Source: Pseudoxanthobacter soli DSM 19599 (GTDB lineage Bacteria > Pseudomonadota > Alphaproteobacteria > Rhizobiales > Segnochrobactraceae). Taken from it: a stretch of DNA of 64,000 bases. The translations under genes and the position numbers were made by a program. Below the pieces are notes generated by a model. It was not told the origin of the DNA. It saw nothing but the letters and a program-made list of their open reading frames with translations, and did not search any database. Shown piece after piece: positions 1-64,000 of the stretch (the first letter of the stretch is position 1; every line of letters starts with the position of its first letter). Where the stretch lies: the NCBI GenBank assembly GCA_945898215.1, contig CAMDHY010000003.1, forward strand, positions 1-64,000. Reading direction: 5' to 3'.

Positions 1-352
1 CGCCGCCCTCGAGGGCGAAGACGACGTGGTCGTGGGCGGCATCCTTCGAGCGCGCCATCGCGAACACGCCGGGCGTCTCGCCCTCGTGCACGTCCGCGCC
101 GGCATGGATGCGGAAGGAGCCGGACATGCCGAGGTGCATGATCGCCACCTCCGGCCCGTCGGTGCGCAGGAGGAGATATTTGGCGCGGCGGTCGACGCTC
201 TCGATGCGCCGGCCGGTCAGGCGCTCGGCGAAGCGCTCCGGCAGCGGGAAGCGCAGGTCCGGCCGGTTCAAGGTGACGGCGACGAGCCGGCGGCCGGCCA
301 TCGCCGGCTCGAGGCCGCGCCGCACCGTCTCGACCTCGGGGAGTTCTGGCAT
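1..352 (-). CDS. mutM: Formamidopyrimidine-DNA glycosylase, N-terminal part (cut by window edge)
   Basis: The protein starts [14 protein letters not shown]. This is the Fpg/MutM N-terminus, in which Pro2 is the Schiff-base nucleophile and Glu3 the acid of base-excision repair of 8-oxoguanine. The frame then stays open to position 1, so about 117 residues are visible, including an [14 protein letters not shown] strand typical of the family. The DNA-binding helix-two-turn-helix and C-terminal zinc finger lie outside the window. It is divergent from ubiE, with about 130 bp between the two starts. This mutM/ubiE-ubiB arrangement is common in Rhizobiales. Identification is from motifs and context. 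Confidence 0.93.
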
Positions 353-482
353 CGGATGTCCGTGAGGCCGGGCGCGACGACGCGCGCGGGGGCCGGACGA
401 TAGCGTGGGCGGACGGCCTTCGCTATGGTCCGCCCGGCCGGCCGAACCATATGTGGCGGCAGCGCGAGCCGCGAGGAGCAAG

Positions 483-1253
483 ATGCCGACGAACCGAGAA
501 GCCGAGGGCGAGACCGTCGACTACGGCTTCCGCACGGTGCCGCTCGCCGAGAAGCAGCGCCTCGTCGACGACGTCTTCGCGAGCGTCGCCAAGCGCTATG
601 ACCTGATGAACGACCTGATGTCCGGCGGCCTGCACCGGCTGTGGAAGGACGGGCTCGTGTCCTGGCTCGCCCCGCCGCGCTCCGGCAAGCGGCCGTGGTC
701 GGTGATCGACGTCGCCGGCGGCACCGGCGACGTGGCGACGCGCATCGTCGAGCGCTCCGGCGGCCACGCCAGGGCGACGGTGGCCGACATCAACGGCGAG
801 ATGCTGGCGGTCGGGCGAGAGCGCGCCGCCAAGAACCAGCTGCCGATCGCCTTCGTCGAAGCGAACGCCGAGGCGCTGCCGTATCCCGACGCCTCCTTCG
901 ATGCCTATACGATCGCCTTCGGCATCCGCAACGTGCCCCGCCGCGAGGTGGCGCTCGCCGAGGCGTTCCGCGTGCTGAAGCCGGGTGGCCGCTTCCTCTG
1001 CCTCGAGTTTTCGGCCGTCGACGTGCCGATGCTCGACCGCGTCTACGACGCCTACTCGTTCCGGGTGATCCCGTGGCTCGGCGAGCGCGTCGCCGGCGAC
1101 GCCGAGTCCTACCGCTATCTGGTCGAATCGATCCGCGAGTTTCCCAATCCGGCCCGCTTCGCGGCGATGGTGACGCGCGCCGGCTTCTCGCGCGTCGACC
1201 ACCGGCTCTATTCGGGCGGCATCGCCGCACTCCACTCCGGCTACAAGCTGTGA
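483..1253 (+). CDS. ubiE: Ubiquinone/menaquinone biosynthesis C-methyltransferase UbiE
   Basis: This is a 256-residue class I SAM methyltransferase of the UbiE family. It performs the C-methylation step of ubiquinone (and menaquinone) synthesis. Visible marks are the [19 protein letters not shown] opening, the SAM-binding motif [12 protein letters not shown], an acidic strand-2 end (ADINGEM), the FGIRNVP motif and the GG-rich [15 protein letters not shown] signature. The start was chosen at the ATG preceded by AGGAG (GAGGAGCAAG); upstream codons in the frame are not needed. It is 16 bp ahead of ubiB in the same direction, so the two are probably one operon. Confidence 0.96.
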
Positions 1254-1269
1254 TGCGCGGCGCCGTCTG

Positions 1270-2838
1270 ATGGGCCGCGTCATCGTTCCGCTCGCCCGTC
1301 TCGCCCATGCCGGCTGGGTCATGGCCCGCGAGGGCGTGTTCGCGCTGGTCCCGACCGTCGACCTGCCGGCCCCGGCGCGCCTCGGCCTGGCGCTCGCCCG
1401 CTCCATCGAGCGCCGCTCGGACACCGACGCCGCCGGCCGGCTCACCGCCGCCTTCAACCGGCTCGGCCCGTCCTACGTGAAGCTCGGCCAGTTCCTGGCG
1501 ACGCGGGCCGACGTCGTCGGCCGCGAGGCCGCGGCCGATCTGGCGCGCCTGCAGGACCAGGTGCCGGCGGCACCGGAGGAGGCGGCCCGCGCCGCCGTCG
1601 CCGAGGCGCTCGGCAAGCCGGTCGACGAGATGTTCGTGTCGTTCGGCCCGGCGGTGGCCGCCGCCTCGATCGCGCAGGTCCACAAGGCGGTGGTGCGCGA
1701 TGCCGACGGCAGCGAGCACCCCGTCGCGGTGAAGGTGCTGAAGCCGGGTGTCGCCCGGCGGTTCGCCCGTGATCTCGAGAGCTTCTATCTGGCGGCGCGG
1801 CTGATCGAGCGCTTCTCGCCCTCGGCGCGGCGGCTCCGGCCGATCGCCGTGGTCGATACGCTCGCCCGCTCGGTCGTGCTCGAGATGGACCTCCGGCTCG
1901 AGGCCGCCGCGCTCTCGGAGATGGCCGAGAATACGCAGAACGACCCCGGCTTCCGCCTGCCCGTCGTCGACTGGCGCCACACCGCCAAGTCGGTGCTGAC
2001 GATGGAGTGGATCGACGGCATCAAGCTCTCGGAGGTGGAGCGTCTGCGCGAGGCCGGCCACGACCTCGTGGCGCTGTCGGAGACGATCATCCAGTCGTTC
2101 CTGCGCCACGCCATGCGCGACGGCTTCTTTCACGCCGACATGCACCAGGGAAACCTGTTCGTCGTCGCCGACGGCACGCTGGTGGCGGTCGACCTCGGCA
2201 TCATGGGCCGCCTCGACGCCGCCGAGCGGCGCTTCCTGGCGGAAATCCTCTACGGATTCATCCGGCGGGACTACCGGCGCGTCGCCGAGGTGCACTTCGA
2301 GGCTGGCTACGTGCCGGCGGGCCAGGACGTCGAGGTGTTCGCCCAGGCGCTCAGGGCGATCGGCGAGCCGATCCGCGGCCAGACGGCGGCCGACATCTCG
2401 ATGGCGCGGCTGCTCACCCAGCTGCTCGAGGTCACCGAGATGTTCGCCATGCGGACGCAGCCGCGGCTGATCCTCTTGCAGAAGACGATGGTGGTGGTGG
2501 AGGGCGTCGCCCGCACCCTCGACCCGCAGCTCGATATCTGGCGGACCGCTGAGCCGGTGGTGTCGTCGTGGATCGCCGGCAATCTCGGCCCGGCCGGCCG
2601 GCTCGCCTCGGCGGCCGGCGGCCTCGGCAGCCTACTCCGCCTCGCCGGCGATCTGCCGGCTCTCGCGACCCGGGCTGAGGCGATGTCGGCGGGCTTCGCG
2701 CGCATGGCCGAGACCGGCCTCGACCTGTCGGAGGACTCGGTCCGCCGCGTCGCCGCCGCGCGCCGCGACTGGACGCTGCGCCTGCCGCTCTGGATCGGCG
2801 CCGGCGCGCTGGTGGCGATCGCGCTCTCCCTGCTCTGA
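1270..2838 (+). CDS. ubiB: Ubiquinone biosynthesis ABC1/ADCK-type atypical kinase UbiB
   Basis: This 522-residue protein of the ABC1/ADCK/UbiB family is needed for aerobic ubiquinone synthesis at the inner membrane. The diagnostic KxGQ element is seen in YVKLGQFLATRADVV, the Ala-rich loop in AAASIAQVHKAV, the invariant Lys in VAVKVLKPG, the catalytic loop in FFHADMHQGNLFV and a DFG-like metal motif in VDLGIMGR. The C-terminus has a hydrophobic stretch (LWIGAGALVAIALSLL) that would anchor it in the membrane. Length and order match family members. It follows ubiE closely, which supports co-transcription. Confidence 0.95.
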   Translation: MGRVIVPLARLAHAGWVMAREGVFALVPTVDLPAPARLGLALARSIERRSDTDAAGRLTAAFNRLGPSYVKLGQFLATRADVVGREAAADLARLQDQVPAAPEEAARAAVAEALGKPVDEMFVSFGPAVAAASIAQVHKAVVRDADGSEHPVAVKVLKPGVARRFARDLESFYLAARLIERFSPSARRLRPIAVVDTLARSVVLEMDLRLEAAALSEMAENTQNDPGFRLPVVDWRHTAKSVLTMEWIDGIKLSEVERLREAGHDLVALSETIIQSFLRHAMRDGFFHADMHQGNLFVVADGTLVAVDLGIMGRLDAAERRFLAEILYGFIRRDYRRVAEVHFEAGYVPAGQDVEVFAQALRAIGEPIRGQTAADISMARLLTQLLEVTEMFAMRTQPRLILLQKTMVVVEGVARTLDPQLDIWRTAEPVVSSWIAGNLGPAGRLASAAGGLGSLLRLAGDLPALATRAEAMSAGFARMAETGLDLSEDSVRRVAAARRDWTLRLPLWIGAGALVAIALSLL

Positions 2839-2952
2839 CACCGTCTCGACGCAACCACCGTCTTCCGGGCGCGTTTGCCGGGGGAGCCTAGCGCTCCGCC
2901 CGCATGGTGCAGGTGGAGCGCGCATCGTCTTTCGAGAAGGGAGATCGACCTC

Positions 2953-3429
2953 ATGCGCGTGATCCTGTCCGCGGCGGTCGTCCTCGGCCTCGCCGCCGTT
3001 CCCGCCTTTGGCCAATCCGACACTGGCATCCGGCAGCCGTACGTCCAGTCGGAACCCGGAGTCCCGGAACCCGCAGTCCCGCAGCCGGGGCTTCCGGCAA
3101 TCCCGCCGATCCCGACGGAGCCGGTGGTCGAGACGAAGCCGGATGGGCCGAACGCCGGCCTGGTCACGGAGGTCGCCGACCGCGCCGAGATGATGATTGG
3201 CAAGCCCCTGGCGGCCGAGAACGGCGAGGATGTGGGAACGGTGGTTGGGGTCGTGCGGGATTCGAACGGCAAGGTTCGGGAGATCCACGCCGACATCGGC
3301 GGCGGCCTGTTTGGTTTCGGGGCGCAGCGCATCGCCATCGAGCCCGGGACGGTGACCGTCACGCCCGATGGAGAGAAGCTCCTCGCCCGCATCAGCGCCG
3401 AAGCTCTGCGCGAGCGCACCGACAACTGA
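2953..3429 (+). CDS. Exported PRC-barrel domain protein
   Basis: This is a 158-residue protein with a clear signal peptide (MRVILSAAVVLGLAAVPAFG, cleavage near AFG/QS). A Pro-rich segment with repeated P-G/V-P units occupies about residues 28-60. A PRC-barrel-like domain covers roughly residues 75-140 (MIGKPLAAENGEDVGTVVGVV, then a second strand set ending in VTVTPDGEKL). PRC-barrels bind RNA, proteins or photosynthetic reaction centres; exported rhizobial versions have no firm function. The start follows a GAGAAGGGAGA ribosome site. No specific role is claimed. Confidence 0.75.
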   Translation: MRVILSAAVVLGLAAVPAFGQSDTGIRQPYVQSEPGVPEPAVPQPGLPAIPPIPTEPVVETKPDGPNAGLVTEVADRAEMMIGKPLAAENGEDVGTVVGVVRDSNGKVREIHADIGGGLFGFGAQRIAIEPGTVTVTPDGEKLLARISAEALRERTDN

Positions 3430-3432
3430 GGC

Positions 3433-3448
3433 CGACGGAGTTCCGTCG
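3433..3448. terminator. Short hairpin between convergent genes
   Basis: CGACGGA and TCCGTCG form a 7-bp perfect stem with a GT loop between the PRC-barrel gene and the convergent hydrolase. No U-run is visible, so a termination role is only likely from position. Confidence 0.4.
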
Positions 3449-3453
3449 CGTCG

Positions 3454-4230
3454 TCAGCTTGCGATCGTGCCGACGGCGGCGGTGAGGCGTTCGAGGTCCT
3501 GCGGGCGCGACAGGCTATGATCGCCGTCCTTGACGAGCGTCAGCACGACGTCGTCGGTGGCGAGGCGGCTCACCGTTTCCACGGCGTGCCCCCACGGCAC
3601 GTCGACGTCGCGCACACCCTGCAGGATATGGACGGGACAGCCGACGTCGATGGGCCTATCGAGCAGCAGGTGCGCCCGCGATTCCTCCAGCAGGGTGCGG
3701 GTGATCGGGTACGGGTCGCCGTACGCCGAAGGACGGTGATAGACGCCGTCGCGGGCGAGCGCCGCCCAGGCCTCGGCCGAGAAGGCCGGCTCCATCAGCC
3801 GCGCCGTGAAGTCCGCCGCCGGCGCCACCAGCACGAGGCCGGCGACGGCCCGCTCGGCTCTCAGCTTCTGCGCGAGCAACAGCGCGATCCAGCCGCCGAG
3901 CGACGAGCCGACGAGCACCACGGGCTTGCGGCAGACGCGCGCCGCCACCGCTTCCGCCTCCTCCAGCCAGCGGCCGATGGTGCCGTCCTCGAAGCGCCCG
4001 CCGGAGCGGCCGTGGCCGGAATAGTCGAAGCGCACCACGGCGCGTCCCGTCGCGGCCCCCCAGGCGTCGAGCGCGGTCGCCTTCGAGCCCGACATGTCGG
4101 AGCGGAAGCCGATCAGGAACACGACGTCGGGCCCGGTCCCCTCCCGGCGCAGCACCGCGATGTCGCGCGCCTCTGCGCCGATGCCGACGGTCAGGGTTTG
4201 CAGCGTCGCCTCGTCCATCCTAAGAGCCAT
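3454..4230 (-). CDS. Alpha/beta hydrolase (serine esterase/thioesterase type)
   Basis: This 258-residue alpha/beta-hydrolase has its nucleophile elbow in VGSSLGGW (GxSxG), an acid candidate in GVRDVDVPWGHA and its catalytic His in GDHSLSRPQ. The HG oxyanion region is replaced by FLIGFRSDMSGSKA, and the layout resembles the small ABHD10-like acyl-thioesterase/esterase group; that comparison is by memory. The start is ambiguous: ATG at 4230, or the in-frame ATG at 4218, which is better spaced from an AGAGG sequence. It is divergent from the glycosyltransferase with about 50 bp between starts, so the two promoters overlap. Confidence 0.8.
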   Translation of the reverse strand: MALRMDEATLQTLTVGIGAEARDIAVLRREGTGPDVVFLIGFRSDMSGSKATALDAWGAATGRAVVRFDYSGHGRSGGRFEDGTIGRWLEEAEAVAARVCRKPVVLVGSSLGGWIALLLAQKLRAERAVAGLVLVAPAADFTARLMEPAFSAEAWAALARDGVYHRPSAYGDPYPITRTLLEESRAHLLLDRPIDVGCPVHILQGVRDVDVPWGHAVETVSRLATDDVVLTLVKDGDHSLSRPQDLERLTAAVGTIAS

Positions 4231-4279
4231 CCTCTGCCGCCGCCCGCGGTTCGCCCTTGGCGTCGCCGGCGGTGATCGC

Positions 4280-5512
4280 ATGCCGACGCGCGCCCGCAAA
4301 GCGCCGCGACACACCCGCGAGGCCCCGTTGCGTTCGCCGCCCCGCCTGACCGTGCTGCAGATCCTGCCGAGCCTCGAGACGGGCGGCGCGGAGCGCACCG
4401 CCGTCGACGTCGCAGCGGCGCTGGTGGCGGCCGGCCACCGCGCGATCGTCGCGAGCGAGGGCGGTCGCATGGTCGGCGAGCTCACGGCGGCCGGGGCGGA
4501 ACACCTCGCCTTCCCCGCGGCGACGAAGAACCCGCTCGCCATGGCGCTGAACATCGGCCGCCTCGCCGCCATCGTCCAGCGCGAGGGCGTCGATCTCGTC
4601 CACGCCCGCTCGCGGGCGCCGGCCTGGGTGGCGCTCGCTGCGGCGCGCCGCACGCGCGTGCCTTTCGTCACCACCTATCACGGCGCCTACCGCGCCGGCT
4701 CGCGGCCGAAGGCCTTCTACAATTCCGTGATGGCGCGCGGCGACGCGGTGATCGCCAATTCCGCCTGGACGGCCGGCGAGATCGCCGCCCGCTACCCCTT
4801 CGCGGCGTCCCGCATCGTCACCATCGCCCGCGGCAGCGACCTCTCGGCCTTCGCGCCGGGGTCTGTGTCGGCGGAGCGGCGGGCTGCGGTGGCGGCGCAG
4901 TTCGGCCTCGCTCAGGGCGACGGGCGCCCGGTGATCCTGCACCTCGCCCGCCTCACCGGCTGGAAGGGCCAGCGCGTGCTGATCGACGCAGCGGCCGTGC
5001 TCGCCGCCGAAGGCCGCGATCTCGTCACGATCCTCGCCGGCGACGCCCAGGGCCGCGACGGCTACGCCGACGACCTCCGCCGACGCATCACCGCCGCGGG
5101 GCTCGAGGACCGGGTCCGCCTCGTCGGCCACTGCGACGACGTTCCGGCGGCGCTTTCGCTCGCCACCGTCGCGGTGGTGCCGTCCACCGAGCCGGAGGCC
5201 TTCGGGCGGGCGGCGGTGGAGGCGCAGGCGGCGGGCGTACCTGTCGTGGCGAGCGACCTCGGCGCCGCCGCCGAGACGGTGCTCGCCCCGCCGACGACGC
5301 CGGTGGACCGGCGCACCGGCTGGCGCGTGCCGCCGGGGGACGCCGCGGCCTTGGCACGGGCGGTGGCCGACGCGCTGGTGCTCGACCCGGCCGGAAGGCT
5401 GGCGCTCGCCAACCGTGCCCGCGCCCACGTCGCCCGCGCCTACGGCGTGGCGACGATGACGGCGGCGACGCTCGCCGTCTACGAGCGTGTACTGGCGAGC
5501 CGCCCCGGCTGA
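4280..5512 (+). CDS. GT-B glycosyltransferase family 4 protein
   Basis: This is a glycosyltransferase of 410 residues. The N-terminal GT4 donor-side domain opens with LQILPSLETGGAERTAVDVA. The C-terminal GT1-type domain has VILHLARLTGWKGQ, GHCDDVPAALSLATVAVVPS and the E-x7-E nucleotide-sugar signature inside EPEAFGRAAVEAQAAGVPVV. It probably adds a sugar to a lipopolysaccharide, capsule or lipid acceptor at the cytoplasmic face, but the donor and acceptor cannot be read. The ATG at 4280 was chosen because the N-terminal domain begins soon after it; the frame stays open further upstream only through the divergent hydrolase. Confidence 0.85.
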   Translation: MPTRARKAPRHTREAPLRSPPRLTVLQILPSLETGGAERTAVDVAAALVAAGHRAIVASEGGRMVGELTAAGAEHLAFPAATKNPLAMALNIGRLAAIVQREGVDLVHARSRAPAWVALAAARRTRVPFVTTYHGAYRAGSRPKAFYNSVMARGDAVIANSAWTAGEIAARYPFAASRIVTIARGSDLSAFAPGSVSAERRAAVAAQFGLAQGDGRPVILHLARLTGWKGQRVLIDAAAVLAAEGRDLVTILAGDAQGRDGYADDLRRRITAAGLEDRVRLVGHCDDVPAALSLATVAVVPSTEPEAFGRAAVEAQAAGVPVVASDLGAAAETVLAPPTTPVDRRTGWRVPPGDAAALARAVADALVLDPAGRLALANRARAHVARAYGVATMTAATLAVYERVLASRPG

Positions 5513-5639
5513 GCGCTGCCGCCGCCGGTTGAGCGCCACGGCCCTCTCCCGCATCGCGGTCCGTGATCACGTTTGCGCGGGTTCGGCGCGCCGCCGGCCG
5601 CCGGAGGGCGTCCGGACTTGCGGTGTCGTGCACCTTTTG

Positions 5640-5668
5640 TTGTATTGCGCGCCCGCCGATGCGATATG
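5640..5668 (+). promoter_or_regulatory. Possible sigma-70-like promoter of infC
   Basis: A TTGTAT element and a GATATG element are separated by 17 bp in the AT-richest part of the 273-bp gap before infC. Match to consensus is modest (TTG plus a partial -10), so this is a candidate only. Confidence 0.25.
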
Positions 5669-5771
5669 GTTCCGGGTCGGACCCGATCGTGCCGGGGTGG
5701 CCTTTCGACCGATGCGGATCCGTGTTGCCCCGGAGGGGCCGGGTTCGCCGCAACACCTGTCGCCAACGATC

Positions 5772-5788
5772 GAGGAGTCTCGACCATT
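5772..5788 (+). promoter_or_regulatory. infC ribosome binding site with AUU initiation codon
   Basis: A perfect GAGGAG Shine-Dalgarno lies 8 nt before an ATT codon that is followed by the conserved IF3 N-terminus RRPFRAPP. No ATG, GTG or TTG sits near this position in the frame. A rare AUU start is the known basis of IF3 autoregulation in other bacteria, because IF3 discriminates against its own initiation codon. Confidence 0.85.
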
Positions 5789-6322
5789 CGTCGTCCGTTC
5801 CGTGCGCCGCCCACCGTCAAGGACGGGCCGCGCGTCAACCGCGAGATCCGTGTTCCGGAAGTTCAGCTGATCGACGCCGAAGGCGCCAACCTCGGCGTCG
5901 TCGCGATGCCCGAGGCTTTGGCACTGGCCGAGGCCGCCGGGCTCGACCTCGTCGAGATCGCCCCCAATTCCGAGCCGCCCGTCTGCAAGATTCTCGACTT
6001 CGGTAAATTCAAGTACCAGTCGCAGAAGAAGGCGTCTGAGGCTCGCAAGAAGCAGAAGACCGTCGAAGTCAAAGAAATCAAGATGCGTCCGAACATCGAC
6101 ACCCACGATTATGAGGTGAAGATGCGGGCCATGCTGCGCTTCTTTGAAGAAGGCGACAAGGTCAAGGTGACGCTGCGGTTCCGCGGGCGCGAAATGGCGC
6201 ATCAGGACCTCGGCGTGAAGCTCCTCGACCAGGTGCGCGCCGAGACGGTCGAGATCGCCAAGGTGGAATCCGAGCCCAAGCTCGAAGGCCGCCAGATGGT
6301 CATGGTGCTGGCGCCGCGCTGA
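5786..6322 (+). CDS. infC: Translation initiation factor IF-3
   Basis: This 178-residue IF3 binds the 30S subunit and enforces start-codon fidelity. The N-domain reads [20 protein letters not shown]. The basic linker contains [18 protein letters not shown]. The C-domain carries [17 protein letters not shown] and [16 protein letters not shown], and ends QMVMVLAPR. The coding frame runs back to an ATG at 5573, but the region from there to 5786 has no IF3-like sequence. The true start is taken as AUU at 5786, which gives the normal family length. The rpmI-rplT genes do not follow here. Confidence 0.95.
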
Positions 6323-6330
6323 GCGCGGCG
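6312..6330 (+). terminator. GC-rich hairpin over the infC stop codon
   Basis: CGCCGCGC and GCGCGGCG form an 8-bp stem whose loop is the infC TGA. There is no U-tract, so it may be a terminator or only a 3'-end structure. Confidence 0.3.
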
Positions 6331-6382
6331 TCGTGGCATCCGATCCCGACGAACCGCCGCGCCGCGGCGGCCCCGCGGCCGC

Positions 6383-7123
6383 CTAGATCGGATTGCGCCA
6401 CCGGAGCTCGGCCAGCAGCCCGTTCGACAGCACGGCCGACACCGGTGACACCTTGAGCCCGGCGGCGGCGACGAGCCCGGCGACCCAGTGGTTGCAGGTG
6501 GCGAAGACGCTGTAGCGCCCGGTCGCCCGGAAGAACAGGCTCGGCCCGTAGAGGCCGGGGCCGAGGGGTTCCGGCTGCCCGGCGCCGTCGAGCGCGAAGG
6601 CCCCCGCCAGCCGCCCGGCGAGCGCGTCGAAGCCGTCCGCCGACAGCCGCAGGCTCTGGACGTCGGATGCGGGGAAGCTCTCCGCGGGTCCGGCAGCGAG
6701 CCCGACGACGTGCAGCACGCTGCCGCCGTTGCCGCCGGACAGTGCGGTGACCGCCATCGCCACGGTGACGTCGGAGAGGCGCGGGGCGAAGCGGTAGAAG
6801 TCGCTGTCGCCCCAGCCGATCTTGATGAAGGGATAGGCGCCGAAGCGTGCCGCCAGCGCCGAGAGGGCCGGCAGGCCGCGCTCCGCGCCGGCGCGGGCGA
6901 CGTCGGCGGTGCGGAGCACGAGGCCCGCATGGTAGCCGTGATCGACGAGGGCGAGGCCGACGGTGGCGGCGCCCGGTGCCGGCGGATAGAGCCGCGGGTC
7001 GCCGGTGCCCGCGGTCGCGACGGCGAACAGCGCGAGCGCCAGCGAAGCCGCCGCCACGGCCGCGACCGCGACGGCCGCGAGCCTCACGACCCATCTGCTG
7101 ATGGTGACGAACGCGGCCCGCAC
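6383..7123 (-). CDS. DUF2459 (TIGR02117-type) membrane-anchored protein
   Basis: A protein of about 246 residues with one N-terminal membrane segment (AAVAVAAVAAASLALALFAV). The soluble domain has VDHGYHAGLVLRT, KIGWGDSDFYR and TCNHWVAGLVAAAGL, which are hallmarks of the DUF2459 family. The conserved His/Cys pattern recalls NlpC-like cysteine hydrolases, but no activity is established. The start is uncertain: GTG at 7123 is the best initiation codon near the membrane segment, and no ATG is available before the divergent yciI-like gene region. Confidence 0.7.
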   Translation of the reverse strand: MRAAFVTISRWVVRLAAVAVAAVAAASLALALFAVATAGTGDPRLYPPAPGAATVGLALVDHGYHAGLVLRTADVARAGAERGLPALSALAARFGAYPFIKIGWGDSDFYRFAPRLSDVTVAMAVTALSGGNGGSVLHVVGLAAGPAESFPASDVQSLRLSADGFDALAGRLAGAFALDGAGQPEPLGPGLYGPSLFFRATGRYSVFATCNHWVAGLVAAAGLKVSPVSAVLSNGLLAELRWRNPI

Positions 7124-7227
7124 CCTCGGCTCCGTCAGTCTCGTTTCGACGGCTCTGTCGACTGCGATTGCGCCGCTCTCGTGGCGGCGGCCGCTCCGCT
7201 GCGGCGCTGGTGCGGCCTGCGGAAGCA

Positions 7228-7259
7228 CGTGCAATTGCTCCGCGAACCGGCTAACCACG
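7228..7259 (+). promoter_or_regulatory. Upstream element of first YciI-like gene (copy 1 of a duplicated element)
   Basis: CGTGCAA at 7228 and AACCGGCTAACCACG at 7245 recur, at identical 17-bp offset, in front of the second YciI-like gene. The intervening bases differ, which suggests that a promoter or operator was retained after duplication. Confidence 0.5.
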
Positions 7260-7352
7260 ATGGCCGCGCCGCACACCCCGTCGAGGGTCGGTCGCGGTGG
7301 CCGGCGGCCTCGGTCGAGGGCGCCGCAGGGGCTGGACACGGAGAGATCGCCG

Positions 7353-7640
7353 ATGCTGTTCGTCGCCGTCTGCTCGGACAAGCCGGGCATGCTGGACACC
7401 CGCGTGTCGAACCGACCGACGCACGTCGCCTGGATGGAGAGCACCGGCGGTGGCGTGAAGCTCGCCGGCCCGTTCCTCGATGACGCCGGCCAGAACCCCA
7501 TCGGCTCGATGCTGATCGTCGAGGCGGACGACCTCGCCGCGGCGAAGGCGATGCTCGCCGAGGACCCCTACGCCAAGCTTGGCATCTTCGCCTCCGTCGA
7601 CGTGAAGCCCTGGCGGGTCGGCATCGGCAAGCTCGGCTGA
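7353..7640 (+). CDS. YciI-like domain protein, copy 1
   Basis: This is a 95-residue YciI/DGPF-type ferredoxin-fold protein. It opens MLFVAVCSDKPGM and ends KPWRVGIGKLG. YciI proteins keep a conserved His-Asp pair proposed to be catalytic, but their substrates are unknown. The ATG at 7353 is preceded by GGAGAG. It is a tandem paralogue of the next gene (about two thirds identical residues by hand alignment, with the last eleven identical). Paralogues of this size also occur beside EVE-domain genes, as here. Confidence 0.85.
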   Translation: MLFVAVCSDKPGMLDTRVSNRPTHVAWMESTGGGVKLAGPFLDDAGQNPIGSMLIVEADDLAAAKAMLAEDPYAKLGIFASVDVKPWRVGIGKLG

Positions 7641-7680
7641 CGACGGAGCCTCTCCCGGGCGGCTGTCGCTGCGGGAACCC

Positions 7681-7712
7681 CGTGCAAAGCCGGCCGGAAC
7701 CGGCTAACCACG
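7681..7712 (+). promoter_or_regulatory. Upstream element of second YciI-like gene (copy 2 of a duplicated element)
   Basis: CGTGCAA at 7681 and AACCGGCTAACCACG at 7698 match the copy at 7228-7259 exactly and with the same spacing. It lies 84 bp before the ATG, against 94 bp for copy 1. Confidence 0.5.
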
Positions 7713-7795
7713 GGGGCCGCAAAAGCGTGCGCAGACCGTGGGCGACATCGCCGTCGCCCGGAACGGTGCGCCCAGGGATGGAAACGGAGACATCG

Positions 7796-8083
7796 ATGCT
7801 GTTTGTCGCCATCTGCCTCGACAAGCCGGACATGCACGAGACGCGGGCTTCCACCCGTCCGGCACGCGACGCCTGGCTGAAGGGCCACGGCGATGCGCTC
7901 AAGCTCACCGGACCCTTTCTCGACCCCACCGGCCAGAAGCCGGTCGGCTCCCTGCTCATCGTCGAAGCGGCCGATCTCGACGCCGCCAAGACGATGCTCG
8001 CCGGGGATCCCTACGAAGAGGTCGGCATGTTCGCGTCCATCGACGTGAAGCCGTGGCGGGTCGGCATCGGCAAGCTTGGCTGA
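7796..8083 (+). CDS. YciI-like domain protein, copy 2
   Basis: This is a 95-residue YciI-like protein of the same length as copy 1. It opens MLFVAICLDKPDM and shares GPFLD, GS-LIVEA-DL and the identical tail KPWRVGIGKLG. The ATG at 7796 follows GGAGACATCG. Substitutions are spread over the middle of the protein while the ends stay fixed, as expected for an older tandem duplication under selection. It is followed after 16 bp by the EVE-domain gene, so it probably heads that operon. Function is not known. Confidence 0.85.
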   Translation: MLFVAICLDKPDMHETRASTRPARDAWLKGHGDALKLTGPFLDPTGQKPVGSLLIVEAADLDAAKTMLAGDPYEEVGMFASIDVKPWRVGIGKLG

Positions 8084-8099
8084 CGGCGAGGGGGGCGGG

Positions 8100-8519
8100 G
8101 TGGCGCACTGGCTCTACAAGTCCGAGCCGTCGGTCTGGTCGTGGGACGACCAGGTGAAGGCCGGCGCCGAGGGGACGCACTGGGACGGCGTGCGCAACCA
8201 CGCCGCCAAGCTCAACCTGATGGCGATGAAGACGGGCGAGCGCGGCTTCTTCTACCACTCCAACGAGGGCAAGGAGATCGTCGGCATCGTCGAGGTGATC
8301 AGCGAGGCCTATCCCGATCCCAAGGACGAGAAGGGCGTGTTCGTGATGGTCGACCTCAAGGCCGTGAAGCCGCTGAAGCGGCCGGTGAGCCTCGAGGTGA
8401 TCAAGACGGAGCCGCGCCTGAAGGAGATGGCGCTGATCAAGTTCTCGCGCCTCTCGGTCCAGCCCGTCACCGACGCCGAGTGGGCGATCGTCTGCGAGAT
8501 GGGCGGCATCGCCCCGTGA
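8100..8519 (+). CDS. EVE domain-containing protein
   Basis: This is a 139-residue single-domain EVE protein (PUA-like fold, related to YTH readers). It opens VAHWLYKSEPSVWSWDDQ and contains GVRNHAAKLNLMAMKTGERGF and FYHSNEGKEIVGIVEV, which form the aromatic-cage fold thought to bind modified bases in nucleic acid. Bacterial EVE proteins often sit near defence or stress genes. Here the context is a methyltransferase and YciI-like proteins. GTG at 8100 after a G-rich ribosome site is preferred to the TTG at 8076, because homologues start at this point. Confidence 0.88.
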   Translation: MAHWLYKSEPSVWSWDDQVKAGAEGTHWDGVRNHAAKLNLMAMKTGERGFFYHSNEGKEIVGIVEVISEAYPDPKDEKGVFVMVDLKAVKPLKRPVSLEVIKTEPRLKEMALIKFSRLSVQPVTDAEWAIVCEMGGIAP

Positions 8520-9178
8520 GCGGGGCGGCGCCGACCGACCGCGCCGTCTTCGTCCGCGACAACACCCGCGTTCTGGCCCCCCCGCACGTCCCGGAACTCC
8601 GCCTGCACCTCGCCGACGAGGCGACGGCGCTGTGGGAGAAGACCGAGGAAGAACTCGGCGCCATGGGCCTGCCGCCGCCCTACTGGGCGTTCGCCTGGGC
8701 CGGCGGCCAGGCACTGGCGCGCTACGTCCTCGACAATCCCGGGATCGTGGCAGGGCGCTCGGTGCTCGATTTCGCCGCGGGCTCCGGCATCGTCGGCATC
8801 GCCGCGATGCGGGTGGGGGCCGCCTCCGCCGTCTCCACCGAGATCGACGGCTTCGCCCTCGCCGCCATTACGGCGAATGCCGCCCTCAACGGCGTCACCG
8901 TCACCGCCCGCGACGAGGATACGACGGCCGAGCCCGCCGGCCGCTTCGACGTCGTGCTGTGCGGCGACGTCTTCTACGAGAAGCCGATGGCCGAGAAGGT
9001 GCTGGCCTGGCTCGACCGCGAGCGGGTGGCCGGCGCCACCGTGCTCGTCGGCGATCCCGGCCGCTCCTACCTGCCGAAGGAGCGCCTCGAGGCCGTCGCC
9101 GAGTACCGCGTGCCGGTGACGCGGGCGCTCGAGGATTCCGAGATCAAGGTGACGCGAGTCTGGCGCTTCGCCGCCTGA
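8516..9178 (+). CDS. METTL20-like class I SAM-dependent protein methyltransferase
   Basis: A 220-residue methyltransferase. It has LPPPYWAFAWAGGQALARYVLD, a SAM loop VLDFAAGSGIVGIAAM and the post-II motif CGDVFYE (DxxY/E type), and closely follows the layout of METTL20/ETFBKMT lysine methyltransferases. The known human and alphaproteobacterial METTL20 enzymes methylate the electron-transfer flavoprotein beta subunit, so an ETF target is a reasonable inference. The GTG start overlaps the stop of the EVE gene in a GTGA, which indicates translational coupling. It is convergent with csaA, with 7 bp between. Confidence 0.82.
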   Translation: MSGAAPTDRAVFVRDNTRVLAPPHVPELRLHLADEATALWEKTEEELGAMGLPPPYWAFAWAGGQALARYVLDNPGIVAGRSVLDFAAGSGIVGIAAMRVGAASAVSTEIDGFALAAITANAALNGVTVTARDEDTTAEPAGRFDVVLCGDVFYEKPMAEKVLAWLDRERVAGATVLVGDPGRSYLPKERLEAVAEYRVPVTRALEDSEIKVTRVWRFAA

Positions 9179-9185
9179 GCCGCCC

Positions 9186-9542
9186 TCAGTAGAGCCGGCC
9201 GCCGATCGGCACGTCGAGATCCGGGCGCACCAGCACGACGGCGCCGTTCTCGTCGGGGACGCCGAGCGTCAGCACCTCCGACATGAACTTGCCGATCTGC
9301 CGCGGCGGGAAGTTCACCACCGCCATCACGCGGCGCCCGACGAGCTCCTCCGGCGTGTAGTGCACGGTGATCTGCGCCGAGGATTTCTTCACGCCGATCT
9401 CCGGCCCGAAGTCGATGTCGAGCTTGTAGGCGGGCTTGCGCGCCTCCGGGAACGGATGCACGCCGATGACGACGCCGACGCGCACGTCGACCTTCAGGAA
9501 ATCGTCGAAGGTGATGGGCGCGGCGGGGGCGGAATCGGACAT
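9186..9542 (-). CDS. csaA: CsaA-like tRNA-binding domain protein
   Basis: This 118-residue stand-alone tRNA-binding OB-fold protein has FDDFLKVDVRVGVVIGVHPF, DFGPEIGVKKSSAQIT and VMAVVNFPPRQIGKFMSEVL. These are the landmarks of CsaA, reported as a secretion-related chaperone with tRNA-binding fold. The length is that of the family. In this chromosome it marks the left border of the unusual small-peptide cassette, and transcription is in the same direction as that cassette. Confidence 0.9.
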   Translation of the reverse strand: MSDSAPAAPITFDDFLKVDVRVGVVIGVHPFPEARKPAYKLDIDFGPEIGVKKSSAQITVHYTPEELVGRRVMAVVNFPPRQIGKFMSEVLTLGVPDENGAVVLVRPDLDVPIGGRLY

Positions 9543-9684
9543 GGGCGCGGCTCGCAGCGATCGTCGGAGCGCGCGACGCTATCTTCCGGCGGGGCCGCTG
9601 CCAACACGTGTCACCGCTGGATGGGCGGCTGGCGACTGCGGACCGCCGAAAGCTGTCCATTGCCACGGCCACGGCCTGCGACGC

Positions 9685-9870
9685 TCAGCGGCCTCTCCGC
9701 TGGCGCAACGCGAAGGTCGTCAACTGGACGAGGCAGGGGTTCGCCGGTGGTTTCGAGCTCTTGCCACGCCGCGGGACCGCTTTCGGATCGAAGCGCGGGT
9801 CCCAGTCGCGCCCGACGACGAGCCGCATGAAGAGCCGCGGGATCGGCGGGACCTGCGTTGGCTGCTGCAT
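9685..9870 (-). CDS. Small basic protein sharing the MxxPxQxxPxxR N-terminal signature (peptide C)
   Basis: This 61-residue protein starts MQQPTQVPPIPRLF. The ATG is preceded by a strong GGGGGAGG ribosome site at good spacing, which is the main evidence that it is real. M1, P4, Q6, P9 and R12 are shared with the two small cysteine-rich proteins just upstream. Beyond this signature it differs: it contains VGRDWDPRFDP, is rich in Arg, Lys and Pro, and has a single Cys near residue 46. It could be a divergent precursor peptide or an accessory protein of the cassette. No homologue is recognised by eye. Confidence 0.55.
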   Translation of the reverse strand: MQQPTQVPPIPRLFMRLVVGRDWDPRFDPKAVPRRGKSSKPPANPCLVQLTTFALRQRRGR

Positions 9871-9949
9871 GATCTTGACCTCCCCCGGCTGTTGGAAGCG
9901 ACGTCGACCCGCCCCGGACTTCCGCAGCCGGGGCGGGACCATTCTGCTC

Positions 9950-10156
9950 TCAGAAGCAGTCCTTGCAGGACGAGTAGGCGGAGCCGAGGCAGGCTATACA
10001 CCCAGCCGTTCCGATGCCCGACGCGCATGCGGTGGCGCAACTGATGACCTTGCCGCCGCATTCCAATCAGTTGCATCCGCTCTGTTGCGCAGCATCCTCA
10101 CGGAAGGCGTAGGCTGTTCCGCGGGACACCGGGGCCGCTTGGACAGGACTTCTCAT
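9950..10156 (-). CDS. Cysteine-rich small peptide with in-frame UGA (peptide B)
   Basis: ATG at 10156 follows a perfect AGGAGG at 8-nt spacing and encodes MRSPVQAAPVSRGTAYA, then AQQSGCN, before TGA at 10069-10067. Immediately after, in the same frame, come 38 codons for a cysteine-rich stretch (LECGGKVISCATACA, GTAGCIACLG, YSSCKDCF) ending at TGA 9952-9950. Ignoring the internal stop gives 68 positions and eight cysteines, one before and seven after the UGA. The neighbouring intact peptide A also has eight. Options are a nonsense mutation or sequencing error (TGG or TGC to TGA), readthrough, selenocysteine, or re-initiation at the TTG codon right after the stop. If the stop is obeyed, only a 29-residue leader-like fragment is made. 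Confidence 0.55.
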
Positions 10157-10200
10157 CTTCTAACCTCCTCTTTCCCGTGATGGTGCTGGCGTGGCCGACG

Positions 10201-10374
10201 TCAGCACTGGCCGATGTTCGGGACGCAAACACCGGCACACCGGCCAGCGAACGGTATGCAGGCGCCGACGCAGCACTGTCCCGGCCCGCAGCAATCGGAC
10301 TGGACTGCCCCGGAATCCGAAACGATGCGGACGTTCCGGCGAGGCGATGGCTTGGCCTGAATGGGGGATCTCAT
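10201..10374 (-). CDS. Cysteine-rich small peptide, putative precursor (peptide A)
   Basis: This 57-residue protein is too small for usual gene calls. It begins MRSPIQAKPSPRRNVR after a strong GAGGAGGAACGAGC ribosome site. The first 27 residues are basic and cysteine-free. The last 30 carry eight cysteines (SDCCGPGQCCVGAC, then GRCAGVC and a C-terminal NIGQC) and no Lys. A leader plus a Cys-rich core is the layout of a ribosomally made, processed peptide. It lies 73 bp downstream of the PatA/PatG-like protease gene on the same strand and 44 bp upstream of peptide B. Peptides B and C repeat its start signature. A toxin, bacteriocin or metallophore role is possible but not shown. Confidence 0.65.
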   Translation of the reverse strand: MRSPIQAKPSPRRNVRIVSDSGAVQSDCCGPGQCCVGACIPFAGRCAGVCVPNIGQC

Positions 10375-10447
10375 GCTCGTTCCTCCTCGCTCAGATGCCG
10401 GCCACCACGGCCGGCGATCGAACTCTCTGCCTCGGCACGGGCACGGC

Positions 10448-11618
10448 TCACAGGCCGGTCAGTGGCGCGTTCCACTCGCGTGTGCGGCCCACCGTGACCG
10501 GAAGCACCTCACTGACGTCGACGGTGCAGCGATAGAAGCGGCCGGCTCGCCGGTCGTTCTCGGGGTCGAACATCACCAGCTGGACGTCCCAGCAATCCGA
10601 GTCCGGCCGGCAGATCGGGCTCTTGCGGACGTCGATCCGGTAGAGCTCGAGCTTTCGGCGCGCGGCGTCGGCGAAGGCGGCAGCCGCCTGGTAGGCGTTG
10701 GTGGCGGCGAAGTTGAGGGCGCGGTCCTCCGGGCTCAGCCCGAAGTTCCTGAGCTCGTCGTAGACGCGGCTCAGGAAGTTGAAGAACGTGCCATCGGGGA
10801 TGTCGTCCGTTCCAGGCACCGCGGCGGCGCAGGTGTCGGCGCTGTCGAGCAGGATCTGGCGGATGTCGACCGGGTCGATGTCGTAGCCGCGGCGGCGCGC
10901 TTCGGAGAGCAGGCGCGCCGCGACGCCCGTCACCACGGCCGCGGCATAGCTCGTCCCCGTTTCGCGCCGGTCGGCATTGCCTTCGTCCCAGCCGAGTTCG
11001 AGATCCACACCGGGCGCGAGGATGCCGTTGCGGCCATAGGCGGCGCCCCAGTTGCTCGCCGCGTGTGGCCGGCCGGCGTCGTCCATGGCGCCGACCGCCA
11101 GCACCGTCGGCGCGGCGGCCGGCACGTGCAGGCAGGCGCAGCCATCGTTTCCGGCGGCGGCGACGACGAGAATGCGGCGCCGCTGGCAGAGCTCCAGCGC
11201 GGCCTCCAGGTGCTCGCCGGCTTCCGTGGTCGAGGAGCGCTGCCCGGCGCTGACGTTGACGATCGCGACGCCGCGCTCCGCTGCCATCTGCAGCGCCCGC
11301 GCGATGTCCATCTGCAAGGCGCGGGGAGGCGCGATCGGTGCCGAGGGCGCCGACGCGAAGAAGATCGGCAGGGCGAGGCCGGCGCAGCCGCTGGCGAGGC
11401 CGTGGCGCGCCGAAGATCAGCCGACAGATCGCCGTGGCGTGCCGGTCCGGCAACACCGCGATGTCCGGAAGCATGGTGGTCTCGACCGTGATGGTGGCGC
11501 CGGCGAGATCCGGGTCCGCCAGGTCCGGCATCCCGTCGACGACGGCGACAAGCACGCCCGGGTCTGCTGGTCCCCGCCGGTCGAGGCCCGCGAGATGCGG
11601 TAACGCGGATGACCCCAT
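10448..11618 (-). pseudogene. PatA/PatG-like subtilase (S8 family) with frameshift
   Basis: Two overlapping frames make one S8 peptidase. Frame 1 starts at ATG 11618 and gives VLVAVVDGMPDL (catalytic Asp28) and DRHATAICRLIFGA (His60). At about 11405 one base is extra (or two are missing) and the second frame continues with HGLASGCAGLALPIF, INVSAGQ-like IVNVSAGQ, AAAGNDGCACLHVPA (oxyanion Asn157), SNWGAAYGRNGILAPG and ETGTSYAAA (Ser223). Rejoined length is about 389 residues. The GNDGC-CLHVPA block, SNWG-AY-GILAPG and the C-terminal DCWDVQLVMFDPEN...VTVGRTREW module look like cyanobactin maturation proteases. Codon third positions stay GC-rich on both sides of the shift. It could be a real lesion or an assembly error. 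Confidence 0.75.
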
Positions 11619-11957
11619 GTGCCCTCGGAGCGCCCGAAGGCGGCCGCCCCCTGAGGGCGGGATGATGCCCTCGGAGGAAAATCTACCGGCAACAATGCAA
11701 TCTAAGAAAGAGAAAACGACTCACTACAATCAAAACGGTTCTTCGCCGGCCCCACCCCACGGGGCAGCAGTGGGGCCGATCCCTCCCTGGCCATGGCTTC
11801 GCACCTGCGGCAGGCCGGCCTGCCGCATAAGGATTCTGCGTCACGGCAGAGCGGAAGAGCATCCGGGCGGGAGCGCGGAGATTGCGTGGATGTGGTCGGA
11901 GGGCCGTGGACCGGCCGCCCCCCGACTTACACCGACTCGAGTTGCACCGACACGGCC
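11619..11957. other. Intergenic region upstream of the subtilase cassette
   Basis: This 339-bp region has no convincing gene. An AT-rich stretch at about 11690-11745, unusual for this genome, is the best place for the promoter of the minus-strand cassette, but no clean -35/-10 pair was found. It also contains the hairpin at 11747-11778. Confidence 0.5.
11747..11778 (-). terminator. Stem-loop downstream of the TetR gene
   Basis: CGGCCCCAC and GTGGGGCCG form a perfect 9-bp stem with a 14-nt loop. On the minus strand it lies after the tetR stop and before the subtilase gene, and a TTTT follows about ten bases later. It probably separates the two transcripts. Confidence 0.4.
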
Positions 11958-12680
11958 CTACACCGCCCCGGTGTCCGCCGCAGCGGCGTCTGCGCCCGGG
12001 TCACGGGTGGACGAGCGCTCGCGGCGGGCGGCGCGGCCGCGCTCGCGCATCTTGTCGAGGAAGCTCACGACCCGGCAGCCGACCTTTTCGGCCCGCGCGA
12101 GCATCGCCTCGCCACGGGCGAGCGTCCGGTCGAGGGCCGCCATCGTGCGGCCGAGGCCGGGGTCGTCGTCGTCGAGCCAGACCGGCATGATCCGCGCCAT
12201 CACCACGGCGAGGCCGGCGGCGCGCAGGCGCCCGAGCGGGCTCGAAGCCTCGATGCCCGCGGCGGCGAGCGTCCACGGCTGCGCCGACAGGCCGATGCCG
12301 GCGAGGCACGCGGCGAGGCCGGGGTCGCGACGGGCCGCCTTGGCGAGATTGCGGATCGCCGGCTTGTAGGGGGTGATGAGGTCGAGGCGGCGCATCACCA
12401 CGTCGAGCAGGCGGTCGCGTGCCGGCTGTTCGGCGTCGCCGTCACCGAGGCCCTCGTCGCTGGCGCGGTCCTTCTCGGCCTCGTCGAGGAGCTTGGCATC
12501 GATGCGGGCGACGAAGTCGGCGAGGATCGCGCGCCGACCGGCATGGGCACCGCGCAGGGTGGCGAGGGGGACCTCCGCCCGGGCGGCGACGTCGGCGAGG
12601 GAGATCGTGTCCCACGCCCGTTCGCCGGCGAGCGCCATCAAGGCCTCGACGATGCGCTGACGCTGCTTCTCGGTCGCCAT
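11958..12680 (-). CDS. TetR-family regulator (rhizobial proC-linked type)
   Basis: This is a 240-residue protein. The N-terminal helix-turn-helix region reads RIVEALMALAGERAWDTISLAD and VAARAEVPLATLRGAHAGRRAI. The C-terminal half is Ala/Arg-rich and ends in a low-complexity charged tail (RERSSTRDPGADAAAADTGAV). It has an excellent AAGGAGG ribosome site. A TetR-like gene next to proC and ybjN is a recurrent arrangement in Rhizobiales, so it belongs to the backbone rather than to the neighbouring peptide cassette. Its ligand and targets are unknown. Confidence 0.75.
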   Translation of the reverse strand: MATEKQRQRIVEALMALAGERAWDTISLADVAARAEVPLATLRGAHAGRRAILADFVARIDAKLLDEAEKDRASDEGLGDGDAEQPARDRLLDVVMRRLDLITPYKPAIRNLAKAARRDPGLAACLAGIGLSAQPWTLAAAGIEASSPLGRLRAAGLAVVMARIMPVWLDDDDPGLGRTMAALDRTLARGEAMLARAEKVGCRVVSFLDKMRERGRAARRERSSTRDPGADAAAADTGAV

Positions 12681-12803
12681 GGTGGCCTCCTTGCCTGTGC
12701 CCGCCCGAACTCTCCACTACAGAGCTAGGAACGCCCGGCGCCGCTGCAAGGCGCCCGCGACGTTCAGGCGCCGGCTGTGGGCGCTTGAGCGCCGGCGGCG
12801 CGA

Positions 12804-13628
12804 TCAGCCGTCGGCGGAGAGCGCGCGCGAGCGTGCGGCGGCGGCGCGGATGGCGTCGTGGACGAGGCGCGGAATGCCGCGATCGACCATCAGCACGGCG
12901 AGCGCTGCGGCCGTCGTGCCGCCGGGGGAGGTGACGTTGCGCCGCAGCGTCGCCGGGTCGTGGCCGGAGCGGGCGAGCAGTTCGCCGGCGCCGGCGACGG
13001 TGTCGCGGGCAAGGCGGAAGGCGAGGTCGGGCGGCAGTCCCGCCTCCTCGCCGGCCGCCGCCATCGCCTCGGCGAGCAGGAACACATAGGCCGGGCCGGA
13101 GCCGGAGACGGCGGTGACGGCATCGATCAGCGCCTCGTCCTCCACCCATTCGACGCGGCCGACGGCCGCCATCAGGGCGGTGGCGGTGGCGCGCTGTTCC
13201 TGCCTCACGCCCTCGCCGGCGACGCAGACGGTGACGCCGCGGTGCACCTGCGCCGGCGTGTTCGGCATGGCGCGCACCACTGCGTTGGCGCGAAGGTCGC
13301 GCTCGAAGCGGGCGATCGGTGTGCCGGCGGCGATCGACACCACCAGCGTCTCGGCCGACAGCACGGCGGTGAGCGCCGGCAGCGCCGCGCCCATCGTCTG
13401 CGGCTTCACCGCCACGACGGCGACGCGGGGGGTGATGTCGGCGGGAACCGCGCTCTCGTGGCGGATGCCGTGGGTGCGCAGGAAGGCCTGCATGTCCGAG
13501 GCCGGCATCGGGTCGACGACGATCACGTCGGCCGGCGCGAGGCCGCCTTCGATCCAGCCCGCGAGGAGCGCGCCCCCCATCTTGCCGGCGCCGAGGAGCA
13601 GGAGGGGCGCAGCGTCCTTCAGCGACAT
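12804..13628 (-). CDS. proC: Pyrroline-5-carboxylate reductase
   Basis: The 274-residue protein performs the last step of proline synthesis, NAD(P)H reduction of pyrroline-5-carboxylate. The Rossmann motif is LLLLGAGKMGGALLAGW. VVAVKPQTM and RAMPNTPAQVHRGVT are present. The P5CR signature is seen in AVSGSGPAYVFLLAEAM and LRRNVTSPGGTTAAAL. The start has an AGGAGTGAAAG ribosome site. It lies in the order ybjN-proC-tetR, all on the minus strand. Confidence 0.96.
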   Translation of the reverse strand: MSLKDAAPLLLLGAGKMGGALLAGWIEGGLAPADVIVVDPMPASDMQAFLRTHGIRHESAVPADITPRVAVVAVKPQTMGAALPALTAVLSAETLVVSIAAGTPIARFERDLRANAVVRAMPNTPAQVHRGVTVCVAGEGVRQEQRATATALMAAVGRVEWVEDEALIDAVTAVSGSGPAYVFLLAEAMAAAGEEAGLPPDLAFRLARDTVAGAGELLARSGHDPATLRRNVTSPGGTTAAALAVLMVDRGIPRLVHDAIRAAAARSRALSADG

Positions 13629-13660
13629 CTTTCACTCCTGCACGGCTAAGCGGGCGGGTG

Positions 13661-13700
13661 GAAAAGCCGAAGGCCGAACCCGTCCGGGGTCCGGCCTTCG
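13661..13700 (-). terminator. Rho-independent terminator after ybjN
   Basis: CGAAGGCCG (13668-13676) pairs with CGGCCTTCG (13692-13700), with further ACCC/GGGT pairing inside the loop. On the minus strand it is followed by a TTTT. It ends the ybjN transcript just ahead of proC. Confidence 0.75.
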
Positions 13701-13764
13701 TCTTGCTGCAAGCCCTGCCGCCGGTGGGGCGACAGCGCGGACGGGCCTCTCGGGCCCCTGGTTC

Positions 13765-14265
13765 TCAGGCCTGGCCGGCGGTCTCGAAGAGCACCGTCTC
13801 CAGCGCCTCGCCGGCGCTCTTGCCGGCCCAGACGACGAACTGGAAGGCCTGGTAGTGCTGCTCGCAGGTCTCGAGCGCGTGCGCCAGCATACCCTCGATC
13901 TGGGCCGGCGAGGGCTCGAGGTCGCCGGCCAGCAGCAGCGACTGGCGGTACATGACGACGCCTTCCTCGTTCCAGAGGTCGAAATGGCCCATCAGCATGC
14001 GCTCGTTGACGAGGGCGAGCAGCCGGCAGATCTCGGTGCGGCGCGGCGGCGGCACCTTGAGGTCGAAGGCGCAGGCGAGGTGCAGAGCCTCGAAGCTGTC
14101 TAGCCAGGAGAACGACAGGTGGTAGTCGCTCATGTTGCCGGCAACCGAGATGGTGATCTCGTCGTCGCCGTCGCGCTCGAAGGTCCAGTCGTTCGTCATC
14201 GCCACCCGTTCGATCGCGTCGACGGGGTTGCTCTGCTGCTCGATCTCGAAGTCGATGAGTGACAT
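13765..14265 (-). CDS. YbjN domain-containing protein
   Basis: This is a 166-residue YbjN-fold protein (related to type III secretion chaperone-like folds). It begins MSLIDFEIEQQSNPVDAIER and has DWTFERDGDDEITISVAG, FSWLDSFEALHLACAFDLKVP and VNERMLMGHFDLWNEEG, as in the alphaproteobacterial proC-linked form. YbjN proteins are linked to stress and surface phenotypes, but no biochemical role is settled. The ATG at 14265 follows GAGAGGAAC and matches the start of homologues. Confidence 0.88.
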   Translation of the reverse strand: MSLIDFEIEQQSNPVDAIERVAMTNDWTFERDGDDEITISVAGNMSDYHLSFSWLDSFEALHLACAFDLKVPPPRRTEICRLLALVNERMLMGHFDLWNEEGVVMYRQSLLLAGDLEPSPAQIEGMLAHALETCEQHYQAFQFVVWAGKSAGEALETVLFETAGQA

Positions 14266-14530
14266 GACCGTTCCTCTCGGTTGCGAGGAATGCGGGCGCG
14301 ACACCGGGAGGGTGCGCCGCCCCCACACGTTACCGACCGGCCGGTCCGCCGGACGGAGCCAGGAAGCGCTCGGAGGCCGAAGCCTGCCAGGCCGACGCAC
14401 GCAGCGTCCGCGAGCGCGAATCTCCGTTTGATCGAAGTCTAGCAGGTCGGCTGCGGGCGACGAGAGCCAAAGTGACGCCGCGGCAACCCGTTCCGGCCGC
14501 CGCGTCCGTCGCGGGCGACATCGGCCCCGT

Positions 14531-14833
14531 TCAGCCCGCCGGACCGTCCATCGGGCCCGGCGGCTCCTTCGCCGCCACCTCGAGCGCCGCGACGCGGCCC
14601 TCCAGCGCGGCGAGGGCGAGCTTCAGGGCGTCGGCCTCGGCGCGCGCCTTCGCCGCCATCTCCTTGACGGCCTCGTGCTCGTCGCGGTGGACGACGTCCA
14701 TGTCGGAGAGGAAGCGCTCGGCCTGGGCGCGGAAGGCGGTCTCCGCCTCGCGGCGAACGCCCTGGGCGACGGCGGCGGCATCGGTCGCGAGCTTGGCGAA
14801 CTCGTCGAGCAGGCGATTGTTGGTCTGGGTCAT
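14531..14833 (-). CDS. ubiK: UbiK-family accessory factor
   Basis: A small coiled-coil protein of 100 residues beginning MTQTNNRLLDEFAKLATDAA. It has a predicted membrane-associating helix, then Ala/Glu-rich helices, and ends with a Pro/Gly tail. This matches the UbiK (YqiC) family, which assists the UbiJ-containing soluble ubiquinone-synthesis complex. The second in-frame ATG (14833) is preferred over 14839 because GGAGG is then correctly spaced. It is divergent from lgt, as in many Rhizobiales. Confidence 0.85.
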   Translation of the reverse strand: MTQTNNRLLDEFAKLATDAAAVAQGVRREAETAFRAQAERFLSDMDVVHRDEHEAVKEMAAKARAEADALKLALAALEGRVAALEVAAKEPPGPMDGPAG

Positions 14834-15014
14834 CGGCATGTCCTCCGGCCGGGCGCCGTCTCCGGCAGACTATGGGGACGGCATCCGACGTTCACAAGAC
14901 GACCGGGAGCGGCCCTTCCGCCGCAGCCCGGTGCGGGGCGGCGGCCGGTCGGGCGATTGACCCGCCGCGGCCGGCCGGTGCAGGGTCCGGCCGCCCCCGG
15001 AGACGCCCCGACCG

Positions 15015-15851
15015 ATGTTGTTCGTCCTGCCGTTTCCCGCCATCGACCCGGTGATCGTCGAGTTCGGGCCGTTCGCGCTGCGCTGGTACGCGCTCGCCTA
15101 TGTCGCCGGCATCCTGCTCGGCTGGTGGTACATGCGGGCGCTGGTGCGCACCGAGCGGCTGTGGGCGCCCGGCCAGCCGCGCCCGAGCCTCGCCGATGTC
15201 GACGACGTCGTCCTGTGGGCGACGCTCGGCATCGTGCTCGGCGGCCGGCTCGGCTACGTGCTGTTCTACAACCCGCTGTACTTCCTGCAGAACCCGGCGG
15301 AGATCCTGGTCCTCTGGGAGGGCGGCATGTCCTTCCACGGCGGCTTCCTCGGCGTCGTCCTCGCCGTCTGGCTGTTCTCCTGGCGACGGCACGTGCCGCT
15401 CGGTTCGCTGTCGGACATCGTCGCCGTCTCGACGCCGTTCGGGCTGCTGTTCGGGCGGCTCGCGAACTTCGTCAACGGCGAGCTGTGGGGCCGGCCGACC
15501 GACGTGCCGTGGGCGTTCGTCTTCCCCCGCGCCGGGCCGGAGCCGCGCCATCCGAGCCAGCTCTACGAGGCGGCGCTCGAGGGCCTCGTGCTCTTGCTCG
15601 TGCTGCGGCTGCTGACACACCGCTTCGGCATCCTGAAGCGCCCGTGGTTCGCCACCGGCGCCTTCGTCTGCGGTTACGGTCTCGCCCGCACCTTCGTCGA
15701 GTTCTTCCGCATGCCCGACGCCCACATCGGCTTCTTCGCCGGCTGGCTGACGATGGGCATGCTGCTGTCGGTGCCGATGATCGTCGTCGGCGCGGCCGCT
15801 ATGGCGTGGGCGGCGCGGCGGCCGGTGGTGGCGGCCGGCACGGCGCCGTGA
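15015..15851 (+). CDS. lgt: Prolipoprotein diacylglyceryl transferase
   Basis: An inner-membrane enzyme of 278 residues that moves diacylglycerol from phosphatidylglycerol to the lipobox Cys of prolipoproteins. The conserved HGGF motif appears in SFHGGFLGVVLAVW. The Lgt signature follows in GRLANFVNGELWGRPTDVPW, along with PRHPSQLYEAALEG. About seven membrane segments are visible. Its stop overlaps the GTG start of the next gene by four bases, so the lgt-midA-pgeF genes are probably coupled. Confidence 0.96.
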   Translation: MLFVLPFPAIDPVIVEFGPFALRWYALAYVAGILLGWWYMRALVRTERLWAPGQPRPSLADVDDVVLWATLGIVLGGRLGYVLFYNPLYFLQNPAEILVLWEGGMSFHGGFLGVVLAVWLFSWRRHVPLGSLSDIVAVSTPFGLLFGRLANFVNGELWGRPTDVPWAFVFPRAGPEPRHPSQLYEAALEGLVLLLVLRLLTHRFGILKRPWFATGAFVCGYGLARTFVEFFRMPDAHIGFFAGWLTMGMLLSVPMIVVGAAAMAWAARRPVVAAGTAP

Positions 15852-16942
15852 GCGGCGACACCCCGCTCGGCCGCCGCCTCGCCCGGCTGATCGCCGAGGC
15901 GGGGCCGATCACGGTGGCCGACTACATGGCCCACTGCCTCGGCGACCCCGAGCACGGCTACTACCTCGCCCGCGAGCCGTTCGGACCCGGAGGCGACTTC
16001 GTCACTGCGCCGGAGATCTCGCAGATGTTCGGCGAACTCCTCGGCGCCTGGATCGCCGAGGCCTGGCACGCCGCTGGCCGCCCGGCGGCGGTGCGCCTCG
16101 TCGAAATCGGCCCCGGCCGCGGCACGCTCGCCAGCGACATGCTGCGGACGCTGCGGCTGGTGCCCGAGCTAGTCGAGGCCGCGACGCTCCACCTCGTCGA
16201 GACGAGCCCGCGGCTGCGGGGCCTGCAGGCCGAGACGCTGGTCACCACTCCGGTCGCGGCGCACTGGCACGACCGGCTCGACGACGTGCCGGCGGGCTTC
16301 ACGCTCGCGGTGGCCAACGAGTTCTTCGACGCCCTGCCGGTGCGCCAGTTCGTCCGCACAGATGCCGCGTGGCAGGAGCGCGTCGTCGGGCTCGATGCCG
16401 ACGGCCGCCTCGCCTTCGGCCTCGGCCCGGGGGCTCTCGCCACCTGCGAACTGCCGCCACGGCTGCGCGAGGCGCCCGCGGGGTCGATCCTCGAGGTGTC
16501 GCCGGCCTCGATCGCGGTGATGCAGACGCTCGCCGGACGCATCGCCCGCGATGGCGGCGCCGCACTCGTCATCGACTACGGCCACGCCGAGACCGGCCTC
16601 GGCGAGACGCTGCAGGCGGTCGCCCGCCACGCCTACACCGATCCGCTCGCCGCCCCGGGCGAAGCCGATCTCACCGCCCACGTCGACTTCGCCGCGCTGG
16701 CGCGGGCGGCGCGCTCCGCCGGTGCCGTGGCGCACGGGCCGATCGGCCAGGGGGCGTTCCTGTCGGCCCTCGGCCTCGCACAGCGCGCCGCCCGGCTCTC
16801 CCGCGACGCCGATGCGGCAACCCGCGCGGCCATCGCCGCCGCGGCCGACCGCCTCGCGTCGACAGACCAGATGGGCACGCTGTTCAAGGTGCTGGCGGTG
16901 ACGCCGCAGGGCGCCGCACCGCCGCGCCCGTTCGCGGTTTGA
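15848..16942 (+). CDS. MidA/NDUFAF7-like SAM-dependent methyltransferase
   Basis: The 364-residue protein belongs to the MidA/NDUFAF7 family (DUF185). Marks are GPITVADYMAHCLGDPEHGY, GDFVTAPEISQMFGELLGAW, the SAM loop LVEIGPGRGTLASDML, ANEFFDALPVRQF and ALVIDYGHAE. The mitochondrial relative dimethylates an arginine of the complex I subunit NDUFS2, so a role in complex I assembly is a fair inference. GTG 15848 overlaps the lgt TGA (GTGA). The long open frame upstream of this GTG lies over ubiK and lgt and is not coding. Confidence 0.88.
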   Translation: MSGDTPLGRRLARLIAEAGPITVADYMAHCLGDPEHGYYLAREPFGPGGDFVTAPEISQMFGELLGAWIAEAWHAAGRPAAVRLVEIGPGRGTLASDMLRTLRLVPELVEAATLHLVETSPRLRGLQAETLVTTPVAAHWHDRLDDVPAGFTLAVANEFFDALPVRQFVRTDAAWQERVVGLDADGRLAFGLGPGALATCELPPRLREAPAGSILEVSPASIAVMQTLAGRIARDGGAALVIDYGHAETGLGETLQAVARHAYTDPLAAPGEADLTAHVDFAALARAARSAGAVAHGPIGQGAFLSALGLAQRAARLSRDADAATRAAIAAAADRLASTDQMGTLFKVLAVTPQGAAPPRPFAV

Positions 16943-17024
16943 CAGTGCCGCCGGCGCCACCCACCTTCGACGGACCCGCCGAATCCCTCGGCCCGCGCTT
17001 TCTCCGACAGGTTTCCGGACGCCG

Positions 17025-17792
17025 ATGATCCGTGCCCCCGCTTTCGACGCGATGCCCGCCGTCCGCCACGCCTTCTTCACCCGCGAGGGCGGCGTCTCCG
17101 ACGGGGTCTATGCGAGCCTCAATGTCGGGCTCGGCTCGTCGGACCGGCCGGAGAACGTCCACGAGAACCGCGCCCGCGTCGCCCGCGCCCTCGGTGTCGC
17201 GCCGTCGGCGCTGGCGCTGCCCTACCAGGTGCACTCGCCGGACGCGGTGGTGGTGAAGGCGCCGTGGGGCGAGGGCGAGCGGCCGCGCGTCGACGCCGTC
17301 GTCACCGACGTGCCGGGCCTCGCCATGGCGGTGACCACCGCCGACTGCACGCCGGTACTGTTCGCCGACCCGGTCGCCGGCGTCGTCGGTGCGGCCCACG
17401 CCGGCTGGCGCGGCGCCCTGCGCGGCGTGCTCGAATCGACTATCGCGGCGATGGAAGGCCTCGGCGCCGGGCGCGCGCGCATCGTCGCCGTCATCGGCCC
17501 GACGATCTCCGCCGACGCCTACGAGGTCGGGCCGGAGTTCGTCGCCCGCTTTCTCGAGGAGGACGCCGACAGCGCCCCGTTCTTCGTGCGGGCCGAGCGG
17601 GTGGGCCATTCGATGTTCGACCTGCCCGGCTACGTGGCGATGCGGCTCGGGAAGGCCGGTCTCGGCGGGGTCGAGGATCTCGGCCTCTGCACCTATCACG
17701 ACGAGGCGCGGTTCTTCTCCTATCGCCGCATGACGCACCGCGGCGAGCCGGACTATGGCCGGCTGGTGGCCGCCATCGCGCTTACGCGGTAG
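17025..17792 (+). CDS. pgeF: Peptidoglycan editing factor PgeF (laccase-domain, DUF152)
   Basis: This is a 255-residue DUF152 protein. The metal-site residues are in LPYQVHSPDAV (His), TTADCTPVLF (Cys) and GAAHAGWRGALRGVLE (His). FFTREGGVSDGVYASLNVG is the typical opening and RRMTHRGEPDYGRL the typical end. PgeF removes wrongly incorporated amino acids from peptidoglycan precursors; family members also have purine nucleoside phosphorylase or laccase activity. It follows midA, as is usual in Rhizobiales. Confidence 0.93.
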   Translation: MIRAPAFDAMPAVRHAFFTREGGVSDGVYASLNVGLGSSDRPENVHENRARVARALGVAPSALALPYQVHSPDAVVVKAPWGEGERPRVDAVVTDVPGLAMAVTTADCTPVLFADPVAGVVGAAHAGWRGALRGVLESTIAAMEGLGAGRARIVAVIGPTISADAYEVGPEFVARFLEEDADSAPFFVRAERVGHSMFDLPGYVAMRLGKAGLGGVEDLGLCTYHDEARFFSYRRMTHRGEPDYGRLVAAIALTR

Positions 17793-17798
17793 CCGCCA

Positions 17799-18296
17799 TC
17801 AGCCGCCGAGCACTCGCTCCATGAAGAGGAGGTCGAGCCAGCGGCCAAACTTGCGGCCGACCTGATGCAGCACACCAGCGCGGACGAAGCCGAGTGATTC
17901 GTGCAGACGGATCGATGCCGTGTTCTCCGCCTCGATGCCGCCGACCATCACGTGCACGCCGGCCCGCTCCGCTGCGGTGACCGTCGCCGCCAGTAGCAGC
18001 CGCCCGAGGCCGGCGCCTCGCCGTGCCGCGTCGACATAGACCGAGTGCTCAACGGTGTGCCGGTAGCCGTCAAAGGCGCGGAAGTCGCCGTAGGATGCGT
18101 AGCCGGCGACGCAGCCGTCCCACTCCGCGACCAACACCGGAAAGCCGCGCCGCGTCCGTTCGGCGAACCAGACGCGGCGATTGTCGAGATCGACCGGCGT
18201 CTCGTTCCAGATCGCCGTCGTATGCAGGACGGCGTCGTTATAGATCGCCACGATGGCGGCGAGGTCCGCTTCTGTGGCGGGTCGGACTGTGGGCAT
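17799..18296 (-). CDS. GNAT acetyltransferase of the phosphinothricin acetyltransferase type
   Basis: A protein of 165 residues beginning MPTVRPATEADLAAIVAIYN. It contains the acetyl-CoA loop RRGAGLGRLLLAATVTAAE, SVYVDAARRG, and the late ENTASIRLHESLGFVRAGVL motif. VLHTTAIWNETPVDLDNRRVWF is typical of the Pat/Bar subgroup. It probably acetylates a small amine (methionine sulfoximine, phosphinothricin or a related natural compound). The start was set at the ATG of 18296, where the domain begins. It is convergent with pgeF. Confidence 0.88.
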   Translation of the reverse strand: MPTVRPATEADLAAIVAIYNDAVLHTTAIWNETPVDLDNRRVWFAERTRRGFPVLVAEWDGCVAGYASYGDFRAFDGYRHTVEHSVYVDAARRGAGLGRLLLAATVTAAERAGVHVMVGGIEAENTASIRLHESLGFVRAGVLHQVGRKFGRWLDLLFMERVLGG

Positions 18297-18437
18297 CGCA
18301 GCGGCTCCGATGATCCATGCGGACGTCGACTCTTGCGCGGCATCGATCGCTAAACACGCCGTTCGCAATTTCGTCACATTATGACCGTTGGATGACGCTT
18401 ACGCGTCGGGGGCGCGTGCTGGAGCGAGGCCCTGTCG

Positions 18438-19091
18438 ATGACGGCGAGACTGCTGGCGCGTGCCCCCGATTTCCGCGTCGATACGCTGACGCGCCGAAGG
18501 CTTGTTGTCCTGCTCACCGTGATTGCCGCGGCGGTCATGGTTTGCCTAGCGGTCGCCAGCCTCGCCGATGCCGATTTCGTTGCCATGTTCCAGGAGAATG
18601 GCCCCGTCGAGGCCGTTCAAGCCGCCCTCTACGGTCTTGCCGCACTCGCCTTCTTCGGCGCGGCGGCGGCGATGCAGGAGCGGTTGCACCGGCTCGCTTT
18701 CGTCGGCCTCGGCCTGTTCGTCGCCTCGCTGATGCTGCGCGAGCTCGACTTCACGCACTCCGATGCGCCGTCGCTGGTGCTCTTGTTCAACAGCCGCGGC
18801 ACCATCGCGGTGATGATCCTCGTCTGGCTCGCCTTCGCCGCCTTGTCGTTGCGCGATCCCCTCGGCCTGATGGCGGCGGGCCTGCGGTGGGCGACCGGGC
18901 GCGGCGGCCGGCCCTTGCTGGTCGCGGCGGCGCTGCTCCTTCTCGGTTCGCTCTTCGACCACCATTACCTGCCGCTCGGCCGCACCATCGACCTCGTCGG
19001 CGAGGAGGTGCTCGAGCTCGTCGCGGCTGTGCTGGTGCTGGTGTCGGCCCTGGCGGCGATCCAGGTCTCCCGCGCCGCCACAGCGGCCTGA
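18438..19091 (+). CDS. Multi-spanning membrane protein of unknown function
   Basis: The 217-residue protein has about six hydrophobic segments, beginning with VVLLTVIAAAVMVCLAVASL and ending with LELVAAVLVLVSALAAIQV. A conserved-looking polar patch LRELDFTHSDAP sits between segments three and four, and a DHHYLPLGRTIDLVGEEVLE patch before the last. No family is recognised. The ATG at 18438 is a plausible start after GAGCGAGG. Codon use matches the neighbours. Confidence 0.6.
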   Translation: MTARLLARAPDFRVDTLTRRRLVVLLTVIAAAVMVCLAVASLADADFVAMFQENGPVEAVQAALYGLAALAFFGAAAAMQERLHRLAFVGLGLFVASLMLRELDFTHSDAPSLVLLFNSRGTIAVMILVWLAFAALSLRDPLGLMAAGLRWATGRGGRPLLVAAALLLLGSLFDHHYLPLGRTIDLVGEEVLELVAAVLVLVSALAAIQVSRAATAA

Positions 19092-19241
19092 CGCCGTCGC
19101 GCCGACACACCCCGACCTCGCGCCGCGCCGCCGCCGATCCTCATCGGGGTGCCGGCCGCACACGTCCTCCGCAGCGTGTCGCGCGGCGTTGCCGACCCCG
19201 ACCCGATCGCCTAGGGTCCGGCCGCCTGCGAGGAGACCGCC

Positions 19242-20012
19242 GTGAGCCTGATCATCGAGGAGACGCCGCGCCCCGGCGTCGTCCTGCTCCGCCTCAACCG
19301 TCCCGATGCCCTGAACGCCCTCAACATGGAGATCCGGCGCGAGCTCGCCGACATCCTCGCCCGCCTCGTCGATGATCCCGCGGTCCGCGTCGTCGTCGTC
19401 ACCGGCGACGACAAGGCGTTCGCAGCCGGGGCCGACATCAAGGCGATGGCCGAGGCCTCGCCGACGGAGATGCACCGGCGCGGCCTGCACCGGCTGTGGG
19501 CGGCGGTGGCGGAGTTCCGCAAGCCGATGATCGCCGCCGTCCGCGGCTTCGCCCTCGGCGGCGGCTGCGAGCTCGCGCTGCACGCCGACATCATCGTCGC
19601 CGGCAGAAGTGCCAAGTTCGGGCTGCCGGAGGTGCGGGTCGGCATCATGCCGGGCGCTGGTGGCACGCAGCGGCTGGTGCGCGCCGTCGGCAAGTACAAG
19701 GCGATGCGGATGCTGATGACCGGCGAGCCGATCGACGGCGAGACCGCCGAACGCTGGGGGCTCGCGAGCGAGGTCGTCGACGACGATGCCGTGCTCGAGC
19801 GCGCGCTCGCGATCGCCGAGCGCATCGCCGCCGGCCCGGCGGTGGCGCTCGAGCACATCAAGGAGACGGTGCTGCTCGGCGCCGACCTGCCCCTGCAGTC
19901 GGCCCTGGCGCTTGAGCGGCGGTCGTTCCAGCTCCTGTTCGACACCGACGACCAGCGCGAGGGCATGGCCGCCTTCATCGAGCGGCGCAAGCCGGCCTTC
20001 AAGGGCGAGTGA
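19242..20012 (+). CDS. Enoyl-CoA hydratase/isomerase (crotonase family)
   Basis: This is a 256-residue crotonase that hydrates 2-enoyl-CoA in fatty-acid or aromatic-acid degradation. AFAAGADIKAMAEA gives the first oxyanion loop, FALGGGCELALHADI the second with a Glu, and PEVRVGIMPGAGGTQRL the second catalytic region. The GTG start follows AGGAG (GCGAGGAGACC). It is 6 bp before a 3-hydroxyacyl-CoA dehydrogenase, a classic pairing of successive beta-oxidation steps; the substrate could be phenylacetyl-CoA-derived or a fatty acyl-CoA. Confidence 0.9.
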   Translation: MSLIIEETPRPGVVLLRLNRPDALNALNMEIRRELADILARLVDDPAVRVVVVTGDDKAFAAGADIKAMAEASPTEMHRRGLHRLWAAVAEFRKPMIAAVRGFALGGGCELALHADIIVAGRSAKFGLPEVRVGIMPGAGGTQRLVRAVGKYKAMRMLMTGEPIDGETAERWGLASEVVDDDAVLERALAIAERIAAGPAVALEHIKETVLLGADLPLQSALALERRSFQLLFDTDDQREGMAAFIERRKPAFKGE

Positions 20013-20018
20013 GGCAAG

Positions 20019-21581
20019 GTGAGTGACGCAACCGTGAGCGGGACGAGCCCGATGAGCGACAGCGGACCGGCCGTCATCGGCGTCGTCGGGGCCGGTGCGA
20101 TGGGCGCCGGCATCGTGCAGTGGGCGGCCGAGGCCGGCCACACGGTGATCGCCTTCGACGCCCGCCCCGGCGCCGTGGCGGTGGCGAAGGAGAAGCTCGC
20201 CGACCTGTTCGACCGCATCGTCGCCAAGGGGCGGATGACGGCCGAGGCGGCCGGCGCGGCGCTCGCCCGCATCACCCCGGCCGAGACGCTCGCCGACTTC
20301 GCCCGCGCCGACGTGGTGATCGAGGCGATCGTCGAGGACCTCGAGGCGAAGCGCGCCCTCTTCCGCGACCTCGAGGAGATCGTGCGGCCCGACGCGGTCC
20401 TCGCCACCAACACCTCGTCCTTGTCGGTGACGGCGGTCGCCGCAGCCACCCGCCGGCCGGAGCGGGTCGCCGGGCTGCATTTCTTCAACCCCGTGCCGCT
20501 GATGAAGGTGGTCGAGGTGATCCCCGGCCTGCGCACCGCCCCCGCGGTGACGGAAACGCTCGCCGCCCTCGTCGCCGCCACCGGCCACCGGGCGGTGGTG
20601 TGCCGCGACACGCCGGGCTTCCTCGTCAACCACGCCGGCCGCGCCTTCTCCACCGAGGGGCTGAAGATCGTCCAGGACGGCATCGGCGAACCGGCCGACG
20701 TCGACCGGGTGATGACCGAGGCGGCGGGCTTCCGCATGGGCCCGTTCGAGCTCTTCGACTTGACCGGCCTCGACGTCTCGAACCGGGTGATGGACGAGAT
20801 CTACGGCCAGTTCTACCAAGAGCCGCGCTACCGCCCGTCGCCGATCACCGGCCGCCGCGTCGCCGGCGGGCTGTTCGGCCGCAAGAGCGGCGAGGGCTTC
20901 TATCGCTACGACGACGGCCGCAAAGTCGCCCCCGCCGAGATCGCCCCGCCCGAGGGGCCGGCGCCCGTGGTCTGGGTCGGCGCCGTCGCCGCGGATGTCC
21001 GCGACACCCTCGTCGCGGCGCTCGCCGACGGGGGCACGACGATCTCCGCCGAGGCCACCGCACCCGCCGACGCTGCGATCGTCGTCACGCCGCTCGGCCT
21101 CGACACCACGCACGCCGCGCTCGCCGCCGGGCTCGACCCGCGGCGAACGGTGGCGCTCGACCCGCTGTTCCCGGCCGCCTTCGCGAGCGGCGGGCGGGTG
21201 ACGCTGATGAAGAGCCCGGCGACGGATGCCGGCGTCGCGGACGGCGTGCATCGCGCGCTCCTCGCCGCCGGCCGCATGGTGACCCGCATCGCCGACAGCC
21301 CCGGATTCATTGCCCAGCGCATGCTGGCGATGGTGGTGGCGACGGCGTGCGAGATCGCCCAGCAGCAGATCGCCACGCCCGCCGACATCGACGCGGCCGT
21401 CCGGCTCGGCCTCGGCTATCCGCAGGGACCGCTCGCCCTCGGCGACGCCATCGGCCCGGCTCGCATCCTCGAAATCCTGTCGGCGATGCACACGTTGACC
21501 GGGGATCCGCGCTATCGTCCGCCGCTGTGGCTGCGCCGCCGGGCGGCGCTCGGGCTGTCACTGGCGACGCAAGACCGCTGA
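20019..21581 (+). CDS. 3-hydroxyacyl-CoA dehydrogenase (two C-terminal domains, PaaH-like)
   Basis: The 520-residue NAD-dependent dehydrogenase has an N-terminal Rossmann domain (IGVVGAGAMGAGIVQWAAEAG), LATNTSSLSVTAVAAATRRPER and GLHFFNPVPLMKVVEVI. Two copies of the HCDH C-terminal domain follow, the first at GFLVNHAGRAF and the second at GFIAQRMLAMVVATACE...DAAVRLGLGYPQGPL. This double architecture is the PaaH/PRK08268 type used in phenylacetate and acyl-CoA degradation. The start could be GTG 20019 or ATG 20052; both precede the Rossmann motif. Confidence 0.9.
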   Translation: MSDATVSGTSPMSDSGPAVIGVVGAGAMGAGIVQWAAEAGHTVIAFDARPGAVAVAKEKLADLFDRIVAKGRMTAEAAGAALARITPAETLADFARADVVIEAIVEDLEAKRALFRDLEEIVRPDAVLATNTSSLSVTAVAAATRRPERVAGLHFFNPVPLMKVVEVIPGLRTAPAVTETLAALVAATGHRAVVCRDTPGFLVNHAGRAFSTEGLKIVQDGIGEPADVDRVMTEAAGFRMGPFELFDLTGLDVSNRVMDEIYGQFYQEPRYRPSPITGRRVAGGLFGRKSGEGFYRYDDGRKVAPAEIAPPEGPAPVVWVGAVAADVRDTLVAALADGGTTISAEATAPADAAIVVTPLGLDTTHAALAAGLDPRRTVALDPLFPAAFASGGRVTLMKSPATDAGVADGVHRALLAAGRMVTRIADSPGFIAQRMLAMVVATACEIAQQQIATPADIDAAVRLGLGYPQGPLALGDAIGPARILEILSAMHTLTGDPRYRPPLWLRRRAALGLSLATQDR

Positions 21582-21778
21582 CGGTTGCCGCTGACGGCTG
21601 CGGTTCTCCGGCGGCGGCGGTTGAAAGCGCCCTCGGCTTGACCAATGTCAAGGACAGGGCAGCGTCCGGTCCGGAAGGATCGGCGCCACCGGCCGCCTCG
21701 GCCCGCTCCCGGCCAACGGACCCCGGCGCGACTTTGGCCCCGGTCCCCTTGGGCCCAACGACAGGGATCACCCGCGCG

Positions 21779-22150
21779 ATGTCAGAGCTGAAGAAGATCC
21801 GCCTCAATCTCGCCCGCACGCGCGAGTTCCCGAACGGCTCCAACCGGCACGGCTACGAGTTCGCCGCCCCGCTCGATGCAGAGGGCCACATCGACGTCGA
21901 GGGCTGGAAGCGGCTGCGCGCCAACTGCCGTGTCCGACGCTTCTGGGCCGACGAGCAGGAAGACCTCGGCCACCTCGTGCACCGGCCGGGCGGCAGCTGG
22001 GCCTTCCGCTACGACATCGCCGGCGACGAGGACGACGAGGCCGGCTACCGCCTCGGCGACCACGCCTTCGTGCCGGGCGAGTACGTCTCGATCCGCGACG
22101 AGGACGGCGACCTGCACACCTTCCAGGTCGTCACCGTCACGGAGCCCTGA
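21779..22150 (+). CDS. Conserved-looking hypothetical protein (123 residues)
   Basis: An acidic soluble protein beginning MSELKKIRLNLARTREFPNG, with GYEFAAPLDAEGHIDVEGW, RRFWADEQEDLGHLVHR and PGEYVSIRDEDGDLHTFQVV. It has no signal peptide or membrane segment. The regular strand pattern and the RDEDGDLHTF end suggest a small beta-rich domain. I do not recognise a characterised family. It is preceded by a 198-bp gap and followed by a strong hairpin, so it is probably monocistronic. Confidence 0.65.
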   Translation: MSELKKIRLNLARTREFPNGSNRHGYEFAAPLDAEGHIDVEGWKRLRANCRVRRFWADEQEDLGHLVHRPGGSWAFRYDIAGDEDDEAGYRLGDHAFVPGEYVSIRDEDGDLHTFQVVTVTEP

Positions 22151-22160
22151 CCGCCATCGT

Positions 22161-22190
22161 TAGCCGGCATTCCTGTGGAATAGCCGGCTA
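22161..22190. terminator. Strong stem-loop between convergent genes
   Basis: TAGCCGGC/GCCGGCTA plus ATTCC/GGAAT form a 13-bp stem with one bulged A and a TGT loop. It lies between the 123-residue gene and the convergent universal stress gene, and is likely a bidirectional terminator despite no T-run. Confidence 0.6.
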
Positions 22191-22233
22191 GCGATCCACC
22201 CTCAGCTTGAGAATGCCGCCACCGCCCCGGCGC

Positions 22234-23079
22234 TCAATGCGCCATCAGCACCGGCACGGTCATCGTCTCCAGAATGTCCCGCGTCGTGCCGCCGAGCACG
22301 AACTGGCGGAAGCGGGAGTGCCCGTAGGCGCCCATCACCAGCATGTCGAAGCCCTCGTCGCTGACGACGTTAAGCATTGCGGCAGCGACGTCGCGCTCGA
22401 CCGGGGGCACGCGGAGGATCGTCACCGACAGGCCGTGGCGGGCGAGGAAGAGGGCGAGGTCGGCGCCGGGCTCGCCGACGAAGCGGCTGCCGTCGTCGAC
22501 GACGATCACCGATACGCTCTCGGCCGCCGCCAGGAACGGCATCGCCCCGCGGACGGAGCGGCCGGCCGGCCGGCCGCCGTCCCACGCGACCGCGATCTTC
22601 GCGCCGCGGTGCTGCCCGCTGGCGATGTAGGGCACCACCAGCGTCGGTGCCCCGGCCGAGAACAACAGCGTCTCGATGACGGCGCGACGATCCCCTTCCG
22701 GCCGCTCGGGATCTTCCTGACCGACGATGGCGACGTCGCAGAGCCGCGCGCGGGCGGCGAGCTCCTCGAACTCGCCCTCGCCGCCGTCGAAACGGGCCGC
22801 CTCGAATGCGACGCCGGCGGCGGACGCCATGGCATCGAACGCCTTCATCGCCTCCCGCGCCGGCTGCTCGGCGCTGGCGCGGATATCGGCGAGCACGCTC
22901 GCCGGAATGCCGCCGCCGACGACCGAGGGAGTCAGATAGTCGAACACCGGCACGAGGCCGGTAAGGTGCGCGCCCGTCTGGGTGGCGAGGTCGATCGCGT
23001 GCGCGGTGGCGGGGCGCCGGCCGGCGAGGTCGACCACCGTCAGGATGTCCCGGATCGCTGCTGGCTTGCCGTGGGTCAT
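22234..23079 (-). CDS. Tandem universal stress protein
   Basis: A cytoplasmic protein of 281 residues with two UspA-like halves. The first opens IRDILTVVDLAGRRPATAHAI. The second opens IAVAWDGGRPAGRSVRGAM and ends with DMLVMGAYGHSRFRQFVLGG and TMTVPVLMAH. The G-x2-G-x9-G(S/T) type ATP loop is recognisable in the second half (MGAYGHSRFRQFVLGGTTRD). Tandem Usp proteins respond to stress and growth arrest. It sits alone on the minus strand. Confidence 0.88.
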   Translation of the reverse strand: MTHGKPAAIRDILTVVDLAGRRPATAHAIDLATQTGAHLTGLVPVFDYLTPSVVGGGIPASVLADIRASAEQPAREAMKAFDAMASAAGVAFEAARFDGGEGEFEELAARARLCDVAIVGQEDPERPEGDRRAVIETLLFSAGAPTLVVPYIASGQHRGAKIAVAWDGGRPAGRSVRGAMPFLAAAESVSVIVVDDGSRFVGEPGADLALFLARHGLSVTILRVPPVERDVAAAMLNVVSDEGFDMLVMGAYGHSRFRQFVLGGTTRDILETMTVPVLMAH

Positions 23080-23246
23080 GGCTGCCGTCCTTCCAAGTCT
23101 TGCGCGGGTCCGCGCCCGTCCGCCCGCGGCCGTGGCCGCCCGTCACGGCAGCGGAGCACGGCGCCGCCGCCGCCGCCTTGCGCCACGTCAACTGGCGCGG
23201 CGGCCGGGCCCGTGGGGAGACCGGCGGATGACGGCGGCGCGGCGGT

Positions 23247-25157
23247 TCAGCCCGCGACCGCGGGCTCGGCCGGCGCGGCGGTGGCGAAGCGCACCGCGAC
23301 GGTGCCGGCGCGGCCGCGGACCGCGACCGCCGAGGGCGGCCCGAAACCGGCGGCACCGCCCGCGTAGCACTCGGCCGGCAGCGCCGAAAACACCGTCTCG
23401 GCCGCCGCCACCTGCGCCCGGTTCGCCTTGGCGATCTCGAGCAGGCGGCTCGCGACGTTGACGGTGTCGCCGGTCGCGGTGATGTGCTGGTGCGCGGCCG
23501 CGCCGAGGCGGGAGACGACGACCGGTCCGTAGTGGAGGCCGAACCGCACCGTCATCGCCGCCCCCGGGGCGGCGGCGGCGATGAAGGTCGAGAGCGCCGC
23601 GGCGAGCTCCCGGACGCTCGCCAGCGCCCGCTCCGCCTCGTCGCCGCGCCGCTCGGGGAAGCCGTAGACGATCATCGCGCCGTCGCCCATGAAAGCGACG
23701 ATCAGGCCGTCATGGGCGGTGGCGACCCGGCCGACCGCCTCGTGGAAGCCCTTCAGGAAGGCGCGCGTCTCACTTGGGCCGAGGCGTTCGCTGAGGCCGG
23801 TGAAGCCCGACAGGTCGAGGAACAGCACGGCCGCCTCGCAGGCGGACGGCTCGGCGAGGAAGTCGGGATCGTCGAGCCGGTCGGCGAGGAGCGGCGACTG
23901 CATGCGGGCGAGCGCCGCCCGCGTCTCGCCGAGGCGGGCGTTGAGGCGGTGCTCGAAGAGGTAGCGCGCGATGCCGTAGGCCACCGCCGTCGGCACGGCG
24001 GCGGCGAGCGGCAGGGCGATGCTCAGCCAGACGCCTGCCTCGAAGGCGACGACGACGGCGGCGAGCCAGGCCGCCGCGACGGCGCCGGCGAGCACCAACC
24101 CGAACGCCGGGCTCGCCAGTGCCATCAGCACGACGATGACGGCGGGCAGGGCGATGGTGGTGGCGGCGTCGATGCGGCGCACGCCCTCGTCGCGCACGAG
24201 GCCGGTGCCGGTGATCAGGTTGCCGATCGCCGTCGCCAGCACCTCGACGCCCGGCACGTCGGCGTCGAAGGGCGTGGCGAAGCGGTCGCCGCTGCCGAGC
24301 GCCGTGGTGCCGAAAACGACGATGCGGCCCGCGAGCGCCGCGAGCGCGGCCGGGTCGCCCGCCAGCACCCCCGCGGCGCTGATCGTCGCGATCGCTCCCT
24401 CCGGCCCGTAGTAGGTGAGCGGCAGGTGGTGGCCGAGGTCGAGCGGCTGGCGGATGGCGCCGAGGGTGACGTCGTCCGTGCCGAAGCGCGGCTCGGCGGC
24501 GAGCGCGGCGGCGGCGACGACCAGCGCGAAGCCCGGGGCGAGGCCGCCGTCCACCGCCACCAGCAGCGGCACGTGGCGCGGCGTGCCGCCGGCATCGACG
24601 GAGACGTTGACGAGCCCCGGGCGGGCGCGGCCGAGGAAGATGCCGGCCGGCCACGTCACCGCGGTGGCCCGCGGGATCGGGCCGATGCCGAGATCGACCA
24701 TCGCCTCGGCGGCGGCCTCCGGCGTCGGTGCCTCGTCGCCGCCGTCGAACACCGCCGCGGCGCCGATGACCGCGTTCGCCGCGGCCAGCGCCTCGGCGAG
24801 TGCCCGGTCGGCCCCCGAGCGGCTGTCCTCAAGGAACAGGTAGTCGAGCGCTACCACCTCAGGCCCGGCCGCGGCGATGCGGCCGACGATATCGGCGAGG
24901 ACGCCGCGCGACAGCGGGTAGCTGCCGACGGCGCGGATCGTCGCCTCGTCGACGGCGACGATGACGACGTCCGCCGGTGCCGGGCGCGGGCCAGCGAGGC
25001 GGAAACGCAGGTCGAGCGCCAAGGCCTCGATGCGGTCGAGCGAGGAGGCGGCCCCCGTCAGCTGCAGGCGGGCGAGCCAGGTGCCCCAGAGCGCCCCCGC
25101 GATCGCGAAGGCGAGCGTCAGGACCAGAAGGGCGCGGCGACCGGCCGCCGGCTTCAT
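23247..25157 (-). CDS. CHASE2-domain adenylate/guanylate cyclase
   Basis: The 636-residue membrane receptor has an N-terminal membrane helix (LLVLTLAFAIAGALWGTWLA), then a large periplasmic CHASE2 domain with ALDLRFRLAGPRP, IVAVDEATI and EVVALDYLFLED. Three closely spaced membrane segments follow, then a class III cyclase domain. In the cyclase, FLDLSGFTGLSERLG and GDGAMIVYGFPE carry the two metal aspartates, and TGDTVNVASRLLE binds the base region. Its ATG overlaps the stop of the FecR gene (ATGA), so the two are coupled. It probably makes cAMP or cGMP in response to an envelope signal. Confidence 0.92.
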   Translation of the reverse strand: MKPAAGRRALLVLTLAFAIAGALWGTWLARLQLTGAASSLDRIEALALDLRFRLAGPRPAPADVVIVAVDEATIRAVGSYPLSRGVLADIVGRIAAAGPEVVALDYLFLEDSRSGADRALAEALAAANAVIGAAAVFDGGDEAPTPEAAAEAMVDLGIGPIPRATAVTWPAGIFLGRARPGLVNVSVDAGGTPRHVPLLVAVDGGLAPGFALVVAAAALAAEPRFGTDDVTLGAIRQPLDLGHHLPLTYYGPEGAIATISAAGVLAGDPAALAALAGRIVVFGTTALGSGDRFATPFDADVPGVEVLATAIGNLITGTGLVRDEGVRRIDAATTIALPAVIVVLMALASPAFGLVLAGAVAAAWLAAVVVAFEAGVWLSIALPLAAAVPTAVAYGIARYLFEHRLNARLGETRAALARMQSPLLADRLDDPDFLAEPSACEAAVLFLDLSGFTGLSERLGPSETRAFLKGFHEAVGRVATAHDGLIVAFMGDGAMIVYGFPERRGDEAERALASVRELAAALSTFIAAAAPGAAMTVRFGLHYGPVVVSRLGAAAHQHITATGDTVNVASRLLEIAKANRAQVAAAETVFSALPAECYAGGAAGFGPPSAVAVRGRAGTVAVRFATAAPAEPAVAG

Positions 25158-25684
25158 CGTCCGAATCTGGCGAGCAGGGCGGCGACCCGGGCGGCGCCCC
25201 AGCGGATCACCTGCTGTGCGCCCGGTCCGCGGACATCGACGCCTTCGCCCGCCTGCAGCACGACGCCGCTGCCGCCGCCGCGCGGCGCGACGGCGACGCG
25301 GCCGGAGACGACGAAGACGGAGGTCGCGTCGGAGGCCGCATCGACGGCCCATTCGGTGCCGCGCACGGAGGCGACGGCGCGCGGCGTCATGATCTGGAAG
25401 CCGCGGCCGGCACCGGGATCGACCTTGACGAGGGCGGCGCCGCGGTCGAGGCGAAGCGCCTCGGGCCGGCCGTCACCGTCGCCGTCGACGACGGCATAGG
25501 CGGCCGAGCGCTCGACAGTGATCCTGAGGCCGTGGCCGCAGTCGAGCGTCAGCGCCGGGCCGGCGGCGGCCGGGTCGGGCCTGCAGCCGGCGTGGGACTG
25601 GGCGGCCGCCGGGGAAGCCAGGGCGGCGACCGTGGCGAGGGCCGTGAGGACACCGAAAGCGGCGTGCCGGGAGGAGCGGATCAT
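25154..25684 (-). CDS. Exported FecR-domain protein
   Basis: A protein of 176 residues with a signal peptide (FGVLTALATVAALASPAAAQ) and a FecR domain (GAALVKVDPGAGRGFQIMTPR, then ASVRGTEWAVDAASDATSVFVVSGRV). A DGDGDGRPE loop resembles a calcium-binding motif. FecR-domain periplasmic proteins pair with CHASE2 cyclases in many proteobacteria and probably modulate the sensor. The gene is translationally coupled to the cyclase and divergent from the crp-like gene. Confidence 0.88.
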   Translation of the reverse strand: MIRSSRHAAFGVLTALATVAALASPAAAQSHAGCRPDPAAAGPALTLDCGHGLRITVERSAAYAVVDGDGDGRPEALRLDRGAALVKVDPGAGRGFQIMTPRAVASVRGTEWAVDAASDATSVFVVSGRVAVAPRGGGSGVVLQAGEGVDVRGPGAQQVIRWGAARVAALLARFGR

Positions 25685-25795
25685 CGGGTAGACCTCGTCT
25701 TGCTGGGCAGCCGGGCGCGCGAAGTCTACTCTCGCACGCTCGGGGACGTCACCGCCAACATGGTAGTGCCGGCCGGTTGGAACAGGGGTCGTGGG

Positions 25796-25852
25796 GCCGG
25801 TCGGGGGACCGGCGATCTTTGTCGCGGGGCCGGTCCGACAGACCGGCCCCGC
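25796..25852 (+). repeat. Two consecutive inverted repeats in the crp-like leader
   Basis: GCCGGTC (25796) pairs with GACCGGC (25807-25813) around GGGG. GCGGGGCCGGTC (25824) pairs perfectly with GACCGGCCCCGC (25841-25852) around CGACA. Both hairpins share the GGCCGGTC/GACCGGC half-sites. The second ends about 25 bp before the ATG at 25878. They could be operator half-sites or an mRNA structure. Confidence 0.6.
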
Positions 25853-25877
25853 GGAGGTTCGAGACGGGAGCCGTTCG

Positions 25878-26567
25878 ATGCCGACCGTTGACACCGCCGA
25901 CATTGCCACGCAGCTCGGCCGCGCCAGCCTGTTCACCGGCCTATCGCAGCCGCAGCTTTTGCGCGTCGCGGCGATCGCGCGCACGGTGCGCCTCTCGGCC
26001 GGCGCGTCGCTGTTCACCGTCGGCGATCCGGCCGACGGGTTGTACTGCGTGTCCACCGGCGTCGTGCGCATCTTCCTCGACAACGCCGACGGGCGGGAGC
26101 TGACGATCACGCTCTGCGAGGAGGGCGAGGTGATCGGGGAGGTGGCGCTGCTCGACGGCTTGAGCCGCTCCGCCAACGCCGCGGCACTGACCGACGTCGA
26201 GCTGCTGTTCGTCGGCCGGCGCGTCTTCCTCGAGCTGTTCGACGAGGAGCCTGGACTGTCGAAGGCGATCGTGCTGGCGCTGTGCGAGCGGCTCCGGCTC
26301 GCCACCGACAAGATCAACCGCGCCGCCTTCCTCGACCTGCGCGACCGGCTCCTGGTGCTCCTGCGCGAACTCGCCATCGTGCACGGCCACATCGAGCCGG
26401 ATGCGGCGGTCGTCGACCTCGATCTGACCCAGGGGATGCTCGCCCAGATGCTGGGAGCCACCCGGGAAGCGGTCAACAAGCAGCTCCGCCTGTTGCAGAA
26501 AGAGGGGCGGATCAAGGTGGAGGGCGGGCGGATCGCGGTCGCCCGCCTCCGCCCGCCTCCGCCGTGA
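25878..26567 (+). CDS. Crp/Fnr-family transcriptional regulator
   Basis: The 229-residue regulator has an N-terminal cyclic-nucleotide-binding barrel; the phosphate-binding cassette reads GEVALLDGLSRSANA with the Glu and Arg-Ser expected for cAMP binding. The C-terminal winged helix reads LTQGMLAQMLGATREAVNKQ. There is no Fnr-type iron-sulfur cysteine set. It is divergent from the FecR-cyclase operon, so it is the natural candidate for the receiver of the nucleotide that this cyclase makes. The start at 25878 follows a GGGAG and a long GC-rich hairpin. Confidence 0.92.
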   Translation: MPTVDTADIATQLGRASLFTGLSQPQLLRVAAIARTVRLSAGASLFTVGDPADGLYCVSTGVVRIFLDNADGRELTITLCEEGEVIGEVALLDGLSRSANAAALTDVELLFVGRRVFLELFDEEPGLSKAIVLALCERLRLATDKINRAAFLDLRDRLLVLLRELAIVHGHIEPDAAVVDLDLTQGMLAQMLGATREAVNKQLRLLQKEGRIKVEGGRIAVARLRPPPP

Positions 26568-26573
26568 GGGTCG

Positions 26574-26804
26574 TCACGGCCGGCGGCGCAGCCGGCTTTC
26601 GGCGATGCGGTCGGCGAGACCGTTGATCTCGGTCCGCTCGAGGCCGATGTCCTCGAGGATGCGGTCGTCGAGGTCACCGAGGATCTGGCGGGTCCTGGCC
26701 GCGGCGAACCGCGTCAGGAGGTAGGCCGACAGGTTCCGGCAGGCGCCGAGCGCCCGGCGGGCGGCGAGGCCGCCGGCCCGGCCGGCGGAAAGGGTGGTCT
26801 GCAT
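26574..26804 (-). CDS. DUF1127 (YjiS-like) small basic protein
   Basis: This is a 76-residue protein ending in the DUF1127 motif RTRQILGDLDDRILEDIGL. In alphaproteobacteria such Arg-rich proteins affect RNA turnover and phosphate or carbon metabolism, and are often stress-induced. The N-terminal part is Ala/Gly/Arg-rich. The ATG at 26804 has GGAG at 8-nt spacing. It is convergent with the crp-like gene, 7 bp away. Confidence 0.88.
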   Translation of the reverse strand: MQTTLSAGRAGGLAARRALGACRNLSAYLLTRFAAARTRQILGDLDDRILEDIGLERTEINGLADRIAESRLRRRP

Positions 26805-26834
26805 GTCGAGTGCTCCGAATGGGGAGCCCGCCGG

Positions 26835-27893
26835 TCAAGGACGGGCTTCCAGGATCATGTTGAAGGGCGTCTCCGCCGCACGGCGGACCCGCGAGAAGCC
26901 GGCTTCGGCGAGGACGTCCGCAAGCCGCGCCTCGCCGGCCTGGGCGCCGAGCGCGAGCCCGACCTCCTGGGCCATCGAGACGGGCGTGCAGATCATCGTC
27001 GAGGCGGCGTAGTAGAGGCGGCTGACGGCGTTGAGGTTGTCCTCCAGCCGGTCGCCGGCCATCGGCTCGACCAGCATGAGGACGCCATCGGCCGACAGCG
27101 TCGTGCGCAGGTGCGAGGCCGCGCCGATGGGATCGCCCATGTCGTGCAGGCAATCGAACATCGTCACGAGATCGAAGCCGCGCACCGGCACGTCGGTCGC
27201 CGCCAGGGTGGCGAAGCGGGTGTTGCCGGCGACGCCCGCCTCTTCCGCCGCCGCCCGCGCCCGCTGGATGGAGCCGGCGTGGTAGTCGAAGCCGGCGAAG
27301 TTCGAGCGCGGAAAGGCCTGTGCCATCAGGATGGTGGAGGCCCCGTGGCCGCAGCCGACGTCGGCGACGCGAGCGCCCTCCGAGAGCTTCTCGACGACCC
27401 CGTCGAGGGCCGGCAGCCAGTCGCGCACGAGGTGCTCGCCGTAGCCGGCGCGGAAGAAGCGCTCGACGCCGGAGAACAGGCAGTCGCAGCGCTCGTGCCA
27501 GCCGAGGCCCTTGCCGCTGCGGAAGGCTTCCGCGACGCGGGGGGCATCGACGACGCTGGAGGCGATCACCTCGAAGCCGCCGAGCATGTTCACCGGGCTC
27601 TCGGGATCGGCGAACACCGCCGCCTGCTCCGGCGTCATCTCGAATGTCTCGGAGGCCTGATGATAGTCAAGATAGCCGGCGGCGGCGTGGGCCGCGAGCC
27701 ACTCCTGGATGCAGCGCTCGTGGGTGCGGGTGCGCTCGGCGAGCGCTTTCGCGGTCGTCGGTCCCGCATCGCGCAGGGCGGCGTAGAGGCCGAGCTCGTC
27801 GCCGATCCGCACCAGCGGCACGATCGACGCGGCCCCGAGTTCGCCGAGCATCCTGCCGACGAAGGCGTCGAGCCGCGCCTGGTCGAGTGTCAT
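26835..27893 (-). CDS. Rv2258c-like SAM-dependent methyltransferase with winged-helix N-terminus
   Basis: A 352-residue protein. The first 90 residues (AASIVPLVRIGDELGLYAAL, TAKALAERTRTHERCIQEWL) form a winged-helix dimerisation domain. The second part is a class I methyltransferase with SAM loop VADVGCGHGASTILMAQAF, ADVPVRG and LHDMGDP. This layout matches mycobacterial Rv2258c and many rhizobial paralogues; the substrate is unknown. The start was chosen at the ATG with AAGGGGA in front. The 220-bp gap after it toward the phytase-like gene shows no clear motif. Confidence 0.82.
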   Translation of the reverse strand: MTLDQARLDAFVGRMLGELGAASIVPLVRIGDELGLYAALRDAGPTTAKALAERTRTHERCIQEWLAAHAAAGYLDYHQASETFEMTPEQAAVFADPESPVNMLGGFEVIASSVVDAPRVAEAFRSGKGLGWHERCDCLFSGVERFFRAGYGEHLVRDWLPALDGVVEKLSEGARVADVGCGHGASTILMAQAFPRSNFAGFDYHAGSIQRARAAAEEAGVAGNTRFATLAATDVPVRGFDLVTMFDCLHDMGDPIGAASHLRTTLSADGVLMLVEPMAGDRLEDNLNAVSRLYYAASTMICTPVSMAQEVGLALGAQAGEARLADVLAEAGFSRVRRAAETPFNMILEARP

Positions 27894-28113
27894 GGTCGTC
27901 CCCTTTGCTCTGAGACACCGCCGGCTCGCCGGGCGGCGTTCCGTCCGGGCGACATCACCCGTCGGACGAGTAGGGGGATAGGCCTTCGCGGGTGGCGGGG
28001 ATGTGAAGTTCGTCACAAGCCGGCCGATTTCGCGGATTTCTTCGGGGTCGCGGACGACCGTCCGGCGGGATCCCGCGAGGGGCACGGCCGAGCCGCACCC
28101 CTCGCCCCCGACG

Positions 28114-29484
28114 TCACTGCGCCGAGAGGAGCTCCGGCACGGCGAGCAGGATCAGCTCGTTGTCGTCCTGCTTCTGCGGCTCGCGCCCGGCCGAGAACGG
28201 CAGGTTGTTGTCGTTGCCGACGATGATGTGGCGGCCGTCGACGACGGCGACGTCCTCGATCGTCACGAACGGGAAGGTGAAGCCACCCTCCGAGCCGCCC
28301 TGGCGCGCCTTGCCGTCGGGATCGGCGATCTTCAGGAGGTCGATCGAGCCGATCTTGCGGACGCGGCCGTCCTCAGTGAGTTCGATCTTGAAGACGCGCT
28401 TGAAGGCGGCCGGGGCGACGAAGCAGTCGGGGCCCTTGTCACCTTCGGCGCAGGCGCGGGCGACAATGCCCTCGTTGTTGTCGCGCTCGATGACGAGGGC
28501 GGTGCGCGCGTCGATCATGTTGAAGTCGCCGATGTTGTTGCCGGCGACGGCGAGCGGATAGGTCCAGGAGCGGCCCGTCCAGGCCCCCTTCTCGACGTCG
28601 AACTCGAGCACGCGCAGCACCTCGCTGCCGTCGACCGTCTCCCAGGCCTCGGCGGCGTCGACCCACAGCGGCCCCTCGAGGAGGGGAAAGAGGAAGCGGC
28701 CGTCCGGCGAGGCGGCCATGCCCTCGAAGCCGCGCGAGCGGCGGACGGTGAAGGCGACCTTGCCGCCGGGTACGGCCGGCATCGTCACGGCCGGGTGGTC
28801 GGGGGAACGGACGCCGACGCCGTCGACCATCGTCTCGTGGAAGGCCCTGGCGCGGCCGTAGCGGCCGAACTCGACCAGGAAGGGGCCGAACTCGTCGCCG
28901 ACGAAGAAGCCGTCACCGATCGGCTGGATCGACTCGACGTCGAGGTCGGCGCCGGTGAGGTAGCGGCTGCCGGTGCTCTCCCCAGCGATGCGGTAGGGGA
29001 TGACCTTGTCGGGATCGGAGAGGAAGACCGTCTCCTCGATCTTGACCGTGCCGGTGTTCCAATCCGGCCGCAGCCGGTGGACGATCAGCATGGCGTCGGG
29101 CGAGTTCGCCTTGGCGCCGAAGCCGTTGTCCTGGATCACCCAGTAGGACCCGTCACCGACCGACTTGATGCCGGAGAAGCCCTGCACCGGCTGGCCCGCG
29201 AACGGCGTCGCCATGCCGGTCAGGCGCGGCGCCTCCTTGGCCGACAGGAAGCTCGAGCCCGGGACGCTGCCGATGCTGTCGACACGGCGAGCGTCCGGCG
29301 CGGCGTACTTGCCGGACACAGCGAGGTCGGCGGGGGCATCCGCCGGCGGCGCGACGAAGGTGGCGGCGGGGAGCACCGCATGGCCGGCGAGCGTCGCCGG
29401 AAAGGTGTCGTCGGCGAAGGCTGCGGGGGCGGCGAAAATGGCGACGGCCAGCGCCGACGCCAGCGTTCGAACGATCGAGGTCAT
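28114..29484 (-). CDS. Exported esterase-like phytase family protein
   Basis: The 456-residue protein has a signal peptide (ALAVAIFAAPAAFADD) and a beta-propeller-like domain with GFSGIKSVGDGSYWVIQDNG, ESIQPIGDGFFVGDEFGPFL and FEGMAASPDGRFLFPLLEG. The end reads VTIEDVAVVDGRHIIVGNDNN. It matches the esterase-like activity of phytase family (periplasmic or secreted). The natural substrate is unknown; release of phosphate or cleavage of an ester is an inference from the family name only. The ribosome site GGAG is well placed. Confidence 0.82.
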   Translation of the reverse strand: MTSIVRTLASALAVAIFAAPAAFADDTFPATLAGHAVLPAATFVAPPADAPADLAVSGKYAAPDARRVDSIGSVPGSSFLSAKEAPRLTGMATPFAGQPVQGFSGIKSVGDGSYWVIQDNGFGAKANSPDAMLIVHRLRPDWNTGTVKIEETVFLSDPDKVIPYRIAGESTGSRYLTGADLDVESIQPIGDGFFVGDEFGPFLVEFGRYGRARAFHETMVDGVGVRSPDHPAVTMPAVPGGKVAFTVRRSRGFEGMAASPDGRFLFPLLEGPLWVDAAEAWETVDGSEVLRVLEFDVEKGAWTGRSWTYPLAVAGNNIGDFNMIDARTALVIERDNNEGIVARACAEGDKGPDCFVAPAAFKRVFKIELTEDGRVRKIGSIDLLKIADPDGKARQGGSEGGFTFPFVTIEDVAVVDGRHIIVGNDNNLPFSAGREPQKQDDNELILLAVPELLSAQ

Positions 29485-29654
29485 CGGTCGATCTCCAGGG
29501 AGCGGATGCCGGCGGGGGCTGCCGGTGGGCCGCTTATGGAGATTGCGGACGACGCTCGTGTATCAGTCGCACAAGACCCGGTGACGAGACGACGGCGCGG
29601 AGAACGTCCGCACCGGCCGGGTTCGATCGCGGATTGCACAGTGCCGTCGACGCA

Positions 29655-29682
29655 CAGCGGCCGGCGGGGGGGCCGGCCGCTG
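29655..29682 (-). terminator. Perfect 11-bp stem-loop after the DUF4397 gene
   Basis: CAGCGGCCGGC pairs with GCCGGCCGCTG around a six-G loop, 30 bp beyond the stop codon of the DUF4397 gene on the minus strand. There is no U-run, so it may act as a 3'-end stabiliser or a terminator. Confidence 0.5.
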
Positions 29683-29711
29683 CTCAGAAAGGGGGATGAC
29701 CTTCGCCCGGC

Positions 29712-30428
29712 TCAGAAGACGCCGGGGATGACCTTCTGGATCAGCGCCAGCGAGCCGCTCTCGGCGCTGCCGACGACGAAGCCGAGGACAACGCCCTGGG
29801 GCGGCGTGGCGACGACGGGGGCGGGGCCGAGGACGGTCTGGCGGCTACCGGCGGGCTGCACTTCGAGGCTCAACGTGCCGGGCTCGGACGGGACGAGGGC
29901 GGCGTCGTTCGCGCCGGGGGCGATGCTGCGGATGGCGACACTGCCGTCGACGACGATCTTCACCGCCGGCGCGGCGGCCGCGTGGTTGGCGACGAGGCGG
30001 GTGCGCCCGTCCCGGACGGCCTTCTGATCGGCGCGGAAGACGTAGGCGGTCGGCGCGCCGGCCGGGTCGAGGGCGGCGACGACGGAGTTGAAGCGGTTCG
30101 GGGCCACCCGGACCTCGCCGGTGATCACGGGCTCGTTGGAGCACGGCGCCGTGCTGCTCGCGGGGCTGATCGCGACGTCATAGGTGCCGGCCGCAACGGT
30201 GAAGGGACCGGCGACCTCGCCGAATACCAGGCCCTCCACCAGGCAGATCTCGCCGGCGACGCGCACATCCACGGGGAGCCGCGGATCGAATTCGGGTCCC
30301 AGGTCACGCCCGGGAATTCCGTGAACGACATAGAATGTTGTGGTCGCCTCTTGGGCGAAGGCCGCAGGACTGAAGAACGATGCCGCGACCAGGAGCGCTG
30401 CAAAGATACGTTTCTCCATCGATTTCAT
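29712..30428 (-). CDS. Exported DUF4397-domain protein
   Basis: The 238-residue protein has a signal peptide (FAALLVAASFFSPAAFAQ). The DUF4397 pattern is seen in YVVHGIPGRDLGPEFDPRLP and PFTVAAGTYDVAIS, and a second similar module starts near TRLVANHAAAAPAVKIVVDG. The end is Val/Gly rich with no anchor. DUF4397 proteins are secreted beta-sandwich proteins of unknown function. The start at 30428 has AGGA at 8-nt spacing; the ATG nine bases downstream is an alternative. Confidence 0.82.
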   Translation of the reverse strand: MKSMEKRIFAALLVAASFFSPAAFAQEATTTFYVVHGIPGRDLGPEFDPRLPVDVRVAGEICLVEGLVFGEVAGPFTVAAGTYDVAISPASSTAPCSNEPVITGEVRVAPNRFNSVVAALDPAGAPTAYVFRADQKAVRDGRTRLVANHAAAAPAVKIVVDGSVAIRSIAPGANDAALVPSEPGTLSLEVQPAGSRQTVLGPAPVVATPPQGVVLGFVVGSAESGSLALIQKVIPGVF

Positions 30429-30751
30429 AACGATTTCCTAATCGGGTGGAACATGAGTGTATGAAGACTGGAGGATATGCGCTGGGTGCGCATTTTAGGT
30501 CTCATGCAATCTTCAAGGGGAACTACGCAAGCTGATTTGGACTGGATCAGCCGCGAGGCGCGAGCGGCGTGAATCGCCGCTTCGATGACGACCGAAACCC
30601 CTGTGGACGGCCGTTCGCATACGCCGAGCGTGTACGTTGCAAGTCCAGGATCTGTGCGGGTTTTCAGCGTTCGCCGCGGCGGCGCGCGGGCGTCTGATCA
30701 CGATCTCGTGATTGACGATCCGACAGGTCGGGTTTCGGGATGCGGAGCGCT
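30429..30751. other. Intergenic region without recognised gene
   Basis: 323 bp between the DUF4397 gene and tehA, both on the minus strand. It is more AT-rich than the surroundings near 30430-30540, suiting a promoter for the DUF4397 gene, but no -35/-10 pair with good spacing was found. Open frames here are short and unsupported. Confidence 0.5.
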
Positions 30752-31705
30752 TCAGCCGGCAGCGGGCTTCGGCACCAGCCGGCCCTGGGCGAGCCGCAGC
30801 ACCGTCGCCGCCGACAGGGCGGCGATCGCGAGGTTGGCGAGCACGAAGAGGGCGACGGCGATCCACTCGATCACCGGCGGCGCGCCGCGGCCGACGAGGA
30901 GGATCGCCGACAGCGGCGCCGCCGTCAGGCCGAAGGAGAAGGCCCACCAACTCGGCGAGAAGCCGTTCGCCGCCACCCACGGCAACAGGCGGGCGATGAC
31001 GAGCATCAGCATCAGGCCGTAGCCGAGGAGCGCGTAGTCGAAGGATCCCGGCGTCCCGGAACTGACGGCGAGATAGGCGACGAGGCCGACGACCGGCGGG
31101 GCGAGTTGGATGCCGATCAGCGGCCGGATCGCCGGTGCCATCGGCTCGTGGCTGAAGAAGCGCGCCCAGATGGTGGATTCGATCGCGAGCCAGGAGAGCA
31201 TGCCGGCGCCGAAGAACAGCATGCCGACCTCGGGAAGGCGCATGGCGCCGAGCGCGATGGTGGCGACGAAGTTGCCGGCGACCAGCGGCAGGTAGAGCAC
31301 CGGCGTGATCATCGGCGCCGGCAGGGTGCCGAGCCAGAGCCCGCCGACCCGCCAGGCGATGTAGACGAGGTGTCCGACGAGGCCGATTGCCAGCAGCGTC
31401 CAGGCGAGTGCCTCGCTGTAGGGCCGGACGGCACCGACCATCAGGAGCGTGGCGACGAAGACCAGGCCGACGAAGCAGCACTGCACGGGGTGCTCGAGAT
31501 CGGCCTTCACGGCCTCGAAGTTGGCGGCGCAGCGGGCGACGAAGCCGATGGCGAGGATGATCCAGACGAGCGCGGCCAGCGCCAGCACCAGTTCGCCGAC
31601 AGGGGGCGGCACGCCCCAGACCGTGGCGGCGGCGCGCCAGCCGGCCCCGAGCCCGGCGAGCCCGAGGACGATCGCGAACAGGGACGACGGCAGTCGGGTC
31701 AGCAT
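30752..31705 (-). CDS. TehA/SLAC1-type (TDT family) membrane channel or transporter
   Basis: The 317-residue integral membrane protein has about ten helices. LFAIVLGLAGLGAGWR at the N-terminus and GGLWLGTLPAPMITPVLYLP are typical of the tellurite-resistance/dicarboxylate transporter family, whose structure includes the plant SLAC1 anion channel. It probably passes small anions. The start has a GGAGG ribosome site. The gene lies downstream of ahcY in the same orientation but is separated from it by a strong terminator. Confidence 0.88.
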   Translation of the reverse strand: MLTRLPSSLFAIVLGLAGLGAGWRAAATVWGVPPPVGELVLALAALVWIILAIGFVARCAANFEAVKADLEHPVQCCFVGLVFVATLLMVGAVRPYSEALAWTLLAIGLVGHLVYIAWRVGGLWLGTLPAPMITPVLYLPLVAGNFVATIALGAMRLPEVGMLFFGAGMLSWLAIESTIWARFFSHEPMAPAIRPLIGIQLAPPVVGLVAYLAVSSGTPGSFDYALLGYGLMLMLVIARLLPWVAANGFSPSWWAFSFGLTAAPLSAILLVGRGAPPVIEWIAVALFVLANLAIAALSAATVLRLAQGRLVPKPAAG

Positions 31706-31779
31706 CGGCGACCTCCACGAGCAGGGGAGACGGGAGGCTTACGACAACCGGTGGCCTTCGACCAAGGGTGGCCGGCGAC

Positions 31780-31807
31780 AAAAAAGGGGCGGCCGTGCGG
31801 CCGCCCC
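31780..31807 (-). terminator. Rho-independent terminator of ahcY
   Basis: GGGGCGGCCG pairs with CGGCCGCCCC around a TG loop. On the minus strand the stem is followed by TTTTTT. It is a textbook intrinsic terminator about 30 bp after the ahcY stop. Confidence 0.92.
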
Positions 31808-31836
31808 GTGCTCCGGCTTCGGGCGGGGCCCGAGGA

Positions 31837-33237
31837 TTAGTACTTGTAGAGTTCGGACTTGAACGGGCCGGTCTGCGACACGCCGATGTAGGCGGCCTGC
31901 TCGTCCGAGAGCTTGGTCAGGCTGGCGCCGAGCTTGGCGAGGTGCAGCCGGGCGACCTTCTCGTCGAGGTGCTTCGGCAGCACGTAGACCTTGTTCTCAT
32001 ACTGGCCGGGGTTGGTCCACAGCTCGATCTGGGCGAGCGTCTGGTTGGTGAACGAGGCCGACATCACGAAGCTCGGGTGGCCGGTGGCGTTGCCGAGGTT
32101 CACCAGGCGGCCTTCCGAGAGCAGGATCATCCGCTTGCCGCTCGGGAACTCGACGAGATCGACCTGCGGCTTGACGTTCTTCCACTTGAAGTTCTTGAGA
32201 CCGGCGACCTGGATCTCGTTGTCGAAGTGGCCGATGTTGCAGACGATCGCCATGTCCTTCATGGCGCGCATGTGCTCGATGGTGATGACGTCCTTGTTGC
32301 CGGTGGCGGTGACGAAGATGTCGGCGGTGCCGACGACCTCCTCCAGCGTCTTGACGTCGTAGCCGTCCATCGCCGCCTGCAGGGCGCAGATCGGGTCGAT
32401 CTCGGTCACGACGACGCGGGCGCCGGAGCCGGCGAGCGACTGCGCCGAGCCCTTGCCGACGTCGCCGTAGCCGCAGACGACCGCGACCTTGCCGGCCATC
32501 ATCACGTCGGTGCCGCGACGGATGGCATCGACCAGGCTCTCGCGGCAGCCGTAGCGGTTGTCGAACTTCGACTTCGTCACGGAATCGTTGACGTTGATCG
32601 CCGGGAAGGGCAGCTCGCCCTTCTTCTCGAGCTCGTAGAGGCGGTGCACGCCCGTGGTCGTCTCCTCGGAGACGCCGCGGATGTTCGCCTTCACCTTCGA
32701 GTACCAGCCGGGGTTCTTCGCAAGGCGGCGGCGGATGGTGGCGTAGAAATGCTCCTCCTCCTCGTTTTTCGGATGGTCGAGAACGGAGGGGTCGGTCTCG
32801 GCCTTGGCGCCGATCAGGACGAGCATCGTCGCGTCGCCGCCGTCGTCGAGGATCATGTTGGCGGTTTCGCCATTGCCCCAGTCGAACAGCCGGTCGGTGT
32901 AGTTCCAGTAGTCCTCGAGCGTCTCGCCCTTGATGGCGAACACCGGGATGCCGCGGGCGGCGATCGCCGCGGCGGCGTGGTCCTGGGTCGAGAAGATGTT
33001 GCAGGAGGCCCAGCGGACCTCGGCGCCGAGCTCGACCAGCGTCTCGATGAGAGCGGCGGTCTGGATCGTCATGTGCAGCGAGCCGGCGATGCGGGCGCCC
33101 TTCAGCGGCTTCGAGGGCCCGTATTCCTCGCGGGTGGCCATCAGGCCGGGCATCTCGGTCTCGGCGATGTCGAGCTCGGTGCGGCCCCAGTCGGCGAGGG
33201 CAATGTCCTTGACGACATAATCGGTGAAGGTGCTCAT
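31837..33237 (-). CDS. ahcY: Adenosylhomocysteinase (S-adenosylhomocysteine hydrolase)
   Basis: The 466-residue enzyme cleaves S-adenosylhomocysteine to adenosine and homocysteine, which keeps methylation reactions running. Visible are [38 protein letters not shown], the NAD-binding [32 protein letters not shown] and the C-terminal K-Y pair (FKSELYKY). It is the long form with the extra insert typical of proteobacteria and eukaryotes. It starts [19 protein letters not shown]. An AT-rich palindrome lies about 135 bp upstream. Confidence 0.98.
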
Positions 33238-33371
33238 CGGCGGCTCCGCATACGGCTCTGGCGAACGCGGCGCGGCGCTCCGGCGGCCCGCACGCCCCGC
33301 GCACGGCACCACCGCAGCGTCCGCCGCAACGTGGCGCCGTTATAGGCGCCCCGGCGGATCGCTTCAATAAG

Positions 33372-33393
33372 GATATAACGATTTCTTTATATC
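33372..33393 (-). promoter_or_regulatory. Palindromic operator candidate upstream of ahcY
   Basis: GATATAA and TTATATC form perfect 7-bp arms around eight bases, in an AT-rich island of an otherwise GC-rich stretch. Similar ATAT-type palindromes precede methionine-cycle genes in proteobacteria, where an ArsR-type SAH-responsive repressor (SahR) binds. The assignment here is by analogy. Confidence 0.55.
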
Positions 33394-33455
33394 AGAACGG
33401 AGAGAACTCGCTCGATTCCGTGCTCATCGGCGCGTCGCCTGCGCTGGCGCCGGCG

Positions 33456-34523
33456 TCAGGCCGCCGAGAGGTTCCGCCCAGAGGTGCGGTCGAACAGGAT
33501 GATCTTCTCGGGATTCCACGAGAAGCCGACGCTCTCGTCGATGCGCGGATGCTGGGTGGCCGGCGCCGTCAGCCGCACGAAGGCGTCGCCGGTGGCGAGG
33601 GTGACGATCTTCTCGACGCCGTGGTCCTCGATGTCGTGGACGCGCGCCTTGGCGGGGGCCTCGGGATCGAGCCGCAGGTGCTCCGGGCGGACGCCGAAGG
33701 TCACCGGCCGGCCCTCGTGGGCGCTCGCCACCGAGATCGGCAGTGAGAAGCCGGCCTCCGTGACCGCCGCGCCATCGCGCACGGCGCCGTCGAGGAGGTT
33801 CATCGGCGGCGAGCCGACGGAGCGGGCGACGAACGTGTTGGTCGGCCGCGCATAGATCTCCGAGGGCGTGCCGACCTGCACGAGGCGGCCGCGGTCGAGC
33901 ACGCCGATACGGTCGCCCATCGACATCGCCTCGACCTGGTCGTGGGTGACGAATAGGAAGGTGGCGCCGAGCGTGATCTGCAGGCGCTTCAGTTCCGTCC
34001 GCAGCGCCTCGCGCAGCTTGGCGTCGAGCGCCGACAAGGGCTCGTCCATCAGGAAGACGCGCGGCTTGCGGACGATGGCGCGGCCGATCGAGACGCGCTG
34101 CATCTCGCCGCCCGAGAGCCGGTCGGTCTTGCGCTCGAGCAGGTGCTCGATGCGCAGCGTCCGCGCCACGCGCTCGACGCGCTCCTGGATCTCGGCCGGG
34201 GCGACGCGGCGGATCTTCGACTTCAGCGGGAACTCGAGGTTCTCCCGCACCGTGTAGCGCGGATAGAGCGAGTACTGCTGCAGCACCAGGGCGACGTCGC
34301 GCTCGGCCGCGCCCCAGCCGCCGACGTCGACGCCGTCGATCAGGATGGTGCCGTCGTCGGGCTTCTCGAGGCCGGCGACGATGCGCAGGGTCGTCGTCTT
34401 GCCGGCGCCGGTCTCGCCGAGCAGCACGAAGAACTGGCCGTCGGCGATCTCGAGGTCGAGGTTCTTCAGGGCAGCCTTGCCGCCGAAGGTCTTGGTGACG
34501 TTCCTGAGCTCGATGTGCGCCAT
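33456..34523 (-). CDS. ABC transporter ATP-binding protein (MalK/UgpC type), second ATPase of the operon
   Basis: The 355-residue ATPase has Walker A GETGAGKTT, signature LSGGEMQRVSIGRA, Walker B VFLMDEPLSALD and the H-loop FVTHDQVEAMS. A C-terminal TOBE-like regulatory domain follows (VTFGVRPEHLRL). It is the last gene of a six-gene sugar or polyol ABC operon that also encodes another ATPase, so the transporter may use an ATPase heterodimer or share subunits. Confidence 0.92.
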   Translation of the reverse strand: MAHIELRNVTKTFGGKAALKNLDLEIADGQFFVLLGETGAGKTTTLRIVAGLEKPDDGTILIDGVDVGGWGAAERDVALVLQQYSLYPRYTVRENLEFPLKSKIRRVAPAEIQERVERVARTLRIEHLLERKTDRLSGGEMQRVSIGRAIVRKPRVFLMDEPLSALDAKLREALRTELKRLQITLGATFLFVTHDQVEAMSMGDRIGVLDRGRLVQVGTPSEIYARPTNTFVARSVGSPPMNLLDGAVRDGAAVTEAGFSLPISVASAHEGRPVTFGVRPEHLRLDPEAPAKARVHDIEDHGVEKIVTLATGDAFVRLTAPATQHPRIDESVGFSWNPEKIILFDRTSGRNLSAA

Positions 34524-34596
34524 GACTAACGGGACTCCCGGCGAACGGACGGAGCGGGGACGGCCGGCGCCGGCGACCTCCGGCGGTGGTCCGCGA

Positions 34597-35703
34597 TCAC
34601 AGTCTCACCCCGAGCGACTGGCCGCTGGCGGTGTCGAAGAAGTGCGCCTGGGCCGGGTCGATGCGAGCGTGCACGCGCTCCCCCGCCGCCGGCACGAAGC
34701 CGGCCGACGTCCGAGCCCTGAGCATCGCCTCGCCGACCTTGAGGTCGACGATGTCGTAGGAGCCGAGCGGCTCGATCAGGTGCACCTCGACGGGGACGTA
34801 GCCGTCGCGGGCCTCGCGGGAGACGAGCACGCCCTCCGGCCGGATGCCCATGGCGAGGGCACCGCCGCTCGCGTGGCCGTTGAGGTGCCCGAGCAGCTCG
34901 CGCGGGAAGGGGAAGCCGGGGACCGTCGCATCGACGGCGACGCTGACGGCGCCGCCGTCGTCGCGCACCGCGGCGGGCGAGACGTTCATCACCGGGCTGC
35001 CGACGAACTGCGCGACGAACAGGTTCTGCGGCCGGGAATAGACCTCCTCCGGCGAGCCGACCTGCTGCAGCACGCCCTCGTGCATGATGACGATGCGGTC
35101 GGCGAGGCTCATCGCCTCCACCTGGTCGTGGGTGACGTAGATCGTCGTGGAGCCCTGTTTGAGGTGGAGCCGCTTGATCTCGGCGCGCATCTCCTCGCGC
35201 AGCTTGGCGTCGAGGGCGCCGATCGGCTCGTCCATCAGCATCGCCTTCGGCTGGCGCACGAGGGCGCGGCCGATGGCGACGCGCTGCATGTCGCCGCCCG
35301 ACAGCGCCGACGGCCGGCGGTCGAGCAGGTCGGTGATGCGCAGCACCCGCGCGATCTCCCGCACCGCCTTGTCGACGTCCGCCTTGCCCATGCGGGTGGC
35401 GCGCAGCGGAAAGGCGATGTTCTCGAAGACCGTCATGTGCGGATAGAGCGAGAACGACTGGAACACCATGGCGATGTCGCGGTCGGAGCACTTCAGGTGC
35501 TGCACCGGCTTGCCGTCGATGAGGATGTCGCCCTCGTCGATCGTCTCGAGGCCGGCGATGGCACGCAGCGTCGTCGTCTTGCCGCAGCCGGACTGGCCGA
35601 GCATGACGATGAACTCGTTGGGCGCGATGGTGAGGTTCAGGTCCTTGATGACCTGAACGGGGCCGAACCACTTCTGGATGCCCCGGAGCACGATCTCGGT
35701 CAT
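34597..35703 (-). CDS. ABC transporter ATP-binding protein (MalK/UgpC type), first ATPase of the operon
   Basis: The 368-residue CUT1-type ATPase has Walker A GQSGCGKTT, signature LSGGDMQRVAIGRA, Walker B MLMDEPIGALD and YVTHDQVEAMSLADRI, with a C-terminal TOBE region (GIRPEGVLVS). Its ATG overlaps the stop of the small membrane protein in an ATGA, so it is translated as part of the same unit. It lies between the permeases and a second ATPase. The number and order of genes recalls glycerol-type ABC systems, but the substrate cannot be read. Confidence 0.92.
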   Translation of the reverse strand: MTEIVLRGIQKWFGPVQVIKDLNLTIAPNEFIVMLGQSGCGKTTTLRAIAGLETIDEGDILIDGKPVQHLKCSDRDIAMVFQSFSLYPHMTVFENIAFPLRATRMGKADVDKAVREIARVLRITDLLDRRPSALSGGDMQRVAIGRALVRQPKAMLMDEPIGALDAKLREEMRAEIKRLHLKQGSTTIYVTHDQVEAMSLADRIVIMHEGVLQQVGSPEEVYSRPQNLFVAQFVGSPVMNVSPAAVRDDGGAVSVAVDATVPGFPFPRELLGHLNGHASGGALAMGIRPEGVLVSREARDGYVPVEVHLIEPLGSYDIVDLKVGEAMLRARTSAGFVPAAGERVHARIDPAQAHFFDTASGQSLGVRL

Positions 35704-35930
35704 CCGTGGCCTCCTTCGTGCGCCGTGTTGCCGTCGCCGCCGGGGTCCGGCCGCGGCGGCGGGGGGATCTTGATGGTGATCATGAAGCCGACGAGCCCGA
35801 TCAGGATCAGCGTCACCCCGTAGCGGTGCAGGAAGAAGTTCCACGGCTGGCAGAGCGCGATGATGCCGAAGATCATCAGGCCCTGCATCGCCGGGTGCAG
35901 GACGCGGTGGTTGAACGCCCGGAAGCTCAT
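35700..35930 (-). CDS. Small two-helix membrane protein of the ABC operon
   Basis: This 76-residue protein starts MSFRAFNHRVLHPAMQGLMI, has two hydrophobic segments (MQGLMIFGIIALCQPWNFF and VTLILIGLVGFMITIKI), and a Pro/Gly-rich tail. Its ATG overlaps the stop of the upstream permease and its stop overlaps the start of the downstream ATPase, both as ATGA, so it is certainly translated. Small membrane proteins also occur in two-ATPase glycerol ABC operons. Whether it is a transporter subunit is not known. Confidence 0.8.
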   Translation of the reverse strand: MSFRAFNHRVLHPAMQGLMIFGIIALCQPWNFFLHRYGVTLILIGLVGFMITIKIPPPPRPDPGGDGNTAHEGGHG

Positions 35931-36886
35931 TTGCGGATCGCTCCGAAGCTCATGCCCCGCAGGAGGTGGCGGCGGAGAAGGAAGGTGAAGATCGCCACCG
36001 GCAGCAGGAACAGGAAGGTTCCGGCCGCGATCACCGTCCAGTCCGGCAGGCCCGAGCCGACCTGGCTCGGGATGAACGGCGGCGCCGTCTGGGCGTCGCG
36101 CCGCGTCATGATCAGGGCGAAGACGTATTCGTTCCAGGCGGTGATGAAGCAGAACACGGCGGTGGCGGCGATGCCGGTCGCCGCTTCCGGCAGCACGATC
36201 TTGAAGAAGGCCTCCATGCGCGTGTAGCCGTCGACGAGCGCCGCTTCCTCGTATTCCTTCGGGATCTCGTCGATGAAGCCCTTCATCAGCCAGACCGAGA
36301 AGGACAGGTTGAAGGCGGTGTAGAGGATGATCAGCCCGATGTGCGTGTCGTTCAGCCCGAACGTCCGGTACATCAGGAACATCGGGATGGCGACCACCAC
36401 CGGTGGCAGCATGCGGGTCGACAGGATGAAGAACAGCCAGTCGTCCTCGCCCTTCACCTTGAACCGCGAGAAGCCGTAGGCGGTGAAGGTGCCCATGCTG
36501 ACGGCCAGCACGGTGGAGATGATCGCGACGATCAGCGAATTGAGGAAGCGGCTCGGGTAGCCCGAGAGCTGCACCTCGCCCTTGCCGTCGCGCACGACCT
36601 TCTCGCCACCGTCGAAGACAAGGCGCTCCCACCAGGGCGCGGCGGCGTATTCCTCCGGCGTCGGCTGTTCGCGCAGCTGCGACCGCTTCAGCATCAGCTT
36701 GACGAAGGGCGACACCTCCGGCGTGAAGACGATCGTCGGCGGCACCGTCGTGGCGAGGTTGCGCGGCTTGAAGGACGTCGAGACGATCCAGTAGATCGGC
36801 GCCAGGAAGATCATCGTCACGATCAGGACGGAGACAATGGCGAGCTTGTTGAGCGTCCGCTCGCCCGTCGTTTGAACGGCGGCCAT
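35927..36886 (-). CDS. Carbohydrate ABC transporter permease (MalG type)
   Basis: This is a 319-residue CUT1 permease with six predicted membrane segments. The EAA loop is EYEEAALVDGYTRMEAFFKIVLP. The N-terminal helix is followed by a longer than usual periplasmic insert (about residues 50-110, including PWWERLVFDGGEKVV). The ribosome site AAGGAGCG is good. It directly follows the first permease and precedes the small membrane protein with overlap. Confidence 0.93.
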   Translation of the reverse strand: MAAVQTTGERTLNKLAIVSVLIVTMIFLAPIYWIVSTSFKPRNLATTVPPTIVFTPEVSPFVKLMLKRSQLREQPTPEEYAAAPWWERLVFDGGEKVVRDGKGEVQLSGYPSRFLNSLIVAIISTVLAVSMGTFTAYGFSRFKVKGEDDWLFFILSTRMLPPVVVAIPMFLMYRTFGLNDTHIGLIILYTAFNLSFSVWLMKGFIDEIPKEYEEAALVDGYTRMEAFFKIVLPEAATGIAATAVFCFITAWNEYVFALIMTRRDAQTAPPFIPSQVGSGLPDWTVIAAGTFLFLLPVAIFTFLLRRHLLRGMSFGAIRK

Positions 36887-36887
36887 C

Positions 36888-37778
36888 TCAGCGCTCCTTC
36901 ACTTTATTCAGGTACTTCACATAGATGTTGGTGATGGCGATGACCATGACCAGCATGATGTAGGCGAGCGCGCAGCTCATGCCGGTCTGCCATTCCTGGA
37001 ACGCCATCTTGTAGAGGCGGATCGAGATCACCTCCGTCGTCGGCTGGCTCGTCAGGATGTAGGCGAGGTCGAAGGTCTTGAACGCCTCCATGGTGCGGAA
37101 GATGATCGCGATCATCAGGATCGGCGCGACCAGCGGCAGGGTGATGCGGAAGAAGGTGTAGAGCGGCCCGGCGCGGTCGATCGCCGCCGCCTCGTAGAGA
37201 TGCTTCGGCACCGCTGAAAGACCCGCGAGCGACAGCAGCATGACGAAGGGCGACCACATCCAGATGTCGGTCAGCGCGACGGCATAGAGGGCGACGTCGG
37301 GGTTCGACAGCCACTCGAAGCGGCCGAGGCCGAGGGCATAGTTGATGATGCCGAAGGACGGGTCGTAGAGCAGCTTCCAGAACAGCCCGACCACCGCCAT
37401 CGACAGCATCATCGGCAACAGCAACAGCGTCGTGATCAGTCCCTTGAAGGGGATCTCGCGGTTGAGCAGCATCGCCACACCGAAGCCGACCAGGACCTGG
37501 CCGGTGACCGAGACGATCACGTACTTCGCCGTGATGGCGAAGTTGTTCCAGATAAACGGATCGTTGAGGAGGGTGCGGTAATTCTCGAGGCCGACGAAGT
37601 TCCACGGGGCGTTGGTCGAGGCACGAAAGTCCGTGAAGGAGTAGCCGAGCGAGTAGAGCAACGGGAAGATGTTGAAGACGATCAGGAAGACGATCGTCGG
37701 AATGATGAACAAGTTCCGGATGGCGAGGTCGCTCATGCCCCGTCGCGCCGCCCGCGAACGCGGATCGAGCGTGGTCAT
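36888..37778 (-). CDS. Carbohydrate ABC transporter permease (MalF type)
   Basis: The 296-residue permease has six membrane segments and an EAA loop in LYEAAAIDRAGPLYTFFRITLP. The opening MTTLDPRSRAARRGMSD is cytoplasmic. The start may be five codons further upstream: a TTG at 37793 is spaced 7 nt from a good GGAGGAG, while the ATG at 37778 has no ribosome site of its own. It is the first permease after the solute-binding protein. Confidence 0.92.
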   Translation of the reverse strand: MTTLDPRSRAARRGMSDLAIRNLFIIPTIVFLIVFNIFPLLYSLGYSFTDFRASTNAPWNFVGLENYRTLLNDPFIWNNFAITAKYVIVSVTGQVLVGFGVAMLLNREIPFKGLITTLLLLPMMLSMAVVGLFWKLLYDPSFGIINYALGLGRFEWLSNPDVALYAVALTDIWMWSPFVMLLSLAGLSAVPKHLYEAAAIDRAGPLYTFFRITLPLVAPILMIAIIFRTMEAFKTFDLAYILTSQPTTEVISIRLYKMAFQEWQTGMSCALAYIMLVMVIAITNIYVKYLNKVKER

Positions 37779-37856
37779 CGTCAAAGTCGTCAAAACCCTG
37801 CTCCTCCCAGAGCGCCCGATGCCCGCCGGTTCCGGTGCGACGTCGTGCAAGCCGCT

Positions 37857-37887
37857 GCGAGGGGGCGGCGCATGGCCGTCCCCCCGC
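37857..37887 (-). other. Intercistronic stem-loop after the solute-binding protein gene
   Basis: GCGAGGGGGCGGC pairs with GCCGTCCCCCCGC around a five-base loop (one mismatch, one G-U). It lies just past the binding-protein stop codon. Such stems protect the binding-protein mRNA and lower expression of the downstream permeases. Confidence 0.6.
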
Positions 37888-37903
37888 AAGGGTCAGTCCC
37901 GCT

Positions 37904-39217
37904 CTACTTGAAGCGGTTGTACTTCTTGAAGGTGGTGTTCCAGTCGCCGGCGAGGTTGTCGAGGGCTTCCTTGGCGGTGCCCTGGCCAGCCGTCACATAG
38001 GGGTAGACGCGCTGGTTCATCTGGATGAGCAGCTCAGCATATTCCGGCGTCGCCCAGAAGTCCTTCACCTTGAACATCGTCTCGTAGAAGGCCTTGTTGT
38101 AGGGCGTCGCATTCTGGAACTCGGCGCTCTCGAGAACCGCCTTGTTGCAGGTGTAGCCGCCGAGTTCGGCCCAGCGCTTCTGGGTCGAGTCCTTGACGAA
38201 CCACTCGAGGAACTTGAAGGCCTCTTCCTGGTTCTCCGAATAGGAGACGATCGAGATGCCCTGGCCGCCGAGGGCGGCGAACTGGGCGCCGGTCGGCCCG
38301 GCCGGGTTGGCGAAGAAGCCGGTGGACTTGGCGTTCGGGTTCGACGCCTCGTTCACCAGCGCCGGGAAGAAGGCGAAGTAGTTCATGCTCATCGCCGCCA
38401 GGTTCTCGGTGATCGCCTGGTTGTTCTCGACGAAGAAGGCCTTCGCCCAGCCCGGCGGCGTGAAGCCGTAGAGCTCGCGATACATCTCCAGCGCCTTGAC
38501 GTTCTCCGGCGAGTTGATGATGCCGTCGACCTTGTAGGTCGTGTAGTCGCCGAGCTCGCCGCCATAGGAGAAGATGGCGTTCTCGACGCCCATCACCAGG
38601 CCGTCATAGGAGTTGTCGGTGTAGATCGCGATGCCGTAGCGGCCCTGGTCCGGGCGATGGAAGAACTCGGCGATGTCGCGCATCTGCGCCCACGTCTGCG
38701 GCGGAGCGAGGTCGTAGCCGTACTTCGCCTTGAAGGCCTCCATCTCCTTCGGATCTTCGAACCAGTCCTTGCGATAGGACCAGCCGACGGCGTCACCCTC
38801 GGCCGGGATCGACCAGTACTTGCCGGAGTTGGAGGGGTATTCGGCGTAGTACTTGACGGTGGCGGGCGCCATCGTCTCGTTCAGCTTGTGCTTGTTGAAG
38901 AAGTCGGTGAGGTCGACATAGTGGCCGGCCTCCGAGGCGGCGCCGATCCACTGCGAGTCGCCGACGACCATGTCGTAGGCGGAGCCACGGGCGTTGAACT
39001 CGGTGAACGCCTTGGTCTGGAAGTCGGCCCACGGGGTGGTCTCGACCGTGACCTTCACGCCGGTCTCGGCCTCGTATTCGTTGGCCAGTTCCTGCAGATA
39101 GTTGGCCGGATCCCACTCCGCCCAGAAGATCGTCAGCTCCTGCGCCGTCGCGCTTCCCACAAAGCCGAGCAGCGACGCTCCCGCTATCAGTCCCTTCAGA
39201 AATCCTTGCGCCATCAT
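37904..39217 (-). CDS. ABC transporter solute-binding protein (family 1 type)
   Basis: This 437-residue periplasmic protein has a signal peptide (FLKGLIAGASLLGFVGSATA, cleavage before QELTIFW). The family pattern is ANEYEAETGVKVTVETTPW, ARGSAYDMVVGDSQWIGAA and KYWSIPAEGDAVGWSYRKDW. Many aromatic residues line the expected sugar-binding cleft. It heads the operon and is first expressed. The ATG at 39217 (tandem ATGATG) follows GGGAGGACAC. It probably binds a sugar, polyol or sugar acid. Confidence 0.93.
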   Translation of the reverse strand: MMAQGFLKGLIAGASLLGFVGSATAQELTIFWAEWDPANYLQELANEYEAETGVKVTVETTPWADFQTKAFTEFNARGSAYDMVVGDSQWIGAASEAGHYVDLTDFFNKHKLNETMAPATVKYYAEYPSNSGKYWSIPAEGDAVGWSYRKDWFEDPKEMEAFKAKYGYDLAPPQTWAQMRDIAEFFHRPDQGRYGIAIYTDNSYDGLVMGVENAIFSYGGELGDYTTYKVDGIINSPENVKALEMYRELYGFTPPGWAKAFFVENNQAITENLAAMSMNYFAFFPALVNEASNPNAKSTGFFANPAGPTGAQFAALGGQGISIVSYSENQEEAFKFLEWFVKDSTQKRWAELGGYTCNKAVLESAEFQNATPYNKAFYETMFKVKDFWATPEYAELLIQMNQRVYPYVTAGQGTAKEALDNLAGDWNTTFKKYNRFK

Positions 39218-39541
39218 GTGTCCTCCCACTGTTTCTGTTTTTCTCGGCCGGGCCCGTCGGCGACTGCGCCCGGCCCGACGAAGCCTCCCGCCGGGCGGAG
39301 CCCGCGCGGCCTCGTGCGCCGCTTGGGACTTCGCCCGAAGGTAGAACTCGCTGCCTAAACTGGTAGTACCAATCAAGGGCTTTCGTCAAGTCTCAAGTCA
39401 TCGCTGATCGCGACTTCCATCAAGAATTCAGGCAAGTAACGCCACGAATCTGATGGGAAAACGTCAAAACGGGCGTTCGTCCGACCGCCATCGCAACGTC
39501 GGCGTCCGCAACTCGGGATCACGCCCGTCGGGCAAAGTGGT
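39218..39541. other. Regulatory intergenic region of the ABC operon
   Basis: A 324-bp gap between the ABC operon and the TetR gene, both on the minus strand. It contains no gene. It is AT-richer around 39360-39480 and carries the CTGGTAGTACCA palindrome. No clean sigma-70 promoter was found by eye. Confidence 0.6.
39360..39371 (-). promoter_or_regulatory. FadR-type operator candidate upstream of the ABC operon
   Basis: CTGGTAGTACCA contains the perfect palindrome TGGTA-G-TACCA, about 145 bp before the binding-protein ATG. It is one of three CTGGTnnnACCA sites in front of catabolic units here. Confidence 0.6.
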
Positions 39542-40189
39542 CTAGCCAGATGGGCCTTTCTCCCGTTCCCCCACGGCGGCGCGGACCAGCGTCGCGGCGG
39601 CCCAGGTCGCCACCTCCGCCGCCGTCCTGCCGTCGAGGTTCCACATGTCCTTCAGCACCACCAGCGCCTCGACGCCGAAGATCAGCGACAGCGCCTGGGC
39701 GAGTCGGTCAATCTCGGCCGGCGGCAGATCCGACTGCAGGGGGCGCAGCGCCTCGCGCAGCAGCACGATGCGATGGCCGCGCCGGAACGGCGGCGCCGCC
39801 GGCAGCGCCGCCGCGCGGCGCTCCGCCCACTCGTCCAGCGACAGCTTCAGGGCCGCTTTGAACGTCGCCTCGAAGGCCTCGAGGCGCGGCAGCGACGTGC
39901 GCAGGAGGTCGGCGACGCGCTCCGCCGCATCGTCCGAGGTGGAGGACCAGTCAAGGATCGGCCCGAGCGCCTCGTCGACCACCGCCTCGACCAGCGCCGC
40001 CTGGCTCGGGAAGTAGCGGTAGGCGGTCGCGCGCGACACCTCCGCGGCCTCCGCCACCTCGCTCACCGAGGGAATGGCGCCCGCCTGCATCAGCCGGCTC
40101 GCCGTCGCCAGCATGAGGCGGCGCGTGCGCGCCCTCGGCCCGCGCTCGCGGGCCCCGGCCCCGGCGCTCGATTGACCTGAGACGACCAT
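39542..40189 (-). CDS. TetR-family regulator
   Basis: The 215-residue regulator has an N-terminal HTH, SVSEVAEAAEVSRATAYRYFPSQ preceded by LMLATASRLMQAG, and a helical ligand domain with LRTSLPRLEAFEATFKAALK and LIFGVEALVVLKDMWNLDG. It is divergent from the Tm-1-like gene and is therefore its likely repressor. The chosen ATG lies inside a long inverted repeat and has no ribosome site, so the mRNA may be nearly leaderless. The long open frame upstream on this strand is antisense to the next operon. Confidence 0.82.
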   Translation of the reverse strand: MVVSGQSSAGAGARERGPRARTRRLMLATASRLMQAGAIPSVSEVAEAAEVSRATAYRYFPSQAALVEAVVDEALGPILDWSSTSDDAAERVADLLRTSLPRLEAFEATFKAALKLSLDEWAERRAAALPAAPPFRRGHRIVLLREALRPLQSDLPPAEIDRLAQALSLIFGVEALVVLKDMWNLDGRTAAEVATWAAATLVRAAVGEREKGPSG

Positions 40190-40211
40190 ATCAATACGAT
40201 ACTGTCGTCTC
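40179..40211. promoter_or_regulatory. Operator candidate between TetR gene and Tm-1-like operon
   Basis: GAGACGAC and GTCGTCTC form perfect 8-bp arms around a 17-bp AT-rich centre (CATATCAATACGATACT). It overlaps the tetR start codon, which fits autorepression and control of the divergent operon. Confidence 0.6.
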
Positions 40212-40303
40212 GCGCGTGCTGACAAGGGCCGATCCGGCCGGTCGCGCCGGAGCGGACGGGACGGGGTACGGGCACCAGGCCGAAAGCCCCGCGGGGAGGG
40301 ACG

Positions 40304-41500
40304 GTGCGGCGCGTCTACGTCGTCGGAACCCACGACACCAAGGCCGAGGAACTGGCCTATCTCGCCGCCCTCGTGGCCGCCGAAGGGCTGCCGGTGGTGC
40401 GCGTCGACGTCGGCACGCGCCCGTCGGGCGCCGCCGTCGACGTCACCGCGGCCGAGGTCGCCGCCCACCATCCCGGCGGCGCCGGCGCCGTGCTCGGCCT
40501 CGACGACCGCGGCACGGCTGTGGCCGCCATGACCGAGGCCTTCGCCCGCTTCGCCGCGAGCCGCACCGACATCGGCGCGATCGTCGGCCTCGGCGGCGGC
40601 GGCGGCACCGCGATCGTCACCGCCGGCATGCGGCGGCTGCCCTACGGCGTGCCGAAGCTGATGGTCTCGACGCTCGCCTCCGGCGACGTCTCCCCCTACG
40701 TCGACATCTCCGACATCGTCTTCATGCCGGCCGTCACCGACATGGCCGGCCTGAATGGCCTCAGCCGCGTCATCCTGCACAACGCCGCCCAGGCGATCGC
40801 CGGCATGGCCCGTCATCCAGCGCCAACGAGTGCCGGCAAGCCGTCGATCGGGCTGACAATGTTCGGCGTCACCACGGCTTGCGTCATGGCGATCGTCGAG
40901 CGCCTCGGCGCCACCTACGACTGCATGGTCTTCCACGCCACCGGCACCGGCGGCCGCTCGATGGAGAAGCTCGCCGACAGCGGCCTGCTCACCGGCGTCA
41001 TCGACATCACCACGACCGAGGTCTGCGACCTGCTGCTCGGCGGCGTGTTGCCGGCGACGGAGGATCGCCTCGGCGCCATCGCCCGCACCCGCATTCCCTA
41101 TGTCGGCTCGGTCGGCGCCCTCGACATGGTGAACTTCTGGGCCCCCGACACCGTGCCGCCCGGCTTCCGCGACCGCACCCTCTATCGCCACAACCCCAAC
41201 GTCACGCTGATGCGGACGAACGCCGAGGAGGGCCGGCGCATCGGCATCTGGATCGGCGAGCGCCTCAACGCCTGCGAGGGCGAGGTGCGCTACCTCATCC
41301 CGGAAAAGGGCGTCTCGGCCCTCGACATCGACGGCGGCGCCTTCTTCGACCCGGAGGCCGACAACGCTCTGTTCGCGGCGCTGGAGGAGACCGTCCGCCA
41401 GACCGAGCGGCGCCGCATCGTGCGGCTGCCGCTGCACATCAACGACCCCGCCTTCGCCGCAGCCGCTGCGGCGACCTTCCTCGACATCTCGCAACGGTGA
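40304..41500 (+). CDS. Tm-1-like ATP-binding domain protein (UPF0261)
   Basis: This 398-residue protein has the Tm-1-like pattern [55 protein letters not shown] and [17 protein letters not shown]. In plants the domain is fused to a TIM-barrel domain in the Tm-1 virus-resistance protein; here the two parts are separate genes side by side. The bacterial role is unknown, probably in sugar-acid or related metabolism, since it lies near an ABC operon. The start is GTG after GGGGAGGGACG. Confidence 0.87.
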
Positions 41501-41506
41501 GCCACG

Positions 41507-42349
41507 ATGCCCGCGATCCCCCGCCAGGACCTTCTCGACCGCTTCCGCACCCTGATCGCCGAGGGACGGCCGATCATCGGGGGCGGCGCCGGCACCGGCC
41601 TTTCCGCCAAGTCGGAGGAGGCCGGCGGCATCGACCTCATCGTCATCTACAATTCCGGCCGCTACCGCATGGCCGGCCGCGGCTCCGCCGCCGGCCTGCT
41701 CGCGTATGGCAACGCCAACGAGATCGTGAAGGAGATGGCGGTCGAGGTGCTGCCGGTGGTGAAGCGCACGCCGGTGCTCGCCGGCGTCAACGGCACCGAC
41801 CCGTTCGTGCTGATGCCGCAGTTCCTCGCCGAGCTGAAGGCGATGGGCTTCTCCGGCGTGCAGAACTTCCCGACCATCGGCCTGTTCGACGGTACCATGC
41901 GCCAGAGCTTCGAGGAGACCGGCATGGGCTACGGGCTGGAGGTCGACATGATCGCCACAGCCCACGGCCTCGACATGCTGACCACCCCTTACGTCTTCAA
42001 CCCGGACGAGGCCGTCGCCATGACGAAGGCCGGCGCCGACATCGTCGTCGCCCACATGGGCGTGACGACGGGCGGCACGATCGGCGCCTCGTCGGCGAAG
42101 ACGCTTCAGAGCTGCGTCACCGAGATCGACGCCATCGCGGCCGCGGCCCGCAGCGTGCGCGGCGATGTCATCGTGCTCTGCCACGGCGGCCCGATCGCCA
42201 TGCCCGAGGACGCCCGCTTCATCCTGGAACACTGCGACGGCATCCACGGCTTCTACGGCGCGAGCTCGATGGAGCGGCTGCCGGCCGAGGCGGCGATCCG
42301 CGACCAGACCGCCCACTTCAAGGCGCTCGCGCTGAAGCCGCGTGGCTGA
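41507..42349 (+). CDS. Phosphoenolpyruvate hydrolase-family TIM-barrel protein
   Basis: The 280-residue protein starts [20 protein letters not shown] and has [57 protein letters not shown] and [16 protein letters not shown]. This is the PEP-hydrolase-like/Tm-1 C-terminal TIM-barrel family. It lies 6 bp after the Tm-1-like gene, so the two proteins probably form one functional unit like the fused eukaryotic protein. No catalytic reaction has been settled. Confidence 0.87.
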
Positions 42350-42375
42350 CGCCCCCTGCGAAGGAGATCCCGACG

Positions 42376-42798
42376 ATGGCGAAGGCAGGTGACGCCTATT
42401 TCGCATTTCCGCACCAGGTTGAGGCGTTCGGCTTCGACTGGGGTCGGCTGGCTCTGACGGTCGGACCTAGCGTGAACGGGGCCGGGCGCTTCTCGGGTGG
42501 CGTCGTCGACGTCGCGCCGGGGATGGGCCATGCCCGCCACAACCACCCCGGCGCCGAGGAGATCATCTTCGTCGTCTCCGGCACCGGCGAGCAGATGGTT
42601 GAGGACGACGAGGGCCGTCCGATCACCCGCGACGTCGGGCCGGGCTGCACGATCTACGTTCCCGAGAGCCGCTATCACGCGACCCTCAACACCGGCCCCG
42701 GGCCGATGCGGCTGTTCGTCGTCTACTCGCCGGCCGGTCCCGAGCTCGCGCTCCGCGACCTGCCGGACTTCCGCCTCATCCCGCCGGACGCGGGCTGA
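42376..42798 (+). CDS. Cupin-domain protein
   Basis: The 140-residue single cupin has motif 1 in GMGHARHNHPGAEEIIFVVSG (two His and a Glu as metal ligands) and a second-motif strand ending PESRYHATLNTGPGP with a further His. It starts at the ATG of 42376 after GAAGGAGATC. It closes the Tm-1-like operon. Cupins of this type act as sugar isomerases, dioxygenases or simple binding proteins; the exact function is not readable. Confidence 0.88.
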   Translation: MAKAGDAYFAFPHQVEAFGFDWGRLALTVGPSVNGAGRFSGGVVDVAPGMGHARHNHPGAEEIIFVVSGTGEQMVEDDEGRPITRDVGPGCTIYVPESRYHATLNTGPGPMRLFVVYSPAGPELALRDLPDFRLIPPDAG

Positions 42799-42808
42799 GG
42801 CCGGCGGT

Positions 42809-44017
42809 TCAGGCGGCGCCGCCGCGGTTCCAGCCGCGGCCGGCCTCGCCGAACATCTCGTAGCCGTCGGCGGTGACGGCCAGCGTATCTTCGAGCTTGA
42901 TGAAGCCGCGCGTCGGGTGGAGCATCGTCGTCTCCACCGACAGCACCATCCCGGCCTGCAGCGGGTGGGCCGCGTCGACGCCCTTGTAGGTGACCGGATG
43001 GTTGGTCATCAGGAACGGCGCCTCGTGGCTGATCAGCCCCATACCGTGGGCGAAGAAGTCGGTGAAGGCCGCCACCTTCGAGGCCTTCAGCACGCCCTCG
43101 GCGTGGGCGATGACGTCGCCGCCGAGGGTGCCGGCGCGGATCTTCGAGAACGCCGCCTGCTGCACCACCTCGACCTCGGCAAGCAGGTCCTCGAGCTCCG
43201 CGTCCGGCGCGCCGAGCACGCCCATCCGGCAGAGATCGCCGATATAGCCGTGGAAGTTGCCGCCGGAATCGATCGACAGCACCTCGCCCGGCTGCCACGC
43301 CTGGGATGACGCCGCCCGGTTGTGGCTCGCCCCCAGCGTCAAGAGGCAGTACTCGAACTGCAGGCCGCGGCTGGTCTCCTCGCGGCGCAGGCGCTCGATG
43401 ATGTCGGTCTTGGTCGAGCCTGCGCGCGCGCCGGCGATCGTCGCCATCATCGCCTCGGTGATGAGTTCCGAGGCCGACTTCAGGAGTGCCAGTTCCCCCG
43501 GTGTCTTCACCGCCCGCAGCCGCTCGAGCGTGTGGGTGGCGTCGACGAAGGTCGCCCCCCCGAGGCGCTCGGAGAGCACGCGGTAGGCGTCGAGCGGCAG
43601 GAAGCCCGGCTCGATGCCGATGCGGGCGCCGGCCTTGCCGAGCTTGCCGACATGGTCGGCGGCGCGCGCGGCGGCGTCCGTCGAGCCCCACGTCTCGGCG
43701 TGCACGGCCGGCGTCCAGAACGGCCGGTTGTGGTGCTCGCCGCCTTCCATGCGGTTGGCGACGAAGGCGGAATTTTCCGGCTTGCCGCGCTCGTAGACGA
43801 CGACCGGCAGGTAGCGGCTGTGGCCGATCGCATCCATCGCCGAGAAGAAGATGAAGCGGTAGCCGCCGAGCAGATACTGGGTGTTGTGCTTGGAGGTGGC
43901 GAGCAGGACATCGATGCCGGCCGCCTCCATCAGGGCGTCGAGGCGGTCGGTGTCGAACGGCACCGGGATCGCCCCTCCCTGCGAGGCCGCCGCTGCCTGA
44001 GATGGCACGTGCTTCAC
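42809..44017 (-). CDS. M24-family Xaa-Pro/creatinase-type metallopeptidase
   Basis: The 402-residue protein has an N-terminal creatinase-like domain (RLDALMEAAGIDVLLATSKH) and a pita-bread domain with all metal ligands: LSIDSGGNFHGYIGDLCRMG (two Asp), FAHGMGLISHEAPF (His), VLSVETTML (Glu) and FIKLEDTLAV (Glu). It may cleave an N-terminal dipeptide or an amidine/amide of a small substrate. GTG at 44017 is preferred because GGGAGGAATTCTC precedes it; the ATG further upstream would place the start over an operator-like palindrome. Confidence 0.88.
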   Translation of the reverse strand: MKHVPSQAAAASQGGAIPVPFDTDRLDALMEAAGIDVLLATSKHNTQYLLGGYRFIFFSAMDAIGHSRYLPVVVYERGKPENSAFVANRMEGGEHHNRPFWTPAVHAETWGSTDAAARAADHVGKLGKAGARIGIEPGFLPLDAYRVLSERLGGATFVDATHTLERLRAVKTPGELALLKSASELITEAMMATIAGARAGSTKTDIIERLRREETSRGLQFEYCLLTLGASHNRAASSQAWQPGEVLSIDSGGNFHGYIGDLCRMGVLGAPDAELEDLLAEVEVVQQAAFSKIRAGTLGGDVIAHAEGVLKASKVAAFTDFFAHGMGLISHEAPFLMTNHPVTYKGVDAAHPLQAGMVLSVETTMLHPTRGFIKLEDTLAVTADGYEMFGEAGRGWNRGGAA

Positions 44018-44074
44018 GAGAATTCCTCCCTGTGACGAGCCCGAGGCTTGCGCCTTCGCGAGGCGACGCCTTCT

Positions 44075-44087
44075 CTGGTCGGACCAG
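44075..44087 (-). promoter_or_regulatory. FadR-type operator candidate upstream of the M24 peptidase
   Basis: CTGGTCGGACCAG has perfect 6-bp arms around a central G and is close to the E. coli FadR box. It lies about 60 bp before the peptidase start. Confidence 0.65.
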
Positions 44088-44155
44088 TTAGGCACAACGC
44101 TGGCGGGTCGTCCAGCGGGGTCGGCGGGCGCCGGACCGGCGCCCGCCGGGGCTCG

Positions 44156-44743
44156 TCAGGTGTGGCGGATCTCGGTGCCGAGCACCTTCAGGCACTCGCG
44201 CATGAAGGCAGACAGCGCCGTCCAGCCCTTGGCCGACACCATCGTGCCGTCGACCATCGCCTCGGTCGGCGACAGGTCGACATAGGTGCCACCGGCGAGC
44301 CGCACCTCGGGCTCGCAGGCGCCGAGCGCCGCGACGCGCTTGCCCTTCACGACGCCGTCGACGGCGATCAGGATCTGCACGCCGTGGCAGATCGTGAAGA
44401 TCGGCTTGCCCGCCTCGTGGAAGTGCCGGACGATCGCCTGGATGCGCTTGTCGGTGCGGATGTACTCCGGGCCACGCCCGCCGGCGCAGTAGACGGCGTC
44501 GTACTGCTCGGGCTTCACCTCCGAGAACGACTTGTTGATGACGAAGTCGTGCCCGAGCTTCTCCGTATAGGTCTGGTGACCCTCGAAGTCGTGCAGCGAC
44601 GTCTTCAGGATGTCGCCGGCGTTCTTGTCGGGGCAGATGACGTGGACGGTGTGGCCGACGGCCTCCATGCCCTGCTGGAAGACGAAGATCTCGTATTCCT
44701 CGGTGAAGTCGCCCGTCAACATGAGGATCTTCTTGCCAGGCAT
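44156..44743 (-). CDS. DJ-1/PfpI family protein
   Basis: The 195-residue protein starts KILMLTGDFTEEYEIFVFQQ and has the nucleophile elbow TICHGVQILIA with the reactive Cys, and YCAGGRGPEYIRTD. It belongs to the DJ-1/PfpI superfamily, which includes glyoxalase III, amidase and protease members; in this family the neighbouring Asp/Glu of GGRGPEYI is typical of a protease-like subgroup. It is on the same strand as the M24 peptidase gene but separated by an operator-like site. Confidence 0.88.
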   Translation of the reverse strand: MPGKKILMLTGDFTEEYEIFVFQQGMEAVGHTVHVICPDKNAGDILKTSLHDFEGHQTYTEKLGHDFVINKSFSEVKPEQYDAVYCAGGRGPEYIRTDKRIQAIVRHFHEAGKPIFTICHGVQILIAVDGVVKGKRVAALGACEPEVRLAGGTYVDLSPTEAMVDGTMVSAKGWTALSAFMRECLKVLGTEIRHT

Positions 44744-44864
44744 CGAACGGTTCCTTCCCAGACTGTCGCGTTGAAGCGTGTAGCGTTGTCGTTGCCCCTC
44801 GGCGGGGGATGGCGGTGCGCCGGCCGGGGCCGGCGGGTGGTGAGGGGCGGCGCCGGGCGCCGCG

Positions 44865-45575
44865 TCAGATCTCGAAGGCGGGCAGCAGCCGCTGGCGCGA
44901 GCGGGCGATGTGGTCGTGCATGGCGGCCGCCGCGGCGGCGCCGTCACCGCTCGCGAAGGCGTCCAGCAGCGCCTGGTGCTCGGTGAGCGCCTCCTCGGTG
45001 ACGCGGGCGTGGAACATCAGGCGGAAGATGTGGAAGTGCGTGTGCTGGTGGGCGAGCGTGTGGCGGATCAGCTCGTTGCCGGCGAACTCCAGGATGCGGT
45101 CGTGGAAGACGGCGTCCTGGCGGGCGAAGGCGGAGTAGCGGCGGCGGGCGTCCTCGCCGCTGCCGGCGGTCATGGCCCCCGCGAGCTCCTGCAGCACGGC
45201 GAGCCGCTCGGCGGTCATCGCCTCGGCGGCGCGGCGGGCGCTGTCGGGCTCGAGCAGCAGGCGCAGTTCGTAGAGCTCGTCGAACTGGCGGCGTGAGATC
45301 TGCGGGGCGGCGCTGTAGCCGATCAGGTGGGTCTTCACCACCAGCCCCTCGCCCTCGAGGCGGCCGAGCGCCTCGCGGATCGGGGTGTGCGAGACCTGCA
45401 GTTCGCGGACGAGAGTGTCGACGGTGATGCGGGCGCCGGGCGCGATCTTCAGGCCCATCAGCTGGGCGAGGATCGCCTCGTACACCTTCTCAGCCAGTCC
45501 GTTGTGGCGCTGGATGGCCGTCATGTCCGCGCGGCGGTCCTCGAGTCTCGGTTGTGGTCGGCTGGAGTTTCGCAT
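44865..45575 (-). CDS. GntR-family regulator with FCD domain
   Basis: The 236-residue regulator has a GntR winged helix (ITVDTLVRELQVSHTPIREAL, GRLEGEGLVVKTHLIGY) and an FCD ligand domain (ELYELRLLLEPDSARRAAEAM, DAVFHDRILEFAGNELI, TEEALTEHQALLDAFASGD). The metal histidines of the FCD fold are visible. It is divergent from the Ldh2-alcohol dehydrogenase-hydrolase operon, which is its likely target. The start at 45575 has AAGGGG in front; the ATG at 45524 is an alternative. Confidence 0.88.
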   Translation of the reverse strand: MRNSSRPQPRLEDRRADMTAIQRHNGLAEKVYEAILAQLMGLKIAPGARITVDTLVRELQVSHTPIREALGRLEGEGLVVKTHLIGYSAAPQISRRQFDELYELRLLLEPDSARRAAEAMTAERLAVLQELAGAMTAGSGEDARRRYSAFARQDAVFHDRILEFAGNELIRHTLAHQHTHFHIFRLMFHARVTEEALTEHQALLDAFASGDGAAAAAAMHDHIARSRQRLLPAFEI

Positions 45576-45620
45576 GGCCGCCCCTTGACAGGTCAGACAG
45601 CTAGCACGATGCTCCGCGCC

Positions 45621-45655
45621 AATCAATACGATATCCTATACAATCCGATATTGGA
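45621..45655. promoter_or_regulatory. Operator/promoter candidate of the divergent GntR-Ldh2 pair
   Basis: An AT-rich stretch contains CAATACGATATCC and TATACAATCCGATATTG. CAATA/TATTG arms are 30 bp apart end to end, and an ATTGTATAGGAT-like core (minus strand) resembles GntR/FCD operators of the TnGTATACnA type. The exact boundaries are uncertain. Confidence 0.45.
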
Positions 45656-45662
45656 CAGGGCG

Positions 45663-46496
45663 ATGCGGATACCCAGTCCCGAGGCACTCGATCTCGCCGC
45701 CCGGCTGCTGCGCCAGCGGGGGGGTCCGCCGGCGCACGCCGATCTGCAGGCGGCCGTTCTCGTCGCCGCCGAGCGCAAGGGGCATCCCTCGCACGGCCTG
45801 CAGCGGCTGCCGCGCCTGCTCCTGCGCATCGAGCGCGGACTGATCGACCCGGCGGCGGAAGGCGCGTTCGTCTGGCGCGCCGCCGCCTTTCTCTGCGGCG
45901 AAGGCGAGAACGGCCTCGGGCCGGTCGTCGGCGAGAGGGCGATCGGCCTCCTCGCGGAGCGCATCGGCGAGACCGGCATCGCCGTCGCCGCGGTCCGCAA
46001 CGCCAACCACCTCGGCATGCTCGCGCACTATGTCGAGAAGATCGCCGAACACGGCTGCATTGGCCTGGCGCTATCGTCCAGCGAGGCGCTGGTGCACCCG
46101 CACGGCGGCACGCGGGCGCTCCTCGGCACCAACCCGGTCGCCGTCGCCGTGCCCGTCGCGGGTGCGCCGCCGTTCGTCGTCGATCTCGCCACCAGCGTCG
46201 TCTCGATGGGCAAGGTCCATCACTACGCCGCCACGGGTGCGCCGCTCGAGCCGGGCTGGGCGAAGGACGGCGACGGCCGGCCGACCACCGACGCGACGCG
46301 GGCGAAGGCCGGCGCCATCGCCCCCTTCGGCGGCGCCAAGGGCTACGCCCTCGGCCTCGCCTTCGAGCTGCTGGTGGCCATGCCCGGCGACGGCGCCCGC
46401 CGCCGCGCCGACCGGGCCGACCGGGACGGCTTCGAGATCGCCCCCGCTTTGCTCGCCACCCTGCACGACCTGTCGCGGGCGGGCTGTCCTGCCTGA
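45663..46496 (+). CDS. Ldh2-family (malate/lactate/ureidoglycolate) dehydrogenase with internal deletion
   Basis: The protein has 277 residues where family members have about 330-350. The N-terminal part is normal: GHPSHGLQRLPRLLLRIERG, RNANHLGMLAHYVEKIA (catalytic His), LLGTNPVAVAVPVAG and FGGAKGYALGLAFELLVA. It then jumps directly to MPGDGARRRADRADRDGFEI, the usual near-C-terminal motif, skipping about 70-80 residues without breaking the frame. It may be non-functional or changed in specificity. The ATG at 45609 is an alternative start. Confidence 0.75.
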   Translation: MRIPSPEALDLAARLLRQRGGPPAHADLQAAVLVAAERKGHPSHGLQRLPRLLLRIERGLIDPAAEGAFVWRAAAFLCGEGENGLGPVVGERAIGLLAERIGETGIAVAAVRNANHLGMLAHYVEKIAEHGCIGLALSSSEALVHPHGGTRALLGTNPVAVAVPVAGAPPFVVDLATSVVSMGKVHHYAATGAPLEPGWAKDGDGRPTTDATRAKAGAIAPFGGAKGYALGLAFELLVAMPGDGARRRADRADRDGFEIAPALLATLHDLSRAGCPA

Positions 46497-46549
46497 CGCC
46501 TTCCAGAAACGACTGCACCCAAACCGCAGCACGCGCGAGGACCCAGCCG

Positions 46550-47773
46550 ATGAGCCTGTTCGCCGCCCTCCGGCTTCCTCGCGAGATCCTCTTCGGCGCC
46601 GGCCAGGCCGACGCCGTCGGCATGGTCACCGCCCGCCACGGCAAGCGCGCCCTCGTCTGCACCGACGCGCGCTTCGCCGGCACGGCGGCGTTCGAGCGCC
46701 TGCTCGGCGCCCTCGAGGCGGCCGGGCTCACCGTCTCCGCCTTCGACGCGGTCGAGCCGGACGTGCCGACGGGCAACGTCGACGCCAGCGTCGCCCACGC
46801 CCGCGGCTTCACGCCGGACGTCGTCGTCGGCATCGGCGGCGGCTCGTGCCTCGACATGGCGAAGTGCACCGCCCTCCTCGTCCGCCACGGCGGCGGGCTC
46901 GCCGACTACTACGGCGAGTTCCGCGTTCCCGGGCCGACGCTGCCGGTCGTCGCCGTGCCGACCACCGCCGGCACCGGCTCGGAGGTCACCCCCGTCGCCG
47001 TCGTCTCCGACGAGAGCCGCACCCTCAAGGTCGGCATCTCCAGCCCGTGGCTGATCCCCGTCGCCGCAATCTGCGACCCCGACCTCACGATGACCTGCCC
47101 GCGCGGGCTGACGGCGATCGCCGGCGCGGACGCCCTCACCCACGCCATCGAGGCCTACACGGCGGTGCGCCGCGACGCCGATGCCCGGCTGCCACAGGAG
47201 CGCGTCTTCGTCGGCAAGGGCGCCCTCAGCGACCACTTCGCGCTGCTCGCCATCCGCCTCCTCGGGGCGAGCCTCGAGCGCGCCTGCACTGACGGCGCCG
47301 ACGCGGCCGCCCGTGCGGACGTCATGCTCGGCGCGCTCGCCGCTGGCTGCGCCTTCGGGACCGCCGGGACCGGCGCGGCGCACGCCGTGCAGCACCCGGT
47401 CGGCGCCGTCACCGGCACGCCGCACGGCCTCGGCGTCGCGGCGATGCTGCCCTACGTGATGGCCTACAACCGGCCGGTGTCAGTGCCAGCCTTCGCCGAC
47501 ATCGCCGACGCCTTCGGCCTGTCGCCCGATGACGGCTCCCCCGAGGGAAAGGCCGCGGCCGCGATCGCCGAGGTGTCGCGGCTGTTTGCGGCGATTGGTA
47601 TTCCCGTGGACCTGAAGGCATTGGGCCTGCCGGCCGACCGCCTCGACTGGACGGCCGAGCAGGCGATCGGCATCGACCGGTTGGTGAAGAATAACGCCCG
47701 CCCCATCGACCCCACCGAGATGCGCCGGCTCGTGGGCGCCGCCTATGGCGGACGCCTGTCGGCCGTCGGCTGA
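46550..47773 (+). CDS. Iron-containing alcohol dehydrogenase (group III)
   Basis: This 407-residue protein has VVVGIGGGSCLDMAKCTALL (NAD loop), VPTTAGTGSEVTPVAVVSDE, IAGADALTHAIEAYTAV (metal Asp and His) and GTAGTGAAHAVQHPVGAVTG with another His ligand. It is a Fe-dependent dehydrogenase acting on a small alcohol, such as a maleylacetate-, glycerol- or lactaldehyde-type substrate. It follows the Ldh2 gene by 53 bp and precedes a hydrolase, suggesting a three-gene catabolic operon. Confidence 0.9.
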   Translation: MSLFAALRLPREILFGAGQADAVGMVTARHGKRALVCTDARFAGTAAFERLLGALEAAGLTVSAFDAVEPDVPTGNVDASVAHARGFTPDVVVGIGGGSCLDMAKCTALLVRHGGGLADYYGEFRVPGPTLPVVAVPTTAGTGSEVTPVAVVSDESRTLKVGISSPWLIPVAAICDPDLTMTCPRGLTAIAGADALTHAIEAYTAVRRDADARLPQERVFVGKGALSDHFALLAIRLLGASLERACTDGADAAARADVMLGALAAGCAFGTAGTGAAHAVQHPVGAVTGTPHGLGVAAMLPYVMAYNRPVSVPAFADIADAFGLSPDDGSPEGKAAAAIAEVSRLFAAIGIPVDLKALGLPADRLDWTAEQAIGIDRLVKNNARPIDPTEMRRLVGAAYGGRLSAVG

Positions 47774-47791
47774 ACGAGAGAGACCGAGCCG

Positions 47792-48637
47792 TTGACCACC
47801 GACCCCTTCCGCACCCGCGACCACGTAACCGACTTCGACGACAAGGTCGCCGCCTACCGCGAGCGCAGCGCGGCGACGCGGGGGAGACTGCGCACCGTGA
47901 CCGTGCGCACCGGCGACGCCGCGGGAGAGGTGCTCGACCTGTTCTTCCCCGCCCCGGACAGCCACCCCGCCGCCGACGATGCGGCGCGCCCGGTGCACCT
48001 GTTCATCCACGGCGGCTACTGGCGGATGTTCTCCAAGGACGACTTCTCCTATGTCGCCGACACCGTCACCGCGACCGGCGCCATCGCCGCCGTGCTCGAC
48101 TACGCGCTGATGCCGTCGGTGCGGCTTTCCGACATCGTCGGCCAGGTACGGCGCGCGCGGCGGTGGATCGCCGACACCATCGCCGAACACGGCGGCGACC
48201 CCGCCCGTGTCACCGTCTCCGGCCATTCGGCCGGCGCGCACCTCGCGACCTTCCTGTTCTCCGCCGACCAGCCGGACCCAGTCGCCGGCGCCCTTCTTCT
48301 CGGCGGCCTCTACGACCTCCGCCCGCTGCAGTCGTCCTTCCTGCAGCCACTGATCGGCCTGACCGACGAGGAGGTGCGGTCGCTCTCGCCGATCGACCAC
48401 CGCCACAGCCCGGCGACGCGCGTGCGCGTGTTGTGGGGCGACCGCGAGACGCCACCGTTCCACGAGCAGGGGAGGGCCTTTGCCGGCCACCTTCGAGATC
48501 AGGGCGCGGATGTCGTCGCCATGGCGCTCGCCGACGCCGATCATATGAGCAGCGCCCTCGACCTCGGCTCCCCGGACACCGAGACGGGCCGCCACCTCGT
48601 CGGGCTGATCGCCGGTGAGGGAGACCGCCGCCCCTGA
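47792..48637 (+). CDS. Alpha/beta hydrolase, kynurenine formamidase-like
   Basis: The 281-residue alpha/beta hydrolase has the HGG motif FIHGGYWRMFSKDDFSY, the nucleophile elbow VSGHSAGAHLATFLF and a late DADHMSSALDLG His. The HGGYW type with this spacing is common in arylformamidases and related esterases. The start is TTG, 18 bp after the dehydrogenase stop, with GAGAGAG in front. It is last in the operon and convergent with the EAL gene. Confidence 0.82.
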   Translation: MTTDPFRTRDHVTDFDDKVAAYRERSAATRGRLRTVTVRTGDAAGEVLDLFFPAPDSHPAADDAARPVHLFIHGGYWRMFSKDDFSYVADTVTATGAIAAVLDYALMPSVRLSDIVGQVRRARRWIADTIAEHGGDPARVTVSGHSAGAHLATFLFSADQPDPVAGALLLGGLYDLRPLQSSFLQPLIGLTDEEVRSLSPIDHRHSPATRVRVLWGDRETPPFHEQGRAFAGHLRDQGADVVAMALADADHMSSALDLGSPDTETGRHLVGLIAGEGDRRP

Positions 48638-48644
48638 CCCGACG

Positions 48645-49388
48645 CTACGGCCAGGTCGGCTCGGCGAGGGCGGCGAAGGCCGGCTTCGCGAACAGGTAGC
48701 CCTGCATCAGCCGCACCCCGAGATTGCGCAGGCAACGGTACTCGTCGACCGTCTCGACGCCCTCGCAGATCGCCGCGATCTCGAGATCGTGCAGCTTCCG
48801 CAGCACGTTCGCCACGATCGCCCGTTTCGCGCGGTCGGTGTCGACGTCGCGCACGAGGTCCATGTCGATCTTGACGAAGTCCGGCTGGAACTGGGCGAGC
48901 AGCCGCAGCCCCGAATAGCCGGAGCCGAAGTCGTCGATCGCCGTCTTGAAGCCGATCGCCCGGTAGGCGTTGAGGATGCCGAGGAGGTGCGCGGTATCGA
49001 CGCGCTCCGTCTCGGTGAACTCGAACAGGATGTTCTGCAACGGAAAGTTCGCGCGCCCGGCGGCGAGCAGCGTCTGGCGGATGCAGGCGCGCGGCTCGTA
49101 GACGGCATTGGGCAGGAAGTTGATCGACAGCAGCGCGCCGTCGCCGGCGAGGCCGAGGCCGGCGGCGAGATCGATCGCCGTCGTCCGGCAGAGCTGGTCG
49201 AAGGCATAGCGGCTGTCGTCGGAGATCTGCGACAGCACGAAGCCGGCATCCTCGCCGGCTGCGCCGCGCACCAGGGCCTCCTGGGCGAGGACCTTTCGCT
49301 CCACCACGTCGATGATCGGCTGGAAGGCCATCGAAATCGGCTGCTCGAACCGGGCACCGCCCCGGCACGCCTGACACCCACTCGCCAT
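48645..49388 (-). CDS. Stand-alone EAL-domain protein (c-di-GMP phosphodiesterase type)
   Basis: A protein of 247 residues. All main EAL residues are visible: LAQEALVRG, LSINFLPNAV, LFEFTETERVD, TAIDDFGSGYSGLR, FVKIDMDLV and AICEGVETVDEYRCL, ending QGYLFAKP. It therefore probably degrades c-di-GMP. A short N-terminal tail has a CxxC pair (SGCQACRGG), which could bind metal or sense redox; this is a guess. The ATG at 49388 is preferred over a TTG at 49457. No GGDEF domain is attached. Confidence 0.88.
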   Translation of the reverse strand: MASGCQACRGGARFEQPISMAFQPIIDVVERKVLAQEALVRGAAGEDAGFVLSQISDDSRYAFDQLCRTTAIDLAAGLGLAGDGALLSINFLPNAVYEPRACIRQTLLAAGRANFPLQNILFEFTETERVDTAHLLGILNAYRAIGFKTAIDDFGSGYSGLRLLAQFQPDFVKIDMDLVRDVDTDRAKRAIVANVLRKLHDLEIAAICEGVETVDEYRCLRNLGVRLMQGYLFAKPAFAALAEPTWP

Positions 49389-49497
49389 CCGCTGGAAACT
49401 TTCCGACCGCTTCTTCCACCTGCTCCTCTTGGTACTGCCTCGGCTTGCTTGCGCCAAGCCAGCCTCAGAGCGCCCCCTTTGCGGGGGTGGGCGGTGG

Positions 49498-50343
49498 TCA
49501 GGCGTCGAGATGCCGGCGGATGTGGCGGTAGCCGTCGCGGTAGACCGCCTCCGGGCTCTCCGACAGGTCGCGCCAGATCTTCGTTGCCGCGGCGAGGTCG
49601 GGCAGGGCGCGGCCGAAGGCCTCGATCGTCAGCCAGCCGTCGTAGCCGCTCGCGCCGATGGCGGAAAACGTCTCCGCCCACGGGATGTTGCCGCGCCCGG
49701 GCACGCCGCGGTCGTTCTCGGAGATGTGGACGTGGACGACATTCCTGAGGTTGCGGGTGAAGGCGCCGACTGGGTCCGTCTCCTCGATGTTGGCGTGGAA
49801 GGTGTCATACATCGCCCGGATGTGCGGATGGTCGATCTCGTCGATGTGCGCCGACAGCGCGTCCATGGTGTTGACGAGGTAGCACTCGAAGCGGTTGAGG
49901 GCCTCGAGCCCGACCGTCACCCCACGCGCCGCCGCATGGTCGCCGATAGCGCGCTGCGCCTCCACCGAGCGGGCGAACTCCTCCGCCGTCGGGCCGGTAC
50001 CGGAGAAATGGCCGAGGGTCGAGTGCAGCGGCCCGCACAGCGTCGTCGCGCCGAGCGCCGCCGCGCAGTCGATCGCGTGGCGGACGTACGCGACGCCAGC
50101 CGCCCGCGTGGCGGCGTCGGCGCCGATGAGGTTGTTCGCCGGATCGCCCATGGCGGAGACGGCGGTACGCTCGAGCCCGATCTCGTCGAGGAGATCGGCG
50201 GTGCGGCGGTAGTCGTCGGGGGTGCCTTCGAAGATCGGCACCTCGACGCCGTCGAAACCGGTCGCCTTGAGATCGCGCAGGATCGGCTCGTGATCCTTCG
50301 TCACCCGCGTCGTCCACAGGAACAGGCACATGCCGATCTTCAT
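49498..50343 (-). CDS. TIM-barrel sugar epimerase (D-psicose/D-tagatose 3-epimerase type)
   Basis: The 281-residue TIM-barrel isomerase starts MKIGMCLFLWTTRVT. Metal-binding residues are in VGLEALNRFECYLVN (Glu), MYDTFHANIEETD (Asp, His), VHVHISENDRG (His) and LTIEAFGRALPD (Glu). It belongs to the D-psicose/D-tagatose 3-epimerase-like group of the xylose isomerase-like family. It is divergent from the second epimerase gene, with a FadR-type operator between. Confidence 0.88.
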   Translation of the reverse strand: MKIGMCLFLWTTRVTKDHEPILRDLKATGFDGVEVPIFEGTPDDYRRTADLLDEIGLERTAVSAMGDPANNLIGADAATRAAGVAYVRHAIDCAAALGATTLCGPLHSTLGHFSGTGPTAEEFARSVEAQRAIGDHAAARGVTVGLEALNRFECYLVNTMDALSAHIDEIDHPHIRAMYDTFHANIEETDPVGAFTRNLRNVVHVHISENDRGVPGRGNIPWAETFSAIGASGYDGWLTIEAFGRALPDLAAATKIWRDLSESPEAVYRDGYRHIRRHLDA

Positions 50344-50712
50344 GGCGACTTTCCTCCCACGTCTCGCTGCCCGGAACCGGCGACGGGCCCGCCGGGCCAG
50401 GCCGGCCCCGGCCGTGCATCCCCGTGCCCTGAGCTGCCATCTGGTATGACCAAACGCGCCGGATGGGTCAACGGCGATCCCTGGAGGCCGGGCCTCGACT
50501 TCACATCGAGATGCCGAAGAAATTGTTTTGAATCAATCTCCTGATCACGGAGGAGACGGGCCCCGCGGCGCGCCTTGCACGGCCGTGGGGAATGGGCTAG
50601 AGCTTCGTGCAACGGCTTTGGTCGCACCAGATCGACCGGCGCATCCGCGACCGACAAGCTATCCGACGGCCTTCGGGCCCACCAACAAACGGTTCTGGGA
50701 GGAATCGGGCAG
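50344..50712. other. Divergent regulatory region between two epimerase genes
   Basis: 369 bp with no gene. It holds the CTGGTATGACCA palindrome at 50441 and an AT-rich stretch near 50515-50535 that could be promoter sequence. A GGGAGGAATC ribosome site precedes the downstream epimerase. Confidence 0.65.
50441..50452. promoter_or_regulatory. FadR-type operator candidate between divergent epimerase genes
   Basis: CTGGTATGACCA has TGGT/ACCA arms around three bases. It is the third copy of CTGGTnnnACCA in the region and the nearest one to the FadR-type regulator gene, whose operon starts 260 bp away. Confidence 0.6.
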
Positions 50713-51600
50713 ATGCATCTCTCCACGCACAACTGGATGCGGGCCGAGCCGCTCGAGATGACGCTGAAGCGCATCAAGAAGTTCGGCTACGAGTCGATCG
50801 AGATCTCCGGCGAACCCGCCCAGTACGACGTCAAGACCACCCGCGCGCTCCTGAAGGAGCACGGCATCCGTTGCTGGGGCGCCGTGACCTTGACGCTGGG
50901 CGAGCGCAACCTCGCCGCCCGCGACGAGGGCCAGCGGGCGCGCTCGGTCGATTACGTGAAGAGCGTCATCACAATGGTCTCCGAGCTCGAGGGCGAGATC
51001 ATTACGCTGGTGCCCGCCACCGTCGGCAAGGTCGTGCCCGACGGCACCGAGGAAGAAGAGTGGGGCTGGGTTGTCGAGGCCACCAAGGAGTGCTTCGCCC
51101 ACGGCAAGGCGAAGGGCGTCAGGATAGCCGTCGAGCCGCTCAACCGCTTCGAGACCTACCTCTTCAACCGCTGCGCCCAGGCGCTGGCGCTCGCCGACGC
51201 GGTGTCGCCGGAGTGCGGCGTCTGCCTCGACGCCTTCCACCTCAACATCGAGGAGGAGGACATGTACGAGGCGATCCGGCTCGCAGGGAAGCGCCTGTTC
51301 GACTTCCACGTCGCCGACAACAACCGCTTCGCCGCCGGTCTCGGCCAGCTCGACTGGGCGAAGATCGTCGGCACGCTGAAGGAGATCGGCTACGACGGCG
51401 CGCTGACGAACGAGTTCGTCGCCCCCGTCGACCGCACCCCGGCGGCCAAGTACCCGCATATGGTCGAGCGCAACCCGGTCGACATCCCGCCCGAGCAGCT
51501 GAAGTTCATCCAGGACCACGGCTCGAGCCTGCTGACGGAGGAGTTCTACTCCGACCAGATGCGCATCACCGCCGAGACGATCTTGCCGCTCATCCGGTAG
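50713..51600 (+). CDS. TIM-barrel sugar phosphate isomerase/epimerase
   Basis: The 295-residue xylose isomerase-like TIM-barrel protein starts MHLSTHNWMRAEPLEMTLKR. Metal residues are in IAVEPLNRFETYLFN (Glu), CLDAFHLNIEEEDMY (Asp, His), FDFHVADNNR (His) and ALTNEFVAPVDR (Glu). It is paralogous to the divergent epimerase (both carry the LNRFE motif) and probably acts in the same pathway. The ATG at 50713 follows GGGAGGAATC. Confidence 0.85.
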   Translation: MHLSTHNWMRAEPLEMTLKRIKKFGYESIEISGEPAQYDVKTTRALLKEHGIRCWGAVTLTLGERNLAARDEGQRARSVDYVKSVITMVSELEGEIITLVPATVGKVVPDGTEEEEWGWVVEATKECFAHGKAKGVRIAVEPLNRFETYLFNRCAQALALADAVSPECGVCLDAFHLNIEEEDMYEAIRLAGKRLFDFHVADNNRFAAGLGQLDWAKIVGTLKEIGYDGALTNEFVAPVDRTPAAKYPHMVERNPVDIPPEQLKFIQDHGSSLLTEEFYSDQMRITAETILPLIR

Positions 51601-51758
51601 GCCGCGGACCGACTCTCACGGAAGAGACTGGGGCGGGAAGGACATGGGCGGCAGGGACTTGTGCTGGAAGGACTGGGGCAGGACCGCGACCATGCAGGCA
51701 ACAGCCACCGACATCCGCCACGCCGGTCTGCCGGCGCGGACCACGCGCGGGTTCTGAG

Positions 51759-52928
51759 ATGCGCATCACATCGGCGAAGGCCTGGTGGGTCCGCATCCCG
51801 ATCGAGGCGAGCCGCCAGCACCGCAGCGACTTCGGACGGCTCACCACCTTCGATGCGGCGATCCTGCGCATCGAGACCGACGACGGCCTCGTCGGCTGGG
51901 GCGAGGGCAAGAACGCCGCCGGCAGCGCCGGCACCTATGCGGCGCTCGTGCACATGCTCAACCACGAGGTGGCGCCCCGCCTGATCGGGCGCGATCCCGC
52001 CGACATCGTGCAGATCTGGGAGATGCTCTACAACGGCGTCCGCTCGGAGACGGCCGCCCTCTCCGGCCACGCCATGCCGGAGCTGTCGCGCCGCGGCGTC
52101 TCGGTGGCGGCGATCAGCGCCGTCGACATCGCACTCTGGGACATCCTCGGCAAGTCGCTCGGCCAGCCGGTCTGGCGCCTGCTCGGCGGCCGTAAGGCCG
52201 ACCGCCTGCCCGCCTACGCCTCCGGCGGCTGGGCGCCGGCCGAGACGATCGGCGAGCAGCTGAAGTCCTACATCGCCGCCGGCGGCTTCCGCTCGGTGAA
52301 GATGCGCGTCGGCGCCATGGACGGCGCGCCGCACGTCTCCGCCGCCCGCGTCAAGGCCGCCCGCGCCGCGCTCGGGCCGGACGTCGAGCTGATGGTCGAC
52401 GCCCACGGCACCTACACCGTCGCCGGCGCCAAGCGCTTCCTGCACCTCGTCGCCGACTGCGACCTCGCCTGGTTCGAGGAGCCGGTGATCGCCGACGACA
52501 AGGCCGGCATGGCCGAGGTGCGCGCCGCCGGCTGCGTGCCGATCGCCGCCGGTGAATCCGAGGCGACGCGCTTCGCCTTCCGCGACCTCGCGCTCCTGAA
52601 AGCGGTCGACGTCTTCCAGCCCGACCCGGCTTTCTGCGGCGGCATCACCGAGGCGATGCGCATCGGCGCGCTGGCGAGCGCCTTCAACCTCCGCCTCTCG
52701 CCGCACCTGTGGGCGGGCGCGCCTTGCTTCTTCGCGGGCCTGCATGTATGCGCGGCCTCTCCGGCGAGCTTCGTCATCGAATACTCGCTGGGCGCCAATC
52801 CCATGATCCACGACCTGGTCGAGGACGATGTTTCGGCGAGGGACGGCATGATCGCCATCCCGGACGGGCCCGGCCTCGGTTTTACCATCGCGGAGAGCTT
52901 CCTGGAGGCGCACGCGCACTGGAGCTGA
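51759..52928 (+). CDS. Mandelate racemase/muconate lactonizing enzyme family protein (sugar-acid dehydratase type)
   Basis: A 389-residue enolase-superfamily enzyme. The metal ligands are in LMVDAHGTYTV (Asp), AWFEEPVIAD (Glu) and IAAGESEATRF (Glu), and LSPHLWAG supplies a His acid/base. The strand-2 base motif is SVKMRVG, a KxR form rather than KxK. Such members dehydrate acid sugars or racemise hydroxyacids. It follows the epimerase by 158 bp and precedes a FadR-type regulator in the same orientation. Confidence 0.88.
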   Translation: MRITSAKAWWVRIPIEASRQHRSDFGRLTTFDAAILRIETDDGLVGWGEGKNAAGSAGTYAALVHMLNHEVAPRLIGRDPADIVQIWEMLYNGVRSETAALSGHAMPELSRRGVSVAAISAVDIALWDILGKSLGQPVWRLLGGRKADRLPAYASGGWAPAETIGEQLKSYIAAGGFRSVKMRVGAMDGAPHVSAARVKAARAALGPDVELMVDAHGTYTVAGAKRFLHLVADCDLAWFEEPVIADDKAGMAEVRAAGCVPIAAGESEATRFAFRDLALLKAVDVFQPDPAFCGGITEAMRIGALASAFNLRLSPHLWAGAPCFFAGLHVCAASPASFVIEYSLGANPMIHDLVEDDVSARDGMIAIPDGPGLGFTIAESFLEAHAHWS

Positions 52929-52938
52929 GAGCCCGAGC

Positions 52939-53688
52939 ATGAAGGAGAACAACCTCCTCCCCGACCTCGCCGCGTACCTTTACGCGCAGTCGACGTCCGC
53001 GAGCGGCCGGCTTCCCTCCGAGCGCGAGCTCGCCGAGCACTTCGCCGTCAGCCGCGGCCAGATCCGCGAGGTGCTGGCGATCCTCGAGGCGATGCGCATC
53101 GTCGAGCGGCGGGCGAAGTCGGGCATCTACCTCACGACGAACCAGGCGAGCGTCGAGGCGATGGCGCTGTTCGCCCGCGCCGGCGTGCCGCTCGATCCGA
53201 TCCAGATCTACGAGACGGTGGAGCTGCGCAAGATCCACGAGATCAAGGCCGCCGAACTCGCCTGCACGCGCGCCACCGACGACAACTACGCGCGGCTGCG
53301 GGAAATCCTGCGCCTCTCGGAGGAGCGCCTCGCCGCCGGCGAGGGGCTCGCCCGCCAGGACCGCGACTTCCACCTCGAGATCGTCCGCGCCACCCAGAAC
53401 AGCGTCTTCCACAAGGTCTGCAGCGTCTACTACATGATGGGCGAGCACCGCCTGCCGGTCTATTTCAGCGACCTCGAGCGCTCGCGGCGCAGCCACGTCG
53501 AGCACGTGCAGATCTTCGAGGCGCTGCTGCGCCGCGACGGCAACCTCGCCCAGGCCCTGATGAGCGCGCACCTGCAGGGCGCCGAGAGCTACTGGAAGGG
53601 CCTCATCGGTGCGGCCCAGGCGGAGGCCGCGGCCGCCGCGGCGGCGGCGGGTGCCCCGGCGGCGGCACCGGCGCTGGCGCGGGCCTGA
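52939..53688 (+). CDS. FadR/GntR-family regulator with FCD domain
   Basis: The 249-residue regulator has a winged helix (SERELAEHFAVSRGQIREVLA, LEAMRIVERRAKSGIYLTT) and an FCD domain with metal residues in DRDFHLEIVRATQNSVFH and RRSHVEHVQIFEALL. The C-terminus is a long Ala-rich tail (about 20 residues) not expected in the family. It lies 10 bp after the dehydratase and 4 bp before the dehydrogenase. It is a good candidate for binding the CTGGTnnnACCA sites at 39360, 44075 and 50441. Confidence 0.88.
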   Translation: MKENNLLPDLAAYLYAQSTSASGRLPSERELAEHFAVSRGQIREVLAILEAMRIVERRAKSGIYLTTNQASVEAMALFARAGVPLDPIQIYETVELRKIHEIKAAELACTRATDDNYARLREILRLSEERLAAGEGLARQDRDFHLEIVRATQNSVFHKVCSVYYMMGEHRLPVYFSDLERSRRSHVEHVQIFEALLRRDGNLAQALMSAHLQGAESYWKGLIGAAQAEAAAAAAAAGAPAAAPALARA

Positions 53689-53692
53689 GCGC

Positions 53693-54700
53693 ATGCCGCT
53701 CATCCTCTCGACCCACGCCCTGCACCCGCGCGCCGCGGCCATGCTGCAGGGGGTCGGCGATCTCGTCGTGGCGAGCGCGTCCGACCTCGAGACGCTCAAG
53801 CGCGAGGGGCGCGACGCCGACATCATCATCGTCCGCGCGCCGCTGCCCGAGGCGCTGTTCGCCGAGGCGCCCCGCCTTAGGGCGGCGATCCGCCACGGCG
53901 CCGGCCTCGACATGATCCCGATCGAGGCGGCGACGCGCGCCGGCGTGCTCGTGGCGAACGTCCCGGCCGTCAACGCCGTCACCGTCGCCGAGCACGTCTT
54001 CCTGGTGACGCTGGCGCTGTTGCGCCGCTTCCGGCAGGTCGACGGCGATCTGCGCGCCCACGGCTGGGCCGCCGGCCGCGCCCACGCCGACCATGGCCAT
54101 GACCTCGCCGGCCGCACCATGGGCATCGTCGGCTTGGGTGCCGTCGGCCGCGCCATTGCCCGTATCGCCCAGCACGGGTTCGGGCTCGACGTGGCGGCCT
54201 TCACGAGGACGCCAACAAATGTGCCGGAGGGCGTCCGCCCGCTCGATCTCGACACCCTCGTCGCCACCGCCGACGTGCTGGTGCTGTGCTGTCCGCTGAC
54301 GCCCGAGACCCGCGGCCTGATCGGCCCGGACCGCATCGCGGCGATGAAGCCCGGCGCGCTCCTCGTCAACGTCGCCCGCGGCCCGGTCGTCGACGAGGCG
54401 GCGCTCGTCGCGGCGCTCGCGGCCGGCCGCATCGGCGGCGCCGCGCTCGACGTCTTCGACACCCAGCCGCTGCCGGCCGACCACCCATTGCTGTCGCTCG
54501 GAAACGTCGTGCTGACGCCGCACATGGCCGGCATCACCGAGGATTCGATGATGCGCATGGGCGTCGGCGCGGCCGGGGAGGCGATCCGCATCCTCGAAGG
54601 CCACCTGCCGCTGAACTTCCGCAATCCCGAGGTCGAGGCGCGCTACCGGCAGCGCTGGCCGGCACCGGCCTTAACGTCGGCGCGGCCGGGGGCGCTGTGA
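53693..54700 (+). CDS. D-2-hydroxyacid dehydrogenase (NAD-dependent)
   Basis: A protein of 335 residues with LRAAIRHGAGLDMIPIEAA, the Rossmann motif MGIVGLGAVGRAIARIAQHG, VNVARGPVVDEAAL with the catalytic Arg and LTPHMAGITE with the catalytic His. The position usually held by the catalytic Glu (the E of a DVFxxEP-type motif) reads ALDVFDTQPLP, so Gln is present. Formate dehydrogenases also carry Gln there, but the overall sequence is of the hydroxyacid type. It probably oxidises or reduces a sugar-acid intermediate. Confidence 0.88.
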   Translation: MPLILSTHALHPRAAAMLQGVGDLVVASASDLETLKREGRDADIIIVRAPLPEALFAEAPRLRAAIRHGAGLDMIPIEAATRAGVLVANVPAVNAVTVAEHVFLVTLALLRRFRQVDGDLRAHGWAAGRAHADHGHDLAGRTMGIVGLGAVGRAIARIAQHGFGLDVAAFTRTPTNVPEGVRPLDLDTLVATADVLVLCCPLTPETRGLIGPDRIAAMKPGALLVNVARGPVVDEAALVAALAAGRIGGAALDVFDTQPLPADHPLLSLGNVVLTPHMAGITEDSMMRMGVGAAGEAIRILEGHLPLNFRNPEVEARYRQRWPAPALTSARPGAL

Positions 54701-54725
54701 TCGGAGTGGCATTCGACGCGACCTG

Positions 54726-55175
54726 CTAGCGCGCCGCGTCGGCGCGCTGCAGCATCGATCCCATCGCGGCGACCGCCACGCCGTAGCCGTCCGGTCCAAG
54801 GCCGGCGATCACCGCGGTGGCGATCCGCGAGACGAGGGAGCGGTGGTAGATCTCCTCGCGCCGGTGGACGTTGGAGATGTGCAGCTCGATGATCGGCCGG
54901 GCCGACATCTTCAGCGCGTCGAGGATCGGGATCGAGGTGAACGTCAGGCCCGCCGGGTTGATGACGATGCCGGCGCCGGCGTCGATCGCCTCGTGGATCC
55001 ACTCGACGATCTCGCCCTCGTAGTTCGACTGGACGAACCGCAGCGGCCGGTCGCCGGCGGCCTGCCGGCACATCGCCTCGACGTCGGCAAGCGTCGCACG
55101 GCCGTAGATCTCCGGCTCGCGCGTGCCGAGGCGGTTCAGGTTCGGGCCGTTGATGACGACGATCGGTGAAGTCAT
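54726..55175 (-). CDS. aroQ: Type II 3-dehydroquinate dehydratase
   Basis: The 149-residue type II dehydroquinase converts 3-dehydroquinate to 3-dehydroshikimate. The signature is IVVINGPNLNRLGTREPEIY (with the catalytic Tyr), FVQSNYEGEIVEWIHEA, GIVINPAGLTFTSI and IELHISNVHRREEIYHRS (with the catalytic His). The type II enzyme serves both biosynthesis and, as here by context, quinate degradation. It is the last gene of the aroE-TRAP operon, 10 bp after dctM. Confidence 0.96.
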   Translation of the reverse strand: MTSPIVVINGPNLNRLGTREPEIYGRATLADVEAMCRQAAGDRPLRFVQSNYEGEIVEWIHEAIDAGAGIVINPAGLTFTSIPILDALKMSARPIIELHISNVHRREEIYHRSLVSRIATAVIAGLGPDGYGVAVAAMGSMLQRADAAR

Positions 55176-55184
55176 GGCGGATGC

Positions 55185-56486
55185 TCAGCCTTCATAGCCC
55201 ATCAGGCGCGGCAGCCAGAGGACGAGGTCGGGAAAGAGCGTGATCGCCGCCAGCGCCGCGATCATCACGTAGAGGAAGGGCAGCACGTCGACGACGAGCG
55301 CCTTCAGCGGCACCTCGGCGATGCGCGTCATGATGAAAAGCAACAGGCCGTAGGGCGGCGTCACCAGCCCGAGCATGATGTTGACGACCACGACGACGCC
55401 GAAGTGCACCATGTCGATGCCGAGCGCCTGCGCGGTCGGGATCAGCACCGGCACGATGACGAGCAGGATCGTCGTCCCCTCGAGCACGCAGCCGAGCAGC
55501 AGCAGCAGGATGTTGACGAGGATCAGGAAGCCGAGCGGCGAAAGGTCGAAGCTCGTCAGCAGCGCCTGCACCGAGGCCGGGACGTTCTCGACGGTGACGA
55601 CGTAGTTGAAGACCTGCGCCCCGGCGAGCAGCATGCCGATCGAGGCGCTGGTGCGGGCGCTGACGAGCACCGAGCGATAGAGGTCGGCAAGGCCGACGCT
55701 GCGATAGAACACCGCCGAGACGAGCAGCGCATAGGCGGCGGCGACGGCGGCCGCCTCGGTCGGCGTCGTCACGCCGGTGTAGATGCCGCCGAGCAACACG
55801 ACCGGCATCATCAGGACCGGGATCGCCCGCCAGGTGATGCCGGGCAGCCGGCGCAGCGGGATCGGCGGCTCGACGGGAAAGTTCCGCCGCCGCGCGATCG
55901 CCGCGACCAGCACCATCTGCGCCAGCGCCATCAGGAGGCCGGGGACGACACCGCCGAGGAACAGGTAGCCGATCGAGGCATCCGACACGAGCGCGTAGAC
56001 GATCATCGGGATCGAGGGCGGGATGATCGGCCCGATGACCGAGGTGACGGCGGTCAGCGCGGCGGCGAAGCTCGGCGTGTACTTGCCGTCCTTGGTCATC
56101 ATCAGCTGCATCATCCGGCCGGTGCCGGCGGCATCGGCGATGGCCGAGCCGGACATGCCGGCGAAGATGATGCTCTGCAGGATGTTGACGTGGGCGAGCC
56201 CGCCGCGGAAGCGGCCGACGAAGGCGTCGCAGAAGCGCAGCAGCCGCTCCGACATCGAGCCGATGTTCATGAGTTCGGCGGCGAGGATGAACAAGGGCAC
56301 CGCCAGGATGACGTAGTTGACGTACATCCCGTTGAGGATCTGCTCGGCCACCGTGCCAATGTCGAGCCCGGCGAGCAGCAGGTAGAGGATCGATCCGGCG
56401 ATCATCGCGTGGCCGATCGGCAGGCCGAGGAAGGCGAGCACGGTGATCGCGACGATCGAGATCGAGAAGGGGCTCGCGACGTTCAC
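55185..56486 (-). CDS. dctM: TRAP transporter large permease subunit DctM
   Basis: The 433-residue DctM-type permease has about twelve membrane segments. Visible are AFLGLPIGHAMIAGSILYLL, ILAVPLFILAAELMNIGSMS, MSGSAIADAAGTGRMMQLMM and FGVVVVVNIMLGLVTPPYG. The GTG start overlaps the DctQ stop in a GTGA, so the two are translationally coupled. Together with DctQ and DctP it forms a sodium-driven importer, here probably for quinate, shikimate or a related acid because aroE, aroQ and quiC lie around it. Confidence 0.93.
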   Translation of the reverse strand: MNVASPFSISIVAITVLAFLGLPIGHAMIAGSILYLLLAGLDIGTVAEQILNGMYVNYVILAVPLFILAAELMNIGSMSERLLRFCDAFVGRFRGGLAHVNILQSIIFAGMSGSAIADAAGTGRMMQLMMTKDGKYTPSFAAALTAVTSVIGPIIPPSIPMIVYALVSDASIGYLFLGGVVPGLLMALAQMVLVAAIARRRNFPVEPPIPLRRLPGITWRAIPVLMMPVVLLGGIYTGVTTPTEAAAVAAAYALLVSAVFYRSVGLADLYRSVLVSARTSASIGMLLAGAQVFNYVVTVENVPASVQALLTSFDLSPLGFLILVNILLLLLGCVLEGTTILLVIVPVLIPTAQALGIDMVHFGVVVVVNIMLGLVTPPYGLLLFIMTRIAEVPLKALVVDVLPFLYVMIAALAAITLFPDLVLWLPRLMGYEG

Positions 56487-56995
56487 AGCGCCGACCCCGT
56501 GCCGTCCCCCGCCGCCGGCGGCTCGCCGACGAGGGCGCGCCAGCCGAGGAAGAGGTAGCGCGCGATCGCCGCCACCACGAAGACGACGTAGACCGAGAAA
56601 AGCCAGTCGAAGCGGATCTTCAGGTAGGCGGTCTTCTCGACCTTCATGAAGGTGACGTAGTCGACGACGGCCGGCAGCGAGATCGCGTAGAGCGCGACCA
56701 GCGACAGCGCCGAGACGACGAACAGGACACGCCGGGTCCGCCGCCCGGCCATGGCGTAGAAGAGGTCGAAGCGGATCTCCTCGTCCTCCCGCAGCACGAA
56801 CGCCGCGCCCCACAGCACCAGCCAGACCCAGAGCACGAGCGAGAGCTCGTTGGTCCAGCCGACCGGCAGGTCGAGCAGGTAGCGGAAGACGATCTGGACG
56901 AGGAAGGCGACGAACATCACCGCCAGCATCGCCGCGATGAGGCCCTCGTTCAGCCGGTAGAGCCAGGCGCCGAGGCGGCGCACACGCGTCTGCAA
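56483..56995 (-). CDS. dctQ: TRAP transporter small permease subunit DctQ
   Basis: A 170-residue protein with four membrane segments: IAAMLAVMFVAFLVQIVFRY, ELSLVLWVWLVLWGAAFVL, VLFVVSALSLVALYAISLPA and WLFSVYVVFVVAAIARYLF. REDEEIRFDLFY after helix two is the usual family mark. The start is a TTG (56995) after GAGGGAGC; a GTG four codons downstream is an alternative. It lies between dctP and dctM. Confidence 0.9.
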   Translation of the reverse strand: MQTRVRRLGAWLYRLNEGLIAAMLAVMFVAFLVQIVFRYLLDLPVGWTNELSLVLWVWLVLWGAAFVLREDEEIRFDLFYAMAGRRTRRVLFVVSALSLVALYAISLPAVVDYVTFMKVEKTAYLKIRFDWLFSVYVVFVVAAIARYLFLGWRALVGEPPAAGDGTGSAL

Positions 56996-57106
56996 GGGTC
57001 GTGCTCCCTCGGGCGTCTCGCCGGCGGGGCGCCGGGCGTGGAGGGCGCCCGGACGGGCGCGCGGACCGGCACGCGCCGCTCGCCGCGGCGCGCGCCGGAT
57101 CGGTCG

Positions 57107-58096
57107 TCAGAGGGCGTTGATCTTCTCGACGATCCCCGGCGCCCAGTCCTTGGCGAGGTCGGAGGCGAGGTACTTCTCCTGGGCGAACGTGCGGAAGGCC
57201 GCGACGTCGGGCTCGTAGATCTTGAGACCGCGCTCCGTGAACGTCGCGGCGAGCGCCTTCTCGCGGGCGAGGTGCTTCTCGGTGCTCATGGCGATCGCCT
57301 CGTCGGCGGCCTTCTGGAACTTCGCCTGCGTCTCCGCCGACATCTCGTTCCACACCTTGCTGGAAACGACCAGGAGGTCGAAGCCGACGAGGTGCGAGGT
57401 CATGACGATCTGCGACATCACCTCGTAGAACTTCATGTTCTCGACGTTCGGCAGCGGGTTGTCCTGGCCGTCGATCGCCCCGGTCTGCAGCCCCGTATAG
57501 ACCTCGGCATAGGCCATCGCGACGGGGTTCGCCCCGAGCGCCGTGCCGAGGAACTGCCAGGCGTCGCCGCCGGGCATCCTGAGCTTGATGCCGGCCATGT
57601 CGGCGGGCGTCTTGATCTCCTTCTCCGGCTTCAGGCCGACCTGGCGTGTGCCGAAATAGGTCGGCCCGAGGATGCGCACGCCGAGCTGGTCCTCGGCCAT
57701 CTTCGCCATCTCCTGGCCGACGTCGCTCGCGAAGAAGGCCTTCAGGTGGGCGGCGTCGCGGAAGAGGTAGGCGGAGGTCAGCACCGACCACGCCGGGATC
57801 TGCTTGGAGATGTCCTGCGGGGCGATGTTGCCCATCTCGAGGTTGCCGCGCTGCAGGGCGACGAGCTCGGTGCCCTGCTTGAACAGGTTGCCGCCGTAGT
57901 AGCCCTCGAAGATGAAGTCGTCGGTGATGGCGTTCGAGAACATCTTCATCATCTCGGCGCGGATGTCCTGCTCGGAGAACACCGCCGAGAAGCGCAGCTT
58001 CGGCTTGTCCTGCGCGAAGACGCCCGTCGGGCGCGCCAGAGCGAGGGCACCGGCACCGGCGAGGCCGGCGGCGAGGAATGTCCGTCGTGTCGTCAT
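57107..58096 (-). CDS. dctP: TRAP transporter solute-binding protein DctP (Tat-type signal)
   Basis: The 329-residue periplasmic binding protein has a twin-arginine-type signal peptide (TTRRTFLAAGLAGAGALALA, then VFAQ). Family marks are GGNLFKQGTELVALQRGNLE, IKTPADMAGIKLRMPGGDAW, the conserved Arg in KLRMPGG, and AYAEVYTGLQTGAIDGQDNP. The ligand is an organic acid, most likely quinate or shikimate from the surrounding genes. Confidence 0.93.
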   Translation of the reverse strand: MTTRRTFLAAGLAGAGALALARPTGVFAQDKPKLRFSAVFSEQDIRAEMMKMFSNAITDDFIFEGYYGGNLFKQGTELVALQRGNLEMGNIAPQDISKQIPAWSVLTSAYLFRDAAHLKAFFASDVGQEMAKMAEDQLGVRILGPTYFGTRQVGLKPEKEIKTPADMAGIKLRMPGGDAWQFLGTALGANPVAMAYAEVYTGLQTGAIDGQDNPLPNVENMKFYEVMSQIVMTSHLVGFDLLVVSSKVWNEMSAETQAKFQKAADEAIAMSTEKHLAREKALAATFTERGLKIYEPDVAAFRTFAQEKYLASDLAKDWAPGIVEKINAL

Positions 58097-58164
58097 CGTG
58101 AAGTCCTCCCTGTTTGGTTTTCGTTGCGTGTCGGTCTGGCGGCCGCCCGGACGCTGGTCCTCCC

Positions 58165-59085
58165 TCAGGCGGCGGCTTCGAAGTGGCCGGTCATCGCCAC
58201 CGGGTCGGGTGCGAGCCCGGTGAAGAGCTCGAAGGCGCGCACCGCCTGGTAGATCGCCATGCCCGTGCCCGGCAGAACGCGGCACCCGGCGGCGCGGGCG
58301 GCCTGCAGCAGCGCGGTCTCGGCGGGGAAATAGACGATGTCGGCCACCCACTGCGCCGGCGTCAGGCCGCTCGTGTCGAAGGGCGTGCCGGGATACTTCG
58401 CCATGCCGATCGGCGTCGTGTTGACGATGCCGTCGGCGCCGGCGATGTCGGCGGAACCCACCCGCACGCGGCCCGGGGCGATCGACGCGAAGCGGCCCGC
58501 CAGCGCCTCGGCCTGCATCCGGTCGAGGTCGACGATCGAGAGCTCCGCGACGCCGAGCTCGAGCAGGGCGTGGGCGACCGCCGCGCCGGCGCCGCCCGCG
58601 CCGAACTGCACGACCCGCCCGAGGGCGCAGCCGCCCATCGTCTCCTCGAAGCTGCGGGCGAACCCCCAGCCGTCGGTGTTGAAGCCGAGAATGTGACCGT
58701 CGCGGAAGACGACCGTGTTGGCGGCGCCGACGACAGCGGCCTCCTGCGATGTCTGCGACAGGTGGGAGAGGACGCGGCGCTTGAACGGATGGGTGACGTT
58801 GAGGCCGCGGAAGCCGAGCTCCCGCACCGTCGCGAGGACCGCTCCGAGGGCCTCGTCCGGCAGCCCCAGCGCGTCGAAATCGATGAGCCGGTAGGCGTAG
58901 CGCAGTCCGAGCCGTGCGCCTTCGCTCTCGTGCATGAACGGCGTGCGCGAGGCCTGGATGCCCCGGCCGACCAGCCCGACCATGAGGTCGGCGCCGTCGC
59001 CCGTGCCGCGGCCGGGGACGCGGCCCCGCCCGTCGCCGACGAGGCCGGCGAGACGCTCGTGAAGTGTGCCCGTCTCGACCGCCAA
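58165..59085 (-). CDS. aroE: Shikimate/quinate dehydrogenase (AroE family)
   Basis: The 306-residue protein has ASRTPFMHESEGARLGLRY, the catalytic Lys in GLNVTHPFKRRVLSHL, the catalytic Asp in ILGFNTDGWGFARS, a nucleotide loop QFGAGGAGAAVAHALLELG and a late TGMAIYQAVRAFELFTG. It interconverts shikimate and 3-dehydroshikimate, or quinate and 3-dehydroquinate. As the first gene of the TRAP-aroQ operon it is probably the catabolic paralogue. The start is a TTG with GGGGAAG in front. Confidence 0.9.
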   Translation of the reverse strand: MAVETGTLHERLAGLVGDGRGRVPGRGTGDGADLMVGLVGRGIQASRTPFMHESEGARLGLRYAYRLIDFDALGLPDEALGAVLATVRELGFRGLNVTHPFKRRVLSHLSQTSQEAAVVGAANTVVFRDGHILGFNTDGWGFARSFEETMGGCALGRVVQFGAGGAGAAVAHALLELGVAELSIVDLDRMQAEALAGRFASIAPGRVRVGSADIAGADGIVNTTPIGMAKYPGTPFDTSGLTPAQWVADIVYFPAETALLQAARAAGCRVLPGTGMAIYQAVRAFELFTGLAPDPVAMTGHFEAAA

Positions 59086-59170
59086 GACGCTTCCCCGGTC
59101 GGAAGCCGCCTTCGGGCTCCCTTGTCATTCGTTGGCCCGCGTCGATAAATGACACGGACTGAAACCCACA

Positions 59171-59193
59171 ATGTACGAACTAGATAGTTTGGT
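59171..59193. promoter_or_regulatory. Operator candidate between aroE and the TetR gene
   Basis: ATGTACGAACTAGATAGTTTGGT contains AACTA-GA-TAGTT, a perfect dyad. It shares ATGTACnAAC and GTTyG with the site in front of quiC, so a single TetR protein may bind both. Confidence 0.55.
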
Positions 59194-59223
59194 CAACGAC
59201 CCCGAGGGGCGAGAAGGCGGCGG

Positions 59224-59910
59224 ATGGCGACCCGAGACGACGCGCGCCGGCGCAAGGCGGACGGAGCCCCGACGCGGCAGCAGGATCCGGAGGGGACGCG
59301 GCGGAACATCCTCGAGATCGCCTCGGAGGAATTCGCCCTGAACGGGCTGTCGGGCGCCCGGATCGACGAGATCGCCGCCCGCACGCGCTCGTCGAAGCGG
59401 ATGATCTACTACTACTTCGGCGACAAGGAGGGGCTGTACCTCGCCGCGCTGGAGAACGCCTATCGGCTGGTGCGCGAGGGCGAGGCGGAGCTCGACACCG
59501 ACGGCCTGCCGCCGGTCGAGGCGCTACGGCGTCTCGTCGAGTTCACCTTCGACCATCACCACCAGCACGAATCCTTCATCCGCATGGTGATGATCGAGAA
59601 CATCCATCACGCCGACTATCTCGACCGCTCCGAGGTCATCCGGCAGCTGAACGTCACCGCCATCGACAACATCGCCAGCATCTACTCGCGCGGCGTGGCG
59701 GAGGGCTGGTTCCGACCCGGGCTCGACCCCGTCGACCTGCACTGGCAGATCAGCGCGCTCTGCTTCTTCAACGTCTCCAACCGGGCGACCTTCTCCCGCA
59801 TCTTCGACCGCGACCTCGGCAGCCTGGAGGCCCAGGCGACCCTGCGCGGCCAGGTCGTCGACATGGTGCTGCGGTTCGTCATGCGCGCCGACCGCCTCGC
59901 CGCCGAGTAG
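59224..59910 (+). CDS. TetR-family regulator of the quinate/shikimate cluster
   Basis: The 228-residue regulator has an HTH region NILEIASEEFALNGLSGARI, DEIAARTRSSKRMIYYYFGD, and an HTH-linked C-terminal ligand domain with FDHHHQHESFIRMVMIENIH, QISALCFFNVSNRATFS. The HHHQH motif is characteristic of the TetR_C-type regulators with this arrangement. It is divergent from aroE and immediately upstream of quiC. It probably responds to an intermediate of the pathway. Confidence 0.88.
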   Translation: MATRDDARRRKADGAPTRQQDPEGTRRNILEIASEEFALNGLSGARIDEIAARTRSSKRMIYYYFGDKEGLYLAALENAYRLVREGEAELDTDGLPPVEALRRLVEFTFDHHHQHESFIRMVMIENIHHADYLDRSEVIRQLNVTAIDNIASIYSRGVAEGWFRPGLDPVDLHWQISALCFFNVSNRATFSRIFDRDLGSLEAQATLRGQVVDMVLRFVMRADRLAAE

Positions 59911-59983
59911 CGCCGCCGCCAACGCCGGCGATCCTCCGCACCGGACCGCCGGCCTTGAATCGACGCCGGCGGCCGCGTACGTC

Positions 59984-60011
59984 ATTATGTACAAACCAGT
60001 TCGTTATAATG
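59984..60011 (+). promoter_or_regulatory. Promoter and operator of quiC
   Basis: CATTAT and ATAATG are perfect outer arms; inside them ACAAAC and GTTCGT are near-perfect inner arms around CA. A perfect TATAAT (60005-60010) lies on the right edge, 15 bp before the ATG. A repressor here would cover the core promoter. No good -35 was found, as expected for a dyad overlapping the spacer. Confidence 0.65.
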
Positions 60012-60025
60012 GTTGGGAGGGCGCC

Positions 60026-61906
60026 ATGCGGAGGTCGATCGCCACGGTGTCGATCAGCGGCGACTTCGCCGAGAAGCTCGAGGCCATCGCCGCGGCGGGG
60101 TTCGACGGCATCGAGATCTTCGAGAACGACTTCCTCGCCTTCGACGGCTCGCCGCGCGATGTCGGCCGCATGGCCCGCGACGCCGGCCTCGAGATCACCC
60201 TCTTCCAGCCCTTCCGCGACTTCGAGGGCCTGCCGGAGCCGCTCCGCGCCCGCACCTTCGACCGGGCCGAGCGCAAGTTCGACGTCATGGCCGAGCTCGG
60301 CACCGACCTGATGCTCGTCTGCTCGAGCGTCTCCCAGGCGGCCCTCGGTGGCATCGACCGCGCCGCCGCCGACTTCCACGAGCTCGGCGAGCGCGCGGCC
60401 CGCCGCGGGCTGCGCGTCGGCTACGAGGCGCTCGCCTGGGGCCGCACCGTCAGCGACCACCGCGACGCCTGGGAGATCGTGCGGCGGGCGGACCACCCGG
60501 CGATCGGCCTCGTGCTCGATTCCTTCCACACGCTCGCCCGCGGCATCGACGTCGACACCATCCGCGCCATTCCGGCGGACCGCATCTTCATCGTCCAGCT
60601 CGCCGACGCCCCGGCGGTGCCGATGGATTTCCTCTACTGGAGCCGGCACTTCCGCAACATGCCGGGGGAAGGCGACCTGCCCGTCGAGGCGTTCATGCGG
60701 GCGGTCGCGGCGACCGGCTACGACGGCTATCTCTCGCTGGAGATCTTCAACGACGTCTTCCGCGGCGGCTCGCCGAAGTCGATCGCCGTCGACGGCCATC
60801 GCTCCCTCGTCCACCTGATGGACAAGGTGCGCCGCGCCGAGCCGGGCATCCGGATCTCGGTCCCGCCGATGCCGGCGCGGGCGACGGTGCAGGGGATCGA
60901 GTTCGTCGAGTTCGCCTCCGGCGACGAGGGCGGCGCGGCGCTGCGATCCGAACTCGCCGTCCTCGGCTTCTCGGAGGCCGGCCGTCACCGCTCCAAGGAC
61001 GTGACGCTGTTCCGGCAGGGCGAGGTCAACATCGTCGTCAACAGCGACCGCGCCGGGCTGGCGCGCGCGTCCTTCCTCACCCACGGCACCTCCGCCTATG
61101 CGATCGGCCTGCGGGTCGACGACGCCGCCGCCGCGCTCGAGCGGGCCCGCGCGCTCGGCGCCGAGACGTTCGAGCAGCCGGTCGGGCCGGGCGAGCTCCT
61201 GATCCCGGCGATCCGCGGCGTCGGCGGCGGCCTCGTCTACTTCGTCGACGGCGTCTCGCCGCTGTCGAAGGTGTGGGAGATCGAGTTCACGCCGAGCGAC
61301 GCCGCCCCCCGTCCCGGCGTCGGGCTGACGCGGATCGATCACCTCGGCCAGACTGTCGAGCAGGACGAGTTGCTGTCGTGGCTGCTCTACTACACCGCGA
61401 TTTTCCGCACCGAGAAGACGCCCCAGGTCGACGTCGTCGACCCCGGCGGCCTCATCCGCAGCCAGGCGATCGAGAGCGCCGACGGCGGCTTCCGGCTGGC
61501 GCTCAACAGTGCCGAGAACCGCCGGACGATGGCCGGCCGGTTCATCACCGAGAGCTTCGGCTCCGGCCTGCAGCACATCGCGTTCGCCACCGACGATCTC
61601 TTCGCCACCGCCGGGAAGCTCGCCGGCGCCGGCTTCCGGTCGCTGCCGATCTCGCCGAACTACTACGACGACATCGAGGCGCGCTTTGGCCTCGATCCCG
61701 CGGTGTCGGACCGCATCCGGGCGGCGAACATCCTCTACGACCGCGACGAGGGCGGCGAGTTCTTCCAGCTCTACGCGCCGGCGTGGGCCTCGGGCTTCAT
61801 CCTCGAGGTGGTGGAACGGCGCGGGCGCTACCGCGGCTACGGCGCCCCCAACGCCCCCTTTCGCATCGCCGCCCAGAAGCGGCTGCTCGGATCACGACGG
61901 CCCTAG
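60026..61906 (+). CDS. quiC: Bifunctional-architecture 3-dehydroshikimate dehydratase
   Basis: The 626-residue protein has an N-terminal xylose isomerase-like TIM barrel (FDGIEIFENDFLAFDG, GYEALAWGRTVSDHRDAW, LVLDSFHTLARGID, YLSLEIFNDVFRGG) with the metal residues of dehydroshikimate dehydratase. The C-terminal half is HPPD-like vicinal-oxygen-chelate repeats (RIDHLGQTVEQDELLSWLLY, SGLQHIAFATDDLF). This is the QuiC1 fusion of pseudomonads and rhizobia. It makes protocatechuate from 3-dehydroshikimate, feeding the beta-ketoadipate pathway. GGGAGG precedes the ATG. Confidence 0.93.
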   Translation: MRRSIATVSISGDFAEKLEAIAAAGFDGIEIFENDFLAFDGSPRDVGRMARDAGLEITLFQPFRDFEGLPEPLRARTFDRAERKFDVMAELGTDLMLVCSSVSQAALGGIDRAAADFHELGERAARRGLRVGYEALAWGRTVSDHRDAWEIVRRADHPAIGLVLDSFHTLARGIDVDTIRAIPADRIFIVQLADAPAVPMDFLYWSRHFRNMPGEGDLPVEAFMRAVAATGYDGYLSLEIFNDVFRGGSPKSIAVDGHRSLVHLMDKVRRAEPGIRISVPPMPARATVQGIEFVEFASGDEGGAALRSELAVLGFSEAGRHRSKDVTLFRQGEVNIVVNSDRAGLARASFLTHGTSAYAIGLRVDDAAAALERARALGAETFEQPVGPGELLIPAIRGVGGGLVYFVDGVSPLSKVWEIEFTPSDAAPRPGVGLTRIDHLGQTVEQDELLSWLLYYTAIFRTEKTPQVDVVDPGGLIRSQAIESADGGFRLALNSAENRRTMAGRFITESFGSGLQHIAFATDDLFATAGKLAGAGFRSLPISPNYYDDIEARFGLDPAVSDRIRAANILYDRDEGGEFFQLYAPAWASGFILEVVERRGRYRGYGAPNAPFRIAAQKRLLGSRRP

Positions 61907-61962
61907 CCGCGCGACCAGTGGCACACGCGACGCCCCCCGATCATCGGCACCGCGGCGCCCGC

Positions 61963-62832
61963 CTATCGATGCGCCGGCTCGGCCAGATCCGCCCGCATCG
62001 TCCGCCCCAGCTGCCGCGCCGACTTGACGCGCGGCAGCGCCATCTCCGCGATCGGAGCCCGCGCGGCGCCGAAGCGTTCTTCGTACTCATGGAAGTTGTC
62101 GAAGCGTCGGCGGGTGACGTTGTCGACGAAGGTCTCGGCCGGCACCCCCTCGGCGAGTAGGAGGGCATGATCCTCGAGCTCGATGTGGAAGTAGACGAAG
62201 CGGTCGCCGACCTCGGCCGCCGCCATCCGCGTGATCGTCCAGCCGTTCACCAGCGCGCCCGCCTGGACGAGCACACCGTCGATCAGGAGGGCGTGATCCG
62301 GCGACAGGCAAAGGTCGCGGTTCGGCAGCCCGTCGCCGAGGGCACCCGGGGCGATCCGGATCGGCAGCACGCGCAGAGGGTCGCCGAAGCGGGAATGGCA
62401 AGTCTGCCGACCGACCCATAGCACGGGGCGGTGCTCCCCCGTGGCGGTCAGGACGACGTCGCCGATCGCGAGGCGCTCGACGGGAACACTGCCGCCGGGC
62501 GTGGCAATGGCGGTTCCGGCGAGGAAGCAGACCGGCAGCGGGCCGCTGTTGGTGGGCTCGACGTTACCCTGCTGAAGGCCGGTGTCGTTTGTGAACAGAA
62601 AATAGACATCAGGGGCTAACTCGCTCGATCCGACAATGCCGCCGTTCGAGAACGTGGCAACGGTCCAGGCCACGCTGGATTGGCCGTTGACCGTAAAGAT
62701 GCTGTCGACTTCGATCGGATTCTCCGAGACCCGCAGCCCGCCGCCAGTGCCAGACCCGGAAGAATTGATCGTCAATTCCGACTGGTTGATGGTCACGGGA
62801 TAGGTGTGCGCGAATAACCAGTCTTCGGCCAT
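61963..62832 (-). CDS. Hint-domain (hedgehog/intein-type) protein
   Basis: The 289-residue protein has an N-terminal beta-rich region (YPVTINQSELTINSSGSGTG, VDSIFTVNGQSSVAW) and a C-terminal Hint domain that begins VCFLAGTAIATPGGSVPVER with the nucleophilic Cys, continues IGDVVLTATGEHRPVLWVG and ends LCLSPDHALLIDGVLVQAGA. Alphaproteobacteria have many such Hint_2 proteins; they may self-process or act in secretion, and no function is known. The intein C-terminal His-Asn splice end is not evident. The start has GGGAGG. Confidence 0.82.
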   Translation of the reverse strand: MAEDWLFAHTYPVTINQSELTINSSGSGTGGGLRVSENPIEVDSIFTVNGQSSVAWTVATFSNGGIVGSSELAPDVYFLFTNDTGLQQGNVEPTNSGPLPVCFLAGTAIATPGGSVPVERLAIGDVVLTATGEHRPVLWVGRQTCHSRFGDPLRVLPIRIAPGALGDGLPNRDLCLSPDHALLIDGVLVQAGALVNGWTITRMAAAEVGDRFVYFHIELEDHALLLAEGVPAETFVDNVTRRRFDNFHEYEERFGAARAPIAEMALPRVKSARQLGRTMRADLAEPAHR

Positions 62833-63030
62833 GGCCGCCTCCCTGCTGGGAGGCACGCTAGCCGAGCGCCGTCTCCGTTCCATGACGGACGCGGGCGACC
62901 GCACGGGCCCCCGATGCCGGCATCGTTCACACGACTGTCAAGTGGAGCCAGCAAAACAATGTCGTGGCTGACGCGCGTGCCGGCACCGGCCGGCGACGCG
63001 GGGAGGCGGCCGCGCTGAACGGATGCGCTG

Positions 63031-64000
63031 GTGTCAACCGACTTCGCAGACCCCCGGACCGGAAACGGCGCGGCGCCCGTCTCGACGGATGCGCCGGCTG
63101 GCGTCGACGCGCGCGACACGCCCGAGTACGAGGCGCTGGAGGCGGAGGTCCGAAAGATGGACGCCGACGGCCCGCTCAGCGTGCGCTGGGCCTCCGTCGT
63201 CGCCGATGGCCTCGACTTCCTGCGCGTCCGGTCGAAGGACCTCCTGGTGGCGGCCTGGGTCACCTATGGCCTCTCCCGCCAGGAGAGCTACCGGGGTCTC
63301 GCCACCGGCCTCGGTCTCGTCGACGGGATGCTGCGCACCCATTGGGACGGGCTGTTCCCGCCGCTGCGGCGCGAGCGGGCGCGGATCGCCGCCCTCGACT
63401 GGCTGTTCGAGCGGCTCGCGAGCCTGTTCGCCGATCGCGAACCCGAGGAAGGGGAGGGGCCGGCGGTCGCCGCGGCCGCCGCGGCTCTCGCCTCGATCGC
63501 CGCCTTCGCCGATGACAAGCTGCCGGGCAGGCAGATCGCCACGCACGAACTGCTGCGGATGCTGACGCGGCGGGCGGACGTCGCGCGGCAGGCAGAGGCG
63601 CAGGCTTCAGTGGCCCCGGCGACGCCGGCCGCGCTGCGCCCCGCCACCACTGTCGCGGCTGCGACGGCTTCGGCTCCCGCCAGCGCACCGCGTCCAGTCA
63701 CGTTCACGCCTGTCCCGCTTCCCACCGTCGCGGCGCTGCCAAGCGGAGCTGACGCCGGAGAGATCGGCCGGGCGATCGGCCAGATCGAGACCAACCTTCG
63801 CCAGGTCGCGGCGGCGCTGCGCGAGGCGGACCCGACCGACCCGCGCGCCTACGTCCTCGCCCGCACCGCCGCCTGGTTGCCAGTGCAGCAACTGCCACCT
63901 CACACCGACCGGCGCACGCTTCTCGCTCCGCCCTCCGCCGAGCGCCTCGCCGCCATCGCCGCCCTGACGACAAACGGCCGTCCACGCGACGCGCTGCTCG
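63031..64000 (+). CDS. tssA: Type VI secretion system protein TssA, N-terminal part (cut by window edge)
   Basis: About 323 codons are visible and the frame is open to the last base. The ImpA/TssA N-terminal domain is seen in DTPEYEALEAEVRKMDADGP, RSKDLLVAAWVTYGLSRQE, GLATGLGLVDGMLRTHWDGL and RARIAALDWLFERL. A Pro/Ala/Thr-rich linker follows near residue 200, then a further domain with AIGQIETNLRQVAAALREAD. TssA is a cap of the type VI baseplate and tail. GTG at 63031 is the first possible start after an in-frame TGA. More T6SS genes are expected beyond the window. Confidence 0.85.
   Translation, partial: MSTDFADPRTGNGAAPVSTDAPAGVDARDTPEYEALEAEVRKMDADGPLSVRWASVVADGLDFLRVRSKDLLVAAWVTYGLSRQESYRGLATGLGLVDGMLRTHWDGLFPPLRRERARIAALDWLFERLASLFADREPEEGEGPAVAAAAAALASIAAFADDKLPGRQIATHELLRMLTRRADVARQAEAQASVAPATPAALRPATTVAAATASAPASAPRPVTFTPVPLPTVAALPSGADAGEIGRAIGQIETNLRQVAAALREADPTDPRAYVLARTAAWLPVQQLPPHTDRRTLLAPPSAERLAAIAALTTNGRPRDALL

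Follow-up and report, generated by a model that had tools for sequence, protein, structure and literature searches.

A probable decayed member of a minimal, cyanobactin-related family of peptide-maturation cassettes in Pseudoxanthobacter soli

We conclude that a small gene island in Pseudoxanthobacter soli DSM 19599 is probably what decay has left of a minimal peptide-maturation cassette, one of a family built on a stand-alone PatA-type leader peptidase and related to the cyanobactin pathways without being one of them. The island lies in the 64,000-nucleotide stretch of DNA that was analysed (the window). As judged from sequence comparison, such a cassette would comprise a single cytosolic subtilase of the PatA type, composed of an S8 domain, a disordered linker and a PatG_C-type domain, and one to five precursor genes. 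An intact precursor would consist of a docking block M[KR][LS]PxQ[AS]xP[VI]xR, a short spacer, a [VILM]x[PAQ]S site as the equivalent of RSII, and a variable core. The RiPP features observed are the linkage of protease and precursors, the leader motif and a predicted cut site. The initial annotation had proposed a RiPP-like system with multiple precursors in an alphaproteobacterium; this agrees with our reading of the family and is not supported for the window itself, where the copy does not appear to work and the third small gene has no evident core. Stand-alone PatA-type cassettes were not found described in the open-licence literature.

The island occupies positions 11618..9685 of the minus strand, where a subtilase gene in two frames is followed by three short ORFs, and is flanked by a TetR-like gene (11958-12680) and a tRNA-binding-domain gene (9186-9542). 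The protease reads from 11618 to 10448, split over two frames. Frame A (11409..11618, minus strand, ATG start at 11618) encodes the 5' part of the PatA-like S8 protease with the Asp and His motifs (VAVVDG..HATAICRLIFG) and aligns with residues 1-70 of intact relatives. Frame B (10448..11416, minus strand) encodes the remainder of the S8 domain with the catalytic Ser and the C-terminal half of PatG_C, and contains the blocks AAGNDGCACLHVPA, SNWGAAYGRNGILAPG, GTSYAA and DCWDVQL..VTVGRTREW. Immediately ahead of the protease start, a short segment rich in AT (11660-11730) within GC-rich surroundings is a likely promoter. The three short ORFs, all on the minus strand, each follow a good Shine-Dalgarno sequence (gaggagga, gaggagg and gggggagg for ORF1 to ORF3). 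ORF1 (10201..10374) is precursor-like, with 57 amino acids and eight Cys (MRSPIQAKPSPRRNVRIVSDSGAVQSDCCGPGQCCVGACIPFAGRCAGVCVPNIGQC), and can be divided into the leader MRSPIQAKPSPR, a cut-site-like AVQS and the core DCCGPGQCCVGACIPFAGRCAGVCVPNIGQC. ORF2 (9948..10156), also precursor-like, has 68 codons and eight Cys, with the leader MRSPVQAAPVSR, QQS and then an eight-Cys core ending in CKDCF; its translation, MRSPVQAAPVSRGTAYAFREDAAQQSGCN*LECGGKVISCATACASGIGTAGCIACLGSAYSSCKDCF, is interrupted by an in-frame TGA at 10069..10067. ORF3 (9685..9870), the third gene with the motif, encodes 61 amino acids (MQQPTQVPPIPRLFMRLVVGRDWDPRFDPKAVPRRGKSSKPPANPCLVQLTTFALRQRRGR), starts with MQQPTQVPPIPR and ends in a conserved CLxQLxTF; neither a Cys-rich core nor a cut site was found over its full length, and its product is possibly an accessory protein. 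The coordinates and sequences match the layout first described for this locus, an S8 gene with three tiny genes preceded by Shine-Dalgarno sequences on the minus strand.

The suspected tie of the protease to PatA and PatG was confirmed by the NCBIfam model TIGR03895 ('PatA/PatG family cyanobactin maturation protease'), which frame B passes with 429.4 bits against a cut-off of 421.05. The window protease also matches Pfam PatG_C (PF18065) with 134 bits against a cut-off of 25.9, and PF00082 with 78 bits. Its closest neighbour in the tree is an intact protease of 657 amino acids from a Bauldia MAG (locus L007; 73% identity over 310 columns), which scores higher against structures of the cyanobactin N-terminal protease PatA (206 bits) than against the PatG C-terminal domain (181 bits) or ordinary subtilisins (56 bits). 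The predicted fold of L007 resembles the PagA/PatA protease (TM 0.87-0.89) and the PatG DUF (TM 0.86). The window-type protease is nearer to PatA than to PatG. Membership of the PatA/PatG family, as initially suggested, stands; a PatG that would remove a follower is absent. An ordinary degradative subtilase, the alternative against which the protease was to be checked, is ruled out by the TIGR03895 match, the bit scores and the fold comparison. Stand-alone proteases share their two-domain architecture with PatA (PDB 4h6v, 4h6w, 3zxx) and differ from it in being the sole protease of their locus and in accompanying other precursor cores. The lanthipeptide leader peptidases NisP, ElxP and AmyP (PMC10885120 and general knowledge) are likewise S8 enzymes that remove leaders from ribosomal precursors, but they belong to a different subtilase subfamily, have different recognition motifs and occur with lanthionine synthetases. 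Elsewhere in the same genome (contig C160, 2141-5980), three tandem genes encode a different, weakly related S8 subtilase.

The MxxPxQxxPxxR start shared by the three small ORFs, noted at the outset, proved real. When the window ORFs were compared by phmmer with 16,731 small segments taken from related loci, their top matches all adjoined PatA-like proteases (ORF1, 3e-19; ORF2, 6e-26; ORF3, 3e-13). Homologues of ORF1 were found in L011, L018, L050, L015 and L039, those of ORF2 in L007 (6e-26), L016, L012, L008 and L009, for which a family alignment was made, and those of ORF3 in L007 (3e-13), L011, L015, L008, L012 and L009. The same order recurs in Bauldia, Jiella and Aurantimonas: protease, one or more Cys-rich ORFs, an eight-Cys 'CF' ORF and an ORF3-type gene. 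For four of six homologous precursor pairs dN/dS was about 0.13-0.26; it was about 0.46-0.5 in two Aurantimonas comparisons, one of them with Fulvimarina. Clear purifying selection was not seen in two recent gene duplicates. Pfam and NCBIfam contained no known family for the window ORFs or, apart from PatB and cyanobactin-type members, for their stand-alone relatives. The predicted structure of the eight-Cys precursor family is a pair of helices of low confidence (pLDDT 62).

The linkage of leader motif and protease extends well beyond the Hyphomicrobiales, where such short ORFs had been predicted to lie next to related proteases. Among 33 loci retrieved with the protease, the regular expression PxQxxPxxR at ORF starts found 53 motif ORFs near the protease and none in the remaining 218 kb, in flanks of similar size; a PSSM found 72 near the protease and none far from it. 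As a consensus, the motif reads M-[KR]-[LSF]-P-x-Q-[AS]-x-P-[VI]-x-R. In a separate set of 33 stand-alone loci, in which one pair represents the same genome twice, 31 had at least one motif ORF, and the same linkage was seen in loci retrieved through PF18065, independently of the motif (L106, L110, L111, L119, L121, L134, L135 and L137). Carriers belong to the Alphaproteobacteria, Gammaproteobacteria, Cyanobacteria, Clostridia, Gemmatimonadota and Bacteroidota (L135, with looser variants of the motif in L022 and L032) and include a Nocardioidaceae MAG (L038). Intact cassettes contained one PatA-type protease and one to five precursors, and no PatG, YcaO, oxidase or conserved exporter was found in stand-alone cassettes. 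The family is patchily distributed: it occurred in 7 of 397 genomes of Hyphomicrobiales, in 2 of 385 from a broader sampling of Alphaproteobacteria, in 22 of 244 cyanobacteria, in 5 of 229 genomes in the class of Algicola and in 2 of 247 genomes in a Bacteroidota sample, and among 249 genomes of the Clostridia phylum only the seed genome scored above the cut-off.

Precursors of the family carry a candidate cut site between block and core. The pattern [VILM]x[PAQ]S was present there in 44 of 77 stand-alone precursors, against a mean of 12.2 (maximum 26) in 1000 shuffles, and the exact cyanobactin RSII, G[LV]E[AP]S, after which PatA-like enzymes cut (PMC10885120), in six of the 77 (shuffled mean 0.0, maximum 1). 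The predicted cores are either rich in Cys (4-10 residues), as in the window, or free of Cys and amphipathic, as in GVEPS|DWFSDLMGTVVPALPGILGAFGI (L038) and GVEAS|AWYDTLLDIAKKAVPIVSNVLGSL (L110); cores of the latter type occur in L110, L111, L038 and L137. These amphipathic cores, the patchy distribution and the lack of a conserved exporter would also suit inducible self-killing or defence modules, in which a triggered protease frees membrane-active peptides inside the cell. The only recurrent neighbour of stand-alone cassettes points in the same direction: a patatin-like phospholipase resembling CBASS effector models, whose gene comes immediately after the precursors in four loci of cyanobacteria (L031:8167-9252, L110:12129-13253, L111:12288-13439 and L121:10877-12049). 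We nevertheless consider this explanation rather unlikely, as no sensor gene is conserved, the alphaproteobacterial loci have no patatin, the PADLOC models matched the protease with nothing beyond generic subtilase-type models, and toxicity is less obvious for Cys-rich cores. No exporter, immunity or tailoring genes were conserved beside the alphaproteobacterial stand-alone loci.

The small proteins might instead be partners of the subtilase rather than its substrates, either knottin-like inhibitors or chaperone-like proteins. Subtilases are often paired with inhibitors, ORF1 weakly resembles trypsin inhibitors, and the block also occurs without a cut site, in ORF3-type proteins and PatB, and is hence not invariably a substrate marker. 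The resemblance of ORF1 stays below the level of a significant family match (Pfam Tryp_inh E 0.02; PDB 4aoq E 0.11), and we regard this reading as improbable: the cores are hypervariable and some are Cys-free and amphipathic (those of L110, L111, L038 and L137), the exact PatA site lies at the border of leader and core in six cases, and true PatA substrates, the cyanobactin precursors, open with the same block.

The copy in the window is most likely a dead pseudogene cluster and probably silent. Its lesions were judged by alignment with six intact relatives (L007, L009, L011, L014, L010 and L016). The protease loses its frame through a frameshift right after HATAICRLIFG and has also suffered a deletion of about 275 residues, in frame, which fuses SADTC to AAAVPGTDD at a junction at approximately 10827..10830 on the minus strand. 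Mapped on the L007 model, from which the domain limits were taken, this deletion takes away the end of the S8 domain, the entire disordered linker (residues 295-392) and the initial half of the C-terminal domain. A third lesion is the TGA inside ORF2. The full succession of S8 domain, linker and C-terminal domain, present in relatives such as L007, is thus absent here, and the protease that the initial annotation had considered rejoined across the frameshift is still incomplete, the deletion having been overlooked. Because of the frameshift, the deletion and the nonsense codon, we judge the window copy to be decayed, and the working cassette initially envisaged at this position is not borne out. 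The copy could be functional if the frameshift were programmed or an error of sequencing and if the shortened protease represented a compact form that occurs naturally. In favour of this, the deletion preserves the reading frame, the remaining S8 part retains the Ser motif, ORF1 and ORF3 are unbroken, and a base error is possible in a draft genome of 224 contigs; against this stand three independent lesions, the extent of the deletion, to which the S8 end, the linker and one half of the C-terminal domain are lost, and the absence of the compact form from all intact relatives aligned. We give this possibility little credence. The two further genomes of the same taxonomic family retain the neighbours TetR, P5CR and YbjN yet have no PatG_C protein, and the cassette is therefore accessory.

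The precursor family, which the initial annotation could not name, is recognizable by its N-terminal block, the same as that with which cyanobactin precursors and PatB open. In L025 a cyanobactin precursor begins with MDKQNLMPQAAQPVNR..LAELSEEAL..SYDGDDAE, and the block was found in further cyanobactin precursors of L108, L114-L117 and L122 (MDKKNLLPNQGAPVIRG in L122 and MTKKNIRPQQVAPVERE in L114-L116). A PatB-family match in L017 (TIGR04220, E 1.9e-36) and the start of PatB-family proteins, MKLPKQSPPVKR, extend it to PatB. PatB, AcyB and McaB (TIGR04220) resemble ORF3-type proteins in having the block without a cut site, and beyond the block no likeness was noticed. Cyanobactin pathways (PatA/PatE/PatG) and stand-alone cassettes thus have in common a protease with TIGR03895 and PatG_C, the LPxQxxPVxR block, an RSII-like site and several precursors per locus, whereas the stand-alone cassettes are without PatG, PatD/YcaO, PatB, PatC, RSI and RSIII, and their cores are longer (about 20-60 amino acids) and Cys-rich or amphipathic compared with the short macrocycle cores of cyanobactins.

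The remaining elements follow the enzymes. RSI (LAELSEEAL) is confined to loci with YcaO, RSIII (AYDGE or FAGDDAE type) to loci with a second PatG-like protein and PatB, in this set, to cyanobactin-type loci. Cyanobactin biosynthesis requires two proteases, A and G, with G as the macrocyclase (PMC4663559), and such a pair was absent from the window locus and its stand-alone relatives. A single PatG_C protein was found in the window genome and in seven of eight stand-alone genomes searched whole, the exception being an Algicola MAG with paralogues that consist of the C-terminal domain only. Of the precursor features of cyanobactins, namely a leader and RSII and RSIII around short cores, the leader and an RSII-like site were present and RSIII was absent. 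The B and C genes of cyanobactin pathways, whose roles have been called unresolved (PMC4663559), did not characterize the stand-alone loci, which had no RSI, RSIII, PatB-type ORF or YcaO and beside which a PatC-like ORF was not conserved. The YcaO expected of an azoline RiPP (TOMM) cluster occurred only in cyanobactin-type loci. A true cyanobactin or other azoline RiPP cluster with its remaining enzymes elsewhere in the genome, although consistent with the protease family, the cyanobactin-type leader block and the existence of a cyanobactin-like cluster (YcaO, second protease, DUF5837 precursor) in the alphaproteobacterial MAG of L021, is highly improbable given the lone PatG_C protein in the window genome and several intact stand-alone genomes, the lack of YcaO near any stand-alone protease and the lack of RSI and RSIII in any stand-alone precursor, which together largely rule out a full cyanobactin cluster. 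The L021 cluster itself (7722-15742) encodes PatA, a PatB-like protein, YcaO, a DUF5837 precursor with LAEMSEETL and a second PatG-like protease; the MAG is labelled Roseobacter, which places the cluster in the Alphaproteobacteria or reflects a binning error.

The linkers between the S8 and C-terminal domains of the proteases contain sites that resemble those of the precursors. In 65 linkers we counted 196 sites of the cut type, against 41 (maximum 57) after shuffling, and 51 sites followed by Cys, against 10. Linker and precursor sites resemble each other within a locus, as in Aurantimonas (VLQS|DCGCG in linkers, VSQS|GCC in precursors) and Ancylobacter (VTPS|DCGCG and LQPS|DCCG). The class of the P2 residue, Gln or not, was the same in 48 of 50 linker-precursor pairs of a locus (permutation p<0.0005, pairs not phylogenetically independent); the Gln type belongs mostly to one alphaproteobacterial clade, so that few independent events lie behind this agreement. 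In having Gln at P2 in both linker and precursor sites, this clade differs from PatA. The linker is disordered in the L007 model. The linker sites likely serve autoproteolysis or control by a pseudo-substrate. The structure described as a 'self-cleaved protease domain of PatA' (PDB 3zxx) was considered as support for self-cutting in the linker and set aside, as its construct stops short of the linker sites; it demonstrates no more than the ability of PatA to cleave itself.

From the protease family, the motif linkage, the cut-site enrichment, the linker mimicry and the lesions, all read from sequence, we infer docking, cleavage position, release and regulation. The N-terminal block of a precursor would dock on the protease, the S8 domain would cut after the Ser of [PAQ]S, and the Cys-rich or amphipathic core would then be released, while the substrate-like sites of the linker may limit or time the activity of the protease. 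No heterocyclization or macrocyclization is expected, because neither YcaO nor PatG accompanies the protease. A PatE peptide, NILPQQGQPVIR, was included in the crystallization of a cyanobactin oxidase as it 'may bind', and its density was not visible (PMC5108345). Since the block persists where both heterocyclase and oxidase are absent, these cannot be its sole partners, and the PatA-type protease, as the common factor, is pointed to as its putative partner. The C-terminal domain alone was weakened as a docking candidate. Proteins of about 300 amino acids with a PatG_C-type domain and no protease domain were found at L054:8888-9811, L132:7829-8713, L133:10844-11728, L034:9020-9937 and L136, and no motif ORFs lay near them at L054, L132, L133 and L136, with L034 as the exception, where a PatA-like protease and a motif ORF adjoin the PatG_C-only protein. 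The isolated C-terminal domain of PatG showed no binding to PatE' by NMR, and the role of this domain in PatA and PatG has been called unresolved (PMC4259220).

The cyanobactin A and G proteases lie together on one side of a well-supported branch when the tree is drawn unrooted, and their neighbours are the stand-alone proteases of L110 and L111, whose precursors contain the exact GVEAS. We tentatively propose, with a confidence slightly below even, that the block [KR][LS]PxQ[AS]xP[VI]xR is an ancient docking tag, shared across phyla, through which stand-alone and cyanobactin precursors as well as PatB engage PatA-type proteases, that the cyanobactin A and G proteases descend from one-protease cassettes, and that these proteases regulate themselves through the substrate-like sites of their linkers. 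The cassettes may thus show the ancestry of cyanobactin pathways, as far as an unrooted tree and the exact GVEAS in neighbouring stand-alone precursors can indicate. The persistence of leader block and C-terminal domain in minimal cassettes without heterocyclase, oxidase or macrocyclase suggests a purpose for the conserved start of cyanobactin leaders, and offers small systems for direct tests of the partner of the block. The family would also represent a class of Cys-rich or amphipathic ribosomal peptides that lacks annotation and extends over at least six phyla; it can be found with one protease family and a 12-residue motif.

Two loci provided minor observations on the precursor genes. In Aurantimonas manganoxydans (L012), a transposase-like gene, IS256-type by eye, lies between precursor genes (10365-12020), and the locus has one precursor more than that of A. 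coralicida. In a Gemmatimonadota MAG, the Cys-rich precursor is accompanied by another motif ORF (L037:4452-4661; MKIPTMSAPVVRR...), whose tail is acidic and poor in Cys and which is possibly accessory, like ORF3 or PatB.
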